Assembly: GCF_015712165.1 (NCBI RefSeq)
Contig: NZ_JADPZX010000003.1
Coordinates: 372,001-436,000 of the forward strand
Origin: Streptomyces spinoverrucosus
GTDB lineage: Bacteria; Actinomycetota; Actinomycetes; Streptomycetales; Streptomycetaceae
DNA: 64,000 nucleotides
Direction of reading: 5' to 3'
Each line of letters begins with the position of its first letter. The first letter of the stretch is position 1. Under the pieces are notes generated by a model. That model did no database searches. It was not told where the DNA came from and saw nothing but the letters and a program-made list of their open reading frames with translations. Shown one piece after another: positions 1 through 64,000 of the stretch. A program made the translations under genes and the position numbers.

Positions 1-147
1 CTCGGGCAGGAACCGGTACGGCAGCGTGCCGGCCTCACCGGCCCCCTTGAACGACGTCATCACCATGTCGAGGAACGGCACCACCGTGAGCACGGCGCCG
101 GTCACGACCACCAGATACGACCACCACGGGAAACGGCGGCGGATCAT
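1..147 (-). CDS. Sugar ABC transporter permease (MalG-type), N-terminal part only
   Basis: This is the second inner-membrane subunit of a carbohydrate ABC importer, cut by the left edge of the window, so only about 49 N-terminal residues are visible. The protein starts MIRRRFPWWSYLVVV and continues through one hydrophobic segment ending in a PFLDMVMTSFK-like stretch, the usual opening of MalG/UgpE-type permeases. Its ATG overlaps the stop codon of the preceding permease (ATGA), so the two are translationally coupled. Order and orientation match a standard importer: binding protein, first permease, second permease. The substrate cannot be read from the sequence. Confidence 0.8.
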   Translation of the reverse strand, partial: MIRRRFPWWSYLVVVTGAVLTVVPFLDMVMTSFKGAGEAGTLPYRFLPE

Positions 148-1112
148 GCGTCCTCCCCCTTGCGCCGGAAGATCCACAACTGCACCAGCGTGATCACGAG
201 GACCACCACGAACAGGACGAAGGCGGCGGCGCTCGCAGGGCCCCAGTGGCCGTACGAGAAGGCCTGCCGGTACATCTCCAGGGCAGCCACGTTGGTCGCG
301 TCACCCGGCCCGCCCTTGGTCATCACGATGATCAGCGCGAACGACTGCAGGCCGCTGATGAGCTGGGTGACGCACACGAGCAGCAGGGACGGCCGCAGCA
401 GCGGCAGTGTGATCTTCCAGAAGACGGTGACCGGCCCGGCGCCGTCGAGCGCCGCGGCCTCGTAGTACGACTCGGGAATGGACTTAAGCCCGGCGGTCAG
501 CACGAGGATCGCCGAGCCGACCGAGGCCCAGGCATGGACGACCACGACCGAGGGCAGCGCGGTGGCCGGGTCCTGGAGGAAGGCCACCGAGGCGAATCCG
601 AGGGCGTTGAGGACGCCGTTGACGAGGCCGCCCGGCTCGTACATGTACTTCCACACGTTGCCGACGGCGACGACGGTCGTCACGATCGGCAGGAAGTACA
701 GGGTGCGCCACAGCCCCTGGAACCGCAGGTTGTCGATGCAGGTGGTGACCACCACGGAGCCGGCGAGCGCGAGGACCACGGTGCCCAGGGCGAACAGCAG
801 CGTGTTGGTGAGGATCGGCGCCAGGAACGTCGATCCGTCCGCGAACAGGCCCGTGAAGTTGTCCAGGCCGACCGGTTGGATGCCGCCGAGGTCGAACCCT
901 GCCCAGCGGGACATCGACAGCAGCAGCGCGAAACCGAGCGGCAGGATCAGGAAGACGGCGAAGAACAGCAACGACGGCGCCAGGAAGAGATAGGCGACGA
1001 CGGCCTGGCGGCGCCGGGCCCGGGCGCGGCCGTCGACGGCGGTCCCGGCGGAGCGCGTGCCCGGTGCCGCCCGCTCGGTCGTAGCCGGTGTCAGCGCGTC
1101 TACGTTCACCAT
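144..1112 (-). CDS. Sugar ABC transporter permease (MalF/UgpA-type)
   Basis: A 322-residue membrane permease of the binding-protein-dependent sugar importer family. After a polar, Arg-rich N-terminus of about 35 residues come six predicted membrane segments. The cytoplasmic EAA loop near residues 215-240 (YEAAALDGAGPVTVFWKITLP) is the docking site for the ATPase. I chose the ATG at 1112 (MVNVDALTP) because an open frame further upstream would run through the binding-protein gene. It overlaps the stop of that gene by a few bases and the start of the next permease by four. No ATPase gene is visible here; such importers often share a housekeeping MsiK-type ATPase, but that is inference. Confidence 0.88.
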   Translation of the reverse strand: MVNVDALTPATTERAAPGTRSAGTAVDGRARARRRQAVVAYLFLAPSLLFFAVFLILPLGFALLLSMSRWAGFDLGGIQPVGLDNFTGLFADGSTFLAPILTNTLLFALGTVVLALAGSVVVTTCIDNLRFQGLWRTLYFLPIVTTVVAVGNVWKYMYEPGGLVNGVLNALGFASVAFLQDPATALPSVVVVHAWASVGSAILVLTAGLKSIPESYYEAAALDGAGPVTVFWKITLPLLRPSLLLVCVTQLISGLQSFALIIVMTKGGPGDATNVAALEMYRQAFSYGHWGPASAAAFVLFVVVLVITLVQLWIFRRKGEDA

Positions 1113-2446
1113 GAGCGCGCCACCTCTCGATCGACCTGGCGGCGGGTCGTGCGCAGTGCCTGGTCGACCGACTGCTGGCCGGTCCAGAGCGCCTCGATGT
1201 TCTTGCGCAGCAGCGATTTGGCCTGCTGTGCGCCGGGCACGTTCGGTTCCGGCACCGAGTACGCCAGCGCGTCCAGGAAGGGGCCCAGGTTCGCGTCGCT
1301 GTGCGAGCCCAGGAGCGTGCGCATGTCGTCGGCGCGGCCGGTGAGGGACCCGGCCGAGACCTGTAGGGAACTCATCCGGGTCGCTGTCCCGCCCTTCATG
1401 GCCCTTTTGACGATCACTTTCTCGGCGTTGAGCCAGCGCAGGAACTCCCAGGCCGCGCGCGGGTGCTTGCTGGCCGCGTTGACCCCCAGCATGAAGCCGG
1501 TGGAGAGCGTGGCGCGCTTGCCGTCCGCCTCGGGGAGGGGCAGCGGCGCGACGCCGACGTCGCGGTAGTCCTTGCCCATCAGGGCCTTCAGGCTCCCTGT
1601 CCACCAGCCGCCGCTGACCACCATGGCCACCTGCCCGGACCGGAACGCCTTGTAGACGTTGACGCCGGGGGCGCTCGCACCTCTGTCGACGAGGCGGTGC
1701 TCCAGCTCGAACACGGCTCGTCCGGCCGGTGAGTCGATGGTGGTGCTCCTGCCGTCCTCGGAGACGAACCTGCCGCCGGCGGCGTTGAGCAGGGCGAGTG
1801 TCTGTCCGACGGTGGTGGAGTCGTCGGCGGTCGACAGCCCGAAGCCCTGGACCAGTGTGTTGCCGTATCGGTCACGCCTGGCGGTGCGGTAGGCGGTCTC
1901 CTCCAGCTCCCGCCAGGTGCGTGGCGGGCCGTCGATACCGGCTTCGCGCAGCAGCCGCTTGTTGTAGTAGAGGGCGTACGTCTGCACCTCGGTGGGGTAG
2001 CCGTAGACCTTGCCGCCCACCGAGGCGGCGTCGACCGCGGCTTCGCTGTAGCCGCGGGTGATCTCCTCGGCGTGCTCCCGCGGAGCGGGCCGCAGAACGC
2101 CGGCCTGCACCAGCTGGCCGTTCCACAAGCAGTACGGGTGGAGGATGTCGGCGCCCTGGCCCGCGGCCTGCCGGACCATGAACGTGGTCAGCAGGTCGGT
2201 GAACTCGACGGCCTTGGTCCGCACTTTGACCCGGTCGTGGCTGTCGTTCCACTCGTCGACCGGGGCCTGTAGGGCCTCCTTGAGGACCCCGCTCGCGTAG
2301 TGGGAGAGCAGGGTGAGGACGATCGGGTCCCCGGGCCGCCCGGTGCCCTGATGCGGCGCGGCGCATCCGGAGGTGAGCAGCGCCGAGGGGAGGCCAAGCG
2401 CGAAGTGACGGCGGCTCAGGCCGCTGGTGCGGTGTGCCGGCGTCAT
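1106..2446 (-). CDS. Extracellular sugar-binding lipoprotein of ABC importer
   Basis: A 446-residue solute-binding protein (bacterial extracellular family 1). The N-terminus has twin arginines (SRRHFALGLPSALL) followed by a lipobox ending in LTSGCAA, so it is probably a Tat-exported, lipid-anchored protein on the outer face of the membrane. The mature part has the usual two-lobe features, including ALYYNKRLLREAG near residue 155 and a late VSGGWWTGSLK segment. The start at 2446 overlaps the GNAT stop by four bases. It captures the substrate for the two downstream permeases. The ligand is not evident; a saccharide is the family expectation. Confidence 0.88.
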   Translation of the reverse strand: MTPAHRTSGLSRRHFALGLPSALLTSGCAAPHQGTGRPGDPIVLTLLSHYASGVLKEALQAPVDEWNDSHDRVKVRTKAVEFTDLLTTFMVRQAAGQGADILHPYCLWNGQLVQAGVLRPAPREHAEEITRGYSEAAVDAASVGGKVYGYPTEVQTYALYYNKRLLREAGIDGPPRTWRELEETAYRTARRDRYGNTLVQGFGLSTADDSTTVGQTLALLNAAGGRFVSEDGRSTTIDSPAGRAVFELEHRLVDRGASAPGVNVYKAFRSGQVAMVVSGGWWTGSLKALMGKDYRDVGVAPLPLPEADGKRATLSTGFMLGVNAASKHPRAAWEFLRWLNAEKVIVKRAMKGGTATRMSSLQVSAGSLTGRADDMRTLLGSHSDANLGPFLDALAYSVPEPNVPGAQQAKSLLRKNIEALWTGQQSVDQALRTTRRQVDREVARSW

Positions 2447-3423
2447 CCGGCGACTTCCCGGCGCATCACGCGGAACACGCGGGTCGTGGTGAAGCCGGTC
2501 TTGCGGTACATGTGGCCCGCCGGGGACTGCGCGCCGGTCCACAGGAACCACGCGGAGTGCGCGCGGCGCGCCCGCATCCTCTGAAGGACGAGGTGCAACA
2601 GGACCTCGCCGAGCCCGAGGCCGCGCATCTCCTCCAGCACGCCGATCGGACCGAACCGCTCGTCCACCGCGTCGAACGCGCCGTGCATCGCCCAGCCGAC
2701 CATGCGGCCCGAAGGGTCCCGGACGACGACGATCCGGTCGAGCGGCGTGCCCGTGGCCAGACATGCCCGGATCGTGCACGCCCAGTCCGGACCGAAGTGG
2801 CTCCCGGCGAGCGCGAACAGATCCACCAGGTCGTCGTCGGACGGGGTGGCGAACCGGTAGCCCCGCGCCGTCAGTTCCTCCACGCGGCGCGCGACGTCCT
2901 GCGGGAACCGATAGCCCACCAGGCCACGATCCATGGCCTCCGCCTCGTACAGCGTGCGAAAGCCCACGGACTCCAGGAGCCGGGCCGCTTCCGGGTACGT
3001 CCCGGCGTCCAGGCCGGGCAGGACGTAGTTCGGGGTGTACGAGGAGAAGTCCACCCGGGTGCGGCCGTGGCCGTGCAGCCAGTCGAGGGCGTCGGCCAGC
3101 AGCCGGCGGCCGAGACCGCGCCCGCGGGCGGCCGGGTCGACGAAGAAGAACGGGATCCAGCCCTGCTCCGGCTCCAGGTCGGTGCCGGTCATCGGCGTCA
3201 GACGGCGCACCGCGTAGGCCGCACCGACGACACAGTCCCCCTCGACGGCGACCCGAAGACCCTCCGGATCGAAGTTGGCGTCGAGCAGCACCAGGGAGCG
3301 GAAGCGGTCCGCGGTGACGGGGTCGGCCGGCGCACTGCGCCGCCACACCTCCACCACCTGTGGTCCGTCGCCCGCGCGAAAGCCGCGGATGTCGGCCCGG
3401 GATGTCGTCGTGCGATCGGTCAT
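2443..3423 (-). CDS. GNAT-family N-acetyltransferase, two-domain
   Basis: A 326-residue protein with two GNAT folds in tandem. The first carries an acetyl-CoA loop VDPAARGRGLGRRLL around residues 95-110. The second has a weaker loop (EEMRGLGLGEVLL) around 265-280 and ends with the MYRKTGF segment common at the GNAT C-terminus. It is the first gene of the leftward importer operon and its stop overlaps the binding-protein start. The acceptor substrate is unknown; the operon suggests an amino sugar or a small metabolite, but this is only inferred from position. The ATG at 3423 is the first good start after the promoter region. Confidence 0.82.
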   Translation of the reverse strand: MTDRTTTSRADIRGFRAGDGPQVVEVWRRSAPADPVTADRFRSLVLLDANFDPEGLRVAVEGDCVVGAAYAVRRLTPMTGTDLEPEQGWIPFFFVDPAARGRGLGRRLLADALDWLHGHGRTRVDFSSYTPNYVLPGLDAGTYPEAARLLESVGFRTLYEAEAMDRGLVGYRFPQDVARRVEELTARGYRFATPSDDDLVDLFALAGSHFGPDWACTIRACLATGTPLDRIVVVRDPSGRMVGWAMHGAFDAVDERFGPIGVLEEMRGLGLGEVLLHLVLQRMRARRAHSAWFLWTGAQSPAGHMYRKTGFTTTRVFRVMRREVAG

Positions 3424-3919
3424 CGGCGAGGTTGTCCTTCCATACGCCGGTCAGGGACGGCGTCGCGCTTCGCCTGCGCAAGTGCTGCGGTCTGGCATGG
3501 GATGCGCTGAGCCACGGCGATCGGGGTTCGGTTCATGAGGGCGCCGCTTCCGTCAGGGGCACAGCAGGAGGTCGCGCGGTGCGGCAGCAGGTCTCAGGGC
3601 AGAACGCCCGGGTGGTTGGTCATCGGCCCGAGTTGGCCTGGCCAAGCGCGTCCGGGCGAGGCGTGCGGTCGCGCGATCCCGGTTGTCACTGCGACGCGGT
3701 CGTTTGTGCTCATCCTTTGCCCCGTCTGCCGGTGACATCTCGAAGCTACGGCGCGAAATTTACTGGTATGTCCCGTAATTAAGCAATTACTTACCACCGG
3801 GTCGTGCCGAGGACGGCCGGGACGCTTCCGAGGCGGCCCGGCAGCAAGCTGGTCGGCGTTGCGGACGCCGCGGTTGCGGAGCCGGCTCTGCTCGCCCGTA
3901 GTGCGTCTCCGCGGTCCAT
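3424..3919. other. Intergenic region upstream of the importer operon
   Basis: About 500 bases without a convincing gene. Small open frames on both strands lack family features. The stretch near 3740-3790 is clearly AT-richer than its surroundings and contains a short inverted repeat (separate entry). The leftward importer promoter is expected within this interval. Confidence 0.5.
3775..3790. promoter_or_regulatory. AT-rich inverted repeat, possible operator
   Basis: A perfect 6-base inverted repeat, GTAATT and AATTAC, separated by AAGC, sits in the only AT-rich stretch of the interval. This is unusual in such GC-rich DNA and suggests a protein-binding site. It is about 350 bases upstream of the importer operon, so the target gene is uncertain. 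Confidence 0.35.
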
Positions 3920-3966
3920 CTCAGGGCAGCCCCCGGCGGGCAGACAGCTGGCCGGGCTGCCCTGAG
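3920..3966. terminator. Hairpin terminator after the decayed DHFR-like gene
   Basis: Perfect 13-base arms, CTCAGGGCAGCCC at 3920-3932 and its complement at 3954-3966, can be extended by an inner CCGG pairing. The hairpin lies a few bases past the stop at 3973 of the leftward reading frame, so it fits as that gene's terminator. It lacks a T tract, as is common in Streptomyces. Confidence 0.65.
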
Positions 3967-3972
3967 GGCCGG

Positions 3973-4395
3973 TCACATTCGCCAGAACAGGTGGTGTGTC
4001 ACACCGCTCGGGCTGGGCACGACTTCCAGGTGGAACCGGTCGAGCAGCTCGTCGGGGGAGTCCCGGAGCCGCAGTCCGGACCCGAGCTTCAGCGGCGAGA
4101 CCGCTACATGCGGGGTGTCGACGAGGTCGGCGTCGAGGAACTGCCGGATGGTGGTAACCCCGCCGCCGAGTCGGACGTCCTTGCCCTGCGCCGCTTTCCG
4201 CGCCTGCTCGAGGACCGTGGCCGGGTCGCCGTCGACGAAGTGGAACGTGGTGCCGGAGAGCGTGAACGACGGGCGCTTGTGGTGGGTCATGACGAACACC
4301 GGGGTGCCGAACGGGGGCTCGTCGCCCCACCAGCCGCGCCACTGGTAGTCGTGCCAGGGCCCCGCTGGGGCCCGAACTTGTTGCGGCCCCGATTC
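3973..4395 (-). pseudogene. Decayed dihydrofolate-reductase-family gene (RibD C-terminal fold)
   Basis: The leftward strand encodes the C-terminal two thirds of a RibD_C/DHFR-like protein: GRNKFGPQRGP, then WRGWWGDEPPFGTPVFVMTH, then LGGGVTTIRQFLDADLVD, ending LFWRM. The first piece is in a different frame from the rest, so there is a one-base frameshift near 4357. The N-terminal third, including the start, is missing: homology stops near 4395, just before the 3' end of an intact DHFR-like gene. An internal ATG at 4299 could still give a 108-residue product, but it would lack the nucleotide-binding N-terminus. It is best read as a remnant left by deletion. Confidence 0.7.
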
Positions 4396-4455
4396 CGCCA
4401 GTCGAGACGTTGAAGTTCTGGACCCTCAATAGTTGTCGGAACGACGTCCCGCGGC

Positions 4456-5049
4456 TCAGCGGCGGGTAAGACGGGTGAGGGTGACGCCGTTGGGGAAGGC
4501 GGTGCGCTCGGCGACGTCGAAGGCGGTGGGGTCGAAGGCGCCGTCGAAAGCCGGGATCCCGGCGCCGGCGACCACCGGGTAGTTCTTGACCACCATTTCG
4601 TCGAGCTCGGGCAGGAGGGCACCCGCGAGCCGGCCGCCGCCGCAGAGCCAGATGTCCGGGCCGGTACCCTCTTCCCGCTTGAGCTCGCGGACGAGGCCGA
4701 CCGGATCGCCCGGGACGACGGTGACGGCCGGGTCGACGTCGGGCTTTAGGGTGCTGGACACCACGTACTGGCGCAGGTGCGCGTAGGGGCTGGTGATCCC
4801 TGCGTCGAGGGCCGGACGATAGGCGCCCAGGCCCATGAGGACTGTGTCGAAGCGCCGGTTGGGCGCGTCGGTGAGGCCGGTGGCGGCGCGTAGCGCGGTC
4901 GGGACGGTCTCGGGGTACAGGGCGTTGGTCCAGGCCGAGTAGGAGGCGGTCTGCTGTTCGTCGCCGGTGGGAAAGAAGTCGTACTCGCCGCCGGGGCCCG
5001 CGATGCGGCCGTCCAGCGTGACACCGAAGTAGTACACGAGCTTTCGCAT
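4456..5049 (-). CDS. Dihydrofolate reductase family protein (RibD C-terminal domain)
   Basis: A 197-residue NAD(P)H-dependent reductase of the RibD_C/DHFR superfamily. It begins MRKLVYYFGVTLDGRIAGPG, the usual first strand and loop of this fold, and has the cofactor-binding IWLCGGGRLAGALLPELDE near residues 130-150. The ATG at 5049 is supported because an upstream extension would enter the divergent TetR gene. Many actinobacterial members lie beside a divergent TetR, as here. The physiological substrate is not known. The intergenic inverted repeat suggests control by that TetR. Confidence 0.85.
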   Translation of the reverse strand: MRKLVYYFGVTLDGRIAGPGGEYDFFPTGDEQQTASYSAWTNALYPETVPTALRAATGLTDAPNRRFDTVLMGLGAYRPALDAGITSPYAHLRQYVVSSTLKPDVDPAVTVVPGDPVGLVRELKREEGTGPDIWLCGGGRLAGALLPELDEMVVKNYPVVAGAGIPAFDGAFDPTAFDVAERTAFPNGVTLTRLTRR

Positions 5050-5062
5050 CACAACTCCACAC

Positions 5063-5100
5063 GTAGTACTCTGGCTGAAGTGGTTTGAAGTTAGTACTAC
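5063..5100. promoter_or_regulatory. Inverted repeat between divergent DHFR-like and TetR genes
   Basis: Perfect 8-base arms, GTAGTACT at 5063-5070 and AGTACTAC at 5093-5100, flank a 22-base spacer in the 67-base gap between the two divergent starts. Each arm contains the palindrome AGTACT. This is the expected position for an operator at which the TetR protein represses both its own gene and the reductase gene. Confidence 0.6.
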
Positions 5101-5116
5101 GGTTGGAGTGGTGTCA

Positions 5117-5695
5117 ATGGTGAGACGGAACGACCAGCGGCGCGCCGCTCTCGTGGACGCCGCGATCGAGGTGCTCGCAAGGGAAGGCGCACGGGGCCTG
5201 ACGTTCCGGGCGGTGGACACCGAGGCCGCCGTCCCCACCGGCACCGCGTCCAACTACTTCACCAGCCGCGACGACCTACTCACCCACGCCGGCGCCCGTG
5301 TCTACGAGCGGCTCCAGCCCGACGAGGCGACGATCGCCCGGCAGCAGACGGCCGGCCGAGACCGGGAAACGTACAAGGAACTGATGCGGGAACTGGTCAA
5401 CCGTGTCGCCTCCTTCCGCACCGGCTACCTCGCACTGCTCGAACTCCGCCTCGAGGCCACCCGCCGCCCCGAACTGCGCAAGGTCCTCACCGAGCGGGTT
5501 CGGGCCGACGTCGATGCGAACGTCGCGTATCACGAGGCCTCGGGCCTTCCCGGCGACGCCACGGCCGTCAAACTGCTCATACTGGCTTTGAACTGGCTGA
5601 TCGTCGAGCAACTCACCCTGCCGGATGTCTTCACGGAGGCAGAGCGCGAAGAACTGGTGACGGCTGCGGTCGAGCGCATCGTGGCGGCAGAGTGA
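5117..5695 (+). CDS. TetR/AcrR-family transcriptional regulator
   Basis: A 192-residue repressor. The N-terminal helix-turn-helix is clear (residues about 5-55): ALVDAAIEVLAREGARGLTF, then AAVPTGTASNYFTSRDDLL. The C-terminal ligand-binding part is all-helical and includes ELRLEATRRPELRKVL. I placed the start at the ATG at 5117, with GGAG at 5105-5108, instead of the GTG at 5108. It is divergent from the DHFR-like gene with a perfect inverted repeat between them, so it most likely represses that gene and itself. The inducing ligand is unknown. Confidence 0.9.
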   Translation: MVRRNDQRRAALVDAAIEVLAREGARGLTFRAVDTEAAVPTGTASNYFTSRDDLLTHAGARVYERLQPDEATIARQQTAGRDRETYKELMRELVNRVASFRTGYLALLELRLEATRRPELRKVLTERVRADVDANVAYHEASGLPGDATAVKLLILALNWLIVEQLTLPDVFTEAEREELVTAAVERIVAAE

Positions 5696-5717
5696 GGGCT
5701 GTCCCCCGGGTGACCCG

Positions 5718-6899
5718 TCAGGAGCCCTGGTACACCCGCATCAGGATGTCCAGCACCTCCGGCTCACTCGGCAACCGCGGCGCGTTCTTCGTCACCGCGT
5801 CCGCCACCGCGCCCGCCGCGATGGACGGGAGCATGGCGCGGTCGGCGCCCAGGGCGCGCAGGGGCCGCTTGATGTCCAGGCCGGCGGAGATCTCCCGCAC
5901 GGCCTCCACGGCCGCCCCGGCCCAGTCGCCGTCCGGCGGCTCGCTCAGGCGCATCGCCCGGGCCACCTGCTCGTACGCGGGCCGGGCCGCTTGAGCGGTG
6001 AATTCCATGACCTCCTCCAGTACGGCGGCCAGGGCGACGCCGTGCGCCGTGCCGGTGTGGGCGGTGAGGGCATGGCCGATGCCGTGCACGAGGCCGAGGC
6101 CGGAGAGGGTCAGGGCCTGGCCCGCGAGATGGGCACCCATCATCAGTTCGGCGCGGGCGTCGAGGTCCGAGCCGTCCCGGTGGGCGGCGGGCAGCGCCCG
6201 GCTGACCATGGTCACGGCCTGGGTGGCGTACGCGACGGAGAAGGGGTTCGCGCCGCGCGAGGCCAGTGACTCGATGCCGTGGACGAGCGCGTCGATGCCG
6301 GTGGCCGCGGTGGCGGGGGCGGGCAGGCCGAGCGTCAACTCCGGGTCGAGCAGGGCCACCCGGGGCCTGACGGACGGGTGGCCCATGTACACCTTGCGGC
6401 AGGCGGCGGTGTCCTCGATGACGCCGAAGCCGTTCGTCTCGGCGCCGGTGCCCGAGGTGGTCGGGATCGCGATCAGGGGAAGACCGTCGGCGGCCTCCCA
6501 CAGGGTGTCGGCGTCGGCCGCCACCGCGTCGGGGTTGCCGACGAGCAGGGCGATGCCCTTGGCCGCGTCCAGCACCGAGCCGCCGCCCAGTGCGACGACC
6601 GCGGCCGGACCGAAGGCGCGGGCCCGCGCGGCGCCCGCGTCGACGTTGCCCGTGGACGGGTTGGGCGCCACCTCGTCGTAGACGGCGTGCTCGACGTCCG
6701 CGGCGTCCAGGATCTTCAGGACGCGTTCCGCGACGCCTGCCGCACGCAGTCCCCGATCGGTGACGACGAAGGCACGGTGGTGGCCGGTCGTCGCGAGCAG
6801 CTCGGGGAGCAGGTCGACGCGGCCGGCGCCGAACTCGACACGGCAGACGGTGTCGACGCTCAGTGGGGCGAGGTCCGCGCGCTGGGGAGGGGTGTTCAT
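5718..6899 (-). CDS. Iron-containing alcohol dehydrogenase (maleylacetate-reductase-like)
   Basis: A 393-residue group III, metal-dependent alcohol dehydrogenase. The nucleotide-binding VVALGGGSVLDAAKGIALL lies near residues 95-113, followed by PTTSGTGAE near 145. Metal ligands are contributed by DALVHGIESL and by the His-rich LVHGIGHALTAHTGTAHG around 260-280. It oxidises an alcohol or reduces an aldehyde/ketone with NAD(H). It is the last gene of the leftward operon that starts at 11118. The ATG at 6899 has GGAG seven bases upstream. That ribosome-binding site is part of an 18-bp tandem repeat through which the frame stays open upstream, so a longer N-terminus is possible but less likely. 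Confidence 0.85.
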   Translation of the reverse strand: MNTPPQRADLAPLSVDTVCRVEFGAGRVDLLPELLATTGHHRAFVVTDRGLRAAGVAERVLKILDAADVEHAVYDEVAPNPSTGNVDAGAARARAFGPAAVVALGGGSVLDAAKGIALLVGNPDAVAADADTLWEAADGLPLIAIPTTSGTGAETNGFGVIEDTAACRKVYMGHPSVRPRVALLDPELTLGLPAPATAATGIDALVHGIESLASRGANPFSVAYATQAVTMVSRALPAAHRDGSDLDARAELMMGAHLAGQALTLSGLGLVHGIGHALTAHTGTAHGVALAAVLEEVMEFTAQAARPAYEQVARAMRLSEPPDGDWAGAAVEAVREISAGLDIKRPLRALGADRAMLPSIAAGAVADAVTKNAPRLPSEPEVLDILMRVYQGS

Positions 6900-6953
6900 G
6901 GGACGGCTCCAGGATGTGGGACGGCTCCGGGATGTGGGACGGCTCCGGGAGGT
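6900..6953. repeat. Three tandem copies of an 18-bp unit in front of the alcohol dehydrogenase
   Basis: Units at 6900-6917, 6918-6935 and 6936-6953 read GGGACGGCTCCRGGATGT on the + strand, with one or two changes per copy. On the coding strand each copy carries GGAGCCGTCCCA, so the downstream gene's Shine-Dalgarno and start context are one copy of the repeat. Such an array can gain or lose copies by slippage. Confidence 0.8.
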
Positions 6954-6966
6954 GTCGTACGGGGCT

Positions 6967-7902
6967 TCAGAGCGTGACGGGCACGCCGTCCAGGGAGACG
7001 GCCGGGTTCGGCAGCCGGAACTCACGCCCCGCGAGGGACTCGTAGAGGCGTACCGGACTCATCTCGCCCGCGAGATCGCCGTGCTGCGCCTTCGAACGCC
7101 GGTAGATCTGCTCGACCAGCGCCGACAGCTCGGTGGACACGCCCAGATCGCGGCCGAGGTCGACGGCCAGACCGAGGTCCTTGCAGGCGAGGGCCATGGC
7201 GAACGAGTCGTCGTAGTCGCCGTCGGCGAGCACGCACATGATGTCGTGCTGCAGAAAGTTCGACGCGGCCGGGCTGGCCAGCAGGGAGCTGCGCAGCACG
7301 CCCAGGTCGACGCCTGCCTTGACGCCCATCGCGAGCACCTCGGACGTGGCGACCAGGTGGCTGAACCACAACAGGTTGATCATCAGCTTGACCGTGTAGC
7401 CGGCGCCGAGCGGGCCGACGTGAAGGATGCGGTCCGGGTCGCCCATGGCCTCGAAGGCGGGCAGCGCGATACGGAAATCGTCGTCCGCGCCACCGACGAA
7501 GATCTGCAGAGCCCCGGCCTCGGCGCCCCGGGCCATCCCGCTGACCGGCGCGTCGAGACGGCGCACCCCCCGCGCGTCCAGCACTTCGGCGCTCACGCGG
7601 TCGGCGGTGGCGGGCGTCGACGTCGACATGTCGATCCACAGCGCGCCCTGCGGCAGCGCCTCGGCCGCTCCGCCCCGCAGCAGCACCTCCTCGACGACTC
7701 GCGGGGTGGGCAGCATCGTGATCAGGAACTCCGCGTCCCGGGCGCAGTCCGCCGGCGTGTCGGCCCAGCGGGCGCCGAACGCGAGATGCTCGACGGCTGC
7801 CTCGGGCCGGGCGTCGTGCACGGTGACCAGATGTCCGGCGTGGATCAGGTGGCGGGCCATGTGCCGTCCCATGTTGCCCAGGCCGATGAAACCGATCCTC
7901 AT
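6967..7902 (-). CDS. NAD(P)-dependent beta-hydroxyacid dehydrogenase (3-hydroxyisobutyrate dehydrogenase family)
   Basis: A 311-residue reductase. The Rossmann motif is at the very N-terminus (MRIGFIGLGNMGRHMA). The substrate-binding DAPVSGMARGAEAG is near residue 120 and the catalytic-lysine helix GAGYTVKLMINLLWF near 170; the lysine is present. These enzymes oxidise or reduce 3-hydroxy acids such as 3-hydroxyisobutyrate, tartronate semialdehyde or 6-phosphogluconate analogues. It sits between the aldehyde dehydrogenase (50-base gap) and the iron alcohol dehydrogenase (67-base gap) in the leftward operon. With those neighbours, a role in aldehyde or sugar-acid catabolism is likely, but the exact substrate is not visible. 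Confidence 0.88.
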   Translation of the reverse strand: MRIGFIGLGNMGRHMARHLIHAGHLVTVHDARPEAAVEHLAFGARWADTPADCARDAEFLITMLPTPRVVEEVLLRGGAAEALPQGALWIDMSTSTPATADRVSAEVLDARGVRRLDAPVSGMARGAEAGALQIFVGGADDDFRIALPAFEAMGDPDRILHVGPLGAGYTVKLMINLLWFSHLVATSEVLAMGVKAGVDLGVLRSSLLASPAASNFLQHDIMCVLADGDYDDSFAMALACKDLGLAVDLGRDLGVSTELSALVEQIYRRSKAQHGDLAGEMSPVRLYESLAGREFRLPNPAVSLDGVPVTL

Positions 7903-7952
7903 TGGTGTCCTCGCTGCTGTTGAGAAGAGAAAGGGGTCGAAGGGCGCCTGCG

Positions 7953-9473
7953 TCAGGCGAGGTTGATCCAGGTGGTCTTGAGTGCCGTGTACGCGTCCAG
8001 CGCGTGCAGGGACTTGTCGCGGCCCGCGCCCGTCGCCTTGAAGCCGCCGAAGGGCGTGATGACGTCACTGGCGTCGAAGGTGTTGATCCAGACGGTGCCC
8101 GCGCGCAGCCGCCGGGCCGTGCGATGGGCCATCGTCACGTCCCGTGTCCAGACGGAGGCGACAAGCCCGAAGTCGGTCTGGTTCGCGATCCGTACGCCCT
8201 CGTCGACGTCACCGTCGTACGACACCACGGCGAGGACCGGACCGAAGATCTCCTCCTGACCGACCACGGAGGTGTTGTCGACCCCGTCGAGCACCGTGGG
8301 CGCGACGAAACTGCCGCCGGTCTCGGTGAGGGTCCGGCCACCGCCCATCAGCACCCTCGCCCCGTCCCGCGTGCCGCGCTCGACGTAGCCGAGGACCTTG
8401 GTGAGTTGGGCCTCGTCGACGATCGGACCCATCACGGTGGCCGGGTCGAGCGGGTCGCCGACGCGGAAGGTGTCGGCGGTGATCCGGCGTACGGCGTCGA
8501 GCAGTTCGCCCTTGACGGACTCGTGCACAACGACCCTCGATCCCGCGTTGCAGGTCTGTCCGGCGTTGTAGAAGATGCCCCACGCCACGGCCGAGGCGGC
8601 GGCCTCGATGTCGGCGTCGGCGAGGACCAGCTGCGGCGACTTGCCGCCGGCCTCGACAGCGACCTGCTTCCCGTTGGACTCGCCGGCGTACACCTGGAAG
8701 AGACGGGCCACCTCCGCCGAGCCGGTGAAGGCGATCTTGTCGACGTCGGGGTGCCGCCCGAGCGCCTGCCCGGCGATCTCGCCCCGGCCGGGGACGACGT
8801 TGAGGACGCCGTCGGGCAGCCCCGCCTCGGTGGCGAGCGCGGCCAGCCGCAGTGCGGCGAGCGAGGTCTGTTCGGCGGGCTTCAGCACGACGCTGTTACC
8901 GGTGGCGAGCGCCGGGCCCAGCTTCCAACTCGCGATCAGCAGGGCGTAGTTCCACGGCACGACCGCGCCGACGACTCCGAGCGGCTCGCGGGTGATCAAC
9001 GCGAGCGCGTCGCCCGGCGTGGGCGCGATCTCGTCGTACGTCTTGTCGACGGCCTCCGCGTACCAGGCGATCGTCTCGGCGGTCTTGGCCACGTCGACGC
9101 GCAGCGACTCGGTGATGGGCTTGCCCATCTCCAGCGTGTCGAGCAGCGCCAGCTCCTCGGCGTTCGCACGGATCAGCTCCGCCCAGCGCAGCAGAATCCG
9201 CTTGCGCTCCTTGGGCGCGAGATCACGCCAGCGGCCGTCCTCGAAGGCGGTACGCGCCGACCGTACGGCCCGGTCGACGTCCCCGGCGGACGACGCCCGC
9301 ACCTCGCACAGCACTGAGCCGTCGCGCGGCGAGACGCTCGGGAAGGTGTCGCCGGAGGTGGCGTCGGTGAAGGTGCCGTCGATGAACGGGCGGGTCTCGA
9401 AGGCGAGTTTGTCCGCCGCGGCACGCCACTCGTCGTAGGAGCGGCTCAACAGTTCCTCGATGGTGTACGTCAC
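7953..9473 (-). CDS. Aldehyde dehydrogenase (PuuC/GabD-like, NAD(P)-dependent)
   Basis: A 506-residue ALDH-superfamily enzyme of full length. Visible motifs are the oxyanion-hole VVPWNYALLIASWKLGPALA near 170, the cofactor motif FTGSAEVARLF near 245, the general base in VEAGGKSPQLV near 270, and the catalytic cysteine in NAGQTCNAGSR near 304. The C-terminal PFGGFKATGAGRD is also intact. It oxidises an aldehyde to the acid; the closest-looking relatives act on gamma-glutamylaminobutyraldehyde-type substrates, but the operon argues for an intermediate of the enolase-superfamily step upstream. It starts with GTG at 9473, overlapping the previous stop by four bases. Confidence 0.92.
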   Translation of the reverse strand: MTYTIEELLSRSYDEWRAAADKLAFETRPFIDGTFTDATSGDTFPSVSPRDGSVLCEVRASSAGDVDRAVRSARTAFEDGRWRDLAPKERKRILLRWAELIRANAEELALLDTLEMGKPITESLRVDVAKTAETIAWYAEAVDKTYDEIAPTPGDALALITREPLGVVGAVVPWNYALLIASWKLGPALATGNSVVLKPAEQTSLAALRLAALATEAGLPDGVLNVVPGRGEIAGQALGRHPDVDKIAFTGSAEVARLFQVYAGESNGKQVAVEAGGKSPQLVLADADIEAAASAVAWGIFYNAGQTCNAGSRVVVHESVKGELLDAVRRITADTFRVGDPLDPATVMGPIVDEAQLTKVLGYVERGTRDGARVLMGGGRTLTETGGSFVAPTVLDGVDNTSVVGQEEIFGPVLAVVSYDGDVDEGVRIANQTDFGLVASVWTRDVTMAHRTARRLRAGTVWINTFDASDVITPFGGFKATGAGRDKSLHALDAYTALKTTWINLA

Positions 9474-10582
9474 TTGATCCTCCAGCGTTCGATCGCGTCC
9501 TCGTCCAGCTCGACGCCGAGCCCGGGCCGGTCCGGCACTTCGAGACAGCCGTCGGCGTCGACCCGCACCGGCTCGGCGAGCATGAAGTCGCGGCGCTCGG
9601 GAGTCCAGCCGGGCGGATCGTAGGGGAACTCGAAGTAGGGTCCGCCGCCGACGCCCGCCGCGACATGCAGGTTGGCGAGCACGCCGATGCCGTTCGTCCA
9701 GCTGTGCGGGGTGAACTGACGGTGCTTCAGCTGGGCCAGTTCGGCGAGTGTGCGGGCCCGGTGCATGCCGATCGCGAGCACCACGTCCATCTGGTAGATG
9801 TCGAGCGCGTCCTCTTCGAGGTAGCGCAGCAGCTCGGTGAGGGAGGGGTGCATCTCGCCGGCCGCGATGCGCACACCGGGGTTCTCGGCACGCAGCCGCT
9901 TGAAGCCGTCCAGGTCGGCGTACGGCAGCGGCTCCTCGACCCAGAACACGTCCAGCTCGGCGAGCCGGGCGATGATCGCGCGGGTCTTGGCGAGGTCGGA
10001 GGCGTTGGCGGTGTCGCCCGCCATGCGCCAGGACTGGTTGAGATCGACCATGATCTGAAAGTCGTCCCCCAGCTCCGCGCGCACGGCCCGCACGGCGGCG
10101 ACCCCCTCGTCGACCCGGTCCCGGTCGATACGGATCTTCAGCGCCCGGAAACCGGCCTCGCGCACCTTCAGCGCCGTAGCCACCCGCTCCTCGGGGGACT
10201 TCAGCTCACCGGAGGAGGCGTAGGCGGGCAGCTTCTTCGCCGCGTTGCCGAACAGTTCGGCGACCGGGCGGCCGTGCACCTGGCCGATGACGTCCCACAG
10301 GGCCGCCTCCAGGGGCCAGTAGCGGGCGCCGTGGAAGTTGGCGGTCTCGATCGCCTTCACATGCCGGGTGATCGCAAGTGGGTCCTCGCCGACGAACAGG
10401 TGTTTGTAGGTCTCGAAGCCGTCCATGAGGTCGCCGGAGCCGATGCCGGTGATCCCCTCGTCGGTGTGGACACGCACGATCGTCGCGTCGAAGTGGCGGC
10501 GCGGCTCGGGATCCCAGGCGGCCCGGAACGGCGGGTCGAGCTCCAGGCGGAGGCGGTCCAGCGTGATGTCGGTGATCTTCAT
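9470..10582 (-). CDS. Mandelate racemase / muconate lactonizing enzyme family protein
   Basis: A 370-residue enolase-superfamily enzyme. Metal ligands are visible in MVDLNQS (near 210), WVEEPLP (near 248) and AAGEMHP (near 275). The mandelate-racemase-type catalytic residues are the lysine/arginine pair in ALKIRIDRD, an aspartate in IYQMDVV and a histidine in FTPHSWTNG. It would abstract the alpha proton of a carboxylate, typically dehydrating or racemising an acid sugar. It is coupled by ATGA to the upstream fae-like gene and by GTGA to the downstream aldehyde dehydrogenase. The substrate cannot be assigned without comparison to characterised aldonate dehydratases. Confidence 0.9.
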   Translation of the reverse strand: MKITDITLDRLRLELDPPFRAAWDPEPRRHFDATIVRVHTDEGITGIGSGDLMDGFETYKHLFVGEDPLAITRHVKAIETANFHGARYWPLEAALWDVIGQVHGRPVAELFGNAAKKLPAYASSGELKSPEERVATALKVREAGFRALKIRIDRDRVDEGVAAVRAVRAELGDDFQIMVDLNQSWRMAGDTANASDLAKTRAIIARLAELDVFWVEEPLPYADLDGFKRLRAENPGVRIAAGEMHPSLTELLRYLEEDALDIYQMDVVLAIGMHRARTLAELAQLKHRQFTPHSWTNGIGVLANLHVAAGVGGGPYFEFPYDPPGWTPERRDFMLAEPVRVDADGCLEVPDRPGLGVELDEDAIERWRIK

Positions 10583-11118
10583 CGGGCGAGTACCTCGGCG
10601 GTGGGCGTGTAGAAGGGATTCGCCGGTCCGTGCTCGGCCGCCGCCAGCACGTCCTGGACGGTGGGTGTGGCCGTGACGGCGGCCCGGACCGCGCCGTAGG
10701 CGGCGGCGCGCTGGTTGCGGAAGGAGGCGTCGAGGTCGTCGACCGCCGGGTCGACCCACACAGCGGCGATGATCAGCACGTCGTCGGCCTCCGCGGCGGG
10801 GACGAGGCCGTCCGAGACGGCGTCCGCGACCCCCTGCGCCAGGCCCGCCTGCGCGGAACCCCAAGTGGCACGCTGGTGCAGCTCGCCTTCCGCCGCCGCC
10901 TTGTTCACGAACAGCGTCAGCGGCCGCACCGGCACCGAGGGCCGCAGGACCGTCATGAACGGCACGTGCCCGGCGCTCGGCGTGGCCAGCGCGGTCGCCC
11001 AGGCCGTCTCGACCGGACCGCCCTTGCGGCCGATCACGACGTTGGTGTGCGCGGCGTTGGCGCCCGCACCGACGAAGGATTCGCCGATGAGCGCGGCCGG
11101 GGCAAAGGGGGAGGGCAT
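10579..11118 (-). CDS. Formaldehyde-activating enzyme (Fae) family protein
   Basis: A 179-residue protein with the clear signature of Fae: IGESFVGAGANAAHTNVVIG near residues 10-29, followed by GGPVETAWATALATPSAGHV and PLTLFVNKA. In methylotrophs Fae condenses formaldehyde with tetrahydromethanopterin, and the histidine of the NAAH motif is the catalytic residue; it is present here. Streptomycetes are not known to make that cofactor, so this copy probably acts on another carbonyl or carrier. It is the first gene of the leftward operon; the ATG at 11118 has AGGAG at a good distance. An upstream ATG would add 14 residues of unlikely sequence. Confidence 0.87.
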   Translation of the reverse strand: MPSPFAPAALIGESFVGAGANAAHTNVVIGRKGGPVETAWATALATPSAGHVPFMTVLRPSVPVRPLTLFVNKAAAEGELHQRATWGSAQAGLAQGVADAVSDGLVPAAEADDVLIIAAVWVDPAVDDLDASFRNQRAAAYGAVRAAVTATPTVQDVLAAAEHGPANPFYTPTAEVLAR

Positions 11119-11273
11119 CGCGGCTCCTGGACCTCGGGAAGCGGGATTCAACGGGTGCACGCACGGTGTGCAGGGGATGAACCTCGCAATCGGCGCAGTT
11201 CATCCGGCCCGATGCGGCGAATCTAGGTCGGCGGCCACCCCCTCGCAAGGCGCCGAGGGGAATCGAAACGCCG

Positions 11274-11290
11274 GTTGCTCTCCTGACAAC
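11274..11290. promoter_or_regulatory. Candidate IclR operator, copy 1
   Basis: Read on the minus strand this is GTTGTCAGGAGAGCAAC, an interrupted palindrome with GTTG and CAAC ends. It matches 14 of 17 positions with the motif at 12138-12154. It lies between the divergent Fae operon and the IclR gene, where an autoregulatory operator is expected. Confidence 0.55.
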
Positions 11291-11335
11291 TCCATGCCTG
11301 ACCTGGGGGTTCCTCCACCTCCGGCCATGCCTACG

Positions 11336-12118
11336 ATGGCGCCCGTGACGGACGACTCCACACCCCCTCGCGGTCATGGGCTGCGGCGTGACATCGACCT
11401 GCTGGAGGCGCTCGCCTCGGACGAGGCGCAGCACGCGGGAGGCCTCGGCGTGGTACGCCTGGCACAGCTGGTGGGCCGCGAGAAGACCCAGGTCTCGCGG
11501 GCCCTGAAGGCCCTCTCGGTCGAGGGGATCGTGGAACGCGACCCGGACACGCTGGAGTACCGGCTGGGCTGGCGGCTGTTCTCCCTGGTGGCCCGCACCT
11601 CACAGAGCCGCCTGGTACGGGTCGCCGAGCCGGTCATGCACGCGCTGTCGGCCGACGTGGAGGAGACCAGCCACCTGTGCGTGCTCAGCGACCGCGACGT
11701 CCTCACCCTGCTGTCGGTCTCCGGGCACTCCTTCCGCGTCCACGGCTGGGAGGGGCGCGGGGTGCCCGCCTGGCAGACCTCGGCCGGCCGGGTCCTGCTG
11801 GCCGACGCCACACCCGACGAGCTGTACGTCCGCTTCGGCACCACCGGCGAGATGCCCGTGCAGGAACTGTGGGCGCTGATCCAGGAGGCGAAGCGGCTGG
11901 GCTACGCCCGGGTCAGCGAAGAGTTCGAGGCCGGGCTGGTCGGTGTGTCGGCGCCCGTGCGTGACTTCCGGGGGCGGGTGGTCGCCGCCCTCAACATCTC
12001 CGCGCCCAAGTCCCGGCTCGGCGACCGCCTGGAGGTGGCGGGACGTACGACGGCCAGGGCGGCGCTGCGCGTGTCGACGCTGCTGGGATGGGAGCCCCGG
12101 CGGACCCGGACGCCCTGA
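11336..12118 (+). CDS. IclR-family transcriptional regulator
   Basis: A regulator of about 260 residues with an N-terminal winged helix (DIDLLEALASDE, then LAQLVGREKTQVSRALKAL) and a C-terminal effector domain (LCVLSDRDVLTLLSV, WQTSAGRVLLA, and ISAPKSRLGDRL near the end). IclR proteins usually bind a small carboxylate and control adjacent catabolic genes. It is divergent from the Fae-to-alcohol-dehydrogenase operon and upstream of a second aldehyde dehydrogenase. The start is uncertain: ATGs at 11294, 11327 and 11336 and a GTG at 11345 are in frame and none has a clear Shine-Dalgarno, so the message may be leaderless. Confidence 0.85.
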   Translation: MAPVTDDSTPPRGHGLRRDIDLLEALASDEAQHAGGLGVVRLAQLVGREKTQVSRALKALSVEGIVERDPDTLEYRLGWRLFSLVARTSQSRLVRVAEPVMHALSADVEETSHLCVLSDRDVLTLLSVSGHSFRVHGWEGRGVPAWQTSAGRVLLADATPDELYVRFGTTGEMPVQELWALIQEAKRLGYARVSEEFEAGLVGVSAPVRDFRGRVVAALNISAPKSRLGDRLEVAGRTTARAALRVSTLLGWEPRRTRTP

Positions 12119-12137
12119 CCGCCGCGGTGATCGCCGA

Positions 12138-12154
12138 GTTGCCCTGAGAGCAAC
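12138..12154. promoter_or_regulatory. Candidate IclR operator, copy 2
   Basis: GTTGCCCTGAGAGCAAC is an interrupted palindrome with GTTGC and GCAAC ends, about 105 bases before the aldehyde dehydrogenase start. It shares 14 of 17 positions with the reverse complement of 11274-11290. A further GTTGC follows at about 12160. It suggests that the same regulator controls the downstream ALDH and MFS genes. Confidence 0.55.
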
Positions 12155-12259
12155 CCCCGTTGCGATCCGGGGAAGTGGCCTTGTCGGTCGTGGGACGCGC
12201 TCGTAAATTCGCCGCGCACCGGACAAGCCACCGTCCGGGAACGGAGAAAAGAGCAGCTC

Positions 12260-13735
12260 ATGAACCTCGTCGGCATCGACACCCTCGCCAAGGCCCCGCT
12301 CGCCGACGGCGATGTGTTCATCGGCGGCCGCTGGCTCACGGCCGCCGACGGACGCACCTACCCCGTGGCCGATCCGGCCACCGCGACCCTGGTCCGTGAG
12401 GTGTCCGCGGCGGGTCCGGACGACGCCCGCGCGGCGCTCGACGCGGCCCACTCGGCGGCCGCCGGCTGGCGCGCCACCCCGCCCCGCCGTCGCTCGGAGA
12501 TCCTGCACGAGGCGTTCCGGCTGATGATCGAGCACACCGACACCCTCGCCCGTCTCATCGTGCTGGAGAACGGCAAGGCCTACCGCGACGCGGCGGCGGA
12601 GGTCGGCTACGCGGCCGAGTTCTTCCGCTGGTTCGCCGAGGAGGCCGTACGCGTCGGCTCCGCCTTCGGTGACGCGCCCGGCGGCGGCTTCCGCCACGTC
12701 GTACGCAAACACCCCGTCGGTGTCACCGCCTTCGTCACGCCCTGGAACTTCCCGGCCGCCATGGCCACCCGCAAGATCGCGCCCGCGCTGGCCGCCGGCT
12801 GCCCGGTGCTGCTCAAACCCGCCCCGGAGACCCCGCTCACCGCCCTCGCCGTGGCGGCGCTGCTCACCGAGGCCGGACTGCCCGACGGACTGCTGAACGT
12901 CCTGCCCACCGACCGCGCCCCCGAGGTCGTCTCGGCCTGGCTCGGCGACGAGCGGGTCCGCAAGTTCTCCTTCACCGGCTCCACGGCCACCGGTCGGCTG
13001 CTCCTGGAACAGGCCGCCGCGAACGTGGTCAACGTGACCATGGAGCTCGGCGGGAACGCGCCGTTCGTCGTCTGCGCGGACGCCGACGTCGACGCGGCCG
13101 TGCGCGGTGCGATGGACGCCAAGATGCGCGGCGGCGGCGAGGTCTGCATCGCCGCCAACCGGTTCTACGTGCACGCCTCGGTCGCCGACGAGTTCACCGA
13201 GAAGTTCGGCGCCGCCATGGCCGCCGTACGCACCGGACCCGGCCTGGCGGACGGCGTCACCCTCGGCCCGATGATCAACCGCGCGGCCGTCGACAAGATC
13301 CGCTCCCTCGTCGACGACGCACTCGCCCGCGGCGCCCGCGTCGCCGCACAGGGGACCGTTCCCGACGGCCCTGGCCACTTTCACCCGGCGACCGTCCTCA
13401 CCGGAGTCCCGGACGACGCCCGCATTCTGCACGAGGAGGTCTTCGGCCCCGTCGCGCCGGTGACCACCTTCACCGACGAGGACGAGATGCTGGCCCGCGC
13501 CAACGCCGCCGTCCACGGCCTGGCCTCGTACGTCTACTCCCGCGACGTCGCCCGTGCCCTGCGCATCGCCGAACGCCTGGAGGCCGGCATGGTCGGCCTG
13601 AACCGGGGTCTGCTCTCCGACCCCGCCGCGCCGTTCGGCGGCGTCAAGCAGTCCGGCCTCGGCCGGGAGGGCGGGCGCGAGGGCATCGAGGCGTTCTTGG
13701 AGACGCAGTACATCGCCCTCGACTGGCCTGCTTGA
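12260..13735 (+). CDS. NAD(P)-dependent aldehyde dehydrogenase (succinate-semialdehyde-dehydrogenase-like)
   Basis: A 491-residue ALDH-superfamily enzyme. Signature elements are FVTPWNFPAAMATRKIAPAL near 155, the cofactor loop FSFTGSTATGRLL near 235, the base glutamate in VTMELGGNAPF near 258, and the catalytic cysteine in GGGEVCIAANRFYVH near 292. It resembles succinate- or glutarate-semialdehyde dehydrogenases. The ATG at 12260 is preceded by a GGAG motif. It is followed 58 bases later by the MFS transporter, and a predicted IclR site lies upstream. Together these suggest uptake and oxidation of the same substrate class handled by the divergent operon. Confidence 0.9.
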   Translation: MNLVGIDTLAKAPLADGDVFIGGRWLTAADGRTYPVADPATATLVREVSAAGPDDARAALDAAHSAAAGWRATPPRRRSEILHEAFRLMIEHTDTLARLIVLENGKAYRDAAAEVGYAAEFFRWFAEEAVRVGSAFGDAPGGGFRHVVRKHPVGVTAFVTPWNFPAAMATRKIAPALAAGCPVLLKPAPETPLTALAVAALLTEAGLPDGLLNVLPTDRAPEVVSAWLGDERVRKFSFTGSTATGRLLLEQAAANVVNVTMELGGNAPFVVCADADVDAAVRGAMDAKMRGGGEVCIAANRFYVHASVADEFTEKFGAAMAAVRTGPGLADGVTLGPMINRAAVDKIRSLVDDALARGARVAAQGTVPDGPGHFHPATVLTGVPDDARILHEEVFGPVAPVTTFTDEDEMLARANAAVHGLASYVYSRDVARALRIAERLEAGMVGLNRGLLSDPAAPFGGVKQSGLGREGGREGIEAFLETQYIALDWPA

Positions 13736-13793
13736 TCCCCTTCACACGTCCCGCGCAAGCCCCTGCCCGGAGACAGAAAGACAAGGACCGCTC

Positions 13794-15266
13794 ATGGCAA
13801 TGACGCCTGCGACCGAGCACAATCAGCCCGCCACCCCGCCGACCTCCGCCACCACCGAGCGCGAGCGCCGCCGTCTGCACACCAAGCTGAAGTTCGCCAC
13901 GCAGATCGGGCAGGGCATCGACGGCTACATCATCGGCGGCATCGGCATGGCGATGGCCGCGCTCACCACCGACCTGCACCTGTCCACCCTCATGGAGGGC
14001 CTGGTCGGCGCCTCGCCGCTGATCGGTATCTTCATCGGCGGTCCGCTCTTCGGCCGGCTCGCCGACCGGTTCGGGCGGCGCCCGGTGTTCCTCGTCGACA
14101 TGATGATCTTCCTGATCGGTTCGATCCTGCAGTTCTTCGTCACCGACGGGCTGCAACTCTTCCTCATCCGCCTGCTGATGGGCGTCGCGATCGGCGGCGA
14201 GTACGCCATCGGCGCACCGCTGCTGTCGGAGTACGCGCCCCGGCACGGCCGCGGTCGGCTGCTGGCCAGCCTGGAGATCAGCTGGTACGTCGGCTACGCG
14301 CTGGCCACCGTCGTAGGTGCCCTGTTCGCCGACGTCGAGGGCGGCTGGCGCTGGTCCCTGGCCAGCAGCGCCGTCATCGCGGTGGTCTGCGTGTCCCTGC
14401 GCGGCGGCATCCCCGAGTCGGCGCGCTGGCTGCTGAGCAAGGGACGCCGCGAGGAGGCCGAGGCCCTGATCGACAAGTACGGCATCGAAGTCGACGTCAC
14501 GGCCGAACTGGACGAGCGCAGCCAGAGCCAACGCGAGGGATTCCGGGCCCTGTTCGGCCGCCGTCACCTGCGCAGCACGGTGTTCGCCAGCGTCTTCTGG
14601 GCCGCGCTGGTGCTGCCGTACTTCGCGATCGGCACCTTCTGGACCCAGGTCTTCGAGGCCCTGAACATGGGCGACAACGCGGTCGCGGCGCTGCTCGTCT
14701 ACTCCTTCACCGCCGTGGCCGGCGTGACGGTGGGCTGTCTGGTCGTCGACCGCATCGGCCGCCGCAGGCTGCTGATCCCGCCGTTCTGGATCACGGCCGG
14801 GTGCCTGGCACTGGTCGCCGTCTTCCCCACGTCCACGCCGGTCATCGTCTGCGGCTTCCTCTTCTTCATCTTCCTCAACGCCGCCTCCAGCGCGCTGACC
14901 GCGATCTATCCGCTGGAGGTCTTCCCGACCTCCCTGCGCACCACGGGCGTCGGCTTCGCGACCGCGATGAGCCGGGTCGGTGCCGCCATCGGCACCTTCC
15001 TGCTGCCGATGGGCCTCGACCGCTACGGGGCGCAGTTCGTCCTCCTCATCGGCGCCGGTGTACTCGCCCTCGGGGACTGGTGTCGCAGTTCCTGGCCCCG
15101 GAGACCACGAACCTGGACCTGGCGCGCGCCGCCCGCGCGGCCCGCGAGGACACCGCCTGACCGGGCCCTGGTGAAGGAGTCGTGTGCCCCCGGTCACCGG
15201 GGGCACATCCGACGGGCCCTCCGGGACGTCGATGCCATTCGATCGGTGCCGCGGCACCCTTGCTGA
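13794..15266 (+). CDS. MFS transporter (sugar porter type), C-terminus frameshifted
   Basis: A major-facilitator symporter with 12 predicted membrane helices. It shows the loop motif GRLADRFGRRPVFL after helix 2, RLLMGVAIGGEYAIGAPLL in helix 4 and the mid-loop PESARWLLSKGRREEAEAL. It probably imports the carbon source of the island. Near 15071-15078 one base appears to be missing: the expected ending LVSQFLAPETTNLDLARAAR with stop at 15160 continues in the next frame. In the present frame helix 12 is followed by an unrelated Arg/Pro-rich tail to 15266. This is either a late inactivating mutation or a sequencing error; the transport core is intact. Confidence 0.85.
   Translation: MAMTPATEHNQPATPPTSATTERERRRLHTKLKFATQIGQGIDGYIIGGIGMAMAALTTDLHLSTLMEGLVGASPLIGIFIGGPLFGRLADRFGRRPVFLVDMMIFLIGSILQFFVTDGLQLFLIRLLMGVAIGGEYAIGAPLLSEYAPRHGRGRLLASLEISWYVGYALATVVGALFADVEGGWRWSLASSAVIAVVCVSLRGGIPESARWLLSKGRREEAEALIDKYGIEVDVTAELDERSQSQREGFRALFGRRHLRSTVFASVFWAALVLPYFAIGTFWTQVFEALNMGDNAVAALLVYSFTAVAGVTVGCLVVDRIGRRRLLIPPFWITAGCLALVAVFPTSTPVIVCGFLFFIFLNAASSALTAIYPLEVFPTSLRTTGVGFATAMSRVGAAIGTFLLPMGLDRYGAQFVLLIGAGVLALGDWCRSSWPRRPRTWTWRAPPARPARTPPDRALVKESCAPGHRGHIRRALRDVDAIRSVPRHPC
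15184..15206. terminator. Strong hairpin after the MFS gene
   Basis: Perfect 10-base arms GTGCCCCCGG and CCGGGGGCAC around TCA begin 24 bases after the expected MFS stop at 15160. This supports 15160 as the ancestral end of the gene. No T tract follows. Confidence 0.7.
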
Positions 15267-15277
15267 CCCGCGCATTT

Positions 15278-15372
15278 TTGACAGGGCCTTGACAAATAAG
15301 CTCGATGCCGCCAGTGTGCAAATATCTCGCAGAGTTGCGCAATCTTCGATACGAACCACGCAATAACTCTGC
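15278..15372 (+). promoter_or_regulatory. Promoter region with inverted repeat before the secreted dehydrogenase
   Basis: Two TTGACA hexamers occur at 15278-15283 and 15289-15294 in AT-rich DNA. Downstream, GCAGAGTT (15329-15336) and AACTCTGC (15365-15372) form a perfect 8-base inverted repeat that encloses the small palindrome TTGCGCAA. This looks like a promoter with an operator for the operon starting at 15459. No -10 element could be assigned with confidence, and the regulator is not identified. Confidence 0.45.
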
Positions 15373-15458
15373 ACAAGAGCACCGCTGATCCATGCGGCAA
15401 GCGCGGCCGGCGCGCGCCTTGCCTGACTTCCCCCACCGTCAGGAAGGAAAGCTCTGTC

Positions 15459-18299
15459 ATGTCCCAGCGCCCTCGCGCAGGGCTGCGATGGCTCACCGCA
15501 CTGGCCCTGGTCGTGTCCGGGGCCGCGTTGACCGCACCCCAACGCGCGGCAGCCGCCCCCGCAGACCTCCCGCCCTCCGACTACCAGCAGGTGCAACTCG
15601 CCACCGGCGCTGCCGAGATGGGTGAACCCATGTCGCTGGCCGTGCTGCCCGACCGCTCCGTGCTGCACACCGCGCGCGACGGCACGATCCGCCTCACCGA
15701 CGCCGCGGGCAACACCAAGCAGGCCGGGAAGCTGGACGTCTACACGCACGACGAGGAAGGCCTCCAGGGCATCGCCGTCGACCCCGCCTTCGCAACGAAC
15801 CGCTATGTCTACGCCTTCTACTCCCCGAAGTTGAACACCCCGGCGGGTGACGCCCCCACCACGGGCAGCGCCGCCGACTTCGAGCCCTGGAAAGGGCACC
15901 TCAACCTGTCGCGGTTCACGCTGCGCAGCGACGGCACCCTGGACATGGCCGGTGAGAAGGTCCTCCTCGAAGTGCCCACCGACCGCGGTCAGTGCTGCCA
16001 CGTCGGCGGCGACATCGACTTCGACGCGGCCGGGAACCTCTACCTGACCACCGGCGACGACACCAACCCGTTCGACTCCTCCGGGTACGCGCCGATCGAC
16101 GAACGCACCAACCGCAACCCGCAGTTCGACGCCCAGCGCAGCTCCGGCAACACCAACGACCTGCGCGGCAAGGTGCTGCGGATCAAGCCGACCGCCGACG
16201 GCGGCTACACCATCCCCTCGGGCAACCTCTTCGCCCCCGGCACCGCGAACACCCGGCCCGAGATCTACGCGATGGGCTTCCGCAACCCGTTCCGGATGTC
16301 CGTCGACCGCGCCACCGGCACGGTCTACCTCGGCGACTACGGTCCCGACGCCGGCGGCACCGACCCGGGCCGGGGACCCGGCGGCCAGGTGGAGTTCAAC
16401 CGCATCACCTCGCCCGGCAACTACGGCTGGCCGTACTGCACCGGCACCAACACCACGAACGAGACGTACAACGAGTACACCTTCCCGAGCGGCCCCTCCG
16501 GCGCCAAGTACAACTGCGCGGGCGGTCCCACGAACAACTCCTTCCGCAACACCGGCCAGTCCCAGCTGCCGGCCGCCAGGCCCAGCTGGATCAAGTACGG
16601 CCTGGACGGCTCACCGCCCGAGTTCGGCGGCGGCTCGGAGTCCCCGATGGGCGGCGAGGTCTACCGCTACGACCCCAACTCGACCTCCACGGTGAAGTTC
16701 CCGCAGTCCCTCGACGGCCGCTACTTCGCCGCCGAGTACGGCCGCCAGTGGATCAAGGCGATCGAGGTCAAGAGCGACGGCACGTACGGCACCATCGAGG
16801 ACGTCCCCTGGAACGGCACCCAGGTGATGGACACCGACTTCGGCCCCGACGGCGCGCTGTACGTCCTGGACTACGGCACCGGGAGCAACAACGCGGGCCT
16901 GTACCGCATCGAGTACATCGGGGGCAGCAACCGCAACCCGATCGCCCAGGCCTCCGCGGACCGCACCTCCGGCGCCCTGCCGCTGACCGTGCGGTTCTCC
17001 TCCCAGGGCAGCTCCGACCCCGAGGGCGGGGCACTCAGCTACTCCTGGAACTTCGGCGACGGCACGACATCCACACAGGCCAACCCCAGCCACACGTACA
17101 CCACCGCGGGCACCTATCGCCCCACGCTCACGGTCCGGGACCCGGAGGGCCTGAGCGGCACGGCCAGCCTGGTGGTCACCGCGGGCAACACCGCGCCGAC
17201 GGTGACCCTGCAACAGCCACCGGACGGGCAGCTGTTCTCCTTCGGTGACACCGTGCCCTTCAGGGTGCAGGTCAGCGACCCCGAGGACGGCACGATCGAC
17301 TGCTCCAAGGTGAAGGTCACCTATCTCCTCGGCCATGACAGCCACACCCACGCCATCACCTCCACCAACGGCTGCGAGGGCAACCTCACCGTCCCGGCCG
17401 ACGGCGAACACGACAGCGCCGCCAACCTCTACGGCGTCTTCGACGCCGAGTACACCGACAAGAGCGGCCTGACCACGCACTCGGTGCGCACCCTGCAGCC
17501 CCGCCACCGCCAGGGCGAGCACTTCGGCGCCCAGTCCGGCATCCAGACCGCCGACCACGCCACCGCCGAGGGCGGCAGGACGGTCGGCTTCACCGACGAC
17601 GGCGACTGGATCTCCTTCAAGCCGTACGTCCTCGCGGGCGCCACGAAGTTCACCGCCCGGGTGGCCTCCGGCGGAGCGGGCGGCAGGATCGAGGTGCGCG
17701 CGGGTTCCACCACCGGGACCCTGCTCGGCACCGCGACCGTGCCGGTGACCGGCGGCTGGGAGAACTACACCGACGTCTCCGCCAACCTCTCCGGCGCGCC
17801 CTCCGGCACCACCGAGCTGTTCCTGGTGTTCCGCGGCCCGACCGGGCAGGGCAACCTGTTCGACCTCGACGCCTTCACCCTCGGCACCGGCTCCACCACG
17901 ACCACGCCGTGGGAGGCGGAGTCGTACAGCTCCGCCTCGGGCGTTCAGCCCGCCGCGCACGGCGCGGCCAGCGGAGGGCTGACCCTCGGCTACATCGACA
18001 ACGGCGACTGGGCCGGCTACGCCTCCGTCTCCACCGCGGGCGCGACCTCGGCCTCCGCGCGGGTCTCCTCGGCCGGCGCCGGCGGCACCCTCCAGTTCCG
18101 CTCCGGTTCACAGACCGGGCCTCTGCTCGGCTCGGTGACGGTGCCGGTGACCGGCAGCTGGGACACCTTCACCACCGTCAACACCACGCTCAACGGCACC
18201 GGAACGGGCCCGCTGTTCCTCACCTTCACCGGAGGGACCGGCAGCCTCTTCGACGTCGACACCTTCACGCTCGCCTCCTCTACGACACGAAAGGGGTGA
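15459..18299 (+). CDS. Secreted PQQ-type sugar dehydrogenase with PKD and two CBM6 modules
   Basis: A 946-residue secreted protein. A signal peptide covers residues 1 to about 33 (cleavage near AAAAP). Residues about 36-490 are a six-bladed glucose/sorbosone dehydrogenase propeller, with YAMGFRNPFRMSVDRATG and VEFNRITSPGNYGWPYC as landmarks. A PKD domain follows (about 492-577, YSWNFGDGTTSTQANPSHTY), then two CBM6-like carbohydrate-binding modules (about 685-800 and 818-940). It probably oxidises a sugar or binds a polysaccharide outside the cell. AGGAAGGA before the ATG is a strong ribosome-binding site. The stop is four bases from the next gene's start, so the pair is co-expressed. Confidence 0.88.
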   Translation: MSQRPRAGLRWLTALALVVSGAALTAPQRAAAAPADLPPSDYQQVQLATGAAEMGEPMSLAVLPDRSVLHTARDGTIRLTDAAGNTKQAGKLDVYTHDEEGLQGIAVDPAFATNRYVYAFYSPKLNTPAGDAPTTGSAADFEPWKGHLNLSRFTLRSDGTLDMAGEKVLLEVPTDRGQCCHVGGDIDFDAAGNLYLTTGDDTNPFDSSGYAPIDERTNRNPQFDAQRSSGNTNDLRGKVLRIKPTADGGYTIPSGNLFAPGTANTRPEIYAMGFRNPFRMSVDRATGTVYLGDYGPDAGGTDPGRGPGGQVEFNRITSPGNYGWPYCTGTNTTNETYNEYTFPSGPSGAKYNCAGGPTNNSFRNTGQSQLPAARPSWIKYGLDGSPPEFGGGSESPMGGEVYRYDPNSTSTVKFPQSLDGRYFAAEYGRQWIKAIEVKSDGTYGTIEDVPWNGTQVMDTDFGPDGALYVLDYGTGSNNAGLYRIEYIGGSNRNPIAQASADRTSGALPLTVRFSSQGSSDPEGGALSYSWNFGDGTTSTQANPSHTYTTAGTYRPTLTVRDPEGLSGTASLVVTAGNTAPTVTLQQPPDGQLFSFGDTVPFRVQVSDPEDGTIDCSKVKVTYLLGHDSHTHAITSTNGCEGNLTVPADGEHDSAANLYGVFDAEYTDKSGLTTHSVRTLQPRHRQGEHFGAQSGIQTADHATAEGGRTVGFTDDGDWISFKPYVLAGATKFTARVASGGAGGRIEVRAGSTTGTLLGTATVPVTGGWENYTDVSANLSGAPSGTTELFLVFRGPTGQGNLFDLDAFTLGTGSTTTTPWEAESYSSASGVQPAAHGAASGGLTLGYIDNGDWAGYASVSTAGATSASARVSSAGAGGTLQFRSGSQTGPLLGSVTVPVTGSWDTFTTVNTTLNGTGTGPLFLTFTGGTGSLFDVDTFTLASSTTRKG

Positions 18300-18303
18300 T
18301 GAC

Positions 18304-20448
18304 ATGACCACCCTCATGCGGCGCCTGCGCCGTGGCGGCGCGGCCCTGATCCTGGCCCTGCTGGGCGCCCTGATCGTCCCGGCGGGCACGGCGCACGCGG
18401 CCTCGTTCGAGATCCTGGTGTTCTCCAAGACCGCCGGATTCCGGCACGACGCGATTCCGGCCGGCATCGACGCCCTGCGTACCCTCGGCCAGCAGAACGA
18501 CTTCACGGTCACGGCCACCGAGGACGCCGGCGCCTTCACCACCGGCAATCTCGCGAACTACGAGGCGGTGGTGTTCCTCAACACCACCGGCGACGTCCTC
18601 AACTCCACCCAGCAGACCGCCCTGCAGTCCTACGTCGACTCCGGCGGCGGCTACCTCGGCGTGCACGCGGCGGCCGACACCGAGTACGACTGGCCGTACT
18701 ACGGGCAGCTCGTCGGCGCCTGGTTCCAGAGCCACCCCGCGATCCAGCAGGCCACGATCAGGAACGAGGACCGGACCCATCCGGCCACCTCGCATCTGGG
18801 CGCGACCTGGACCCGCAGCGACGAGTGGTACAACTACCGGGCCAACCCGCGTCCCAACGTGCACGTCCTGCAGACCCTGGACGAAAGCACCTACAGCGGC
18901 GGCTCGATGGGCGCCGACCACCCCATCACCTGGTGCCACAGCCAGGGCCAGGGCCGTTCCTTCTACACCGGGCTCGGACACACCATCGAGTCCTACGCCG
19001 ACCCGGCCTTCCGTTCCCTGCTGCTGGGCGGGGTGCGGTACGCGGCCGGGCAGGTCGCGGCCAACTGCTCGGTCCCGGCCGGCACCGTACAGGTCGAGGC
19101 CGAGTCGTACACCTCCGGCTCCGGAGTCCAGGTGGCCGCGCACGCCCCCGCCAGCGGCGGCCAGACCCTCGGCTACATCGACAACGGCGACTGGGCGGGC
19201 TACTCCTCCGTCTCCACCGCCGGGGCGAGGACCTTCACGGCGAAGGTGTCGTCCGCGGGCGCGGGCGGCACCATCGAGATCCGCTCGGGCTCGGCCACCG
19301 GCACCCTGCTCGGCTCGGTGGCCGTGCCGGTGACAGGAGGCTGGGAGACGTTCACCACTGTCACGACGACCCTGACGGGATCCGCCTCCGGACCGCTCTT
19401 CCTGAGATTCACCGGCGGTGGCGGTGCCCTGTTCGACATCGACACCTTCAGCCTCGGCGCCGAGCCCGTCTCCGGCACCCTGGCCGACGACGTCCACCTC
19501 TTCTACTACCCCTGGTACGGCAGCCCGGCGGTCAACGGCGGCTGGCGGCACTGGCAGCAGGGCGGCCGCACCCCGCCCGACGACGTCGGCGCCGACTTCT
19601 ACCCGGCGCTCGGCCCGTACGACTCGGCCGACTACGAGGGCGCCGTCGCCCAGCACATGGAGTGGGTCGCCCGGTCGGGCGCCGGCGTGATCGTCTACAG
19701 CTGGTGGGGCCGGGACAGCTATGAGGACCGGCTCGTGCGGGGCGTGCTCGACGCGGCGCACGAGCAGGGCATCCAGGTGGCCTGGCACCTGGAGCCGTAC
19801 GCGGGCCGCACCGCGGCATCGACGGTCGCCGACATCGAGTACATCAACAGCACCTACGGAAGCCACCCGGCCTTCCACCGCTCGTCGGACCACGGCGGCA
19901 GAAGCGCGTTCTACGTGTTCCAGAGCCTGCACATCACCGACTGGACGGCGCTGGACCAGGTCACCGACACCAGCATCGTCCTCGCCCAGACCACCGACAC
20001 CACCAAGATCGCGCACTTCTCCGGCATGTACACCTACGACGGCATCGCGGGGGCAACCGCCCCCGGCTGGAAGCAGGCCGGCGACGACGCCCGCGCCAAC
20101 GGCCTGATCTGGGCCCCGTCCGTCGCGCCGGGCTACATCGACGACCGGGCTGTGCCGGGCAACTCCACGCCCACCGTGGAACGGGCGAACGGCGCGGCCT
20201 ACGACCGGCAGTGGACCAACGCCCTCGACCCGGCGATCGGCGGCTCACCGACGTGGGTGTCGGTGACTTCTTTCAACGAATGGCATGAGGGCAGTTCCAT
20301 CGAACCCGCCGACTCGACACCACCCGGCGGTCATGGCTACCGGACGTACGACGGGGCCTACGGAATGACGGGCCAGGCGGCGGAGACGGCCTACCTGGAC
20401 CGAACCGCGTACTGGGCGAGCCGTTTCGGGGCGGCAGCCCCGCGGTGA
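18304..20448 (+). CDS. Secreted ThuA - CBM6 - GH99 fusion protein
   Basis: A 714-residue secreted protein with three modules. After a signal peptide (1 to about 29, ending AHA) comes a ThuA-like domain (about 30-250; FSKTAGFRHDAIPAGIDAL, YLGVHAAADTEYDW). A CBM6 module spans about 262-385. The rest (about 395-712) is a GH99-type catalytic domain of the endo-alpha-1,2-mannosidase/mannanase family, with HLFYYPWYGSP, AWHLEPYAGR and a late SFNEWHEGS; the glutamates of the last two are candidate catalytic residues. It starts four bases after the dehydrogenase gene. Its likely role is extracellular attack on mannose-containing glycans. Fusion of ThuA to GH99 is unusual. Confidence 0.85.
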   Translation: MTTLMRRLRRGGAALILALLGALIVPAGTAHAASFEILVFSKTAGFRHDAIPAGIDALRTLGQQNDFTVTATEDAGAFTTGNLANYEAVVFLNTTGDVLNSTQQTALQSYVDSGGGYLGVHAAADTEYDWPYYGQLVGAWFQSHPAIQQATIRNEDRTHPATSHLGATWTRSDEWYNYRANPRPNVHVLQTLDESTYSGGSMGADHPITWCHSQGQGRSFYTGLGHTIESYADPAFRSLLLGGVRYAAGQVAANCSVPAGTVQVEAESYTSGSGVQVAAHAPASGGQTLGYIDNGDWAGYSSVSTAGARTFTAKVSSAGAGGTIEIRSGSATGTLLGSVAVPVTGGWETFTTVTTTLTGSASGPLFLRFTGGGGALFDIDTFSLGAEPVSGTLADDVHLFYYPWYGSPAVNGGWRHWQQGGRTPPDDVGADFYPALGPYDSADYEGAVAQHMEWVARSGAGVIVYSWWGRDSYEDRLVRGVLDAAHEQGIQVAWHLEPYAGRTAASTVADIEYINSTYGSHPAFHRSSDHGGRSAFYVFQSLHITDWTALDQVTDTSIVLAQTTDTTKIAHFSGMYTYDGIAGATAPGWKQAGDDARANGLIWAPSVAPGYIDDRAVPGNSTPTVERANGAAYDRQWTNALDPAIGGSPTWVSVTSFNEWHEGSSIEPADSTPPGGHGYRTYDGAYGMTGQAAETAYLDRTAYWASRFGAAAPR

Positions 20449-20474
20449 CCCGGCCCGGCCTCGTGCACCCATGA

Positions 20475-20508
20475 GGGCGTCCGGCCGGCGCGGCCCGGCC
20501 GGACGCCC
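20475..20508. terminator. Hairpin terminator after the GH99 gene
   Basis: Perfect 12-base arms GGGCGTCCGGCC (20475-20486) and GGCCGGACGCCC (20497-20508) begin 26 bases past the stop. This marks the end of the two-gene secreted operon. Confidence 0.75.
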
Positions 20509-20592
20509 GACCGCCCAGACGAACTGTCCAGCCGCGGAGACGCTGCCGGGTCACCGGGACGGCGGGGGAGCGGCGGCGAATAGGGTGATCGC

Positions 20593-21732
20593 ATGTCTGC
20601 CTCTTTGAGCCCTGCGAGAACCCGTGCCGGACTCCGTGCCTCGGCGCGCATATCGGCGGAGCTGCTGTTGGTCCTTGCGGGGACCGCGGTGGTGCTCTGG
20701 CTTCTCGGCCGTATGTGGTCAGTCGTCTGGCCCTTGGTCATCGGCTTGCTACTCACCACACTGACCTGGCCCTTCGCCCGGCTCCTGCGCCGTCACGGCT
20801 GGCCGCCCGCCCTTGCCGCGTCGGTGGTGACCGTGCTTTTCCTCGTAGTGGCCGTCGGCGCCGTCGCGCTCATCGCCGTCCCGGTGGCCTCTCAGTCCGG
20901 TGAGCTGACCGACGGAGTGGTGGAAGGCATCCAGCGGGTGCGGGAGTGGGCGGCGGGCCCGCCGCTGAACATCGGCGACGACCAGATCACCACCGCCCTG
21001 GACACCGCGACCGACCGTCTCCAGAGCAGCGTGGGCAGCATGCTCACCACCCTCGCCACCGGCGTGGGCACCGTCGTCAACGGAGTGGTGACGGCCGTCC
21101 TCGCCCTTTTCCTGATGTTCTTCTTCCTCAAGGACGGGCCGCGGTTCCTGCCCTGGCTCGCGCGCCAGTTGCCGGGGCGCCTCGCCGTCGACGTGCCGGC
21201 CGTGGCCGAGCGCGGGTGGCACACCCTCGGGGCCTTCGTGCGCTCCCAAGCGGCGGTCGGCCTGCTGGACGCCGTCCTCATCGGCGTCGGACTGTGGGTC
21301 CTGGACGTCCCGTTGGTCCTGCCGCTGGCCGTGCTCACCTTCGTGTGCGCGTTCGTGCCGATCGTCGGCGCCCTGTTCGCGGGTTTCGTCGCCGTACTCA
21401 TCGCCCTGGTGTCCAACGGGCTGACGGACGCCTTGATCGTGCTGGCCGTCATCGTGGTGGTCCAACAACTGGAGGGCAATGTCTTCCAGCCCATGATCCA
21501 GAGCCGGGGACTCGGCCTGCACGCGGCGGTCGTCCTGCTGGCGGTGACCCTGGGCGGTAGCCTGGCCGGCATCGTGGGCAGCCTGCTCGCAGTACCGGCC
21601 GCCGCACTGATCGCGGTCGTCTGGGGCTACGTGCGCGAGCAGCTCTCCGAGCCGCCGTCGGCCCCGGAGGGCACCCCGGGCCCCGGGCACGGGACCGATC
21701 CGGAGCCCGCGACCGCCCCGCTCGCGTCCTGA
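20593..21732 (+). CDS. AI-2E family (PerM/YhhT) membrane transporter
   Basis: A 379-residue polytopic membrane protein of the AI-2E exporter family (DUF20). Two N-terminal helices (LLLVLAGTAVVLWLL, VWPLVIGLLLTTLTWPF) precede a periplasmic/extracellular segment of about 70 residues. The conserved C-terminal block follows, with FLKDGPRFLPWL, FVPIVGALFAGF, LEGNVFQPMIQSRGLGLH and LGGSLAGIVGSLLAVPAAAL. The tail is Pro/Glu-rich. Members have been linked to export of signals or to Na+/H+ antiport; the substrate of this one is unknown. It is a single-gene unit, with terminators before it and no coupled neighbour after it. Confidence 0.9.
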   Translation: MSASLSPARTRAGLRASARISAELLLVLAGTAVVLWLLGRMWSVVWPLVIGLLLTTLTWPFARLLRRHGWPPALAASVVTVLFLVVAVGAVALIAVPVASQSGELTDGVVEGIQRVREWAAGPPLNIGDDQITTALDTATDRLQSSVGSMLTTLATGVGTVVNGVVTAVLALFLMFFFLKDGPRFLPWLARQLPGRLAVDVPAVAERGWHTLGAFVRSQAAVGLLDAVLIGVGLWVLDVPLVLPLAVLTFVCAFVPIVGALFAGFVAVLIALVSNGLTDALIVLAVIVVVQQLEGNVFQPMIQSRGLGLHAAVVLLAVTLGGSLAGIVGSLLAVPAAALIAVVWGYVREQLSEPPSAPEGTPGPGHGTDPEPATAPLAS

Positions 21733-22041
21733 CGGGCCTCGCCGGGCACGTCCGCCGCACGTCCACCCGGGTCCCGCCTCGGGCGTTCCCGGCCTCCCGG
21801 CCGGCACATCCTGCGGGGCGCTCCCCGCACCGATGAGGTGAGCATCGCGGGCAGCCGCGGTTCGCGGCCCTTCCGACCCGGGGCAGGGACGGTCCGGCGG
21901 GAAGGACGACAACTGCGGCCCTGGCGCGGCACGTTCGGGGCCCGTCGCGCACGACTGGACGGTCCCGCCCCGTCGACACCCGCTGCGGCCAGTCCCCGCA
22001 TGCGCTCGGCGTGCGTCAGTCTCGGGCGCCGACGGAATGCC
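21733..22041. other. Intergenic DNA, no gene seen
   Basis: GC-rich DNA between the AI-2E transporter and the methyltransferase remnant. Open frames on both strands are Arg/Pro-rich shadows without family features. A few short GGCC-type hairpins occur, none convincing as a terminator. Confidence 0.5.
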
Positions 22042-22480
22042 TCACAGCCGCCGGACGCGCAGTACGCCGGTCAGCATCGGCAGAGTGAACTCGCCGTGGG
22101 CTGTCTCCGCTCTGCTCACGAGGAACGCGCGGATCCGGCCCAGCGTGGCCTGCTGTTCGCGTTCCGGCATGACCAGCACGCCCGCGCGTGTCGCGAGGGT
22201 CGCGACGAGAGAGTCGGCGGTGCGACGCTGCCCGTGCGGGAACTCGGCCTGCGCCAGCTGGTGGACGTGTCGCGCGGGCCGATGACCGCACTTCCGCTGA
22301 CTTGTGCGAGCCGGCCACCACCCACTCGACCTGGTCGTCCAGGACGTTCCACAGGCCCACGGAGGCGTCCGGCAGCGGTATCGCCTCGGCGCTGCCCGGC
22401 AGGGCGTGGACAGCCGGCAGGCAGCGGCGCAGTTCGGTCAGCATGGCCGGGTCGGGCTCGACTGCGATATCGCGGTCCGG
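22042..22480 (-). pseudogene. Remnant of a class I SAM-dependent methyltransferase
   Basis: On the minus strand, the segment near 22365-22460 encodes AVEPDPAMLTELRRCLPAVH and GSAEAIPLPDASV, the motif II/post I region of a type 11 methyltransferase. Nearer the end, in other frames, come RRTADSLVATLATRAGVLVM and AETAHGEFTLPMLTGVLRVR, the typical C-terminus of the same family, with a stop at 22042-22044. The glycine-rich motif I and the middle (roughly 60 residues) are missing and the parts are out of frame. It is a deletion remnant, not a working gene. Confidence 0.65.
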
Positions 22481-22560
22481 CCGGCGCGCCACGGGGATGC
22501 CGAGGGATGGCGGCGGTGTCGACGAGACCCTTGCGGCCACTGGGATCTGCTGCTTCCATC

Positions 22561-22574
22561 AGGTTAGTAAACCT
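22561..22574. promoter_or_regulatory. Short inverted repeat upstream of the GH5 gene
   Basis: AGGTT and AACCT flank AGTA, in an AT-rich stretch 42-55 bases before the GH5 start codon. Similar TTAGTAAA-like sequences are often seen ahead of secreted hydrolase genes in streptomycetes, so this is a plausible promoter-proximal operator. Confidence 0.35.
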
Positions 22575-22615
22575 TCCTGTCGATTATCGGCGATGGCCCG
22601 AGAAACGGAGTCCAG

Positions 22616-23704
22616 GTGAAACTGAGGCTCAATCTGTTACGTCCGGCCGCGGTGGCAGCCGCACTCGGCGGTGCCCTGCTCCTGACCACCGCCGTCCCCA
22701 ATGGCCCCGCTCACGCGAGGCCCGACCAGCGGTCCGCGACGGCCGGCCGGTCGGCCGCGGCAGACACACCGGTCGGCATCAACGGACAGCTCAAGGTCTG
22801 CGGCACCAAGCTCTGCAACAGCCGAGGGAACCCCATCCAGTTGCGCGGCATGAGCACCCACGGCACCCAGTGGTATCCGCACTGTCTGACCAGCGGTTCA
22901 CTCGACGCCCTGGCCCAGGACTGGAAGGCCGACGTCCTGCGCGTCTCGACCTATGTGCAGGAGGGAGGGTACGAGACGAATCCCCGGCACTTCACCAACC
23001 TCGCCAACTCCCTGATCCAGCAGGCGACCGACCGCGGCATGTACGTGATCGTCGACTGGCACATGCTCACCCCCGGTGATCCGCACGCCAACCTGAGCAA
23101 GGCCCGGCAGTTCTTCACCGACATCGCGAACCGCAACAAGGACAAGAACAACATCCTCTACGAGATCGCCAACGAGCCCAGCGGCGTGAGCTGGTCGCGG
23201 ATCAAGAGTTACGCGGAACAGATCATCCCGACCATCCGGGCGATCGACTCCGACGCCCCGGTACTGGTCGGCACCCGCGCATGGTCCTCGTTCGGAGTCT
23301 CCGAAGGCGCCAACGAGTCCGAGGTCGTGAACAACCCCGTCAGGGCCTCCAACATCATGTACACCTTCCACTTCTACGCCGACTCGCACCGCGACGAGTA
23401 CCTCGCGACCCTCTCCCGTGCCGCTGACGCGCTCCCCGTCTTCGTCACCGAGTTCGGCACCCAGAACTACGCCGGTGAAGGCGAGAACGACTTCGCCATG
23501 TCGCAGCGTTATCTCGACCTCATGGCGAGCAAGAAGATCAGCTGGGCGAACTGGAACTTCTCCGACGATCACCGCACCGGAGCCGTCTTCAAAACCGGGA
23601 CCTGCGACAACCCCGGCTCCTGGGTCGGCACAGCACCTCTGAAGCCCGCCGGCGTGTGGATCCGGGACCGCATCAGGACTCCCGACACCTTCCCGGTCGG
23701 CTGA
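22616..23704 (+). CDS. Secreted glycoside hydrolase family 5 endoglucanase
   Basis: A 362-residue GH5 (cellulase A) enzyme. A signal peptide spans about residues 1-34. The catalytic domain opens with LRGMSTHGTQWYP and contains the acid/base glutamate in ILYEIANEPSG (near 185) and the nucleophile in LPVFVTEFGTQ (near 280), as well as WANWNFSDDH near the end. No cellulose-binding module is attached, unlike many streptomycete cellulases. It begins with GTG at 22616, with GGAG five bases upstream. It stands alone, convergent with the beta-galactosidase gene. Activity on beta-1,4-glucan is the family expectation; mannan or another beta-glucan cannot be excluded. Confidence 0.9.
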   Translation: MKLRLNLLRPAAVAAALGGALLLTTAVPNGPAHARPDQRSATAGRSAAADTPVGINGQLKVCGTKLCNSRGNPIQLRGMSTHGTQWYPHCLTSGSLDALAQDWKADVLRVSTYVQEGGYETNPRHFTNLANSLIQQATDRGMYVIVDWHMLTPGDPHANLSKARQFFTDIANRNKDKNNILYEIANEPSGVSWSRIKSYAEQIIPTIRAIDSDAPVLVGTRAWSSFGVSEGANESEVVNNPVRASNIMYTFHFYADSHRDEYLATLSRAADALPVFVTEFGTQNYAGEGENDFAMSQRYLDLMASKKISWANWNFSDDHRTGAVFKTGTCDNPGSWVGTAPLKPAGVWIRDRIRTPDTFPVG

Positions 23705-23822
23705 CTCCGGCAGCGCGCGAGTCGGAGACGCCGCACAGGCCGACGGCGGCGCGCCCGGGGACCGGCCACGAAACTGCCGGACTGCCGGGCGCGACCGCCG
23801 GGTTCGCTTGTCCCGTCGGGAA

Positions 23823-26822
23823 CTACACCATGTCGTTCGTTCCGCTCCGCCCTGCCGCCAGGCGAAGCCTGATGGAACGTGCCTCGGGCCGAAGCGCGAA
23901 CTCGGGCGCCACGTCCGGGCCGCAGGCCCGCGAGCCGAGGCCGTGCTGGGCCGCGTCGATGATCAGGTGGCTCGCTGTCGAGTCGGCAAGCTCGAAGGGG
24001 TGTCCGGCTCGGGCGATCTGCTGAGGGGTGTGCCGGCTGAGGGTGAAGCCGGGTCGACGGCCGTGTACGTCGGGGATGGCCGCGACGTACAGCACTCCGG
24101 TGTCCCCACTCGTCAGCCTCAGCCATCGCAGTCGGGAGCGGTGGCCGGTCTCCTGGGGGCGTGCGTAGTCGACCCGGAGGCCATCGATGGTCGAGGAGAA
24201 TCGACCGACCTGGGCCGCGCGCAAGCTGTCCGGGTAGGACTCGTGAGGGCCCAGACCGAACCATTCGGCGCCGTCGACGGCGGCCGTGCCATCGGGCAGT
24301 TCGAAGCGGATACCGATCCGGGGCCACACCGTCCGCCAGCCGCTGGACGGTTCGATCTCGACGCGCAGTTCCAGTTCGCCGTCCTCAAGTGACCAGGTGG
24401 CCTCAACCATCACCGACAGACCGGAGTTCGCCGCGGCGACCCTGTCGACGGTACGCAGGGCGCCGGCGGAGTGTTCCACCGAAATCCGTCGGGACGACAG
24501 CCGGTGAAGACCGTCACGACGCCACAGGTCAGCGTGGGAGACACCGGCGACGGCGGCATCGCTGTTCTCGACGTCGTCCGAGGCGCTCTCGTCGTTGTCG
24601 GTCGGCGCCCGGAACAGCTCCAGCCGCGGTCCTGTCACGGCTCGGCCGGCCAGCCGGGTCAGGGATCCGTCGACGAACTCGGCGATGCCGAGCGTCAGCG
24701 TTCCGCCGTGCGGTTGCCAGCCGGTTCGGGGCCGGACCGCGGGGAGCGCACGAGGCAGGGAGCAGTCCAGTTGGGCGGTCGCGGTCACGTGCCCCTCAGG
24801 CGCCCAGTCGGTTGCGGCTGCCAGGACGGCGTCGATCGTGAGCCACGTTTCCGCGTCGGGGGACGCCACGATCTTCGGCAGCCGTACCCCGCGCGACTCA
24901 CCCGCCGGGACGACGGGGACCTCCAGTTCCCCGCGATCCACCAGCGTTCCGTCGTGTTCGACGCGCCAGTGGAACCGCAGGTCCGATGTGTCGGCCGAGT
25001 GACGCAGGTTGGTGATCGTGACGTGGCCGGCGTCGAAGACGAAACGGATCGGCTGTACGACCGCCTTGAACTCGTGCAGGCTCGGCGTCGGCACGTCGTT
25101 GCTCAACAGCATGCCGTCCATGACGAAGTTGCCGTCGTGCACGACCTCTCCGAAGTCGCCGCCGTAGGCGTAGTACGGCGTGCCGTCGGGCGCCGAGGCC
25201 AGGATGCCGTGGTCCCGCCATTCCCAGACGAAGCCGCCGTGGAGCCGAGGACGAGCGTGCACCAGCGCTTCGTACTGGTCGAGGCCTCCTGGCCCGTTGC
25301 CCATCGCGTGGGCGTACTCGCACAGCAGGAACGGCTTGGCACGCTGCCGGGCGCTCTGTGCGGGAGTGCAGTGGAGCAGCGCCGAACCTGTGCCGTCGGT
25401 ACCGATCCGCTCGGTCTCCGGGACCGACGCGTACATGCGCGAGTAGATGTCGGTGTACTCGCCGGTGTAGTCACCCTCGTAGTGGACGGGCCGCTCGGTG
25501 TCGCGGGCGTGCACCCATGCCGACATGGCCGCGAGGTTGTTGCCGGTCCCCGCCTCGTTGCCGAGCGACCAGATCACCACGCTGGGATGGTTCTTGTCGC
25601 GTTCGACGGTGCGCTGGATGCGGTCGAGATATGCCTCACGCCACGCAGGGTCGTCGCTCGGATTGCCGGCCCAGTCGACCGTGTCGAAGCCGTGCGTTTC
25701 GAGATCGCATTCGAGGACGACCCAGAAGCCCAGCTCGTCGGCGAGGTCGAGCAGCCGTGGGTGGGGTGGGTAATGGCTGGTGCGGATCGCGTTGACGTTG
25801 AACCGCTTCATCCGCGCCAGGTCCTCGCGGGCGTGTTCCTCGTCGAAGACGCGGCCGCGCAGGGGATGGGTCTCATGACGGTTCACTCCGTGGAACACGA
25901 CACGGCGGCCGTTCACCAGGAATCGGTCGCCGCGGATCTCGACCGTGCGGAAGCCGAGCCGCAGAGCGATGCTCTCCGCGGCCGACGACACGGTGGCGTC
26001 GTACAGGCGGGGCCGCTCGGCCGACCAGGGCTCCACCTCGGCGATGTCCAGGGGGACCACGTCGTCCGCCGTCGTCCAGATCTCCTCGACGCCGAGTTCG
26101 GGGACGCGCAGTGTGAGGGGAAACGCCGCCGCGTCGGCGGTGACCTCCGGGACGATGCGTCCGCGGCCGTCGTCGAAGCCGGTCCGCAGCCAGACGTCGT
26201 CGACGCCTCCGGACGGCCGGGCCAGCAGGGTGACGTCACGGAAGATGCCCGGCAGCCACCACTGGTCCTGGTCCTCGACGTAACTCGCCGCCGACCACTG
26301 GTGCACCCGCACGGCGACGACGTTGTCGCCCGGGCGTACGGCGGAGGTGACGTCGAATTCGTGAGCCAGTCGGCTGCCGCTTGCACTGCCGATCTCGACT
26401 CCGTTGACCCACACCTTGAAGAGGGACTCGACACCGTCGAAGCGCAGCACCGTGCGCCCGGAGTCCGACCAGTCGGCGGGGATGTCGAAGTGACGGCGGT
26501 AGTCGCCGGTGGGGTTCTCGTCCGGGATGTGCGGGGGCTCGATCGGGAACGGGAACTGGATGTTCGTGTAGATCGGCCGGCCGTAGGCTCCGTCGCCCTG
26601 GAACACCCAGTGCGACGGCACCGGAACGTGGTCCCAGCCGCGGTCGTCGAAGTCCTCGGCCGCGAAGTCCTCCGCCGTCGAGGCCGTGGGCGACAGACGA
26701 AAGCGCCAGGGCCCGTTCAGTGAGCGTGAGGGTGCGTCGGAGTGGAGCCAGGAGCGCGCCGGGAGCAGCGCACCACGCCCGGGTGTGGTGTCCAAAACAT
26801 ACGTGGAGAGCTCGGAGGGCAA
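23823..26822 (-). CDS. Glycoside hydrolase family 2 beta-galactosidase (LacZ-type)
   Basis: A 999-residue GH2 enzyme, the size of LacZ. It has the N-terminal sugar-binding domain (LNGPWRFRLSPTA, SHWVFQGDGAYGRPIYTN), the TIM-barrel entry FHGVNRHETHPL, the acid/base glutamate in VIWSLGNEAGTGNN and the nucleophile in PFLLCEYAHAMGNG. The C-terminal beta-galactosidase small-chain domain is present. There is no signal peptide, so it acts in the cytoplasm on imported oligosaccharides. It is the last gene of the leftward unit with GH38 and the ABC importer (59-base gap), which suggests processing of galactose-capped mannose oligosaccharides. Confidence 0.92.
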   Translation of the reverse strand: MPSELSTYVLDTTPGRGALLPARSWLHSDAPSRSLNGPWRFRLSPTASTAEDFAAEDFDDRGWDHVPVPSHWVFQGDGAYGRPIYTNIQFPFPIEPPHIPDENPTGDYRRHFDIPADWSDSGRTVLRFDGVESLFKVWVNGVEIGSASGSRLAHEFDVTSAVRPGDNVVAVRVHQWSAASYVEDQDQWWLPGIFRDVTLLARPSGGVDDVWLRTGFDDGRGRIVPEVTADAAAFPLTLRVPELGVEEIWTTADDVVPLDIAEVEPWSAERPRLYDATVSSAAESIALRLGFRTVEIRGDRFLVNGRRVVFHGVNRHETHPLRGRVFDEEHAREDLARMKRFNVNAIRTSHYPPHPRLLDLADELGFWVVLECDLETHGFDTVDWAGNPSDDPAWREAYLDRIQRTVERDKNHPSVVIWSLGNEAGTGNNLAAMSAWVHARDTERPVHYEGDYTGEYTDIYSRMYASVPETERIGTDGTGSALLHCTPAQSARQRAKPFLLCEYAHAMGNGPGGLDQYEALVHARPRLHGGFVWEWRDHGILASAPDGTPYYAYGGDFGEVVHDGNFVMDGMLLSNDVPTPSLHEFKAVVQPIRFVFDAGHVTITNLRHSADTSDLRFHWRVEHDGTLVDRGELEVPVVPAGESRGVRLPKIVASPDAETWLTIDAVLAAATDWAPEGHVTATAQLDCSLPRALPAVRPRTGWQPHGGTLTLGIAEFVDGSLTRLAGRAVTGPRLELFRAPTDNDESASDDVENSDAAVAGVSHADLWRRDGLHRLSSRRISVEHSAGALRTVDRVAAANSGLSVMVEATWSLEDGELELRVEIEPSSGWRTVWPRIGIRFELPDGTAAVDGAEWFGLGPHESYPDSLRAAQVGRFSSTIDGLRVDYARPQETGHRSRLRWLRLTSGDTGVLYVAAIPDVHGRRPGFTLSRHTPQQIARAGHPFELADSTASHLIIDAAQHGLGSRACGPDVAPEFALRPEARSIRLRLAAGRSGTNDMV

Positions 26823-26881
26823 GGAGTCACAACTTTCGTGTAGCGCGGCAGGGCGGTCGTTGTGTTCGTGCGGGGCCGGGC

Positions 26882-29611
26882 TTACCGGAGTACGACGGTT
26901 CGGATCTCCCAGGGGCCGAGTGCCAGGTCGAGCCCGTCCTGCATGGGCGTCTGGGACAGGGGTCGGCCCAGCAGGTCGACGGTGGTGGCTTCGGTGAACG
27001 AGCCGGTCACGCGGACGGCTGTGGCGGTGTCGCTCATCGCGGCCATGCGGATCTCGGTGCCGGGTCCGCGATCGTCGTCGGCGACACGGCGGATGCTGGA
27101 GACGAGGACGTTCCTGCCGTCCACCCGTGGGCCGCTCGCGTCAGAGGGCAGCGGGCCTGCGGCGGGCGCGGTCCCGCGGGTGACGAGCAGGTCGTTGCGG
27201 AACTCCTCGGCGAGTGCGACCGCGTCGCTTTCCTGCCAGCCGGCTGCCGACGGGGCGACGGCGAGACGGTTCTCGATCCGCATGCCGAGGTCCTGCGCCC
27301 CCGGTGCGGGTATCTCGCTCGCCGCGGGCTCGTCGCGCAGAGGGTGGATGTTGACGCTGATCGATCCGATCGCGCGCAGCAGGGTGATGGCGAGCGCGGA
27401 GCCCTCGTCGACGAGTTCGTACTCGCTGGAGTGGTCGAGCAGGACATGGGCGGCGCCGGCCGACACGAACGAACTCGCCGGGAAGGTGGGGAGCGGGTAC
27501 TCGCCCCAGCCGCCCTCGGCGGTGAGTCCCCGTTCGGTGACGGCGAACTGCCCGGCGGAGGCGGAGGTGGTCACGGGCTCGGGCAGTGGCACATGGAAGC
27601 GCAGCCGGTGATCGGCGCACTGGTTCAGGAACGACGTGGAGATCCGCACGAACGGCTCGCCCGCGCGTACTTCGACCAGCATGTCCACCGGCGTCGGCAC
27701 TCTCCGGTCACTGCGCACATCACGGTCGTCACCGAGTCCGGCGGGCCACGCGTAGAGGCGGGTGACGCGCAGGCGGGAACGCAGCGGGCCGCACTCCAGA
27801 AGGTCGACGGTGACGTGCGCCGGCTCCGACACGAGTACGTCCTGAGCCGGGGGAGCGTAGTTGTAGCTGTCACCGCGGTCGCCGCCGTCGACGAGGCGGC
27901 CGATGCCACGCAGGGTGGTGCCGTCGGCCCCTGTCACGTCCAGGGTCCCGTCGGCTGCCACGGCGACCTCGACCAGTCCGTTCGACAGCGTGTCGGCCGT
28001 CGCCGTCGCGGGCGCGAGCCGCAGCTCGGGGGCCGCGTGCCGGGCCTGCGCCTCGACGCGGAAACTGCTCAGCCCCGAGGCCGGGACGTGCACGGGCACC
28101 AGTGCGGTGGCCCGGGCCTGCGCCAGCGTCCGCACCTGCCATTCACCAGGGTGCGCGGCGGCCGCGGCGGCGACCTCGCGACGCAGGATCAGCAGGTCGA
28201 ACGGCCCGGCGGCCGGGACCTCGGCGAGATGGAACACCAGCGAGCCCGGCGTGAGTTCATAACGGTCGATCAGCAGACCGAACAGCTCGCGGCGGTGGAT
28301 ACGGCGCAGTACGCGTTCGAGCTGCGAGGCGTCCATGCGCTCGTCGCTGAGCACGGTCGGGTCCTCGGAGATCAGCTGCACGGGATACGCCGTCCCGTCG
28401 GCATCGGTGGCGACAAGCGCGGTCCCCTCCGGCGGGGCCACGACGTCCACCTCGACCAGCGCCGTACGCGGCGACGGCAGCGGATTGGCCACCAGGTAGG
28501 CGTCGCTCGGCACCCGGGCGGCGGGCTCGGCGAGCGCCGCGTCCCGTACGGCACGGGCGGTCTGCGCGGCCTCGGCGAGCCGCGCCGCGACCTGGTCGCA
28601 GGTCTCGTCGGTGCCGGAGCCGACCACCGAGTCGTGCGCGGTCGACTCGATGATCTTGTGCCAGGCCAGTGAGAGGAAGGCCGAGTCGTCGCGCCGCGAC
28701 CACAGGGCGTTCACCCGCTCGGCATGGTCGACGGTCCGCTCGGCGACGGCCATCCGCTGCTTCAGCCCGAGCCGCACGGACAGCACGCCGGGCAGGATGT
28801 TGCCCCGCACATGGCTGCGCAGCTCACCGGTGACGACGGACGTCACCTCGTCGCGCACATGCCCCCGGATGTACTCGTCGAGCGTCGCGACGCTGATCGG
28901 CAGCTCCGCGCCGGACGCCTTGCGCAGCCAGTCCGCCAGCTGCGGGTCGGGCGCGTTGTGGTCGGTGCCCGCCATGGCCAGCACGGGGTCGCCGCCCCAC
29001 CGCCCGGCGGTCATCTCCGCGTACTCCCCGAGGGCGCGGCCGATCTGGTCGGGCACCAGCAGGACGTCGAGGCCGTTGTCGTAGCCGTCGAAGAGGAACT
29101 CGGTGCGCACCTCGGAGCCGTCCGGGGCGCGCCAGCGGAAGGCGTGCCCCTCGACCGAGCCGGGGACGCCGCGCCACAGCGCCGCGTGCTCGATCCCGGC
29201 GCGTGCCAGGATCTGCGGCATCTGCGCGACGTGGCCGAACATGTCCGGCAGATAGCCGATGGGCATGGCGCCGCCGAGCCGCTCCGCGGCCGCCCAGCCC
29301 ATCTGGAGGTTGCGCACGATGGTCTCGCCGGAACACAGGAACTCGTCGAGCAGGATCAGCCACGGGCCGATCGCGAGCCGGCCCTCATGGACCAGGGCCA
29401 TAACGCGGTCACGGTTCTCCGGACGCATCTCCAGGTAGTCCTCGACCGCGGCCATCTGACCGTCGACGGTGAACCGGAAGTCCGGGTTGGCCTCCGCCGT
29501 CTCCAGCACGGTGTCGAGCGCGGTGACGAGCCGGTGCCGGAACACCTGGAAGGGCTCGTACCACTCCCGGTCCCAGTGGAAGTGGGGCACGAATACTGCG
29601 GAGTTGGGCAT
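26882..29611 (-). CDS. Glycoside hydrolase family 38 alpha-mannosidase
   Basis: A 909-residue cytoplasmic GH38 enzyme that removes alpha-linked mannose from glycans. The N-terminal metal-binding PHFHWDREWY is within the first 20 residues. The nucleophile aspartate lies in GYLPDMFGHVAQMPQIL near residue 120, and the metal-ligand pair in ESTAHDSVVGSGTDE near 325. The remainder forms the large beta-rich C-terminal domains. I chose the ATG at 29611 (MPNSAVFVPHFHWD); the frame is open further upstream but overlaps the permease gene. It follows that permease by 35 bases, within the LacI-linked importer operon, so it probably hydrolyses the imported ligand. Confidence 0.92.
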   Translation of the reverse strand: MPNSAVFVPHFHWDREWYEPFQVFRHRLVTALDTVLETAEANPDFRFTVDGQMAAVEDYLEMRPENRDRVMALVHEGRLAIGPWLILLDEFLCSGETIVRNLQMGWAAAERLGGAMPIGYLPDMFGHVAQMPQILARAGIEHAALWRGVPGSVEGHAFRWRAPDGSEVRTEFLFDGYDNGLDVLLVPDQIGRALGEYAEMTAGRWGGDPVLAMAGTDHNAPDPQLADWLRKASGAELPISVATLDEYIRGHVRDEVTSVVTGELRSHVRGNILPGVLSVRLGLKQRMAVAERTVDHAERVNALWSRRDDSAFLSLAWHKIIESTAHDSVVGSGTDETCDQVAARLAEAAQTARAVRDAALAEPAARVPSDAYLVANPLPSPRTALVEVDVVAPPEGTALVATDADGTAYPVQLISEDPTVLSDERMDASQLERVLRRIHRRELFGLLIDRYELTPGSLVFHLAEVPAAGPFDLLILRREVAAAAAAHPGEWQVRTLAQARATALVPVHVPASGLSSFRVEAQARHAAPELRLAPATATADTLSNGLVEVAVAADGTLDVTGADGTTLRGIGRLVDGGDRGDSYNYAPPAQDVLVSEPAHVTVDLLECGPLRSRLRVTRLYAWPAGLGDDRDVRSDRRVPTPVDMLVEVRAGEPFVRISTSFLNQCADHRLRFHVPLPEPVTTSASAGQFAVTERGLTAEGGWGEYPLPTFPASSFVSAGAAHVLLDHSSEYELVDEGSALAITLLRAIGSISVNIHPLRDEPAASEIPAPGAQDLGMRIENRLAVAPSAAGWQESDAVALAEEFRNDLLVTRGTAPAAGPLPSDASGPRVDGRNVLVSSIRRVADDDRGPGTEIRMAAMSDTATAVRVTGSFTEATTVDLLGRPLSQTPMQDGLDLALGPWEIRTVVLR

Positions 29612-29646
29612 GGCGAGACGGACCTTCTGTACGGAACTGGGAGCGG

Positions 29647-30504
29647 TCACTTGAGGGAACCGGCGGCGAGCCCGGAGCGCCAGAACCGCTGGAGGACGAT
29701 GAACACGATGATCACGGGCACGATCGACACCAGCGAACCGGCGATCACGGACTCCTGGAGGAGCGGGGTGCGGGCGGTCTGCCCGTTCCAGCTGAACAGG
29801 CCGAGCGTGATCGGGAACAGCGACTCCTTCTGGAGCATCACCATCGGGAGGAAGAAGTTGTTCCAGATGCCGACGAACTGGAACAGGAAGATGGTCACCA
29901 GCGCCGGCGACATCAGCCGGAACGACACCGAGAAGAACGTACGGAACTCGCCGGCCCCGTCGAGGCGCGCGGACTCGATGAGTTCCTGGGGCACGGCGGC
30001 ATTCGCGAAGATCCTCGCGAGGTAGACGCCGAACGGGCTGACGATGCTGGGCAGGAACACCGCGAAGTAGGTGTTGACGACCCCGACTTCGGAGAACAGC
30101 AGGAACAGCGGCAGCGCCAGCGCGGTGCTGGGGACCAGCACTCCGCCGAGAATGACGGAGAACAGGAACTCCCGGCCGCGGAAGCGGAACTTGGCGAGCG
30201 CGTAGCCGCACAGCGCCGAGATCAGGGTGCCCACGGCCGCGCCCAGCACCGCGTAGACGACGGTGTTGAGGATCCATCGGCCGAAGATGCCGCCGTTGAA
30301 GGTGAACAGGGTGTGCAGGTTGTCGAACAGCTGGAAGTTCGAGAACGTCAGGCCGTTGGTGGAGGCGAGATCGCCCTGCGGTTTGGTCGCCGCGACGATC
30401 AGGAAGTACAGCGGCAGCAGGAAGTAGATCGCCAGCACGAGCATCAGGGCCATGACGGCCGTACGGCTCGCCCCGCCTTCCCGGACAGGGGGTCGCTTGT
30501 TCAC
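29647..30504 (-). CDS. Sugar ABC transporter permease (MalG-type)
   Basis: A 285-residue inner-membrane permease. It has the usual opening segment LMLVLAIYFLLPLYFLIVA, six predicted helices and the cytoplasmic EAA loop ELIESARLDGAGEFRTFFSV near residues 185-205. It begins with GTG at 30504, overlapping the upstream permease stop by four bases. With the MalF-type partner it forms the channel for the sugar captured by the lipoprotein at 31468-32802. No ATPase gene is adjacent, so a shared ATPase is probably used. Confidence 0.9.
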   Translation of the reverse strand: MNKRPPVREGGASRTAVMALMLVLAIYFLLPLYFLIVAATKPQGDLASTNGLTFSNFQLFDNLHTLFTFNGGIFGRWILNTVVYAVLGAAVGTLISALCGYALAKFRFRGREFLFSVILGGVLVPSTALALPLFLLFSEVGVVNTYFAVFLPSIVSPFGVYLARIFANAAVPQELIESARLDGAGEFRTFFSVSFRLMSPALVTIFLFQFVGIWNNFFLPMVMLQKESLFPITLGLFSWNGQTARTPLLQESVIAGSLVSIVPVIIVFIVLQRFWRSGLAAGSLK

Positions 30505-31460
30505 AGTCCCGCCCTCTTGGAGGTCAGTCGCATGAACCCGAAGCTCAACACGAACGTGATGACGGCGATGACCACCGAAATGGCCGCGGCCTGCTGGTAG
30601 TTGTTTCCGACGGCCACGGTGTACGCCAGCATGTTCGGGGTGAACGTGCTGGAGATGTTCGAGGAGATCTGGCGCAGCACGGCCGGCTCGGAGTACAGCT
30701 GAAGTGTGCCGATGATCGAGAACACCGTGGTCATGACGATGGACGGGGCGATGATCGGGACCTTGATGCGCCAGGCGATGGTCCAGTTTCCGGCCCCGTC
30801 GATCCTCGCCGCCTCGTAGAGCTCCTGCGGGATGGACTGCAGCGCCGAGAACATGATCAGCATGTTGTAGCCGGTCCACAGCCAGGTCGACACGTTCGCC
30901 GCCGACCACAGCACGGCACCCGGGCCGAGGAAGTCGGGATGCAGACCGATGGCGTTCAACAGGTCCACGACCGGGCTGAGTTGCGGCGAGTAGAGGTACG
31001 ACCACATGATCGCGGCGATGACACCGGGCACCGCGTACGGCATGAACGCGGTGATGCGGAAGAACCCCTTGAGCTTCAGCAGCGGGGAGTCCAGCAGCAG
31101 TGCCATGACCAGCGCGGTGAACAGCATCACAGGCACCTGCACGACCCCGAACAGGCCGATACGGCCGATGCTGGACCAGAACTCCTGGTTCTGGAACACC
31201 TCCACGTACTGCTCGAAACCGCCGAACGTCGTGTACGAGGTGCCGTACTGCCCGCCGGAGCGGCGCACCACGCGGAAGCTCTGCCACAGCGCGTAGCCGA
31301 TGGGCACCAGGTAGAACAGGACGAACGGCAGGAAGAAGGGCGTCAGGAACGCGGCGATGGTCCCGGCCCGGGGGCCGCCGACGTCCAGACGCGGACGGCG
31401 GCGGCGACCCCGGGGCGGTGGTGACACCGCGTCGGCCGGTCGGGTGGCGATGTCGGTCAT
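30501..31460 (-). CDS. Sugar ABC transporter permease (MalF-type)
   Basis: A 319-residue permease with an Arg/Pro-rich cytoplasmic N-terminus of about 30 residues, a first helix (TIAAFLTPFFLPFVLFYLVP) and five further helices. The EAA loop is YEAARIDGAGNWTIAWRIKVP near residues 215-235. It lies seven bases after the binding-protein stop and overlaps the next permease. It is part of the LacI-associated glycan uptake operon. Confidence 0.9.
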   Translation of the reverse strand: MTDIATRPADAVSPPPRGRRRRPRLDVGGPRAGTIAAFLTPFFLPFVLFYLVPIGYALWQSFRVVRRSGGQYGTSYTTFGGFEQYVEVFQNQEFWSSIGRIGLFGVVQVPVMLFTALVMALLLDSPLLKLKGFFRITAFMPYAVPGVIAAIMWSYLYSPQLSPVVDLLNAIGLHPDFLGPGAVLWSAANVSTWLWTGYNMLIMFSALQSIPQELYEAARIDGAGNWTIAWRIKVPIIAPSIVMTTVFSIIGTLQLYSEPAVLRQISSNISSTFTPNMLAYTVAVGNNYQQAAAISVVIAVITFVLSFGFMRLTSKRAGL

Positions 31461-31467
31461 GCTGCGG

Positions 31468-32802
31468 TCACTTGCCCGCCGTGGCCGGGATGGCCAGGTC
31501 CTTCATCGACTTCAGCGCGGCGGACTGGGCGGCCGCGAGCGCGTCGGTCAGCTTGCCGTCACCGGCGGCCGCCTTGGCCATCGCGTCCTGCAGCGCGAGG
31601 TTCACCGTCTTCTGGGTGGGGCCCCAGGCGAAGTCGGTGTCGACCTTCTTGGACGACTCGGCGAAGACGTCGAAGATCTTCTCGTTGTTGTAGTACGGCA
31701 CGCCCTTGGACAGCGCCGGCAGCTCCAGTCCGTCGTTGGACGCCGGGTATAGGCCGCCCAGCTCGTTCGACATCGCGAGCGCCTCGGGGTCGGTGTTCAG
31801 CCACGTGTTGAACTCGGCCGCCTCGTAGAGGTGCTCGCCGCCCTTCATGAACGCGACGGTCGAGCCGCCCCAGTCGCCGGAGTTGCCATTGGGGCCCCAG
31901 GTCGGCAACGGCACGATCGACCACTTGCCGGCCTGGTCGGGCAGGTTGTCCCGGATGCCGCTGTAACCCCAGGCGGCACCGACCTGGGTGGCCATCTGGT
32001 CGTTCTGGTAGGCGGCGAACATCTGCGTCGACCCGTTGGCGATGTCGGTGCGCACGAGCTTGTCGTCGATCAGCTTCTGCCAGTAGTCGGCGACCTGCTT
32101 GCTCTTGTCCGACTCCACGGTGACGTGCCACTTGTCGTCGGAGTAGCTGTACATCGTCGCGTTGTTCTGCCAGAGGAGCCCGTTGAACCACTCGGCGTTG
32201 TTCGGGTCGAAGAACGTGATGGTGAGCTTCGGGTCCGCCTTGTGCAGCTTCGCCGCGGCGTCCGCGTACTCGTCCCAGGTCGTCGGGATCGGGACGTCGT
32301 ACTTCTTGAAGATGTCGGTGCGCACGTACAGGGCCATCGGGCCCGTGTCCTGCGGCAGCGCGAACACCCCGGAATCGTTGAAGCTGGCCTGCGACCAGGT
32401 CCACGGAACGAACTTCGACTTGGCGTCGGCGGCCGTCTTGCAGGCCGAGGCGTCCACGAAGGCGTCCTGGGTGCGCAGCGTGGGCAGCTGGTCGTAGCCG
32501 ACCTGGGCGAGGTCCGGCGCCTTACCGGCCTTCAGGGCGTTGCCGATCGCGCCGTACTGGTCGTTGGAGATGTTCTTCGACTCGACCTGGATGTCGGGGT
32601 GTTCCTTGTTCCACAGGTCGACGACCTTGTCCATGCCGTTGACGGTGTTCCAGTACTGGAGAGTGACCTTGCCCTTCGCGGGCTCACAGGAGGCGGCGGA
32701 GGCGGTGTCCGTCGAGTCGGACGACGAGCATCCGGCGAGAACCACCATGCCGGCGGTCGCGGCTGCGATGACGAGGCGGGTGCGGGTGACTGTGCGGCTC
32801 AT
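31468..32802 (-). CDS. Sugar-binding lipoprotein of ABC importer
   Basis: A 444-residue family 1 extracellular solute-binding protein. The signal peptide ends in a classic lipobox, MVVLAGCSSSD, so it is anchored by lipid at about residue 25. The mature protein contains TLQYWNTVNGMDKVVDLWNK at the start of lobe 1 and the hinge region IPTTWDEYADAAAKLHK. It is the first gene of the leftward operon (binding protein, two permeases, GH38, GH2), and the divergent LacI gene lies 324 bases upstream. Given the enzymes, the ligand is likely a mannose- or galactose-containing oligosaccharide; this is inferred from context only. Confidence 0.92.
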   Translation of the reverse strand: MSRTVTRTRLVIAAATAGMVVLAGCSSSDSTDTASAASCEPAKGKVTLQYWNTVNGMDKVVDLWNKEHPDIQVESKNISNDQYGAIGNALKAGKAPDLAQVGYDQLPTLRTQDAFVDASACKTAADAKSKFVPWTWSQASFNDSGVFALPQDTGPMALYVRTDIFKKYDVPIPTTWDEYADAAAKLHKADPKLTITFFDPNNAEWFNGLLWQNNATMYSYSDDKWHVTVESDKSKQVADYWQKLIDDKLVRTDIANGSTQMFAAYQNDQMATQVGAAWGYSGIRDNLPDQAGKWSIVPLPTWGPNGNSGDWGGSTVAFMKGGEHLYEAAEFNTWLNTDPEALAMSNELGGLYPASNDGLELPALSKGVPYYNNEKIFDVFAESSKKVDTDFAWGPTQKTVNLALQDAMAKAAAGDGKLTDALAAAQSAALKSMKDLAIPATAGK

Positions 32803-32895
32803 ATCTTCCGTTCCAGAGAGCGACTAGCGGCGAGGGCTAGGCGGGTCGACGTTGACACCTGAGGCGGATGCCTTCTGGTTGGAATCACGATGTGT

Positions 32896-32941
32896 GAGCG
32901 GTACCGTGAGCGCTCACGGGAGCGGTAACGGGAGCGGTAAC
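32896..32941. promoter_or_regulatory. LacI-type operator cluster between divergent importer and LacI genes
   Basis: A perfect 16-bp palindrome, CCGTGAGCGCTCACGG, lies at 32904-32919. It is followed directly by two copies of GGGAGCGGTAAC (32918-32929 and 32930-32941), and GAGCGGTA also occurs at 32896. A related broken palindrome with arms ACGCTC and GAGCGT lies at 33040-33057. CG-centred palindromes are the standard LacI-family site, and the position in the divergent gap fits control of both transcripts. Confidence 0.7.
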
Positions 32942-33126
32942 GAGGGGTGGTGGTGGGAAGTGATTGGGAGTGTGCGCTTCGGCCCAGCCGGGTGTCAAGG
33001 AATCGTCGCGGCGTTCGGTGTCTGGGGCAGAATCGTCAAACGCTCACGACGGAGCGTGACTTCGGTCGAGGGCGTACTCGGTGTTCCCGTGGCGCGCACG
33101 CGCCGGCATCTACGCGGAGGTGAGTG

Positions 33127-34128
33127 ATGGCGTCGTCGGGGACCGGTCCTCGCAGGGTGACGATCGACGATGTGGCCCGGACCGCCGGGGTGTCCCGGCA
33201 GACCGTGTCACGGGCGCTCAACGACAAGAGCGAGATCGGAGACGCCACCAAGCAGCGCGTCCTGGACGCGGCCACCGCCCTCGGATACCGGCCGAGCCGG
33301 TTCGCCCGGGGACTCGTCCGGCAGGACACGAACAGTGTCGGGCTCGTCATTCCCGATCTGCTCAACCCGTTCTTCACCGAAGTCGCCGCGGCCGCCCTGG
33401 ACGCGGCGCGGGCGCGTGGCTGGCACGTCGTCGTGTACGACACCGGCGACCGCATGGAGGAGGAGCGGGGCACGCTGGAGGTGATCGCCTCGCAGGTGGA
33501 CGCCGTCGTCGGGTACTTGAGCCACCCGGAGGAGGAGATCGCGAAGCTGACCCGCGGGCTCCCGGTGGTGCTCATCGACCGCGAGCACCACACCGAGCGG
33601 TTCAGCGCGATCCGGATCGACGGCGAGGAAGGCGTCCACGCCGCGATCCGGTATCTGGTCGAGTCGGGGCACCGGCGCATCGGCATGCTTGATCACGCGG
33701 GCCGGTCCGAGCCCAGCGTCCGGCACGAGTGGTTCGTCGGCGCGATGACCGCCTGCGGGCTGGACGCCGGATCGGTGAGCCGCGCGGACCAGAGCGTCGA
33801 CGGCGGCGAGAACGCTCTGAACGAACTACTCGCCGCTCATCCCGACGTGACCGCCGTGTTCACCTTCAACGACATCATCGCCATCGGTGCGTTGCGTGCC
33901 GCACGAAGGCTCGGACGCGAGGTTCCGAAAGACCTTGCCGTGATCGGCTTCGACGGGCTCCGGCTCGGAGAGCTGGTGGAACCGCCCCTGACCACCGTGG
34001 CCCTGGACACGCCGTCGCTGGGTGCGCTGGCCGTGGATCAGGCGGCCCGGCTGCTGACCGGAAGCGGTTCGCTCAGCCCCGACGAACTGGTGGTCACGGC
34101 ACAACTGCGACGGCGCGCATCGGCGTAG
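33127..34128 (+). CDS. LacI-family transcriptional regulator
   Basis: A 333-residue repressor. The helix-turn-helix VTIDDVARTAGVSRQTVSRA is at residues about 10-30, followed by the hinge helix region LGYRPSRFARGLV. The periplasmic-binding-protein-like effector domain contains VGLVIPDLLNPFF, VVGYLSHPEEEI and VFTFNDIIAIGALRAARRLG. I chose the ATG at 33127, with GGAGG at 33116-33120, instead of the GTG immediately before it. It is divergent from the importer/GH38/GH2 operon across a palindromic operator cluster, so it very likely represses that operon until a sugar inducer binds. Confidence 0.93.
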   Translation: MASSGTGPRRVTIDDVARTAGVSRQTVSRALNDKSEIGDATKQRVLDAATALGYRPSRFARGLVRQDTNSVGLVIPDLLNPFFTEVAAAALDAARARGWHVVVYDTGDRMEEERGTLEVIASQVDAVVGYLSHPEEEIAKLTRGLPVVLIDREHHTERFSAIRIDGEEGVHAAIRYLVESGHRRIGMLDHAGRSEPSVRHEWFVGAMTACGLDAGSVSRADQSVDGGENALNELLAAHPDVTAVFTFNDIIAIGALRAARRLGREVPKDLAVIGFDGLRLGELVEPPLTTVALDTPSLGALAVDQAARLLTGSGSLSPDELVVTAQLRRRASA

Positions 34129-34304
34129 GCGGAAGCTGCCCGACGTCCAGGCAGACGCCGACGCTGTTCCAGTCCGCGCGCGGCGGCGCCGACCGGTTTC
34201 GACCGTGGCTGCACGGTCATGTTCGCGCTGATGCCGGCCGCAGCCGAGGGAGGTCCTCGCGGGGCCGACAGCGGTGGCCGAGGCGGAACTGCGCGCCCAA
34301 CTGC

Positions 34305-34324
34305 GCAGCAGCGCGCGCTGCTGC
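34305..34324. terminator. Palindrome between convergent genes, possible bidirectional terminator
   Basis: A perfect 20-bp palindrome (GCAGCAGCGC and its complement, no spacer) lies in the 211-base gap between the convergent LacI and VanW genes. It can form a hairpin with a short loop on either transcript. Confidence 0.4.
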
Positions 34325-34339
34325 ACGCTCACGCTTCAG

Positions 34340-36082
34340 TCACTCCGAAGGGGCGTCCACCTGCTGACGCTTGTCGGGCGCCTCTTCGCAGACGATCTCG
34401 TCACGCGGGGTGTAGTGCGTGTGGAACGGTTCCCGCTTCACTTCCCGGCCGCCGTCGCGGAAGACGCGCTCCACGGTGACGTCGAAACCTTCGAGCGGGG
34501 TCTGCGGCACGCACTCCTTGTCGTTGCTCACCTTCCGGGCGGGCTGCTGCACATTGGTGCGCGGTCCCTTGACCGACGTGACCTCGTCGTACTTCTTCGT
34601 GCCGAGGAAGGTGACGGTCACCGAGGTGTCGGTGGACTCGGCCTTGATGTAGATGGCCCTGCCGGAGTCGTTGGTGAACCGCAGGTCGAGGCTGCCCCAC
34701 GCGACCGTCGCCTCGCGGCCCTCGGGGTAGCGCTCGATGTAGAAGGAGTGGGCGCCGTGCTCGACGGGCTTGACGCCCGCGAAGAACATCGCGTTGTAGA
34801 CGGTGGTGGCCACGGAGGAGACACCGCCGCCGGGTGCCTTGGTGTACAGGTCGTCGAAAATCATGATGCCCTCGACGAAGCCGTTGGCCTCGGTGCGCTC
34901 GCCGACGGTGCGGTTGAGGCTCCAGGTCTCGTTCGGCATGACGACGGAGCCGTTGATGAGTTCCGCGGCCCGGCCGATGTTGGTCGTGCGGTATGCGGCC
35001 GGTTCGAAGTTGACGGTGAAGGAGGACATCTTCTCGGTCAGCCCCAGGCGCGCCGCGTTCTCACGGGTCACCTCCGGCTGGATCTGCCGCGTGTCCACCA
35101 CACCGGTGCGGGCAGCGCCCGACTTGGTGAGCAGGGGCAGAACGGCCTTGCCCAGGGCCTTGTCGGTGACCTGAACGCCGGGGCTGGCGTCGGCAGCCAC
35201 CACGACCTTGTCGCCCGCCAGCCCCAGCCGGGCGTTGCGGGGCGTGGCGGGGAGGCTGTTCAGGGCGCCGGCCACCGTGGGCGTGGCCCGCAGGCCCTTG
35301 CTGTCGAGATTCGGCGTGAGCGTGCCGGAGTCGTCCGGCCGCATCGTCAGGTACTGGCCCAGCTCGGCCGGGGCGATCGTGAACCGCTTGTCGCGCGCCG
35401 TGAGCGTGACAGGTGCCGACATCGCCGGCCGCGCGAACTCGCGCACCGCCCGCCGTACCTCTTCCGCGCTGACCTTCGGCTTGGTCTCGCGGGCGGGCAG
35501 CACCGTGACCGAGTCCGCCGCGCCGCGCAGGAACGGAGCGCGCAGGGCGCCGATCGCGGCGTCCACGTCCAGCGCGTACCCGGTGCGTGGCGCGACCTGC
35601 TCGACGCGGCCGTCGTCGAAGGAGACGGCGCCGTCGCGGGCCTGCTGGTCGAGCGACCTCGCCAGCTTCCCGAGGGCGGCACGGGCCTTGTCGTCGTCGA
35701 CCCGTACGACCGGCTCGACGTCACCGCCCGAGCGGAACAGTCCGCCGATCGCGCCGACGGGGTCAGCGCCGGTGGTCTCCGCCTGTTCGAGGGTTGCCTG
35801 GATGTCGAAGGTGAGTCCCGCCTGCCGCGGATCGATCGTGCCCTTGCGGTCGCCGACCTTCACCGCCAGCTTCCGCGGGCCAGTCGCCGCCAGGTGCTGC
35901 TCCAGCTTGGTGGTGGCTTCCGCGCGAGTGAGACCCCCGATGTCCACGCCGCGCACCGTCGTACCCGCCTCGATCTCACCGCCGGTGACCAGCAGCGCTG
36001 CGAGATACAGGCCGCCGACACCGACGGTCAGCGCACCGCTGGCCAGGGCGAAGGGCGGGAGCGCGGGTATTCGGGGGTGCAT
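34340..36082 (-). CDS. VanW-family protein with peptidoglycan-binding (PG_binding_4) repeats
   Basis: A 580-residue membrane-anchored exported protein. One N-terminal hydrophobic segment (residues about 10-33) is followed by repeated YoaR/PG_binding_4-type domains (GTTVRGVDIGGLTRAEAT near 42, a second near 150). A VanW domain spans about 375-515, with FNRTVGER-like LNRTVGERTEANGFVEG and GGGVSSVATTVYNAMFFAG as hallmarks. It presumably binds cell wall; VanW was first described in a vancomycin-resistance cluster but has no proven enzymatic role. The ATG at 36082 has AGGAG upstream. It is a single-gene unit. The IS701-type element is inserted about 190 bases upstream of its start. Confidence 0.88.
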   Translation of the reverse strand: MHPRIPALPPFALASGALTVGVGGLYLAALLVTGGEIEAGTTVRGVDIGGLTRAEATTKLEQHLAATGPRKLAVKVGDRKGTIDPRQAGLTFDIQATLEQAETTGADPVGAIGGLFRSGGDVEPVVRVDDDKARAALGKLARSLDQQARDGAVSFDDGRVEQVAPRTGYALDVDAAIGALRAPFLRGAADSVTVLPARETKPKVSAEEVRRAVREFARPAMSAPVTLTARDKRFTIAPAELGQYLTMRPDDSGTLTPNLDSKGLRATPTVAGALNSLPATPRNARLGLAGDKVVVAADASPGVQVTDKALGKAVLPLLTKSGAARTGVVDTRQIQPEVTRENAARLGLTEKMSSFTVNFEPAAYRTTNIGRAAELINGSVVMPNETWSLNRTVGERTEANGFVEGIMIFDDLYTKAPGGGVSSVATTVYNAMFFAGVKPVEHGAHSFYIERYPEGREATVAWGSLDLRFTNDSGRAIYIKAESTDTSVTVTFLGTKKYDEVTSVKGPRTNVQQPARKVSNDKECVPQTPLEGFDVTVERVFRDGGREVKREPFHTHYTPRDEIVCEEAPDKRQQVDAPSE

Positions 36083-36278
36083 GGGTCTCCTGAACGATCG
36101 AGATGCCGTGCCTCTGTGCCACGACGCGATGTGCGAGAGCAGTCAGGCAGCTTACGCACAAGTGGGTGCTAATTGGTGTATCCCCGGTCACGTCGGGCAT
36201 TGTGGATCACGGCCTGATCGATGAGCGCGACGGCCTCTTGATCAGGCGGCTGGCCCCAATCGATGAACTGCGCGCTAG

Positions 36279-37720
36279 TAGGGCTTGGTCAGGTGCGTAT
36301 TGGTGCTGGTATGTCGCGGTGGCAGGTGGGGCAGGCGCCGGTCCAGAGGGCGAGGAGTGTCTGTAGCTCGCGGACGACTTGGTAGAGGCTCAGGCCGGCG
36401 CCGCGTCTTTTGGGGCCTGGGCCAGTCGTTGCAGGGTGCAGAAGGCGTGCGCGACGGAGACGAGGGTGACGTGGTGGTGCCAGCCGTTCCAGGTGCGGCC
36501 TTCGAAGTGGGCAAGTCCCAGGGCCTGCTTCATCTCCCGGTAGTCGTGCTCGATGCGCCAGCGGAGCTTGGCGAGGCGGACCAGTGTGGTCAGGGGCATG
36601 CCGGAGGGCAGGTCGGACAGCCAGTACTGCACCGGCTCGCTCTCACCGGCGGGCCATTCGGCCAGCAGCCAGCACACGGGCAGTTCCGGGCCGTCGGCGT
36701 GCTGGCGAACCTCGCGTCCGGCGGGCCGGATGCGCAGGGCCACGAAGCGGGAGTACATCCGCTTGCGGCCCGAGCGGCCGGTGCCGGGCCGGGAGCCCTC
36801 CCGCCACTGCACCGGCCGGGCCGCCTTCCGGCCCACCGCGATGACCAGCTCCTTCACCGAGCGCGGCTTGTCGGGATACTTCGCCACCGGCGGGCGTCCC
36901 GTCCCGGAGTACGGCTCGGCCACCACCACCGCGTCGGCGGGCTGGGCCGACAGCGTGGTGGAGATCCCCACCACGTAGTTCAGGCCGCGGGCCTGCAGTC
37001 CGTGCCGGAAGGCCGCGGCGTCGCCGTATCCGGCGTCCGCAACGGCCAGCGGCACCTCGATGCCCCAGGAGCGGGTCTCATCGAGCATGTCCAGGGCCAG
37101 CTGCCACTTCTCCACATGCCCGACATCGTTCGGGATACCGCACGCGGTGCGGCGGGCAACCTTGTCCGCATCGGCCTTCGGCGAGGCGGCATCCCAGGTC
37201 TCAGGCAGGAACAGCCGCCAGTTGACTGCCGCCGAGGCATGGTCGGACGCGAGGTGGAGGGAGACGCCGACCTGGCAGTTGGTGACCTTGCCCGCGGTGC
37301 CGGTGTACTGCCGCGACACACACGCCGAGGCACTCCCGTCTTTCAGGAACCCGGTGTCGTCGAAGACCAGGGCCTCGGGCCCGATCGCCTCCTCCATCCG
37401 CCAGGCGAGCTGGGCCCGGATGTGGGCCGGATCCCAGGGGCTGGTCGTGATGAAGTTGGCCAGTGCCTGCCGGTTGCCGTCCGCCCCGAGCCGGGCGGCC
37501 ATCGGCTCGATGGACTTGCGCTGCCCGTCGGTCAGCAGACCCCGCAGATACACCTGCCCCCAGCGGCGCTGATCCTTGCGCGCGAACGGCTCGAACACCT
37601 CCGCCGCGAACGTCTCCAACTCACCACGCACCACAGCAATCTCGTCCGGAGTCACACACCCTCAACGCCGCACCCGTCCCGAAGGACACGCACCACCACA
37701 ACCGACCTGACCAAGCCCTA
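36279..37720 (-). mobile_element. Complete IS701-type insertion sequence (about 1442 bp)
   Basis: The ends are perfect 16-bp inverted repeats, TAGGGCTTGGTCAGGT at 36279-36294 and its complement at 37705-37720. Both are flanked by CTAG (36275-36278 and 37721-37724), a 4-bp target duplication of the YTAR type that is characteristic of the IS701 family. It encloses one intact transposase gene. Intact ends, intact gene and a perfect duplication imply recent arrival. It lies between the VanW and PP2C genes. Confidence 0.9.
36390..37655 (-). CDS. IS701-family transposase (SRSO17-like, DDE type)
   Basis: A 421-residue transposase that fills the insertion sequence. Landmarks are ALVFDDTGFLKDGSASACVS around residues 95-115, holding the first catalytic aspartate; VADAGYGDAAAFRHGLQARG near 215, holding the second; and the late KLRWRIEHDYREMKQALGLAHFEGR, holding the catalytic glutamate. 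The reading frame is uninterrupted and has the family's usual length, so it is probably active. It is transcribed leftward within the element. Confidence 0.93.
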   Translation of the reverse strand: MTPDEIAVVRGELETFAAEVFEPFARKDQRRWGQVYLRGLLTDGQRKSIEPMAARLGADGNRQALANFITTSPWDPAHIRAQLAWRMEEAIGPEALVFDDTGFLKDGSASACVSRQYTGTAGKVTNCQVGVSLHLASDHASAAVNWRLFLPETWDAASPKADADKVARRTACGIPNDVGHVEKWQLALDMLDETRSWGIEVPLAVADAGYGDAAAFRHGLQARGLNYVVGISTTLSAQPADAVVVAEPYSGTGRPPVAKYPDKPRSVKELVIAVGRKAARPVQWREGSRPGTGRSGRKRMYSRFVALRIRPAGREVRQHADGPELPVCWLLAEWPAGESEPVQYWLSDLPSGMPLTTLVRLAKLRWRIEHDYREMKQALGLAHFEGRTWNGWHHHVTLVSVAHAFCTLQRLAQAPKDAAPA

Positions 37721-37853
37721 CTAGGCGACCACCTGGAAAACCAGGGTCGCTTCGGCACCAGTCACCCGGCACCGGCCACGACTCCGGCCGAAGCGGGACG
37801 GCCGTCTTCCTCGCCTGCGAGGCCGATGTGCAGCGCAGCTTGGCGGAGCGCGG

Positions 37854-39071
37854 TCAGGGCTGTCGGTGCGTCGAGGGGGCACCGGCGGCTCGGGCCCCTG
37901 CTTCGGCCTCGTCACCCAGCCGGTCGACGACGAGCATCGCGACGTCGTCCCCCAGGCTGCCCCCGGTGTGGCGGATGAGTTCCAGGTGCAGTTCTTCGAG
38001 GAACTCCGGCGGAGTGCAGGACATCCGCACCGATTCCGCGATTTCGGTCAGGGGGAAGAACCTGTTGTCGGCGTCGCGGGCTTCGTTCACGCCGTCCGTG
38101 TGCAGCAGCAGACGGTCACCGGGTTCAAAGGCGTAGCTCTCGGGTTCGGCAGGAGGAAGGGTGATGAAGTCCTCAAGGCCAAGGGGCGGCAGGGGGCAGG
38201 CGGGCACCAGTTCCTGAGCCCTGCCCCGGTGCAGTCGCAGCGGAGGCAGGTGGCCGCGGTTGACCACGTGGACCAAGTGAGTGTCCGGCACCTCGACCAA
38301 CAGAGCGGTGACGAAGCTCTCCGCCAGGTCCTCGGCGCCGTCCTTGCGATCGCCGCCCTCCTGACCGGGTCCGGCGGAGTCCGCCACGGCGCCTTCCCGC
38401 CGCAGTGCCGCCGCGCAGTGGTTCATGACCTGCACGAGGTCGTCCTCGTAGTGCACGGCTTCGCGGAACGCGCCCAGCACCACTGCGGCCGCGCGCACGG
38501 CGGGCAGCCCCTTGCCCCGGACGTCCCCGACGATCATCCGGACGCCGTAGCGGGTCGGCACCGCGTCGTACAGGTCGCCGCCGATCCGCGCACCGGCCTC
38601 GGCCGCGAGGTACATGCTGGCTGCCCGCACGGGGCCCAGCCGGGCGGGTACGGGCCTCAGGATGACCTCCTGTGCCGCCACGGCGATCCGGCGAACCTGT
38701 TTGAACTCACTCTCCCTGCGCGTGCGCACGGCATTGCTCATGGTGATGCTCGCGACGGACACGACGAGCAGGCCCAGGATGTTGCTGTACGTCTGCCCGT
38801 CCTCCCAGGAGCGGTGGAGCGTGGCGCTTGTCACGGTGACGGCCAGGGCTCCGGCCGCCGCCGAAAGGGTGGCCAGGGGACCCAGCGTCAGCGCCGCGAG
38901 CGCCGGCATCGCTGTGAGGAGTGGGCCGGTGTACATGACGTGTGCGGGTGAGAGCTCGATCCCGAGCCCGACCAGGATGATCACGAAAGGCACACATTGC
39001 GCGAGCCCGCAGAGAAACCGGCTGTGACCGTCCGCTCCTGGTAGGTGAGCGCAGCGGAAGAGCGACCGCAT
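37854..39071 (-). CDS. Membrane PP2C-type (SpoIIE-like) serine/threonine phosphatase
   Basis: A 405-residue protein with an N-terminal membrane region (several helices between residues about 20 and 115) and a cytoplasmic PP2C/SpoIIE phosphatase domain. The domain motifs are AEAGARIGGDLYDAV (near 175), IVGDVRGKGLPAV (near 198), LLLHTDGVNEARD (near 335) and GGSLGDDVAMLVV (near 385); the metal-binding aspartates are kept. Such enzymes dephosphorylate anti-anti-sigma factors in streptomycetes. No partner anti-sigma or STAS gene is adjacent. The ATG at 39071 is the best start although its ribosome-binding site is weak. The insertion sequence ends 130 bases beyond its stop. Confidence 0.87.
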   Translation of the reverse strand: MRSLFRCAHLPGADGHSRFLCGLAQCVPFVIILVGLGIELSPAHVMYTGPLLTAMPALAALTLGPLATLSAAAGALAVTVTSATLHRSWEDGQTYSNILGLLVVSVASITMSNAVRTRRESEFKQVRRIAVAAQEVILRPVPARLGPVRAASMYLAAEAGARIGGDLYDAVPTRYGVRMIVGDVRGKGLPAVRAAAVVLGAFREAVHYEDDLVQVMNHCAAALRREGAVADSAGPGQEGGDRKDGAEDLAESFVTALLVEVPDTHLVHVVNRGHLPPLRLHRGRAQELVPACPLPPLGLEDFITLPPAEPESYAFEPGDRLLLHTDGVNEARDADNRFFPLTEIAESVRMSCTPPEFLEELHLELIRHTGGSLGDDVAMLVVDRLGDEAEAGARAAGAPSTHRQP

Positions 39072-39519
39072 GCGTACAGCCTGCCTCGCCGACCTCAGCG
39101 CTTCCACCTGTCGCGCTTGACCGGGGGGCTGCCGCAGCGGTTCGTGGTCCAGGAGGTGATGCGGCGAGGCACGGCTCTGCGGCCCCCATGGTTCGCCGGA
39201 CATCGCCCCAGCAGGCGCCCGCACCCGGCGATCAGTACCGGAAAGCCGCCGCCAGACAAAGGGGAGGCGGGCCAGGGGAGGCCTCGCCCGCCACCGGCCC
39301 CCGAGAGGCATGAGACCGCGCGGCCTCCTCGCTCGCGTACAGAGCGCTCCAGGAGCACGGAGGCGCCGGCGCCTCACCCCCAAGCGAACACGGTCAAGGC
39401 CGGGTGGATCGCCGAGGTCCGTCCGTTCCACTGGGACACGCGGGCTATCGCCGACGCCTGCGCCGTGCCGACACCTCCAGACTGAGGCCGACGGTAAATC
39501 CGCTGGTCACAGCCACTCG
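39072..39519. other. Intergenic DNA upstream of the phosphatase, no clear gene
   Basis: About 450 bases with only weak open frames. A rightward frame ending near 39484 finishes with a plausible but unrecognised tail ([20 protein letters not shown]), perhaps the end of a lost gene. The leftward phosphatase promoter must lie in the left part. Confidence 0.4.
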
Positions 39520-40340
39520 CCGAGGATTGCCACCAGCACGGTTGCCTCGCATGGAACGGGGCCGGCTTGTCGTATCTCGTTGCAACGGCCTGGCGACGCT
39601 TGAGGCGGTTGATGCCGCACCCGACCGCGTGGCGCTGGCGGTGGTCGGTCTTGCCGAACTTCGGCGGCCGACCACCTCGGGAGCCGAGTTTCTGTCGGTT
39701 ACGGACTCGGTCCGCCGGGACCGAAATGGTCGCCTCGATACCACGTCTTCGCAGGTAGGACCGGTGTACGGCGGGAGTCGTACGCCTTGTCGGCCCGTAC
39801 CCGGTCCGGTCTCCTGCGGGGCCGATCAGACACGATCCGCGGCACCCGGATCGCGTCCAGATCTGACTCGAACTGCGGAGCGTCGCCTCGCTGTCCGGCC
39901 GTGATCAGCGCCGACAGAGGCTTCTGCCCCTGCCCGACGGCAAGGTGGATCTTGGTCGTCAGCCCGCCTCGGGAGCGTCCAAGGCCGTGGTCGGCCGGCT
40001 CGACGGTGATGCCGCCGGGCGGCTCCTTCTGCAGGGCCCCCTTCTCGCCGCCCCGCCCTCGTGCTGGTGGGCCCGGCAAACGGTGGAGTCGACGTTCACG
40101 TCCCAGGTGATCAGGCCCTTCGCATCCGCCTCGGCCTGGAGCCGGGTGATGACGATCCCCGCTCAGGTGCCATCTCGCTGCCAGCGGTGGAACAGCTCAT
40201 GGACCCGGTCCCAGGGCCCGCAGTGTTCCCGCACCTCGCGCCAGGGGGCACCGGTCCGGGGCCGCCACCGTATGCCGCCTATCACCTACCGACGCGTCCA
40301 CACCGACGGAGGGCCCGGCCCCGGCCGAGCAGCTCGAACA
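39520..40340 (-). pseudogene. Decayed IS5-family transposase
   Basis: Read leftward, the pieces follow a complete IS5-type transposase in order: GGIRWRPRTGAPWREVREHC, FHRWQRDGT followed by a stop where Trp is expected, ADAKGLITWDVNVDSTVCRA, then in other frames [38 protein letters not shown] sequence, [19 protein letters not shown] and [18 protein letters not shown]. There are at least three frameshifts and one in-frame stop near 40165. No terminal repeats could be recognised. It is an old, inactive copy upstream of the fucosidase gene. Confidence 0.75.
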
Positions 40341-40447
40341 ACGTGTCCGCGCCTCCGAGGACGAGGGCGGCTCGCTGGTGGCGCCTCCGTCGGCCGACCT
40401 GTCGGAGCAACCTCACCCCGCCCGGAGGGAATTGATGGGTGCATGAC

Positions 40448-40463
40448 TGTTCCCGAGTGAACA
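40448..40463. promoter_or_regulatory. Inverted repeat upstream of the fucosidase gene
   Basis: TGTTC and GAACA flank a 6-base spacer, about 105 bases before the fucosidase start. The surrounding 40440-40490 stretch is AT-richer than average and is a reasonable promoter/operator candidate. Confidence 0.3.
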
Positions 40464-40568
40464 TCACGCCCTTTAAGGTCCGATGTGTGTGAAGCATGGG
40501 GGAGAAGAATCAGCTTTCCAGGCGCGGATCATGCACCTGGCGCGTGGATAGATCGGAGGGGTGGCGGG

Positions 40569-43067
40569 ATGTGGAGATCGTTCTGGAAACTCGCAGCCGC
40601 ATTACTCGTTGCTGCGGGGCTACTTGTGACTCCTGGCTATGAGGCAACGGCCCATGAGTCGGCGCCTCCGCGCCCCGCCGTGCGGGGCATACCCGGTGAA
40701 GTCGAGCTGAGCGCCGATGACGATGTCGCGGCTTGGCAGCGCCTGCAGTTCGGGCTGTTCATCCACTGGGGTCTGTACTCGGAACTCGGCGGGGTATGGC
40801 AGGGCCGGCCCGTCACATCGGGATACAGCGAGCAGATCCAGATGTGGGCGAACATCCCCGAGGCCCAGTACCTCGAGGTGGCCAAGCGCTTCCAGCCCGA
40901 TCACTTCGACCCCGCGCAGATCTGCTCCCTGGCCAAGGCGGCCGGCATGCGCTACGTCGTGATCACCAGCAAACATCACGACGGCTTCTCCATGTTCAAC
41001 ACCCGGACCACGGAGTACGACGTCGTCGACGCCACCCCGTACGGCAAGGACCCCCTCAAGCAGCTCGCGGATGCCTGCCGGTCCCAGGGGCTGAAGTTCG
41101 GGGTCTATTTCTCCCTGGTGGACTGGCATCAGGGACACTCCTTCGACGGCGGTAACGAGAACCCGATCCCGCCATCCATGGAGCCGGTCATCAAGGCGCA
41201 GCTGCGCGAGCTGATGACGCACTACGGCGACATCGCCGAAGTGTGGTTCGACATGTCCGCGCCCACGTCGTCGCAGAGCGAGGACTTCGCGAACGTCGTG
41301 CGTGAACTGCAGCCTCACGCGGCGATCAACAGCCGGGTGTGGAACAACAAGGGCGACTTCCGCACGCTGGGGGACAACGAAGTCCCCTCCGTCCCTCTCG
41401 ACGGGCCATGGCAGACTCCCGCCTCGATCTACCACGAGACCTGGGGATACCGCAGCTGGCAGAAACGCGATGATCTGCCCGGCAAGATCCGCGATCTCGT
41501 GACGGGACTGACCAGCGTGCGAGCGCGCGGCGGGAACTATCTGCTCAACATAGGCCCCCGCGGCGACGGTTCGGTCGTGGAATTCGAGGCCGATGTCCTG
41601 CGCGGCATCGGACGCTGGCTCAAGCAGCATCCCAAGGCTGTCCTGGGGGCGTCCGCCACGCGCTTCGGCGGTCAGCCGTGGGGCGAAGTCACGGTCAACG
41701 ACCGAGATCTGTTCCTGCACGTCACCCGCTGGCCTGCGTCCGGTGAAATACGGCTGCCCGGCCTGGTGACCGGTGTACGGCAGGTGACGGAAGACGGCTC
41801 GGCGGAGCAACTCCAGTGGCGCCGGGACGGAGACGACCTGGTCGTCACCCTCCCCGAAACGCCACGGGACGACGTGCTCCCCGTCCTTCGCGTGGAACTG
41901 GAAGGACAGTTGCGGATCATTCCGCAGAGCACGCAGTCGCTGTCCGCCACCAGCCGTGCCGCAGTGGTGGATGCGAACGCTCTCACACACGGCTACAGCT
42001 ATGCCGACGCGGGCAGGTACTCGCGCACGACACGCACGGTGGTGCGGCACACGGCGTACCTGACCACCGATCACTCCCGGGACGTCAAAATGGTCCTGCG
42101 TGGTACGGCTGAGCCGGACCGACTGTATCGGCTGACGGTGGGCCACCGGTCACGGCTGCTGACCGGTGCACAACTGACCCAGGAGGCGGTCGGCCCGTTC
42201 ACGCTCCCGCGCGGCCGGGTGACCGAGGTATCGGTGACGCCGGCGCGGCCGCAACACGTCGGCGAGGACCTGGGGTTCACGCTGGACAACCTTCTGGTCG
42301 GTCCTTCGGATGCGGTCGTGGCGTGGGCGGAACTCCCCAACCAACTGGTTGTGGGATCCCGTGGGGAAGCCCGGGTCCATGTGTCCAACCTCAGCCGCCG
42401 CACGGTCGACGGCACCATGACGCTGAGGGTGCCCGCCGGGTGGGGCGACGTCGCCCCGGTCGCTTTCAGCAAACTCTCTCCAGGGGCAACGTCCACCGTC
42501 GTCGTTCCGCTCCGCGTCCCCCCGGACGCGTCACCGGGACGCCGTACTTTCCAGGCCGTGGCGACGGGCGGCAAGCACACCGTCAACCTGCAAGCCACTG
42601 CCGAAGTCGTACTCCCCAACGTGGCGCAGGGCAAAGCAGCCACGCAGTCCTCCACGGCGTGGGAGGGTGTTGCTGCCCGCGCCGTCGACGGGAACACGGG
42701 TGGCAGCTACTTCGGGGACAACTCCACGACACACACGGCAGAGCCGTCAACGGAAGCGTGGTGGCAAGTAGACCTCGGCCAGGGCTACGACCTGGACAGC
42801 ATTGAGGTGTGGAACCGGTCCGACTGCTGTACCGAGCGTTTGTCGAACTACTGGGTGCTCGTGTCGCAGACACCGATCACGATGCACTCACTTCAGGAAG
42901 CGCGCGCCATGCCGGGAATCGTCGCCATACGCATGGGCGACCCCGCCGCGCGGCCCACGCACATTCCGCTCAGCGGGACTCATGGCCGCTACGTCCGTGT
43001 ACAGCTTGAGTCCGCGACTGATCCACTGTCCTTGAGTGAATTCGTGGTTCGAGGACTGCCGAAGTGA
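40569..43067 (+). CDS. Secreted GH29 alpha-L-fucosidase with NEW3 and fucolectin-like modules
   Basis: An 832-residue secreted enzyme. A signal peptide covers about residues 1-27. The GH29 domain (about 35-390) shows FGLFIHWGLYS, VITSKHHDGFSMF and the nucleophile aspartate in IAEVWFDMS, and closes with NYLLNIGPRGDG. A beta-sandwich follows; residues about 595-690 resemble the NEW3 domain found in alpha-galactosidases. The last 140 residues are a discoidin/fucolectin-type lectin (WWQVDLGQGYDLDSIEVWNR, DCCTERLSNYWV). It removes fucose from external glycans and probably clings to fucosylated surfaces. GGAGG lies nine bases before the ATG at 40569. It stands alone between two decayed IS5 copies. 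Confidence 0.9.
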   Translation: MWRSFWKLAAALLVAAGLLVTPGYEATAHESAPPRPAVRGIPGEVELSADDDVAAWQRLQFGLFIHWGLYSELGGVWQGRPVTSGYSEQIQMWANIPEAQYLEVAKRFQPDHFDPAQICSLAKAAGMRYVVITSKHHDGFSMFNTRTTEYDVVDATPYGKDPLKQLADACRSQGLKFGVYFSLVDWHQGHSFDGGNENPIPPSMEPVIKAQLRELMTHYGDIAEVWFDMSAPTSSQSEDFANVVRELQPHAAINSRVWNNKGDFRTLGDNEVPSVPLDGPWQTPASIYHETWGYRSWQKRDDLPGKIRDLVTGLTSVRARGGNYLLNIGPRGDGSVVEFEADVLRGIGRWLKQHPKAVLGASATRFGGQPWGEVTVNDRDLFLHVTRWPASGEIRLPGLVTGVRQVTEDGSAEQLQWRRDGDDLVVTLPETPRDDVLPVLRVELEGQLRIIPQSTQSLSATSRAAVVDANALTHGYSYADAGRYSRTTRTVVRHTAYLTTDHSRDVKMVLRGTAEPDRLYRLTVGHRSRLLTGAQLTQEAVGPFTLPRGRVTEVSVTPARPQHVGEDLGFTLDNLLVGPSDAVVAWAELPNQLVVGSRGEARVHVSNLSRRTVDGTMTLRVPAGWGDVAPVAFSKLSPGATSTVVVPLRVPPDASPGRRTFQAVATGGKHTVNLQATAEVVLPNVAQGKAATQSSTAWEGVAARAVDGNTGGSYFGDNSTTHTAEPSTEAWWQVDLGQGYDLDSIEVWNRSDCCTERLSNYWVLVSQTPITMHSLQEARAMPGIVAIRMGDPAARPTHIPLSGTHGRYVRVQLESATDPLSLSEFVVRGLPK

Positions 43068-43149
43068 ACGTACTGTGCGTCCACTCGGGACAGACGGCAT
43101 CCGCCTCGTAAGCCGGAATACCTTCAGGCCGGCGGTGCCGTTCTTCCTG

Positions 43150-43475
43150 CCCTGAGCAGCCGCGGGTGCCGGACGACCGGCAGGCACGGTGCGGGATCCT
43201 GTTCGTGCTCCGCACCGGCACCCAGTGCGAGTACCTCCCGAAGGAACTCGGCTTCGGTTCGGGGACGACCTGCTGGCGACGCCTGACGACCTGGAACGAG
43301 GCCGCGTGTGGGACGAGCTGCATGCGGTGCTGCTGAAGAAGCTGTGGGCAGCGAGGAAGCTGGACTGGTCTCGGGTGGTGATCGACTCCTCCCACGTGCG
43401 CCCCGCTCGACCGCGCACGGCCGGGCAGCAAACACCACGTCGTCACCGATGCTCAGGTGCTCGACAGTGAAACCC
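43150..43475 (+). pseudogene. Fragment of another IS5-family transposase
   Basis: Rightward pieces match the N-terminal half of an IS5-type transposase: ILFVLRTGTQCEYLPKELGF in one frame, then WDELHAVLLKKLWAARKLDW and SRVVIDSSHVRPA in another. It is frameshifted and ends abruptly near 43475, before the catalytic C-terminal half. It is a different subgroup from the copy at 39520-40340. Confidence 0.7.
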
Positions 43476-43512
43476 GCTCGACCTGCTTACCTCCGTGAAG
43501 AGATCCTTGGGC

Positions 43513-44061
43513 ATGGAGTTCCTCTGTTACCACCGCGACCGGCCCGGCTCCCTGCCACTGCGCTACGAGCTGCTGGAAGAGCATTGGTCATATATGGACA
43601 CGTACGCGAAGGAGATGATCGCCCGGGGCCCGACCTTCGCCGACGACGGCGACACACCCACCGGTAGCGTGCACATCGTCGACCTGCCCGATCCCGCCGC
43701 CGCCCGCACGTTCGCCTTCGACGAGCCGAACTACCAGGCCGGCGTATACCGGGATGTGCTGCTGCGACGTTGGCACAACACCCTGGGGCGCACCATGTGG
43801 GACTTGCCCGGCGGTCGGACCGGCGGCAACCGATACCTGGTGCTCGGCCTCGGCACGGGGCAGGCCGCCGACACCGCGGTGCCGCCCGACAGGGACGAGC
43901 TGATCGCCTACGGGCCGCTGCTGTCCGACAACGGCGCCACCTGGCTGGGCACCGCGGCGTTGGTCCGGGCGCCGGACCCCGACACGGCACGCGCCATCCT
44001 GACCCCAGACCGGTATGACGACATCGAGGTGCACAACTGGCAGTTCGGCGGGCGGCGGTGA
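43513..44061 (+). CDS. YciI-family protein
   Basis: A 182-residue protein of the YciI/YCII ferredoxin-like fold. It opens MEFLCYHRDRPGSLPLRYEL, with LLEEHWSYMDTYAKEMIARG and the family's conserved GSVHIVDLPDPAAARTFAF stretch (residues about 55-75). The second half looks like a partial repeat of the fold (AYGPLLSDNGATWLGTAALV, then DPDTARAILT). The catalytic or binding function of YciI proteins is mostly unknown. I chose the ATG at 43513; a GTG at 43495 is in frame but enters the transposase fragment. It is an intact gene between remnants, possibly moved with them. Confidence 0.78.
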   Translation: MEFLCYHRDRPGSLPLRYELLEEHWSYMDTYAKEMIARGPTFADDGDTPTGSVHIVDLPDPAAARTFAFDEPNYQAGVYRDVLLRRWHNTLGRTMWDLPGGRTGGNRYLVLGLGTGQAADTAVPPDRDELIAYGPLLSDNGATWLGTAALVRAPDPDTARAILTPDRYDDIEVHNWQFGGRR

Positions 44062-44209
44062 TGACCGAGGACGTCCAGGCCGGCGTCACATCCATGTCAG
44101 ATCGTGCGCCAAGCCGACGTCGGCCCTGGTGGACGGCTGACGAAGCGCCGGCGACCCGTCTGAAGTCCTCCCACGGATAACACCTCAATATCTGCGGTAA
44201 GGGGAAGCG

Positions 44210-44836
44210 GTGCCCATCGTCGTGCAACTGCCCACCGGCAAGGCGTTGACCGTCCGCGCGGCGGCGGACGTGTTCCTCGACTCACTCGGAAACCCGAACG
44301 CGGTCTGCGACTACGTGATTGGCGAGGCTCTGAAACTGCTGTGGGGCAGCGCGGCGGTGAACCCGTGGAACTCCCGCCGGGCGGGGTGCTGTCCTGGCTC
44401 GGTTGATGCCGGGAGCGCGGTTACGAGGGGCCGACGGTCCCGTCCCGGGCGAAGCGGCTGGCGGTAGCGGACTCCGAGCCCCCGGCCCGCTGGTAGATGG
44501 CCGTCGACCGGCTGGTTGCTCGGTGCGAGGTACGCCCGCGGGAGAAGACACTGTGGCGGATGCTGTACGAGCCCGCCGGCCGTGCGGAGGAGATCCTCGG
44601 CGTGAACATCGAGGACCTGGACTTCGCCGGGCGTCGCTGCCTGGTCCAGGCGAAGGGTGCACGGAGCAAGGCTCGCAGTCGGGCTAGGCGCGCGAGGACT
44701 TCGTGCTGGAGACGCCGTACTGGAACGCCGGCACCGCACGGTCCCTGCCTCGGCTGCTGCAGGGCCGCTCCCGCGGGCCGGTGTTCGTCACCCACGGCCG
44801 CCCCGGGGCCGGGCGGCAGGCCCTGATCGCGACGCT
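44210..44836 (+). pseudogene. Decayed tyrosine-recombinase-type integrase
   Basis: The frame begins VPIVVQLPTGKALTVRAAAD, followed by a joined EALKLLWGSAAVNPWNSRRA that seems to lack about 20 residues of the N-terminal core-binding domain. After frameshifts and two stops (near 44403 and 44492) it continues [20 protein letters not shown] and [20 protein letters not shown], the first catalytic block with the arginine of GRAEEIL. The C-terminal catalytic residues are absent because homology stops near 44836. It is the remnant of a mobile element's integrase; no attachment site was recognised. Confidence 0.7.
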
Positions 44837-44837
44837 G

Positions 44838-46064
44838 CTATGAGGCGGCGCCGGCCCACAGGTCGGTGCTGTGGGCCCCGATGAGAGCGCTGACGTGGGT
44901 GAGTACATCATTGACCGGCAGCGGGGCCAGTCGGCGTCCGTCACGCAAGCGCAGTGCGACGTGCTCGTCAGCGGCCTCCTTGGCGCCGATGACGGCTTGG
45001 TAGGGAACCAGGCGGGCCTCTCGGATACGGGCACCCAGGCTGCCGCGTTCCGGTCCCGCGATCTCGGCACGCAGTCCGAGACGGGTGCAGCGTTGGGCGA
45101 GGGCTGCGGCGTTCGGCAGTTCGGTGTCGGAGATCGGGAGAACGACCAGCTGAGTCGGGGCGAGCCAGGCGGGAAAGGCACCGCCGTGCTGTTCGATGAG
45201 ATGGGCGACGGCACGTTCCACGCTGCCGATGATGCTGCGGTGGACCATGACCGGGCGGTGTTTGGCGCCGTCCGCGCCGATGTAGTGCAGGTCGAACTGG
45301 TCGGGCTGGTGGAAGTCGACCTGCACGGTGGACAGGGTGGACTCCCGGCCGGCGCCGCCGGTGACCTGGACATCGATCTTGGGGCCGTAGAACGCGGCCT
45401 CGCCCTCGGCCGCCTCGTAGGGCAGGCCGGAGCGGTCGAGGACGTCGGTCAGCAGGGCGGCGGATCGCTGCCACTTCTCGGGTGCGGCAACGTACTTGCC
45501 ACCGGAACCCGGGAGGGAGAGCCGGTAACGGGTCGGGGTGATGCCGAGGGCCTCGTACGCCTGGCGGATCATCTCCAGCGCCGCCTGCGCTTCCTCGGTG
45601 ACCTGGTCCAGGGTGCAGAAGATGTGCGCGTCGTTGAGTTGGATGGCCCGCACCCGGGTCAGTCCGCCGACCACGCCCGAGAGTTCGGAGCGGTACATGC
45701 CGCCCAGTTCGGCCATCCGCAGGGGCAGTTCGCGGTAGCTGTGGGAGCGGGAGCGGTAGATCACCGCGTGATGGGGGCACAGGCTCGGCCGCAGGACGAC
45801 CTGCTCGCCGCCGAGTTCCATCGGGGGGAACATGTCGTCGCTGTAGTGCGCCCAGTGCCCGGAGATCTCGTACAGCTCCCGCTTGCCGAGTACCGGTGAG
45901 TACACGTGGCGGTACCCCGCTCGCCGCTCGGCGGCACGGATGTACTCCTCCAGGGTGTGCCGTACGGTGGCGCCGTCGGGCAGCCAGTACGGCAGGCCTG
46001 CGCCGATGAGCGGGTCGGTGTCGAACAGGCCCAGTTCACGGCCGAGCTTGCGGTGGTCATGCAT
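44838..46064 (-). CDS. Short threonyl-tRNA synthetase paralogue without TGS and editing domains
   Basis: A 408-residue class II synthetase that attaches Thr to tRNA. It begins at the catalytic core ([20 protein letters not shown]); the TGS and N2 editing domains of a normal enzyme of about 650 residues are absent. Zinc ligands appear retained: Cys in [12 protein letters not shown], His in NDAHIFC and His in RPVMVHRSI. The motif-2 arginine is present in [18 protein letters not shown]. The C-terminal anticodon-binding domain is complete ([20 protein letters not shown]). GAGGAG precedes the ATG at 46064. A Thr-rich leader frame and a terminator lie upstream (separate entries). It may be a backup or inhibitor-resistant copy; lack of editing should allow Ser mischarging. 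Confidence 0.88.
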
Positions 46065-46103
46065 GGCGGTCTCCTCGCGGACATCGGGCGAGTGACCGCA
46101 AGG

Positions 46104-46135
46104 CGAAGCCCCGGGGCACTCGCCCCGGGGCTTCG
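46104..46135 (-). terminator. Attenuator terminator in front of the threonyl-tRNA synthetase gene
   Basis: Perfect 14-base arms, CGAAGCCCCGGGGC and its complement, with a four-base loop. On the minus strand the hairpin lies after the leader peptide stop and about 40 bases before the synthetase ATG, inside the transcript leader. Only a weak CCTTG follows and there is no T tract. Its position makes it a transcription attenuator and not an end-of-gene terminator. Confidence 0.8.
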
Positions 46136-46148
46136 ACTAAGACATCTG

Positions 46149-46199
46149 TCAGCGCGCCGGGACACTCTCCGGCGTCGTCGTCATAGCAGCGCGCTTCAT
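46149..46199 (-). CDS. Predicted threonine leader peptide of the synthetase attenuator
   Basis: A 16-codon frame, MKRAAMTTTPESVPAR, ends in TGA 13 bases before the terminator hairpin. Codons 7-9 are three consecutive ACG Thr codons, which fits a peptide that stalls ribosomes when charged tRNA-Thr is short. TAACGT lies seven bases before the ATG, so the start may coincide with the transcription start (leaderless), as in several streptomycete leader peptides. Inverted repeats within it (AGCGCGC with GCGCGCT; CGCCGG with CCGGCG) offer alternative pairings around the Thr codons, and UCCCGG could pair with the first terminator arm. The call rests on layout only. Confidence 0.65.
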   Translation of the reverse strand: MKRAAMTTTPESVPAR

Positions 46200-46304
46200 G
46201 TCGGTGACGTTAGCAGGACGTAGCGATGTCCACACGGCTATTCCTCATAGGGAACGTAGCTGGACAGCCGTAACGAGAAACGTCGCAACCTATCTTGCTC
46301 TGCA

Positions 46305-46505
46305 CATCGCGCGCCGCTCGACGTACGGCCGCCCGCGAACGTCCCCCGACGGCAGGGCGAGGACATCGCACACGACGAGCAAGGCGGGGTTGCTGCTCCG
46401 CCAGCCGCCGCGCCCGTGCCGGCGACGACGCTGCCCGGGACTGCGCCGCCCCGAAGCTGATCCGTCCGTCCACGACGATCACAGCCTCACCGTCCAGCGC
46501 CACAC
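46305..46505 (-). pseudogene. Fragment of an ATP-dependent DNA ligase
   Basis: Read leftward, GVALDGEAVIVVDGRISFGA followed, one frameshift later, by LLVVCDVLALPSGDVRGRPY and VERRAM matches the central adenylation domain of ATP-dependent ligases (LDGE is the conserved motif III area). The catalytic lysine motif and the C-terminal domain are missing. It is bounded directly at about 46506 by a DsbA-like fragment on the other strand. Confidence 0.6.
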
Positions 46506-46510
46506 CCCAG

Positions 46511-46847
46511 CTGCGGGTGCTGTCCGGCGGCCTGTTCACCGGCTCGCGCGCACTGCCGGTGTCGGCCTACCCGCACATCCCGGGCGCCAACGAGCGCATC
46601 GCCCAGCTGACCGGCGTCACCTTCGGCGACGGCTACCGTGCCGCGCTGGCGGACGGCACGGTCGTAATGGACGCCGCGGATGCCGCCACGGGCCTGGTCG
46701 CCCTGCGCAGCCGGCCGGGCGCGAACGCCCTGGATGCCGCCGCCGCGATGCAGCGTGCCTGGTACGTCGACGGCCGCAGCCTCTCCGACGCCTCGGTCCA
46801 CCGGGACATAGCTGCCGAGCTGGGACTGGACGCCGACGCGCTCACGG
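46511..46847 (+). pseudogene. Fragment of a DsbA-family thioredoxin-fold protein
   Basis: The rightward frame LRVLSGGLFTGSRALPVSAY through ERIAQLTGVTFGDGYRAALA and ALDAAAAMQRAWYVDGRSLS to HRDIAAELGLDADALTV follows the middle of a DsbA-like oxidoreductase/isomerase. The N-terminal 20-25 residues with the Cys-X-X-Cys site and the C-terminus are gone. It abuts the ligase fragment on the left and a transposase fragment on the right. Confidence 0.6.
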
Positions 46848-47755
46848 TTGTCGATCTTGACGCCCTTGTCGGTCACCATCAGCCGTTTGAACGGCAGCAG
46901 CTTGCGGTTTTGGTGGGGAGTCAGCGGCATCGGCACGTGGCCCCTCGGCGGCCACCAGCGTCGCGTACATCCGGTTCGGGCTGATCGTCAGGCCCGGCAG
47001 GGACGGGCGGCGCAGCCCGGCGTGCGGTTTTTGTTGCCGGTCCTGGACGATCCATTCATCGAGCAGGTCCTGCAGCCGATTCAGGCTCCACAGTGGCCCG
47101 TCTGCGCCGTGCTTGCCGCGCCGCTTCAGGTCATGAAGGTGCTCTCGATGATGGCCTTGTCGGTGGCGGTGCGCTCCATGGCCGGGGCGGCCGTTGATGC
47201 CCAGCATCCGGCACACGTCGTCGAAGTGCTCGCTGTTGAAGACCTTGCCGTGGTCTACGACGCCCATCCGCGGGCGGATCACCGGCCGTGCGGACGCGCC
47301 GAACATACGCGGATCACAGGCCACCGGATCGGTATAGGGGCATCTCGGAGTGCTCCGCCGGCGCCGGCGGCGACCAGCCTGGTCGGCCCAGCATCGGAGC
47401 CAGGGCCTGCGCCGGCATCAGCACCGCGTCGAAGGAACGGGTGGCGCGCCCGCCCAGCCGCCGCCCCCGCGGGCCGCGGCCCGGCACCTTCGGCACGATC
47501 ATCGCGCCGAGAAGTCGATCTGCACCTGCTCACCCAGCCGCAGCGCGTTCATCGGCGTGTACGGGGGCACCGCCCCGTTGGCGGCGTCCATCCGCCGCTG
47601 GGTGGGCCACCGCAGCGACTCCACCTTGATGCCCAGCCGGTCCAGCAGCCGGTAGAAGGTGGCCTGGCAGATCATCAAGTCGTCGTACTCCCAGGGACGT
47701 TCCCGCCTCACGGCAGCCTGCAGCCGCTCATACAGCCGGCTGCCGTCCCCGTCGG
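46848..47755 (-). pseudogene. Decayed Mu-type (DDE) transposase
   Basis: Leftward pieces in several frames follow a Mu-type DDE transposase: LYERLQAAVRRERPWEYDDL, LMICQATFYRLLDRLGIKVE, DHGKVFNSEHFDDVCRMLGI, LQDLLDEWIVQDRQQKPHAG, LPGLTISPNRMYATLVAAEG and VPMPLTPHQNRKLLPFKRLM. The aspartate/asparagine block (VVDHGKVFNSEHF) is recognisable. At least three frameshifts and a stop are present and the C-terminus is cut at about 46848, where the DsbA fragment begins. Confidence 0.65.
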
Positions 47756-47924
47756 ACTCTGCCTTCTGCGCCTCTCGCCGATCAGGCCGCAAACGCCGGC
47801 GCGCGACAAGGATCAAGAGCACGCTACCGTCGCCCAGCTTGCCGAGCAGGCAAAGGAAGCGGGGCCGCAGGCCGCCAAGGAGACGGAGTCCGCCAAGGCG
47901 GAGTCCGCTAAGGTTCCCCGGCAG

Positions 47925-48080
47925 CAAGTCCCGGAACAACGCCCTGCGGCACTTCATCTGGCAGGCCGCGCTGACCTACTTCTTCGGCTGGCGTGCCGCC
48001 AAGCGGCTCGGTGACGCCCACGAGTACGGGCAGACAAGCCCCGATTCCCGGAAGGACCAGTACAACAACCGGTGGCAACC
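47925..48080 (+). pseudogene. Small fragment resembling a DUF6973-type toxin/exported-protein domain
   Basis: The rightward frame NNALRHFIWQAALTYFFGWR, AAKRLGDAHEYGQTSPDSRK and DQYNNRW has the His/Trp, DAHE and DSxxDxxNN pattern seen in a small domain of secreted actinobacterial proteins. It is preceded in another frame by a Lys/Ala/Glu-rich repeat (ETESAKAESAK). There is no start or proper end; it is probably a remnant. The assignment is tentative. Confidence 0.35.
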
Positions 48081-48205
48081 GTGTGCCAGGGCTGGTCCCC
48101 TCGAGGGCCGGTCCCGGCACCGCCGTAGCCCTCTCTCCTCGCTCAGGCTGCTATTGCCCCCCACCAGACCGTGCAGCCCGCCCACCCACGACCCTCGGAG
48201 ACCCC

Positions 48206-48772
48206 ATGCAACCCCGGACGCACACCCGGGCGCTCGCCCTGGCCGGCGCACTGCTCCTGGCCACCGCACTGCTCGCCGCCGGCTTGACCGGTTGCTCGGC
48301 GCTCTCCCCGTTCAACACCTGCGACGACACGGCGACTCGCGTGGAGGAACTGCGATCCCAGCCGATCCTGCAGTCCGCCCCGGCGGGGGCGATCGTGCCG
48401 AAGGACCTGGCTTCGGTGCGCGCGGGCTGCCTCGACGACAGCGGCGACGCCTGGCTGTACGCCGAACGCATCTACGCCTTCCCCGGCTCCCGGCAGGAGG
48501 TCGTCGACTTCTACCGCACTACAGCCAAGGCGGACAGCTGGCGAGTGCAGTCCGACCCTGTAGACCTGAGCACCCCCGAGACAGTAGCGGGACTGTGCTT
48601 CACCAAAGGCGGGGACGGCAACGCCCTCCTGCTGACCGTGCAGTTCACCACAGCCGGCGAGCTGAAATTTGAGCACGGCTACGAGGCCGGGCCGGAGTTC
48701 GACTCGGGCTCCGGATTCGAGATAGAGGTCGGCTCCGAGACGGACGGGGCGAAGACCGGCTGCTTCGACTGA
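48206..48772 (+). CDS. Lipoprotein of unknown function
   Basis: A 188-residue predicted lipoprotein. The signal peptide (residues 1-28, Ala/Leu-rich) ends in the lipobox LLAAGLTGCSA. The mature part contains ILQSAPAGAIVPKDLASVRA, a YAERIYAFPGSRQEVVDFYR segment typical of small streptomycete lipoproteins, and ends GAKTGCFD. No catalytic motif is visible. GGAG lies five bases before the ATG at 48206. It is the only intact gene among remnants between 46.2 and 50 kb, and its stop lies only a few bases from the truncated transposase that follows. Confidence 0.75.
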   Translation: MQPRTHTRALALAGALLLATALLAAGLTGCSALSPFNTCDDTATRVEELRSQPILQSAPAGAIVPKDLASVRAGCLDDSGDAWLYAERIYAFPGSRQEVVDFYRTTAKADSWRVQSDPVDLSTPETVAGLCFTKGGDGNALLLTVQFTTAGELKFEHGYEAGPEFDSGSGFEIEVGSETDGAKTGCFD

Positions 48773-48775
48773 CAC

Positions 48776-49440
48776 CCACGAACTGGAAGCCCGTGGTGTC
48801 GTCGGAGCGTTTGACGATGTCGAGGTGAGCTGCAGGTTCTCGGCCCGCCCCGTCGACGAGCCGACCCGCATAGCCGCCGTCCGCCCAGACGAGACGGACG
48901 GAGAAGTGCCGCTTACGCAGCTGTTCCAGCAGCGGTACTGCGGCGTCGCGGTCCTGCACACCTGCCGCGGTCACCGCGACGGCCAGGAGCAGGCGGAGGC
49001 AGTCGACCACCAGATGCCGCTTGCGCCCCGAGACCTTCTTCCCGCCGTCCCAGCCGGACGTCTCTGCGGGGATGGTCACTGCCGCCCGCAGGGACTGCGA
49101 CTCTACGATCGCCGCACGGGTCCGGTGAGCGGCCCTCTTGTCCCGGACCGGTCACGCAGCCGGTCGTGCAGCTCCGCAAGCAGACCCCTCACCTGCCGGC
49201 GGCGGGCGAAGGCGTGCATGCGCCGATACGGTGGGCAAGCCCGTGGGCAGGTTGGCCCACTTCACTCCGTTGTCGACGACGTGGCGGACCGTGTCGAGCA
49301 TCACGCGGTGGCAGTAGCTCTCGGGGCGGCCGCCCCGCCCCTCCAGCCAGGCCGGGATCGACAGCGATGCCCTAACGACCTGCCACTGCGTCTCCGTCGT
49401 ATCCGAGCCATAGCACGGGAGACGCTGCGGACCATCCACC
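48776..49440 (-). pseudogene. Decayed IS5/IS4-type transposase, 3' truncated
   Basis: Leftward pieces begin MDGPQRLPCYGSDTTETQWQ and VVDNGVKWANLPTGLP, then change frame to SGWDGGKKVSGRKRHLVVDC, VTAAGVQDRDAAVPLLEQLR and VRLVWADGGYAGRLVDGAGR, and stop matching after IVKRSDDTTGFQF near 48785. The glutamate-bearing C-terminus is missing and two or more frameshifts are present. The truncation point coincides with the end of the lipoprotein gene. Confidence 0.7.
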
Positions 49441-49624
49441 GCCTTGCCTACCCTGTGTCCGAAGCAGTCACCACAGGTGACGACGTGGCGCGCTCCGGCA
49501 CCTGCACGACGAACGTCGTGCGGGAACAGCTCCTGCGGTCGCAGAAGGGCGGAGTGGGGTCGGCGTTCTGGTCGTGCAGGACCTCGCCCATACGGCGATC
49601 GTCAGCGACGTTCGTTGACACGCC

Positions 49625-49820
49625 GGGGTCATAGCCGCGGCGGGGAGCACGTGCGCTGGTGCTGGTCCGTGTCCTCGACCGGGGGTCCATCCGCGCTTGC
49701 GCGGGGAGCAGCCGACCGATATCCCGGCCGGCACCAACCCCCAGTGGCTGCAAGCGCAGCCCGCGGTCTACCAGTGCGAGTGCATCGACCAGGGACCATC
49801 CCCGCGGGTGGGCATCCCCG
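49625..49820. CRISPR. Degenerate type I-E-like CRISPR repeats
   Basis: On the minus strand, 49683-49711 contains GCTCCCCGCGCAAGCGCGGA followed by TGGACC, the form of streptomycete type I-E repeats. At 49625-49650 a worn copy GTGCTCCCCGCCGCGGC ends 61 bases from the end of the first, the expected repeat-plus-spacer period. A partial copy (CCGCGGGGATGGTCCC) lies at 49792-49818. The copies differ from each other and no cas gene is in the window. This is at most the decayed end of an array. Confidence 0.4.
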
Positions 49821-50022
49821 GACGGCCCGCTGGTGCCGCCTGTGGTTCGAGTACCCCGGTCAGCCGCCGGGGTGCACGCCACGGAAGGGGGCATGGCATC
49901 CGGCTTGCGCTTTCGCATGATCCGGACCACGCCGCGCGGAGCATACGCGGGCTACCCTGGAAAGAGGCTTTTCAACGCTCGCCGGGTGACCCCTACTGGG
50001 CCGTTCTGGAAGAGGGAGCGCC

Positions 50023-52206
50023 ATGACGGGAGCGTACGAGGCCGCCGGGCGCGTGATCGCCGGGCGCTACCAGCTCCTACGTCGGCTCGGCGCCGGCGGC
50101 AGGGGACGAGTGTGGCAGGCGTATGACCAGCGACTGGCGTGCGAGGTCGCGCTCAAGGAGATCGTCCTGCCGCCGGACATCCCAGAAGAAGAAGTGAGCG
50201 CCCGGATCAAGAGGGCCCGCGGCGAAGCGCAGCACGCTGCACGGCTGCGCAACCACCCCCATGTGGTCACGGTGTACGACATCGTGGAGGCCGACGGTCT
50301 GCCGTGGATCGTCATGGAATTCGTCCCCGGCGCCATGGACCTGAACGCGGTGGTGCGCGAGCGGGGGCCGCTGCCGCCCGCCGACGTCGCCCGGATCGGG
50401 CTGGCGGTCCTCGACGCCCTGCAGGAGGGGCACCGGCTCGGCATCCTGCACCGGGACGTCAAACCGGCCAACGTCCTGCTGACCCACCCCGGCCCGCAGC
50501 CCTCCCACTCTACGGAGGGCGGCCAGGTGCTGCTGATCGACTACGGCATCTCGCTGGAGCCGAGCTCCGGAGAGACCCGCCTGACCGCCACCTTGGATCT
50601 CATCGGGACCCCGGGCTTCATGGCCCCGGAACGGGCCCATGGCGAACCCACCCCGGCCGGCGACCTGTTCTCACTCGGTGCCACCCTGTACTTCGCGCTC
50701 GAGGGGACCGGCCCCTTCGACCGCGACTCCGCCATCACCACCCTGAGCGCCGTGCTGTCCGAGTTCCCCCTCCCGCCGCGCCGGGCGGCGGAGCTGACCC
50801 CCGTCCTCCTCGGGCTGCTGGCCAAGGACCCGGAGCAGCGGATGAGCGGCGACGAGGCCGCCCGGCGGCTCATCCCCATCGCCGCCCAGCCCCACCCATC
50901 CCCTTCGCAGTCACCGGCTCTTCCCCCGGTCATACCGTCGCCCGAGCCGGAGCAACCGACCGGCCGGAAGCCGCCGTGCTCCCCGGAGCCAACCGCGCCG
51001 ACCGAGATCCTGCCGCCGGCCGAGCCGCGGGAACCGTCCGGCCCGCCCCCGGAATCGCCGCCGCCCAAAGGTGACGAGGCCCGGCCGCGGCCCCGCCTGC
51101 CGCGATCCAGGCACCGACGGGCCAGGCTCATTGCGGGGGTGGTGGCGGTGGCGCTGGCCGCTGGGGGTGTCGGCATCTACCTGGCGCAGTCCAGCCCCTC
51201 TGGTCCTGAACCAGCACCCTCGATCCCGGTCGGCGACTCCCCGCAGGGGGTGGCGATGTCCCTGGATGGGCGCCGGGGCTACGTGGCCAACTTGGGCTCG
51301 GGATCGGTGTCGGTGATCGACACCCTCACGAACCGCACCGAGGACCACCCCATCCGCGTCGGCAAAAACCCTCGGGACGTGGCAGTGTCACCGGACAAGC
51401 GCCAGGTCTACGTGACCAACTACGGCTCGGACTCGGTGTCGGTGATCGACACCCTCACGAACCGCGTGGACCGCACCATCCCCGTCGGCTCCACCCCGGC
51501 GGGGGTGACGGTGTCCCGGGACGGGCGCTGGGTCTACGTGACCTTGAGCCGCTCGGGCTCGGTGCCGGGCTCGGTGTCGGTGATCGACACCACGACGAAC
51601 CGTGTGGACCGCAGCATCCCCGTCGGTAAAGACCCGCAGGGGGTCGCGGTGGCCCCGGACAAGCGCCGGGTCTACGTGACCAACTTCGGCTCGGACTCGG
51701 TGTCGGTGATCGACACCGCGACGAATCGCGTGGACCGCACCATCCCCGTGGGCAAGGTCCCGGTGGGGGTAGCGGTGTCCCCGGATGAGCGCCGGGTCTA
51801 CGTGACCAACCTCTACTCGGACTCGGTGTCGGTGATCGACACCGCGACGAACCGTGTGGACCGCACCATCCCTGTCGGCCGCGGCCCGCGGGGTGTGGCG
51901 GTGTCGCCGGACAGGCGCTGGGTCTACGTGGCCAACAACTACGAAGGCTCGGTGTCGGTGATCGACACCGCGACGAACCGTGTGGACCGCACCTTCGCCG
52001 TGGGCCGCGGCCCGCTGGGGGTAGCGGTGTCGCCGGACAGCAATCGGCGCCAGGTCTACGTGTCCAACTTCGTCTCGGACTCGGTGTCGGTGATCCCGTT
52101 CGGGAAGGCGTCTGACAGCTCAGGACTGGGCCCGGCCGATTCCGCGGGACCAGCAGTATGGGCCGTCCGCCCGGAAAGGAAACGTCTCCCTCAGAAGCGC
52201 GCATGA
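50023..52206 (+). CDS. Membrane Ser/Thr protein kinase with extracellular YVTN beta-propeller
   Basis: A 727-residue receptor-type kinase. The kinase domain (about residues 15-290) has a glycine loop LGAGGRGRVW, the lysine in EVALKEIVL, LHRDVKPANVLL, DYG in place of DFG (LLIDYGIS) and GTPGFMAPE. A Pro/Glu-rich linker (about 290-365) leads to one membrane helix (LIAGVVAVALAAGGVGIYLA). Outside are about seven YVTN/NHL-like repeats of some 42 residues, each with VSVIDT and NRVDRTIPVG. The repeats are nearly identical even at the DNA level. It probably senses an external ligand and phosphorylates cytoplasmic targets; neither is known. GGGAG precedes the ATG. Confidence 0.92.
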   Translation: MTGAYEAAGRVIAGRYQLLRRLGAGGRGRVWQAYDQRLACEVALKEIVLPPDIPEEEVSARIKRARGEAQHAARLRNHPHVVTVYDIVEADGLPWIVMEFVPGAMDLNAVVRERGPLPPADVARIGLAVLDALQEGHRLGILHRDVKPANVLLTHPGPQPSHSTEGGQVLLIDYGISLEPSSGETRLTATLDLIGTPGFMAPERAHGEPTPAGDLFSLGATLYFALEGTGPFDRDSAITTLSAVLSEFPLPPRRAAELTPVLLGLLAKDPEQRMSGDEAARRLIPIAAQPHPSPSQSPALPPVIPSPEPEQPTGRKPPCSPEPTAPTEILPPAEPREPSGPPPESPPPKGDEARPRPRLPRSRHRRARLIAGVVAVALAAGGVGIYLAQSSPSGPEPAPSIPVGDSPQGVAMSLDGRRGYVANLGSGSVSVIDTLTNRTEDHPIRVGKNPRDVAVSPDKRQVYVTNYGSDSVSVIDTLTNRVDRTIPVGSTPAGVTVSRDGRWVYVTLSRSGSVPGSVSVIDTTTNRVDRSIPVGKDPQGVAVAPDKRRVYVTNFGSDSVSVIDTATNRVDRTIPVGKVPVGVAVSPDERRVYVTNLYSDSVSVIDTATNRVDRTIPVGRGPRGVAVSPDRRWVYVANNYEGSVSVIDTATNRVDRTFAVGRGPLGVAVSPDSNRRQVYVSNFVSDSVSVIPFGKASDSSGLGPADSAGPAVWAVRPERKRLPQKRA

Positions 52207-52249
52207 CCCACGTAGGCGTTGGCGCGATCTTTGACCGGTGGCCTGCTCG

Positions 52250-52410
52250 GCGGCGGTCCCAGACGGCGTTCGGCCGGATGCAGGCCGAGGCGGTGATGGC
52301 CTGAGTAGTTCGCTGTTCGCGGGCAGGGGCCGGTGTTCGGCGATGTCGGTATGCAAGAGGTGCGCCAGGACCTTGGCGTCCAGGCGGTCGGACGTTCTTG
52401 CGGCTCAGTG
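52250..52410 (-). pseudogene. Fragment of an IS110-family transposase
   Basis: The leftward sequence DRLDAKVLAHLLHTDIAEHR and PLPANSEL, then in another frame QAITASACIRPNAVWDRRRA, resembles the N-terminal DEDD region of IS110-type transposases. It is frameshifted and lacks the rest of the protein. Confidence 0.45.
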
Positions 52411-52494
52411 ATCAAACCTTGGGCGGCACCTCTCGTGACAGTGTGAGAGCACTGGTCGGACCACACCAGGCCTGGTGAAAATGGTTGCCGCACG

Positions 52495-52716
52495 TCACGG
52501 CGGGGTGCAGCCCGGCGGATCCCAGACGAGCATGCCGTCCTCGATGTGGTTGCCCGTACAGGGCTCGTGTGGTGCCGCGTTCGACGGTTCCGGCGTGGCC
52601 TTCGTTGTCCGAGGCACTGCCTCGGCGCTTGCCACCCCCACCGTTCCGGCGAGCAGCGCAGCCGCGCAAGACGCGCCGACGAGATGCCGGAGGCGCCGCC
52701 AGGCGTTTGTCTCCAT
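52495..52716 (-). CDS. Small secreted protein of unknown function
   Basis: A 73-residue protein with a convincing signal peptide (METNAWRRLRHLVGASCAAA, cleavage probably after AEA near residue 33). The short mature part contains HEPCTGNHIEDGMLVWDPPG and CTPP, with two cysteines that could form a disulfide. AGGAG lies six bases before the ATG at 52716, which supports real expression. No family was recognised. It lies alone among transposase fragments. Confidence 0.6.
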   Translation of the reverse strand: METNAWRRLRHLVGASCAAALLAGTVGVASAEAVPRTTKATPEPSNAAPHEPCTGNHIEDGMLVWDPPGCTPP

Positions 52717-52854
52717 GATGATCTCCTGGGGGTGGATGGGCTGCTTACCGACCAGCGTGGGAGGTCGGCGATGATGGCGTCAACGCCCATAGAGGACCTG
52801 TCACGATATTGGGACATTCCAAGACATTGGTGACTTTCCATAGATCTTGCCCGT

Positions 52855-53025
52855 CGCCTTGGAGGCCCCTCCCAGCCCGGTCGCCGACCGCGTGCAGCAG
52901 TCGATGGCGGAGCTTCTTCGGCTCGGCAGTGGCCAGTTCTCCCTTCAGCAGCAGGACACGCATCCAGGCCGGCAGGTCGATCGCCGCGAGGCTGTGTTCG
53001 AGCCATGCGGCGGTTGCACCGCCCG
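52855..53025 (-). pseudogene. C-terminal fragment of an IS1380-type transposase
   Basis: The leftward frame AWLEHSLAAIDLPAWMRVLL, LKGELATAEPKKLRHRLLHA and VGDRAGRGLQ follows the C-terminal end of IS1380-type transposases. The catalytic part is absent. Confidence 0.5.
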
Positions 53026-53077
53026 CTGACCCCGCTCCCCGCATTCCCTCACCTCGGGAGCCGCATTTCGCCGGGCC

Positions 53078-53106
53078 CCACCATCCCCGCGGGTGCGGGA
53101 GTAGGT
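53078..53106. repeat. Isolated CRISPR-like repeat unit
   Basis: The minus strand reads CTACTCCCGCACCCGCGGGG followed by ATGGTGGGG, close to type I-E repeats of streptomycetes and similar to the copies near 49.7 kb. There is no second copy at 61 bases on either side, so this is a lone remnant or a chance match. Confidence 0.3.
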
Positions 53107-53244
53107 CCGGGTTGCGGTCTGAGAAGTGGTGTACGGGCACCTACCTGATCCGGGTGTTTGTCCTGGCGTCGGAGTGAGTGTCCGGATACAAGAACGGCCA
53201 CCGGCTGATCTTCGAGATGCCCAGGCTCGAAGGAGATCAGCACG

Positions 53245-53435
53245 ATGACGGCATCAGACCGTCTGCCCCTGCACGCCCTCACGGAAGACAACCTCGCCGG
53301 GGCGAGTTCCGATTTGCTGCGCGCGATGGTCAAGACGTTCGCCGACGCGCTCATGTCCGCGGGCCGACGCCCTCCGCAAGTCCGAATACGGGCAGGTCGG
53401 TGACGAGAGGGTCAACCACCGCAACGGCTATCGCA
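53245..53435 (+). pseudogene. N-terminal fragment of an IS256-family (Mutator) transposase
   Basis: The rightward frame from the ATG at 53245, LAGASSDLLRAMVKTFADAL and MSA, continues after a frameshift as RKSEYGQVGDERVNHRNGYR. This is the conserved N-terminus of IS256-type transposases. Sequence identity ends near 53435, before the DDE residues. AAGGAGA still precedes the ATG. Confidence 0.65.
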
Positions 53436-54181
53436 AAACGAGATCACCGAGTGGCCGTCGATACACCACACCAGCGGACGTGACCGGGGATGGGGCTCGT
53501 CGTCCTTGGCTGCCAGTGCAGACAGGAGGAGTCGGAGACGCTCCTTGAGCTGGATGGGTTCTGTGTGGGTTCGGGCGAGCTTGCCGGTGAGCCGCTGACT
53601 GAGGTCCCGCAGCCGTGCGATGCGGGCCTCGCGCGGATCGGGCCGCTGGCCCGCTGCCCAGGCGGCTGCCCGTCGCTTCTCGAAGTCTTGGGAATGTCCC
53701 GGAATCGGCTGGTAATCGTTAACCGATCGCTGGATCCGGTGAAGACTTTCAACGATGTCGAACAGCCCGCCATTGCCAACTCTGCGACGACTGAAAAGCC
53801 GCTTGATGAATGGGCTACGAATGACTGATACGGCAGGAGAACGCCCACAAGGCACCTGTATCGAAACGGCGCCAAAAGTATCCAGCTTGGCCGCTTGATC
53901 CTTATTTGGGTTCGTGGGCGAGAGTCGAGCGCCCATAAGGAAGCCGCAGTTTCTGCAGCAGTTGGCGGCCTGAGGCGTAGGTCGGCCGCCTCGCTCCGGG
54001 TCTGCAGTGCAGCAGGGGACTACCGAGTTCCCTGGCTCGTCGGGGCCGACGTAGAGGGGGCCACGGGGCGGGCGGCGTCGGCGCGTTGAAGGCGCGAGGG
54101 ACACGGAAGACGCGGAGACGGCGGTGGTGAGGGCGAAGACGCATGCGCGTGAGCCCTGTCTCACCGGTGCAGTGGCCCTTG
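53436..54181. other. Region without an assigned gene; possible coiled-coil fragment on the minus strand
   Basis: The minus strand is open from 54164 to 53412. Its last third, SQDFEKRRAAAWAAGQRPDP then EARIARLRDLSQRLTGKLAR, TEPIQLKERLRLLLSALAAK, reads like a helical accessory protein of mobile elements, but the N-terminal part is Arg/Pro-rich and not protein-like. DNA around 53690-53900 is less GC-rich than its surroundings, suggesting foreign origin. I cannot assign a function. Confidence 0.3.
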
Positions 54182-54203
54182 GCTATGCAACGAGTTGCAT
54201 AGC
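54182..54203. promoter_or_regulatory. 22-bp perfect palindrome, candidate PadR operator
   Basis: Arms GCTATGCAAC (54182-54191) and GTTGCATAGC (54194-54203) flank GA, and the second arm ends 11 bases before the PadR start codon. ATGCAAC-type palindromes at this position are typical of PadR autoregulation. It probably overlaps the promoter or the transcription start. Confidence 0.7.
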
Positions 54204-54214
54204 AGGATCGAGTG

Positions 54215-54781
54215 ATGGCGCTCGAGCACGCGATCCTCGTCTCCCTGCTGGAGAAGCCGGGTTCCGGCTATGAGCTGGCCCGGCGGTTCGAACGGTCCAT
54301 CGGCTACTTCTGGACCGCCACGCACCAGCAGATCTACCGCGTTCTCAAGCGCATGGAGAGCGATGGCCTGCTCTCCGTCCGCTCGTTGCCGCAGCAGAGT
54401 CGGCCGGACAAGAAGGAGTACTCCGTCGTGGGCGCCGGCCGCGCCGCCCTCTCCCAGTGGCTGCACGAACCGATCGAACCCGAGAGCATCCGGCACGACC
54501 TCGCGGTGAAGATCCGCGGCGCGGCCTTCGACGACCCGTCCGTGCTGGTCCGTGAGGTCGAACGGCATCGCCAGGTGCACAGCGACCGGCTCGCGCACTA
54601 TCTCGCCGGGGAGCTGCGTGACTTCACCGGCCCGACGGCCCCCACCCTGCTCGACGCGGGTCAGGAGCTGCAGCATGTTGTGTTGCGCGGTGGCATCGCG
54701 TACGAGCGGATGACGATCGCCTGGCTCGACGACGTGCTCGCCACCCTCAGTTGGCTCGGCAGCCCACACCCGCATGGCTGA
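54215..54781 (+). CDS. PadR-family transcriptional regulator
   Basis: A 188-residue PadR regulator. The winged helix is at the N-terminus: MALEHAILVSLLEKPGSGYE, then FERSIGYFWTATHQQIYRVL and KRMESDGLL with the wing at RPDKKEYSVVGAG. The C-terminal helical dimerisation domain (Vir_act_alpha_C type) covers about residues 95-180. It is followed 78 bases later by an acyl-CoA dehydrogenase gene in the same direction, which it probably controls together with itself through the palindrome just upstream. I chose the ATG at 54215; a GTG directly before it is also in frame. The inducer is unknown; a phenolic or fatty acyl compound is a guess from family and neighbour. Confidence 0.9.
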   Translation: MALEHAILVSLLEKPGSGYELARRFERSIGYFWTATHQQIYRVLKRMESDGLLSVRSLPQQSRPDKKEYSVVGAGRAALSQWLHEPIEPESIRHDLAVKIRGAAFDDPSVLVREVERHRQVHSDRLAHYLAGELRDFTGPTAPTLLDAGQELQHVVLRGGIAYERMTIAWLDDVLATLSWLGSPHPHG

Positions 54782-54859
54782 ACTGCCGGTCAACCCAGCC
54801 CGGCTCCGCGACCTTCGTTCCCGCACCGTTCACCCTCAACCCTCGTAAGGCGGACCCCC

Positions 54860-56578
54860 ATGGCCGACCCCCTCCTCTTCAACCCACGCACGTACGACCC
54901 GGCGCAGTTCGACCCCGAGACCCGCAGGTTGCTGCGTGCCACCGTCGACTGGTTCGAGGACCGCGGCAAGCGCAGGCTCATCGAGGACTACCGCTCCCGC
55001 GCCTGGCTGGCCGACTTCCTCGCCTTCGCCGCCAAGGAGGGGCTGTTCGCCACCTTCCTCACTCCGGCGTCCGCCGCCGGCCACAAGGACCAGCGCTGGG
55101 ACACGGCCCGGATCGCCGCCCTCAACGAGATCTTCGGGTTCTACGGTCTCGACTACTGGTACGCGTGGCAGGTGACCATCCTCGGTCTCGGACCGGTCTG
55201 GCAGAGCGACAACGCCGAGGCCCGCACCCGCGCCGCGGAACTCCTCACCCAGGGCGAGGTGTTCGCCTTCGGCCTCTCCGAGAAGACCCACGGCGCCGAC
55301 ATCTACTCCACCGACATGCTGCTGGCGCCGGACGGCAACGGCGGCTTCAGGGCGTCGGGTTCCAAGTACTACATCGGCAACGGCAACGCCGCCGGGCTCG
55401 TCTCGGTCTTCGGCCGACGCACCGACATCGAGGGCCCCGACGGCTACGTCTTCTTCGCAGCCGACAGCCGTCACCCGGCCTATCACCTCGTGAAGAACGT
55501 CGTCGACTCCTCCAAGTACGTCAGCGAGTTCCGCCTCGAGGACTACCCGGTCGGCCCGGACGACGTCCTGCACACCGGCCGCGCGGCCTTCGACGCCGCC
55601 CTCAACACCGTCAACGTCGGCAAGTTCAACCTCTGCACCGCCTCCATCGGCATCTGCGAGCACGCGATGTACGAGGCGGTCACCCACGCGCACAACCGCA
55701 TCCTGTACGGCCGCCCCGTCACCGCCTTCCCGCACGTACGCCGCGAGCTGGCCGACGCGTACGTCCGCCTCGTCGGCATGAAGCTGTTCAGCGACCGCGC
55801 CGTCGACTACTTCCGCTCCGCCTCGCCGGACGACCGCCGCTACCTGCTCTTCAACCCGATGACGAAGATGAAGGTGACCACCGAGGGCGAGAAGGTCATC
55901 GACCTGATGTGGGACGTGATCGCCGCCAAGGGCTTCGAGAAGGACACCTACTTCGCCCAGGCCGCCGTCGAGATCCGGGGGCTGCCCAAGCTCGAGGGCA
56001 CGGTCCACGTCAACCTCGCGCTGATCCTCAAGTTCATGCGCAACCACCTGCTGAATCCGGCGGAGTTCGCCGACGTGCCGACCCGCCTCGACGCGGCCGA
56101 CGACACGTTCCTCTTCGAGCAGGGACCGGCCCGTGGCCTCGGCTCCGTGCGCTTCCACGACTGGCGCCCCGCCTACGACGGATACGCCGGGGTGCCGAAC
56201 GTCGCCCGCTTCAGGGAGCAGGCCGACGCCCTGTGCGAGTTCGTCGCCACCGCGGCCCCCGACGAGGAGCAGAGCCGCGACCTCGATCTCCTGCTCGCCG
56301 TCGGCCAGCTGTTCGCGCTGGTGGTGCACGGCCAGCTGATCCTGGAGCAGGCCCGCCTGACGGACCTCGACGAGGACGTGCTCGACGAGCTGTTCTCCGT
56401 CCTCGTCCGCGACTTCTCCGCCTTCGCCGTCGAACTGCACGGGAAGGACTCCGCCACCGCGGATCAGCAACGCTGGGCGCTCGGTGCGGTCCGGCGTCCC
56501 GTCGTCGACGCAGCGCGTTCGCAGCGCGTATGGGAGCGTGTCGAGGCCTTGTCTGGGGCCTACGAGATGGCGCCCTGA
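54860..56578 (+). CDS. Acyl-CoA dehydrogenase
   Basis: A 572-residue flavoprotein of the acyl-CoA dehydrogenase family, which introduces a 2,3 double bond into acyl-CoA. The N-terminal helical domain opens LLRATVDWFEDRGKRRLIED. The middle beta domain has FAFGLSEKTHGADIYSTDM and GSKYYIGNGNAAGLVSVFGR. The C-terminal helical domain includes NVGKFNLCTASIGICEHAMY and RPVTAFPHVRRELADAYVRL, with FNPMTKMKVTTEGEKVIDLM. It is longer than classical members (about 380 residues), like the long actinobacterial group with an added C-terminal helical region. It is in a probable operon with the PadR regulator. The natural acyl substrate is unknown. Confidence 0.9.
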   Translation: MADPLLFNPRTYDPAQFDPETRRLLRATVDWFEDRGKRRLIEDYRSRAWLADFLAFAAKEGLFATFLTPASAAGHKDQRWDTARIAALNEIFGFYGLDYWYAWQVTILGLGPVWQSDNAEARTRAAELLTQGEVFAFGLSEKTHGADIYSTDMLLAPDGNGGFRASGSKYYIGNGNAAGLVSVFGRRTDIEGPDGYVFFAADSRHPAYHLVKNVVDSSKYVSEFRLEDYPVGPDDVLHTGRAAFDAALNTVNVGKFNLCTASIGICEHAMYEAVTHAHNRILYGRPVTAFPHVRRELADAYVRLVGMKLFSDRAVDYFRSASPDDRRYLLFNPMTKMKVTTEGEKVIDLMWDVIAAKGFEKDTYFAQAAVEIRGLPKLEGTVHVNLALILKFMRNHLLNPAEFADVPTRLDAADDTFLFEQGPARGLGSVRFHDWRPAYDGYAGVPNVARFREQADALCEFVATAAPDEEQSRDLDLLLAVGQLFALVVHGQLILEQARLTDLDEDVLDELFSVLVRDFSAFAVELHGKDSATADQQRWALGAVRRPVVDAARSQRVWERVEALSGAYEMAP

Positions 56579-56880
56579 CAGCGCGCACAGGGGCTCGTCG
56601 ACACACACGTGACGGTCATGGTCTCCCGGAGCAGTGACGCCCCTACCGTGGCCGTCCGCGCGTTCTGCCGCGCGGAGGCCCCGGTACATGGTGCCGACTT
56701 CGCCACGTACCCACCATAGCCACCGCAACGACGGGAATGCTGCGGTGGAATCCGTCGGTCCGTCGCCACTCCGTTCGTGGCCGTGACGGCCGCGGGGGAG
56801 TGGTCGCAGAAGCCCGGCGGCGACGGGCGCCTCGAAGACCCCGGGGCCCGCCCTGCGTGCGGCACCGGCTCCCTCACGGG
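56579..56880. other. Gap between convergent genes, nothing recognised
   Basis: About 300 bases between the acyl-CoA dehydrogenase and the leftward flavin-fold gene. Open frames here are shadows without family features, and no strong terminator hairpin was seen. Confidence 0.5.
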
Positions 56881-57543
56881 TCAGCCCCGGCCCGGTAGCA
56901 ATCCGTTGTGAGTTCCCGCGGTCTGCTCGCCCTCGTGCGGCGGGAACTGGTGCTCGGCGCGCGGGACGAAGTAATCGGCATCCTTTGGCCGCTGGGCCCC
57001 CGGGCGTGGACGCGGTGCCGGCTCGAGATGGGGAATGTGCTTGGAGCAGTGCACGTACGCCTCCTCCACCGTGATGTGCACCCAGAATTCGGGCCTGCGT
57101 CCTGGAGCGGTGTCGACAGGAAGGCCGGGGTAGGCCCGCCGCTGCTCCTCGTCCCGGTGGAGCCGAGCTCCGCCGTTGACGTGCAGCCCGATGTGATCAT
57201 GGGCGAAGTCAACGAAGAGCAGGCCTATATGGGGGTTCTCGGTGATGTTTCCAGCGCTGGCGAGGACACCGTTCCCACGGTACTCAGGGTAGGTGAGGGT
57301 GCTGTCGTCCAGCACGGTGACGAATCCCGGCGGACCGGCACGGAATGTGACGTCACAGGCTCCGCCGGCGTCCGACGTGGACAGGAACGCCATGGTTTGC
57401 CGCCCTATGAAGTCCACCATCCGCGGGGTCAGACGGGGCCGCACTTGGCGGTCGTAGAAGGTGGCTGCCTGGTCCACCGTACCGAGAAGGTGTTGCAGGC
57501 GGCGCTCGCCGGGGGAGCCGGTGGACTCGTGTGTGTGGTTCAC
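56881..57543 (-). CDS. Pyridoxamine 5'-phosphate oxidase family (flavin split-barrel) protein
   Basis: A 220-residue split-barrel protein that probably binds FMN or a related cofactor. The core VDFIGRQTMAFLSTSDAGGA, CDVTFRAGPPGFVTVLDDST and YPEYRGNGVLASAGNITENP matches the PPOX-like family that includes F420-linked and FMN-linked reductases, and HIGLLFVDFAHDHIGLHVNG follows. The acidic/His-rich C-terminus has EEAYVHCSKHIPHLEP, a typical family motif. I chose the GTG at 57543 (VNHTHESTGSPG); a GTG at 57615 would add 24 residues. The gene stands alone. Reaction and substrate are not known. Confidence 0.8.
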   Translation of the reverse strand: MNHTHESTGSPGERRLQHLLGTVDQAATFYDRQVRPRLTPRMVDFIGRQTMAFLSTSDAGGACDVTFRAGPPGFVTVLDDSTLTYPEYRGNGVLASAGNITENPHIGLLFVDFAHDHIGLHVNGGARLHRDEEQRRAYPGLPVDTAPGRRPEFWVHITVEEAYVHCSKHIPHLEPAPRPRPGAQRPKDADYFVPRAEHQFPPHEGEQTAGTHNGLLPGRG

Positions 57544-57639
57544 GGAACGCGCTGCCTTCCTATGGCCTTGTGCTGGGCGTGGGGAGCGACGGCACTCTAA
57601 CGTTCGATGGAGCACAGTGTCGTGGTCGGTACAGATGAG

Positions 57640-58040
57640 CGACTCGTGATCTCTTCACGGCCATGCGCAGCGACAGAGTGCGACGGACAATCGTGCGGAC
57701 CGAACGCCAGGACGGGACGGCAACTGCCACGAGCACACCGGCAGCGACATCAACTGCCCCAGGCTGCTGACCGATACGGCCCGCAGACCCGTGCGGTGCC
57801 GATGAGGGGTCCGCGAGCCAGCTGCATGTCCACCGGGCCCGCGTCCGGACCGCCGCCGAGCGCCGCGGCGGCGACGAGGTGGCCCCCGCGCCCGTCGACC
57901 AGCGCCTCCAGTCCTAGGGGCCGGGCAGCAGCAAGTCACCCCGACGTCTACGCCGCCGGTGAGTGTGCGTACGCGATCGGTGAGAACGGCCGGCCCTGGC
58001 AGTCATGCGCCGGCCGCGGGCCGATTCCCGGTCCGTACTC
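57640..58040 (+). pseudogene. Remnant of an FAD/NAD(P)-dependent oxidoreductase
   Basis: Only SHPDVYAAGECAYAIGENGR (near 57938-57998) is clear. This is the second FAD-contacting motif (DVYAAGDCA type) of pyridine-nucleotide-disulfide oxidoreductases. Upstream sequence back to about 57640 has no matching frame and downstream homology ends within 30 bases. It is a short leftover. Confidence 0.4.
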
Positions 58041-58069
58041 GATGCTGAGCCTGGGCGCGGCGGGGGCTG

Positions 58070-58201
58070 GGGTGCAGGACACTGACGGGTTTACGGCGGT
58101 GGCCGATGCGACGCGGGAGACGTTTTATCGAAAACTGCGGCCGATCAGTGAGGAATTCGTGCCGGGCGCCCGCGCCCGCGCCTGCGGCCTCGGCGAGGAG
58201 G
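58070..58201 (+). pseudogene. 5' part of a gene split by the IS3-type element
   Basis: The frame VQDTDGFTAVADATRETFYR, KLRPISEEFVPGARARACGL and GEE reaches the insertion point. If the element and one copy of the GAGG duplication are removed, it continues in frame as ETRQWLQAHRRIAAGEPAP on the far side. DTDGFTA and the ACGLGEEETRQWLQAHRRIA pattern resemble XRE-type regulators of streptomycetes with a C-terminal membrane segment, but the helix-turn-helix itself looks deleted. Confidence 0.5.
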
Positions 58202-58273
58202 TGAGCTGTACTGAGATTTGTGGAGTCCCTGATGCCAGGGTTACGGTCCTGGCGAAGGAGATCCACCAGCACC

Positions 58274-58585
58274 ATGGCAGCACCCCGTAAATATCCGGAC
58301 GAACTGCGCGAGCGCGCGATTCGCGAGGTCCGCACCACCGGCCGCCCGATCGCGCACGTCGCGAAGGACCTCGGCATCCACAAGGAAGCCCTGCGAGGCT
58401 GGGTCCGCCAGGCCGAGGCCGACCGCGGCGAGCGGGACGACCGGCTCACCACCGCCGAGCTGGACGAGTTGAAGCAACTCCGGAAAGAGGTAGCGGAGTT
58501 GCGGCGGGCGAACGAGATCTTGAAAGCCGCCTCGGTGTTTTTTGCCCAGGAGATCGACCGTCCCCGGACGAGGCCGAGCAGGTGA
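58274..58585 (+). CDS. IS3-family transposase OrfA
   Basis: A 103-residue DNA-binding subunit. The helix-turn-helix is in KYPDELRERAIREVRTTGRP and DLGIHKEALRGWVRQAE, followed by the leucine-zipper-like ELDELKQLRKEVAELRRANE and ILKAASVFFA. The stop overlaps the OrfB start (GTGA). A run of six T at 58538-58543 just before the end could allow a -1 frameshift that fuses OrfA to OrfB, the usual way IS3 elements make full transposase. Confidence 0.9.
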   Translation: MAAPRKYPDELRERAIREVRTTGRPIAHVAKDLGIHKEALRGWVRQAEADRGERDDRLTTAELDELKQLRKEVAELRRANEILKAASVFFAQEIDRPRTRPSR

Positions 58586-59466
58586 TCGACCACCTGCGCG
58601 AGAGGGGCCTTGGGGTCGATCCCGTCTGCCGGGTGCTGGAGCTGTCGCCGTCGACGTACTTCGCCCGCAAGAAGCGGCCGAAGTCGGCCCGCCGGCTCCG
58701 GGACGAGCAGCTCATGCCGCTGATCGAGGAGGTCCACGCGGAGTCGGGCGGCACCTATGGCGCCCGCCGGATCACCCGCGCGCTTCGGCGCAAGGGCCAC
58801 GGGGTGGCCCGCTGCACCGTCGAGAGGCTGATGGCCGAGCTGGGCCTGGAGGGCGTCATCCGTGGCCGGCGGCGTCGGACCACGATTCCGGAACCGTCGG
58901 CGCCGCGTCCGCCGGACCTGGTCGACCGCGACTTCACCGCCTCCCGGCCCGATCAGCTGTGGGTCGCGGACATGACGTATGTCCGCACCTGGTCGGGATG
59001 GGCGTATGTGGCGTTCGTCCTGGATGTGTACTCGCGGATGATCGTCGGCTGGCAGGTCGCGAACCACATGCGGACCGAACTCCCTCTGGACGCCCTGGAG
59101 ATGGCGCTCTGGCGGCGTCGGATCAAGAAGGACTCCGGACTGATACACCACAGCGATCGCGGGTCGCAATACGTATCAATTCGGTATACCGACCGGCTCG
59201 CCGACATCGGCGCCTCAGCCTCCGTCGGCTCCGTCGCGGACTCGTATGACAACGCGATGGCCGAGGCGCTGAACGGCACCTTCAAGGCCGAGCTGATCGA
59301 GATGCAGGGACCCTGGAAGGACGTCGACCAGGTCGAGCGGGCGATCTTCCAGTGGATCACCTGGTACAACGAAGAGCGTCTTCACTCCGCGCTCGACTAC
59401 GTGCCGCCGGCCGAGTACGAGGAAGCCTTCTGGCGCAGCCAGGAGCAAACCCCGCAGTCCGCCTGA
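58582..59466 (+). CDS. IS3-family transposase OrfB (DDE integrase)
   Basis: A 294-residue catalytic subunit with an rve integrase core. The HTH_21-type segment SGGTYGARRITRALRRKGHG precedes the catalytic triad: aspartate in LWVADMTYVRTW (near 128), aspartate in GLIHHSDRGSQY (near 190) and glutamate in YDNAMAEALNGTFKAELI (near 225). It is in the -1 frame relative to OrfA and starts with GTG at 58582 unless made as a fusion. It looks intact. Confidence 0.92.
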   Translation: MIDHLRERGLGVDPVCRVLELSPSTYFARKKRPKSARRLRDEQLMPLIEEVHAESGGTYGARRITRALRRKGHGVARCTVERLMAELGLEGVIRGRRRRTTIPEPSAPRPPDLVDRDFTASRPDQLWVADMTYVRTWSGWAYVAFVLDVYSRMIVGWQVANHMRTELPLDALEMALWRRRIKKDSGLIHHSDRGSQYVSIRYTDRLADIGASASVGSVADSYDNAMAEALNGTFKAELIEMQGPWKDVDQVERAIFQWITWYNEERLHSALDYVPPAEYEEAFWRSQEQTPQSA

Positions 59467-59623
59467 ACCAATCAAGATCGGACTCTACGAAACTCGGGGC
59501 AGCTCAGAGGAGACACGTCAGTGGCTCCAGGCACACCGCCGTATTGCCGCCGGTGAGCCCGCACCCACCCATGACCATGACGGCGACAAGGGTGAAGCCT
59601 CCGCGGGCAGTGAGTCCGTCCCG

Positions 59624-60286
59624 ATGCACGCCCCGCGATGGTGGCGCCGGGCGGTCGGCCTGCTCAGCGCCGCTGGCATCGGTGCCGTCGGCACCCTTGG
59701 GGCTTGCAGTCTGGTTCGCGACGTGTCTCCGTCGCCCGATCTGCCCGCCGTCCCGGTGACCGGGTTGCGCATGCTGGCCGTGGGCAGTTGGGCCCGAATC
59801 CACCCCGCACGTACACCCGAGCTGTGCGTGACCGAAGGCAGGGATCGCACCGGCCGCTACGAGACCGCCGTGGCCGCTCAACGACCCTGCGCCCATGCCG
59901 TCGTACCCGGGGTTTTCCTCGAACCCGTGGGCAAGGACCTCGTACAGATCCAGTGGCACCACCCGAAGCACGGCATCGGCTGCCTGACGGTCCTGCTGAC
60001 AGGCCCGGGCCGGAACCTGGTTGAGCCCCGAGACGACTGCGCCAACACCAACCAGGCCCAGCAGTTCCGCATCGAGCCCTTCGGCCCGTCGGCGGTCAGC
60101 CACTTCCGCATCCGTCCGATCAGCACCGACTGGTGTCTGAGCCTGCGCGACCAGGACACCACGAGCGGAACGGAAGTCGTCCAGGGCCGCTGCTCCGGCG
60201 CCGCCGACCAGGACTTCCTGATCGAACTGACCCCTCCCCCAGCAACCGCTGCCGCCGGACGCGGCCACGCGGTGCCGTCAGCTTGA
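59624..60286 (+). CDS. 3' part of split gene: membrane-anchored protein with ricin-like domain
   Basis: A 220-residue frame that can start at the ATG at 59624 but is really the continuation of the gene interrupted by the IS3-type element: the frame is open from the insertion point at 59507 (ETRQWLQAHRRIAAGEPAP). One membrane helix (AVGLLSAAGIGAVGTLGACS) is followed by an extracytoplasmic domain with TPELCVTEGRDRTGRYETAV, NTNQAQQFRIEPF and TDWCLSLRDQDTTSGTEVVQ, resembling ricin-type beta-trefoil repeats. In related streptomycete proteins such a domain follows an XRE-type N-terminus. Without its N-terminal part it is probably not functional. Confidence 0.6.
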   Translation: MHAPRWWRRAVGLLSAAGIGAVGTLGACSLVRDVSPSPDLPAVPVTGLRMLAVGSWARIHPARTPELCVTEGRDRTGRYETAVAAQRPCAHAVVPGVFLEPVGKDLVQIQWHHPKHGIGCLTVLLTGPGRNLVEPRDDCANTNQAQQFRIEPFGPSAVSHFRIRPISTDWCLSLRDQDTTSGTEVVQGRCSGAADQDFLIELTPPPATAAAGRGHAVPSA

Positions 60287-60309
60287 GCTCCACAACGCGC
60301 TGGACGCCG

Positions 60310-60815
60310 TGGAACAGGTGGAGCGGAGATCCGCGCCGGGCGGTGGGCCTCGGTGCGAGTGGGTGCGGGCGATCTCGTCCTCGTCGGCGGTAAGGAGGCG
60401 GCCGTCGGCGACGATCTGTTCGCCGTTGACGAAAGACGCGGTGACCGGGGCGGCGGCGCCGAAGACCAGGGCTGGTGACCGGGTCGGCGATGGAGGCGTG
60501 GGCGAGGGTGTCCAGTTTCCACAGCACGAGGTCGACGGGCTTGCCGGGCTCCAGGGAGCCGGTCTGGTCGGCGCAGCCGAGGACTTGGGCGCCGCCGTGG
60601 GTGCCGAGGCGCAGCGCCTGACGGGCGTTCAGGGCGGTCTCGCGGTGGGCGCGGAGGTGGTTGATGAGGAGGGCGTTGCGCAGTTCGGTGTGGAGTTCGC
60701 CGGACTCGTTGGACGCGGTGCCGTCGACGCCGAGGCCGACGGGGACACCGGCGGCGAGCATGTCGGGGGACGCGGGCGATACCGGCCGCGAGGCGGGCGT
60801 TGGAGGAGGGGCAGT
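60310..60815 (-). pseudogene. Remnant of an amidohydrolase (8-oxoguanine/guanine deaminase type)
   Basis: Leftward pieces are CPSSNARLAAGIARV, then after a one-base frameshift near 60770 DMLAAGVPVGLGVDGTASNE, SGELHTELRNALLINHLRAH, LNARQALRLGTHGGAQVLGC and GSLEPGKPVDLVLWKLDTLA. They follow the C-terminal half of the AtzB/TrzN-type amidohydrolases, including the metal-ligand aspartate of GVDGTASN. After another frameshift near 60470 only a weak tail remains. The N-terminal half with the HxH metal site is missing. Confidence 0.65.
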
Positions 60816-60829
60816 GGGCGCCACCGGTC

Positions 60830-61079
60830 GCCGCGACGGCCCACGCAGGCTTCTTCGCTTGGCAACTCGCCGCCGGCGCCGGCCACCGCGCCGCCGCGTA
60901 CTGCCTGTACCTGCATCACCTGGCCCTGGGTGAAACGGTGAGGCACGGCACTGGCTGCACGAGGTCACCGACGACGTCCTCGACACCGGGGCGCCCGACG
61001 AAGCCTTCCTCGCGGTCCTGGAGACCGTCGCCCTGTACGTACGAAGGAACGGTTCCACCCTGACCAGCCCCCCCGACTA
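60830..61079 (+). pseudogene. Unidentified gene fragment
   Basis: The rightward sequence TAHAGFFAWQLAAGAGHRAA and AAYCLYLHHLALGE changes frame near 60935 and continues HWLHEVTDDVLDTGAPDEAF and LAVLETVALYVRRNGSTLTS before a stop near 61079. Its composition and codon usage look protein-coding, but I do not recognise the family. It abuts the amidohydrolase remnant. Confidence 0.35.
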
Positions 61080-61516
61080 AAGGCCTCGAGATGGATGTCG
61101 ACCGCCTGGCCACCATCAAGAGCGGCTCATGCATCATCGTCCAGCGCCCCGACCAGCGCCTCGCCGACCGGCTGCACCACTTCACCCGCCGCTGACGCGA
61201 TGCTCGCGCTTGCTGCCGCCCTTTACGAGCGTTACCCCGTTGGACGCCCCCCAAGGCGGTCGGCCGGGATCCGCGTGGACGACCAGTTGCTGAACACGGT
61301 CGCCCTGCCGAGCGGAGGCGGATGCGCCCTTCTTTGATCGATTCGCCCCGGAAGGGATCACCAGTGTGCGTGAAAGATCAGGGGTGCGCAGAACGGGCAT
61401 GTCGTGCGCCGGCGACATCAATCACAGCTGCTCGTCCCTGGGTCAACCCGGCCGTCGGTTGTTCAGAGATGACCGCTGAGGGCCGCGAGGCGGGACGGTG
61501 GCCCTAGTTGGGGCGG
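61080..61516. other. No assigned gene
   Basis: About 440 bases of mixed composition. A short rightward frame from 61091 (MDVDRLATIKSGSCIIVQRP, then a stop near 61194) looks like a leftover of a gene end. No RNA gene or strong hairpin was recognised. Confidence 0.4.
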
Positions 61517-62122
61517 TCATGTTTTAGGCCCCTGCAAAGGCGGGGGCGTCGACCGCCGCCAGCTCTCCTCGATGCCCCGCATCAGCGGCGGATACACGAT
61601 CAGGTGCCGCAGCGGTCCGATCGCCGCCATGTACGCCTTGCCGATCAGGCCGTTGGGCTTGACCAGGACGGCCATCTGGCCGCGGTGTCCGCCGTGGCCG
61701 TCCGGCACCCAGGCGAGATGCATCACGGCCTGCACGGTCCGGTTGGCCATCTCGGCCGCCCACTCGTGCTCCAGCAGATAGACCGAGTTGAACGGCAGCC
61801 GGTCGAACTCCGGCCCGGGGGGCAGGCTGCGCAGGTCCTCCGGCAGCCGCTCGCGCAACGTCGGCACGCGCGTGCCGACGCCGGTGTCGCTCTGGTCCCA
61901 GCGCAGTAGCGCGCCGAGCTTCCACCGGAGGGCGAAGAGTGCGCGGGCGAGTCGGGAGGGGTTGTTCATCGTGTCGCCCTCGGCGGTGTTCTGGACGAGG
62001 CGCGCGAAGTCGCCGGGGCCGCCGGGTGTCGGCAGGGCCCAGACGTCGTAGAGCCGGAAGTCCGGCGTGATCTCGTGGATCCGCCAGGGCCGGGAGGTGT
62101 GTGCGGTGTCCGGGAGCCTCAT
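61517..62122 (-). CDS. DUF2867 domain-containing protein
   Basis: A 201-residue protein covering the DUF2867 domain: HEITPDFRLYDVWALPTPGG, ALRWKLGALLRWDQSDTGVG, LPFNSVYLLEHEWAAEMANR and MAAIGPLRHLIVYPPLMRGI. The domain is also found at the C-terminus of some SDR-type epimerases and of polyketide-cyclase-like folds; the function is unknown. Its ATG at 62122 overlaps the stop of the upstream TetR gene (ATGA), so the two form an operon and the regulator probably controls it. Confidence 0.85.
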   Translation of the reverse strand: MRLPDTAHTSRPWRIHEITPDFRLYDVWALPTPGGPGDFARLVQNTAEGDTMNNPSRLARALFALRWKLGALLRWDQSDTGVGTRVPTLRERLPEDLRSLPPGPEFDRLPFNSVYLLEHEWAAEMANRTVQAVMHLAWVPDGHGGHRGQMAVLVKPNGLIGKAYMAAIGPLRHLIVYPPLMRGIEESWRRSTPPPLQGPKT

Positions 62123-62805
62123 GGTTGTGCCTCCTTCGAGGGGGAGGGGTAGGTGGTGCCCGGGTCGAGTCCGAGGGTGCCGGCCGCAGCGGAGGCCACG
62201 AGCGCCCCGTCCTCGGGAACGTGGCCGGCCAGCGCGATCGAGGCGCCCTCGACCGTGCCGACGAAGGCGAGTGCGACGGCCCTTACCGGGGGACCGTCGG
62301 GAATCGAGCCCTCGCGTCGGCCGGCTTCGATCAGGCCCTCGCAGCGGGCGAGCAGCACCTCGTAGGCCTGCTCCACCTCACGCCCGATCGGATGGTCCTG
62401 CCCGGCGAACTCCAGCCGCAGCGCCATCGCCACCCGCGCGATGTCGCGTCGGCAGAACGCGGTGTGCGCCCGCGCGAGCGTCAGCAGCGCCGCGACCGGA
62501 TCCGGCTCCTTCGCGATCTGGGCACCGACCTCCTGGCGCCAGGTGTCCAGGACCCAGTCGGACACGGCCAGGGTCAGCTCCTGCTTGTCCTTGAACAGGT
62601 GGTAGAGCGCGCCGCGCGTGTAACCGGCCTCCTTGGCCACCTGCTCCAGCACGAGATTGCGGTAGCCGTACCGCGACAGCCCTCGTGCGGCCGACTCCAG
62701 CAGCGCGCTCCGCGTACGCGCCCGCCGCTCGGCCTGCGTCGACCGGCGGGGGGCACCCTCCGAGGCGCCCTCTGGCTGACCTTGGCCGACGTTACGTACA
62801 TGCAT
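62119..62805 (-). CDS. TetR/AcrR-family transcriptional regulator
   Basis: A 228-residue repressor. The helix-turn-helix is at residues about 30-75: TRSALLESAARGLSRYGYRN and AKEAGYTRGALYHLFKDKQE. The C-terminal effector domain contains ARVAMALRLEFAGQDHPIGR and VRAVALAFVGTVEGASIALA. The start codon at 62805 lies inside a near-perfect 18-bp palindrome; TAACAT at 62817-62812 fits a -10 element for a leaderless message that starts at the ATG. Thus the protein may block its own promoter directly. It is coupled to the DUF2867 gene. The ligand is unknown. Confidence 0.9.
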   Translation of the reverse strand: MHVRNVGQGQPEGASEGAPRRSTQAERRARTRSALLESAARGLSRYGYRNLVLEQVAKEAGYTRGALYHLFKDKQELTLAVSDWVLDTWRQEVGAQIAKEPDPVAALLTLARAHTAFCRRDIARVAMALRLEFAGQDHPIGREVEQAYEVLLARCEGLIEAGRREGSIPDGPPVRAVALAFVGTVEGASIALAGHVPEDGALVASAAAGTLGLDPGTTYPSPSKEAQP

Positions 62806-62811
62806 GTATGT
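62794..62811. promoter_or_regulatory. Palindrome over the TetR start codon, candidate operator
   Basis: TACATGCATGTA (62797-62808) is a perfect 12-bp palindrome and extends to 18 bp with one mismatched pair. It covers the predicted transcription and translation start of the TetR gene, a position that would give tight autorepression. Confidence 0.6.
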
Positions 62812-62865
62812 ATGTTAAGCATGAGGGATCGGTTCTTCGCAAGAGGCGAGTCCATGGACTGAGCG

Positions 62866-63425
62866 CTGTAGGGGCACGGGCAATGGAGGGCTGGTGGTGG
62901 ACCAGGCTGCGTGAACGCGGCTTCGGCGGTCTTCCGGGCGGGGAGCGCTGTACGGGCTTCGCGTTCCAGGCGGACGGGTTCGGCCTGGTGGGGAAGCGCG
63001 GCAGGCCGGGGAAGTCGAGCTGTCGGGATGTCTCCGCGAGGATCGTGGGCAGGTCGGCGCGCTGCTCGATGTGCTCGGCGTGCCCGCGCAGGGCGGCGGT
63101 GTGTACCGTGGCCGTTTTCTGCGACGGCGGTGATCGGCGGCGGAGGACAGCGGGTTCACCGAGACTTCCGGGTGGTCGAAGCTGTCGCGGTAGGGGATGA
63201 GGCTGCCGTGGTAGCCGGTGCGGCTCCTGGAGTTGCGGTGACGGGGGTTCTTGAAAGCGGCTCTGACCGCAGTTTCGTGAAGCCTCGGTTTTGCCCAGCC
63301 TTGGCCACGACTGTGGCCCGGTTCGGATCACCGATACACCTATCCGAGCCCTCTCCCGACGTCCCGTGAGCGCGAGACGCGGGATGGGGGTATGCCATTT
63401 CCCGCAAGGTGATCTTGGGGTCCAT
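62866..63425. other. About 560 bases without an assigned gene
   Basis: Frames on both strands are open but rich in Arg/Pro/Ser. A minus-strand stretch near 63145-63230 (GYHGSLIPYRDSFDHPEVSV) looks protein-like for some 35 residues, but has no intact context and no family I recognise. It may be a decayed gene. The promoter of the gene at 63439 should be at the right end. Confidence 0.4.
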
Positions 63426-63438
63426 GAGGAGGGCAGCT

Positions 63439-63723
63439 GTGTACGCAGTAGTTCGGCGCTACGAAGGGGTGACCGACCCTGCCGAGGCGGGACGCCGAGT
63501 GAACGAGGGATTCGTGCCTATCCTGCGCCAGGTCCCCGGATTCGTGGCCTACTACTGGGTCGACGCCGGGGAGGGGGTGATGGTCTCTACCGGCGTCTTC
63601 GAAGACCAAGCCGGGGCCGAGGAGTCGACCATGAGGGCGGCGGACTTCGTCCGGGCCAACCTCGCCTCGCTGCTCCCCAACCCTCCCCAAGTCGCGGCCG
63701 GCCAGGTTGTGGCTGCTGGGTAG
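63439..63723 (+). CDS. Small antibiotic-biosynthesis-monooxygenase-fold (ABM-like) protein
   Basis: A 94-residue protein with the dimeric ferredoxin-like (ABM/EthD-type) layout: MYAVVRRYEGVTDPAEAGRR, NEGFVPILRQVPGFVAYYWV, GVMVSTGVFEDQAGAEESTM and ADFVRANLASLLP. GFVAYYWVDAG and the FEDxxxAEES segment are typical of this group. I chose the GTG at 63439, since GAGGAGG at 63426-63432 is ideally placed for it; the ATG at 63424 would have no ribosome-binding site. No partner gene is adjacent and the substrate is unknown. Confidence 0.75.
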   Translation: MYAVVRRYEGVTDPAEAGRRVNEGFVPILRQVPGFVAYYWVDAGEGVMVSTGVFEDQAGAEESTMRAADFVRANLASLLPNPPQVAAGQVVAAG

Positions 63724-63810
63724 GGACCTGCGCAGTGACGCTGGACCCCACCTACCCCCGATCGAATGATCTGGCCTTTCACGAAACTCCGGCCAGGGCG
63801 GGGCCGTGCT

Positions 63811-63838
63811 GCTCAGCGGGGAGGCCTCTCCCCGAGCG
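63811..63838. terminator. Hairpin terminator near the right end
   Basis: CGGGGAG (63817-63823) and CTCCCCG (63828-63834) form a perfect stem with a GCCT loop, extendable through GCTC/GAGC with a bulge. A weaker hairpin (CTGGCC/GGCCAG) lies at 63771-63796. Either could end the transcript of the gene at 63439. The remaining bases to 64000 show a GTG at 63902 with GGAG upstream and an open frame running off the window, too short to judge. Confidence 0.5.
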
Positions 63839-64000
63839 CACCGAACCTTTATCGTTTCCTGCGATTTCTGTATGTGTTCGAAGTGAAGAAGGCGGAGCGC
63901 TGTGCAGCATGCGCACCGTGTCTCGGGTCGTCGATGCTGTACCCCATCGCGTCAGCCCGGTGTGTCTGCCGGGGTTTCCGCAGGCCCGACGGCTGCTGCC

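Follow-up and report, generated by a model that had tools for sequence, protein, structure and literature searches.

A widely conserved threonine-codon leader precedes a spare threonyl-tRNA synthetase gene in Streptomyces and may relay tRNA charging to its Shine-Dalgarno sequence

We found that thrS2, the gene of a short threonyl-tRNA synthetase (ThrRS) in a window of 64,000 nucleotides of Streptomyces spinoverrucosus DNA, is preceded by a Thr-codon leader, and that this leader of a spare ThrRS is real and widely conserved. Comparison of related loci showed a Thr-run leader, candidate helices 1:2, 2:3, 3:4, 5:6 and loop:5 with covariation (Table 1), and a tight association of the leader with the gene. 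We consider it fairly probable that the leader is a ribosome-mediated attenuator, which would read the charging of Thr-tRNA and set translation of the accessory ThrRS. The spare enzyme is probably made only when Thr-loaded tRNA runs short, and covariation supports a relay that would end at the Shine-Dalgarno sequence (SD).

Table 1. Coordinates of thrS2 and of the proposed elements of its leader in the window.
Feature	Position	Strand	Remark
thrS2, 408-aa ThrRS	44838..46064	-	catalytic and anticodon-binding domains only (PF00587, PF03129)
Strand 6, including Shine-Dalgarno	46066..46078	-	GAGGAG 46076-46071, precedes ATG 46064
Strand 5, anti-SD GCGGTCACTCGCCC	46086..46099	-	would pair with strand 6 or the hairpin loop
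Strand 4, 3' arm of central hairpin	46104..46117	-	no U-tract after it
Hairpin loop GAGT	46118..46121	-	with flanks (46125-46117, GGGCGAGTG), putative anti-anti-SD; covaries with strand 5
Strand 3, 5' arm of central hairpin	46122..46135	-	
Leader ORF MKRAAMTTTPESVPAR	46149..46199	-	ATG 46199 to TGA 46151-46149; 16 codons
Strand 2, GTCCCGGCGCGCT	46151..46163	-	proposed partner of strand 1 or, with a ribosome on the Thr codons, of arm 3
Strand 1 inner, CGCCGG	46169..46174	-	pairs with CCGGCG at leader 3' end
Thr sensor (putative), ACG ACG ACG	46173..46181	-	leader codons 7-9
Strand 1 outer, AGCGCGC	46189..46195	-	pairs with 46151-46157
-10-like box TAACGT	46207..46212	-	ends 7 nt before leader ATG

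The earlier note on this DNA had described a 16-codon minus-strand frame with three adjacent ACG codons, a TAACGT box seven bases before its ATG, and a perfect 14-bp-arm hairpin between this frame and the ribosome-binding site of the ThrRS gene, and all three are present. The hairpin, CGAAGCCCCGGGGC-GAGT-GCCCCGGGGCTTCG, lies at 46135-46104 on the minus strand, 13 nt past the leader stop codon. A further strand at 46099-46086, which is able to hide the SD, had been overlooked. The leader of thrS2 is probably a leaderless message, as the earlier note had supposed: among 148 leaders, whose starts were picked with a preference for a -10-like TAnnnT box, the distance from the end of such a hexamer to the start codon is 7 nt in 127, 6 nt in 20 and 4 nt in 1, and a related leader of S. 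lividans is leaderless by RNA-seq (PMC8079986). An Rfam scan of the window gave no family at gathering score, and at E<=10 the segment 45900-46400 gave 10 weak matches (E 0.27-8.4, all far below gathering), the T-box not among them; we disregarded these and rejected a known RNA family for the leader.

Orthologous leaders, which the earlier note had proposed to compare, kept both the Thr codons and the hairpin. Among the best 80 of 309 related loci, found mainly in Streptomyces and also in Microtetraspora, Streptosporangium, Nonomuraea, Frankia, Saccharopolyspora, Nocardia and others, 79 carry a Thr-run leader, as does the window; the exception, L018, has the hairpin and the SD region, and the leader is absent from its 155 upstream bases. 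Sixty further loci yielded 58 leaders (three Thr in 56, two Thr in 2), the misses being L159, at a contig end, and L171, which encodes a full-length enzyme (open frame 896). A search of the phylum gave 29 loci, ten of them with a leader, all before a short enzyme; most of the other 19 encode long enzymes preceded by coding sequence, and L099 begins at a contig edge. The leaders thus extend to relatives just 50-60% identical to the thrS2 product, and L089 (TTTTT), L090 (TTTT), L091, L093 and L102 carry them at 50-56% enzyme identity.

The same association was seen within the genus. Of the 199 Streptomyces genomes sampled, 99 encode a short ThrRS (E<=1e-112), a few as fragments, and 98 of these 99 have the Thr leader. 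The leader pattern, with at most one mismatch, gave 93 matches in 92 of the 199 genomes and none in a backward-read control; 90 of the 93 sit 83-253 nt before a short ThrRS gene, in agreement with the claim that the controlled gene is a spare ThrRS. The leader is therefore above chance, as 148 leaders precede a short ThrRS and 93 pattern matches stand against none in the control. Nine carriers of the enzyme had no pattern match. Eight of them (L087, L178, L179, L200, L202, L203, L204 and L205) carry variant leaders in which Thr codons occur as a pair or a run; the ninth, L201, retains the hairpin and SD region and lacks the leader. The three matches away from a short ThrRS gene are remnants, standing before a decayed thrS2 (G783, locus L187), an internally deleted copy (G855, L188) and no remaining ThrRS match (G949, L189). 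Since leaders remain before decayed, deleted or missing copies, thrS2 is dispensable and disappears before its leader does. The pattern was found before no other gene in the 199 Streptomyces genomes, and we rejected a regulon beyond thrS2; the genome of the window has a single match even with up to three mismatches.

The leader family, which excludes the six late loci L200-L205, has 148 members of 15-22 codons. The run has three Thr codons in 144 of them, two in 2, four in 1 and five in 1, written as ACG (436), ACC (6) and ACT (3). These numbers do not amount to an independent test, because the leaders were collected by a search for Thr runs; the independent evidence is given by the loci searched and missed. 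The run lies 15, 18, 21, 24, 27 or 30 nt from the start and is in frame in all leaders, although the in-frame check (146 of 146 sequences) is only partly independent, because 90 of the 148 sequences were trimmed to a start already chosen.

The earlier note had also pointed to alternative pairings within the leader. Indeed, competing helices 1:2, 2:3 and 3:4 exist and covary. In an alignment of 60 of the 80 leaders then collected, where kinship of the sequences inflates the counts, the SD-hiding helix 5:6 was paired in 92.3% of cells, and both sides had changed in 21 cells, compared with 5.7 in shuffles; the values for loop:5 were 97.0%, 11 and 2.0, and those for the leader stem and hairpin 98.6%, 5 and 0.3. 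We also compared pairing of each strand with its own partner and with a partner from another sequence. For 31 distinct loops, pairing with the own strand 5 gave -14.3 versus -11.4 kcal/mol after swapping (0 of 5000 permutations as low; p 0.0002), and z was -7.0 for the 30 loops that remained when the consensus loop was excluded. The same test gave z -8.7 (p 0.0002) for 5:6 in 110 representatives, z -2.8 (p 0.0038) for 2:3 in 29 (p 0.0094 in 15 divergent ones) and z -3.6 (p 0.0006) for 1:2 in 18 (p 0.0010 in 17 divergent ones). L005 and its kin show a three-way change, with loop CAAGTG, anti-SD CACTTGC and SD strand GCAAGGAG.

Shuffling of single sequences gave p<=0.05 for loop pairing in 97 of 146 and for SD hiding in 60 of 146; among 31 mostly divergent sequences the numbers were 15 and 9. 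Loop pairing was not seen by these shuffles in L091, L156, L166, L167, L170, L172, L175 and L176. A pairing of the leader motif GAGTG with strand 5, judged by eye, was dropped, as L057, L074 and L083 change the motif without a matching change. The covariation is that of a putative relay, in which 1:2 would compete against 2:3, 2:3 against 3:4, and the loop with the SD for one anti-SD strand.

To place the ribosome on this relay we folded nascent RNA in which arm 4 is not yet made, using 140 sequences (eight of the 148, with a central stem of <8 bp, were omitted). In minimum-energy folds strand 2 paired with arm 3 by at least 5 bp in 140, 140 and 139 of 140 when the A site was on Thr codon 1, 2 and 3, respectively. 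Moving the A site to the four codons after the run lowered this to 84, 71, 7 and 0 of 140; the pairing formed in 66-99% with the A site on codons upstream of the run, and in 21 of 140 without a ribosome. The position effect tells more than the pairing itself, because shuffled leader tails also paired, by at least 5 bp in 77-78% and by 8 bp in 60%. Nine base pairs were formed in 124 of 140 real sequences versus 48% of shuffled tails; helix 2:3 is only moderately above composition controls.

Equilibrium folding of the full window leader left the SD mostly paired (mean unpaired 0.22-0.29) in each state, namely ribosome-free RNA and RNA with a ribosome whose A site was at any one Thr codon or at the stop, and hairpin 3:4 (-32.7 kcal/mol) was stronger than 2:3 (-16.5 to -20.6 kcal/mol). 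Since these folds keep the SD closed, the proposed switch would have to rest on the order of synthesis or on a pseudoknot. The lack of a switch at equilibrium would also suit constitutive low expression, the leader being a non-regulatory upstream frame kept with the cassette, as would the missing leaders of L018 and L201. We regard this as very improbable, however, as the helices covary and the Thr run is kept, always in frame, in leaders of 15-22 codons while enzyme identity ranges from 50% to 95%.

In the ribosome-mediated attenuator that we favour, ample Thr-tRNA would let the ribosome clear the leader, allowing helices 1:2 and 3:4 to form and strand 5 to mask the SD. Under Thr-tRNA shortage, a ribosome stalled on the ACG run would cover strand 1. 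Strand 2 could then pair with the part of arm 3 nearest the loop before arm 4 exists, and the freed loop would capture strand 5 before the SD emerges, leaving the SD open and ThrRS2 to be made.

The earlier note had taken the central hairpin for a terminator, and this reading did not survive as the general case. At least five T within the 8 nt after the hairpin occur in three of 148 leaders, the other 145 having at most four; the sequence after the window hairpin, CCTTGCGG, has no U-tract, and no terminator was detected when 45900-46400 was scanned. As a control, the leuS leader of this genome (MRAVRLLLSGPR) does have a hairpin followed by ATTTTT. We therefore rejected a terminator as the common form; what is conserved downstream is the SD-hiding helix, which competes with pairing of the hairpin loop. 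The attenuator layout and the Thr leader over a spare ThrRS stand, whereas termination at the hairpin as their general output is not supported. A clear T-run is missing after the hairpin of a second control, the trpS leader of this genome (VTTRTCTQLWWAA). The genome has three leader-controlled synthetase genes, thrS2, leuS and trpS, the last two at loci L191 and L199.

Two relatives, L077 (TTTTTCTTT) and L204 (CTCTTTTTTG; altered leader end VPVC), carry T-runs after the hairpin. Because of these, some relatives probably have termination as an output, and there the U-tract suggests an added or alternative step, L204 being perhaps a switch back to transcription termination. For the same reason we kept as a rival the classical transcription attenuator, in which stalling would lead to antiterminator 2:3, 3:4 would otherwise terminate, and the SD helix would be secondary. 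We judge it unlikely, though a serious contender. It would fit the mutually exclusive helices 1:2, 2:3 and 3:4 with their codon-run leader, and the trpS control; U-poor termination is moreover possible, since canonical terminators are rarely predicted in Actinobacteria (PMC2965389). However, it is at odds with the T counts and the leuS control, and offers no explanation of why strand 5 covaries with the loop as well as with the SD; the S. lividans study, for lack of a U-run, called termination there not clear (PMC8079986). Improbable, in our view, is that untranslated, SD-closed thrS2 mRNA would be terminated by Rho or degraded by RNase, the transcript level tracking translation, an arrangement that would fit a U-less hairpin plus an SD-hiding helix.

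A leader of this kind is already known, in one species; the breadth of conservation and the SD relay look new. Attenuation of trpRS1 is reportedly the subject of a paper by Vecchione and Sello. In S. lividans TK24, thrL precedes thrS (SLIV_19410), and its peptide MKRVRPFLETTPGFVPAR is identical to the leader of L178, whose enzyme is a 73% relative of the thrS2 product. Like the window leader, thrL is leaderless with one hairpin lacking a U-run; its description, however, concerns a single species and gives two Thr codons and a termination step that is not clear (PMC8079986), whereas here a broad family carries a putative SD relay. The available portion of that paper does not describe an SD helix, loop pairing or conservation for thrL.

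The attenuators predicted for Streptomyces trpS (trpS2) and leuS likewise have a cognate-codon leader peptide before a synthetase gene and competing helices (PMC1262725). The leuS terminators, however, have poly-U, unlike the thrS2 hairpin. The attenuator is thus aimed at a synthetase, as the earlier note had claimed, but a target of this type is not new. Conserved RNA structures were, by the account of PMC1262725, not seen in front of threonine operons. According to the same source, the translational T-box of actinobacterial ileS also belongs to a synthetase gene and sequesters the SD in a hairpin, but binds tRNA directly and has no leader peptide, the thrS2 leader being without an Rfam match; and the LEU element of leuA also has a codon-run leader, an SD region in alternative structures and a pseudoknot, but its SD partner is the codon run itself, whereas thrS2 has the separate strand 5 downstream of the hairpin. 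In erm-type translational attenuation stalling in the leader is likewise proposed to open the SD, in response to drug-bound ribosomes (PMC2965389) instead of the uncharged tRNA proposed here. The open-licence literature searched, as far as its text was available, describes no SD switch for thrS in Actinobacteria.

The thrS2 product scored 439 bits against TIGR00418 (cut-off 384) over profile positions 171-562 of 565, and its Pfam domains do not include an editing domain. The genome encodes a second, longer ThrRS-like frame, 41% identical to it; no Thr leader was seen before this housekeeping thrS. Position 489 (E. coli numbering), which we take to be linked to borrelidin, is Gln in all 79 readable of 81 ThrRS2 proteins, and Leu in the housekeeping enzyme of this genome and in four of nine readable distant relatives. 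The E. coli Gly463 position is Gly (YGPK) in 80 of 80 readable of the 81. Resistance to obafluorin has been mapped to Gly463 and was not conferred by L489M (PMC11252418). Inhibitor tolerance of the thrS2 product is therefore only a guess, and we rejected it as an ObaO-type obafluorin-resistant ThrRS, ObaO having Ser at the Gly463 position (PMC9437257, PMC11252418). Anabaena ThrRS T2 (PMC4787780) and TrpRS1/ObaO (PMC9437257, PMC11252418) are likewise second, editing-poor or resistant synthetases made on demand, T2 being controlled by Zur where thrS2 instead has a Thr leader.

If this reading is true, actinobacteria use the sensing of charged tRNA by a leader peptide to control translation initiation, and the attenuator hairpins of the phylum that lack a U-tract may be loop-presenting switches, not terminators. 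The ThrRS of 99 of 199 Streptomyces genomes would gain a testable role as an emergency enzyme, normally off because its editing domain is missing. More tentatively, we propose a compact relay that would use the loop of a terminator-like hairpin as the anti-anti-SD and pass Thr stalling via four helices to the ribosome-binding site; it would travel with the editing-less ThrRS as a self-contained cassette, able to move horizontally, that provides a spare ThrRS, possibly tolerant of inhibitors, upon failure of the main enzyme.

The thrS2 product is 95% identical to a Microtetraspora protein, which suggests that leader and gene were transferred as one unit. The largest cluster of shared neighbours covers 7 of the best 80 of 309 loci, so that thrS2 has no stable partner gene. 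The cassette adjoins insertion-element debris. A DDE transposase fragment (PF01609) lies at 48645-49079 on the minus strand, and a stretch at 46842-47324 (minus), which by eye resembled a transposase remnant, gave no Pfam match. On the plus strand, an odd tRNA-like call by ARAGORN (44804-44881), with a four-base anticodon, overlaps the 3' end of thrS2 and is probably spurious.
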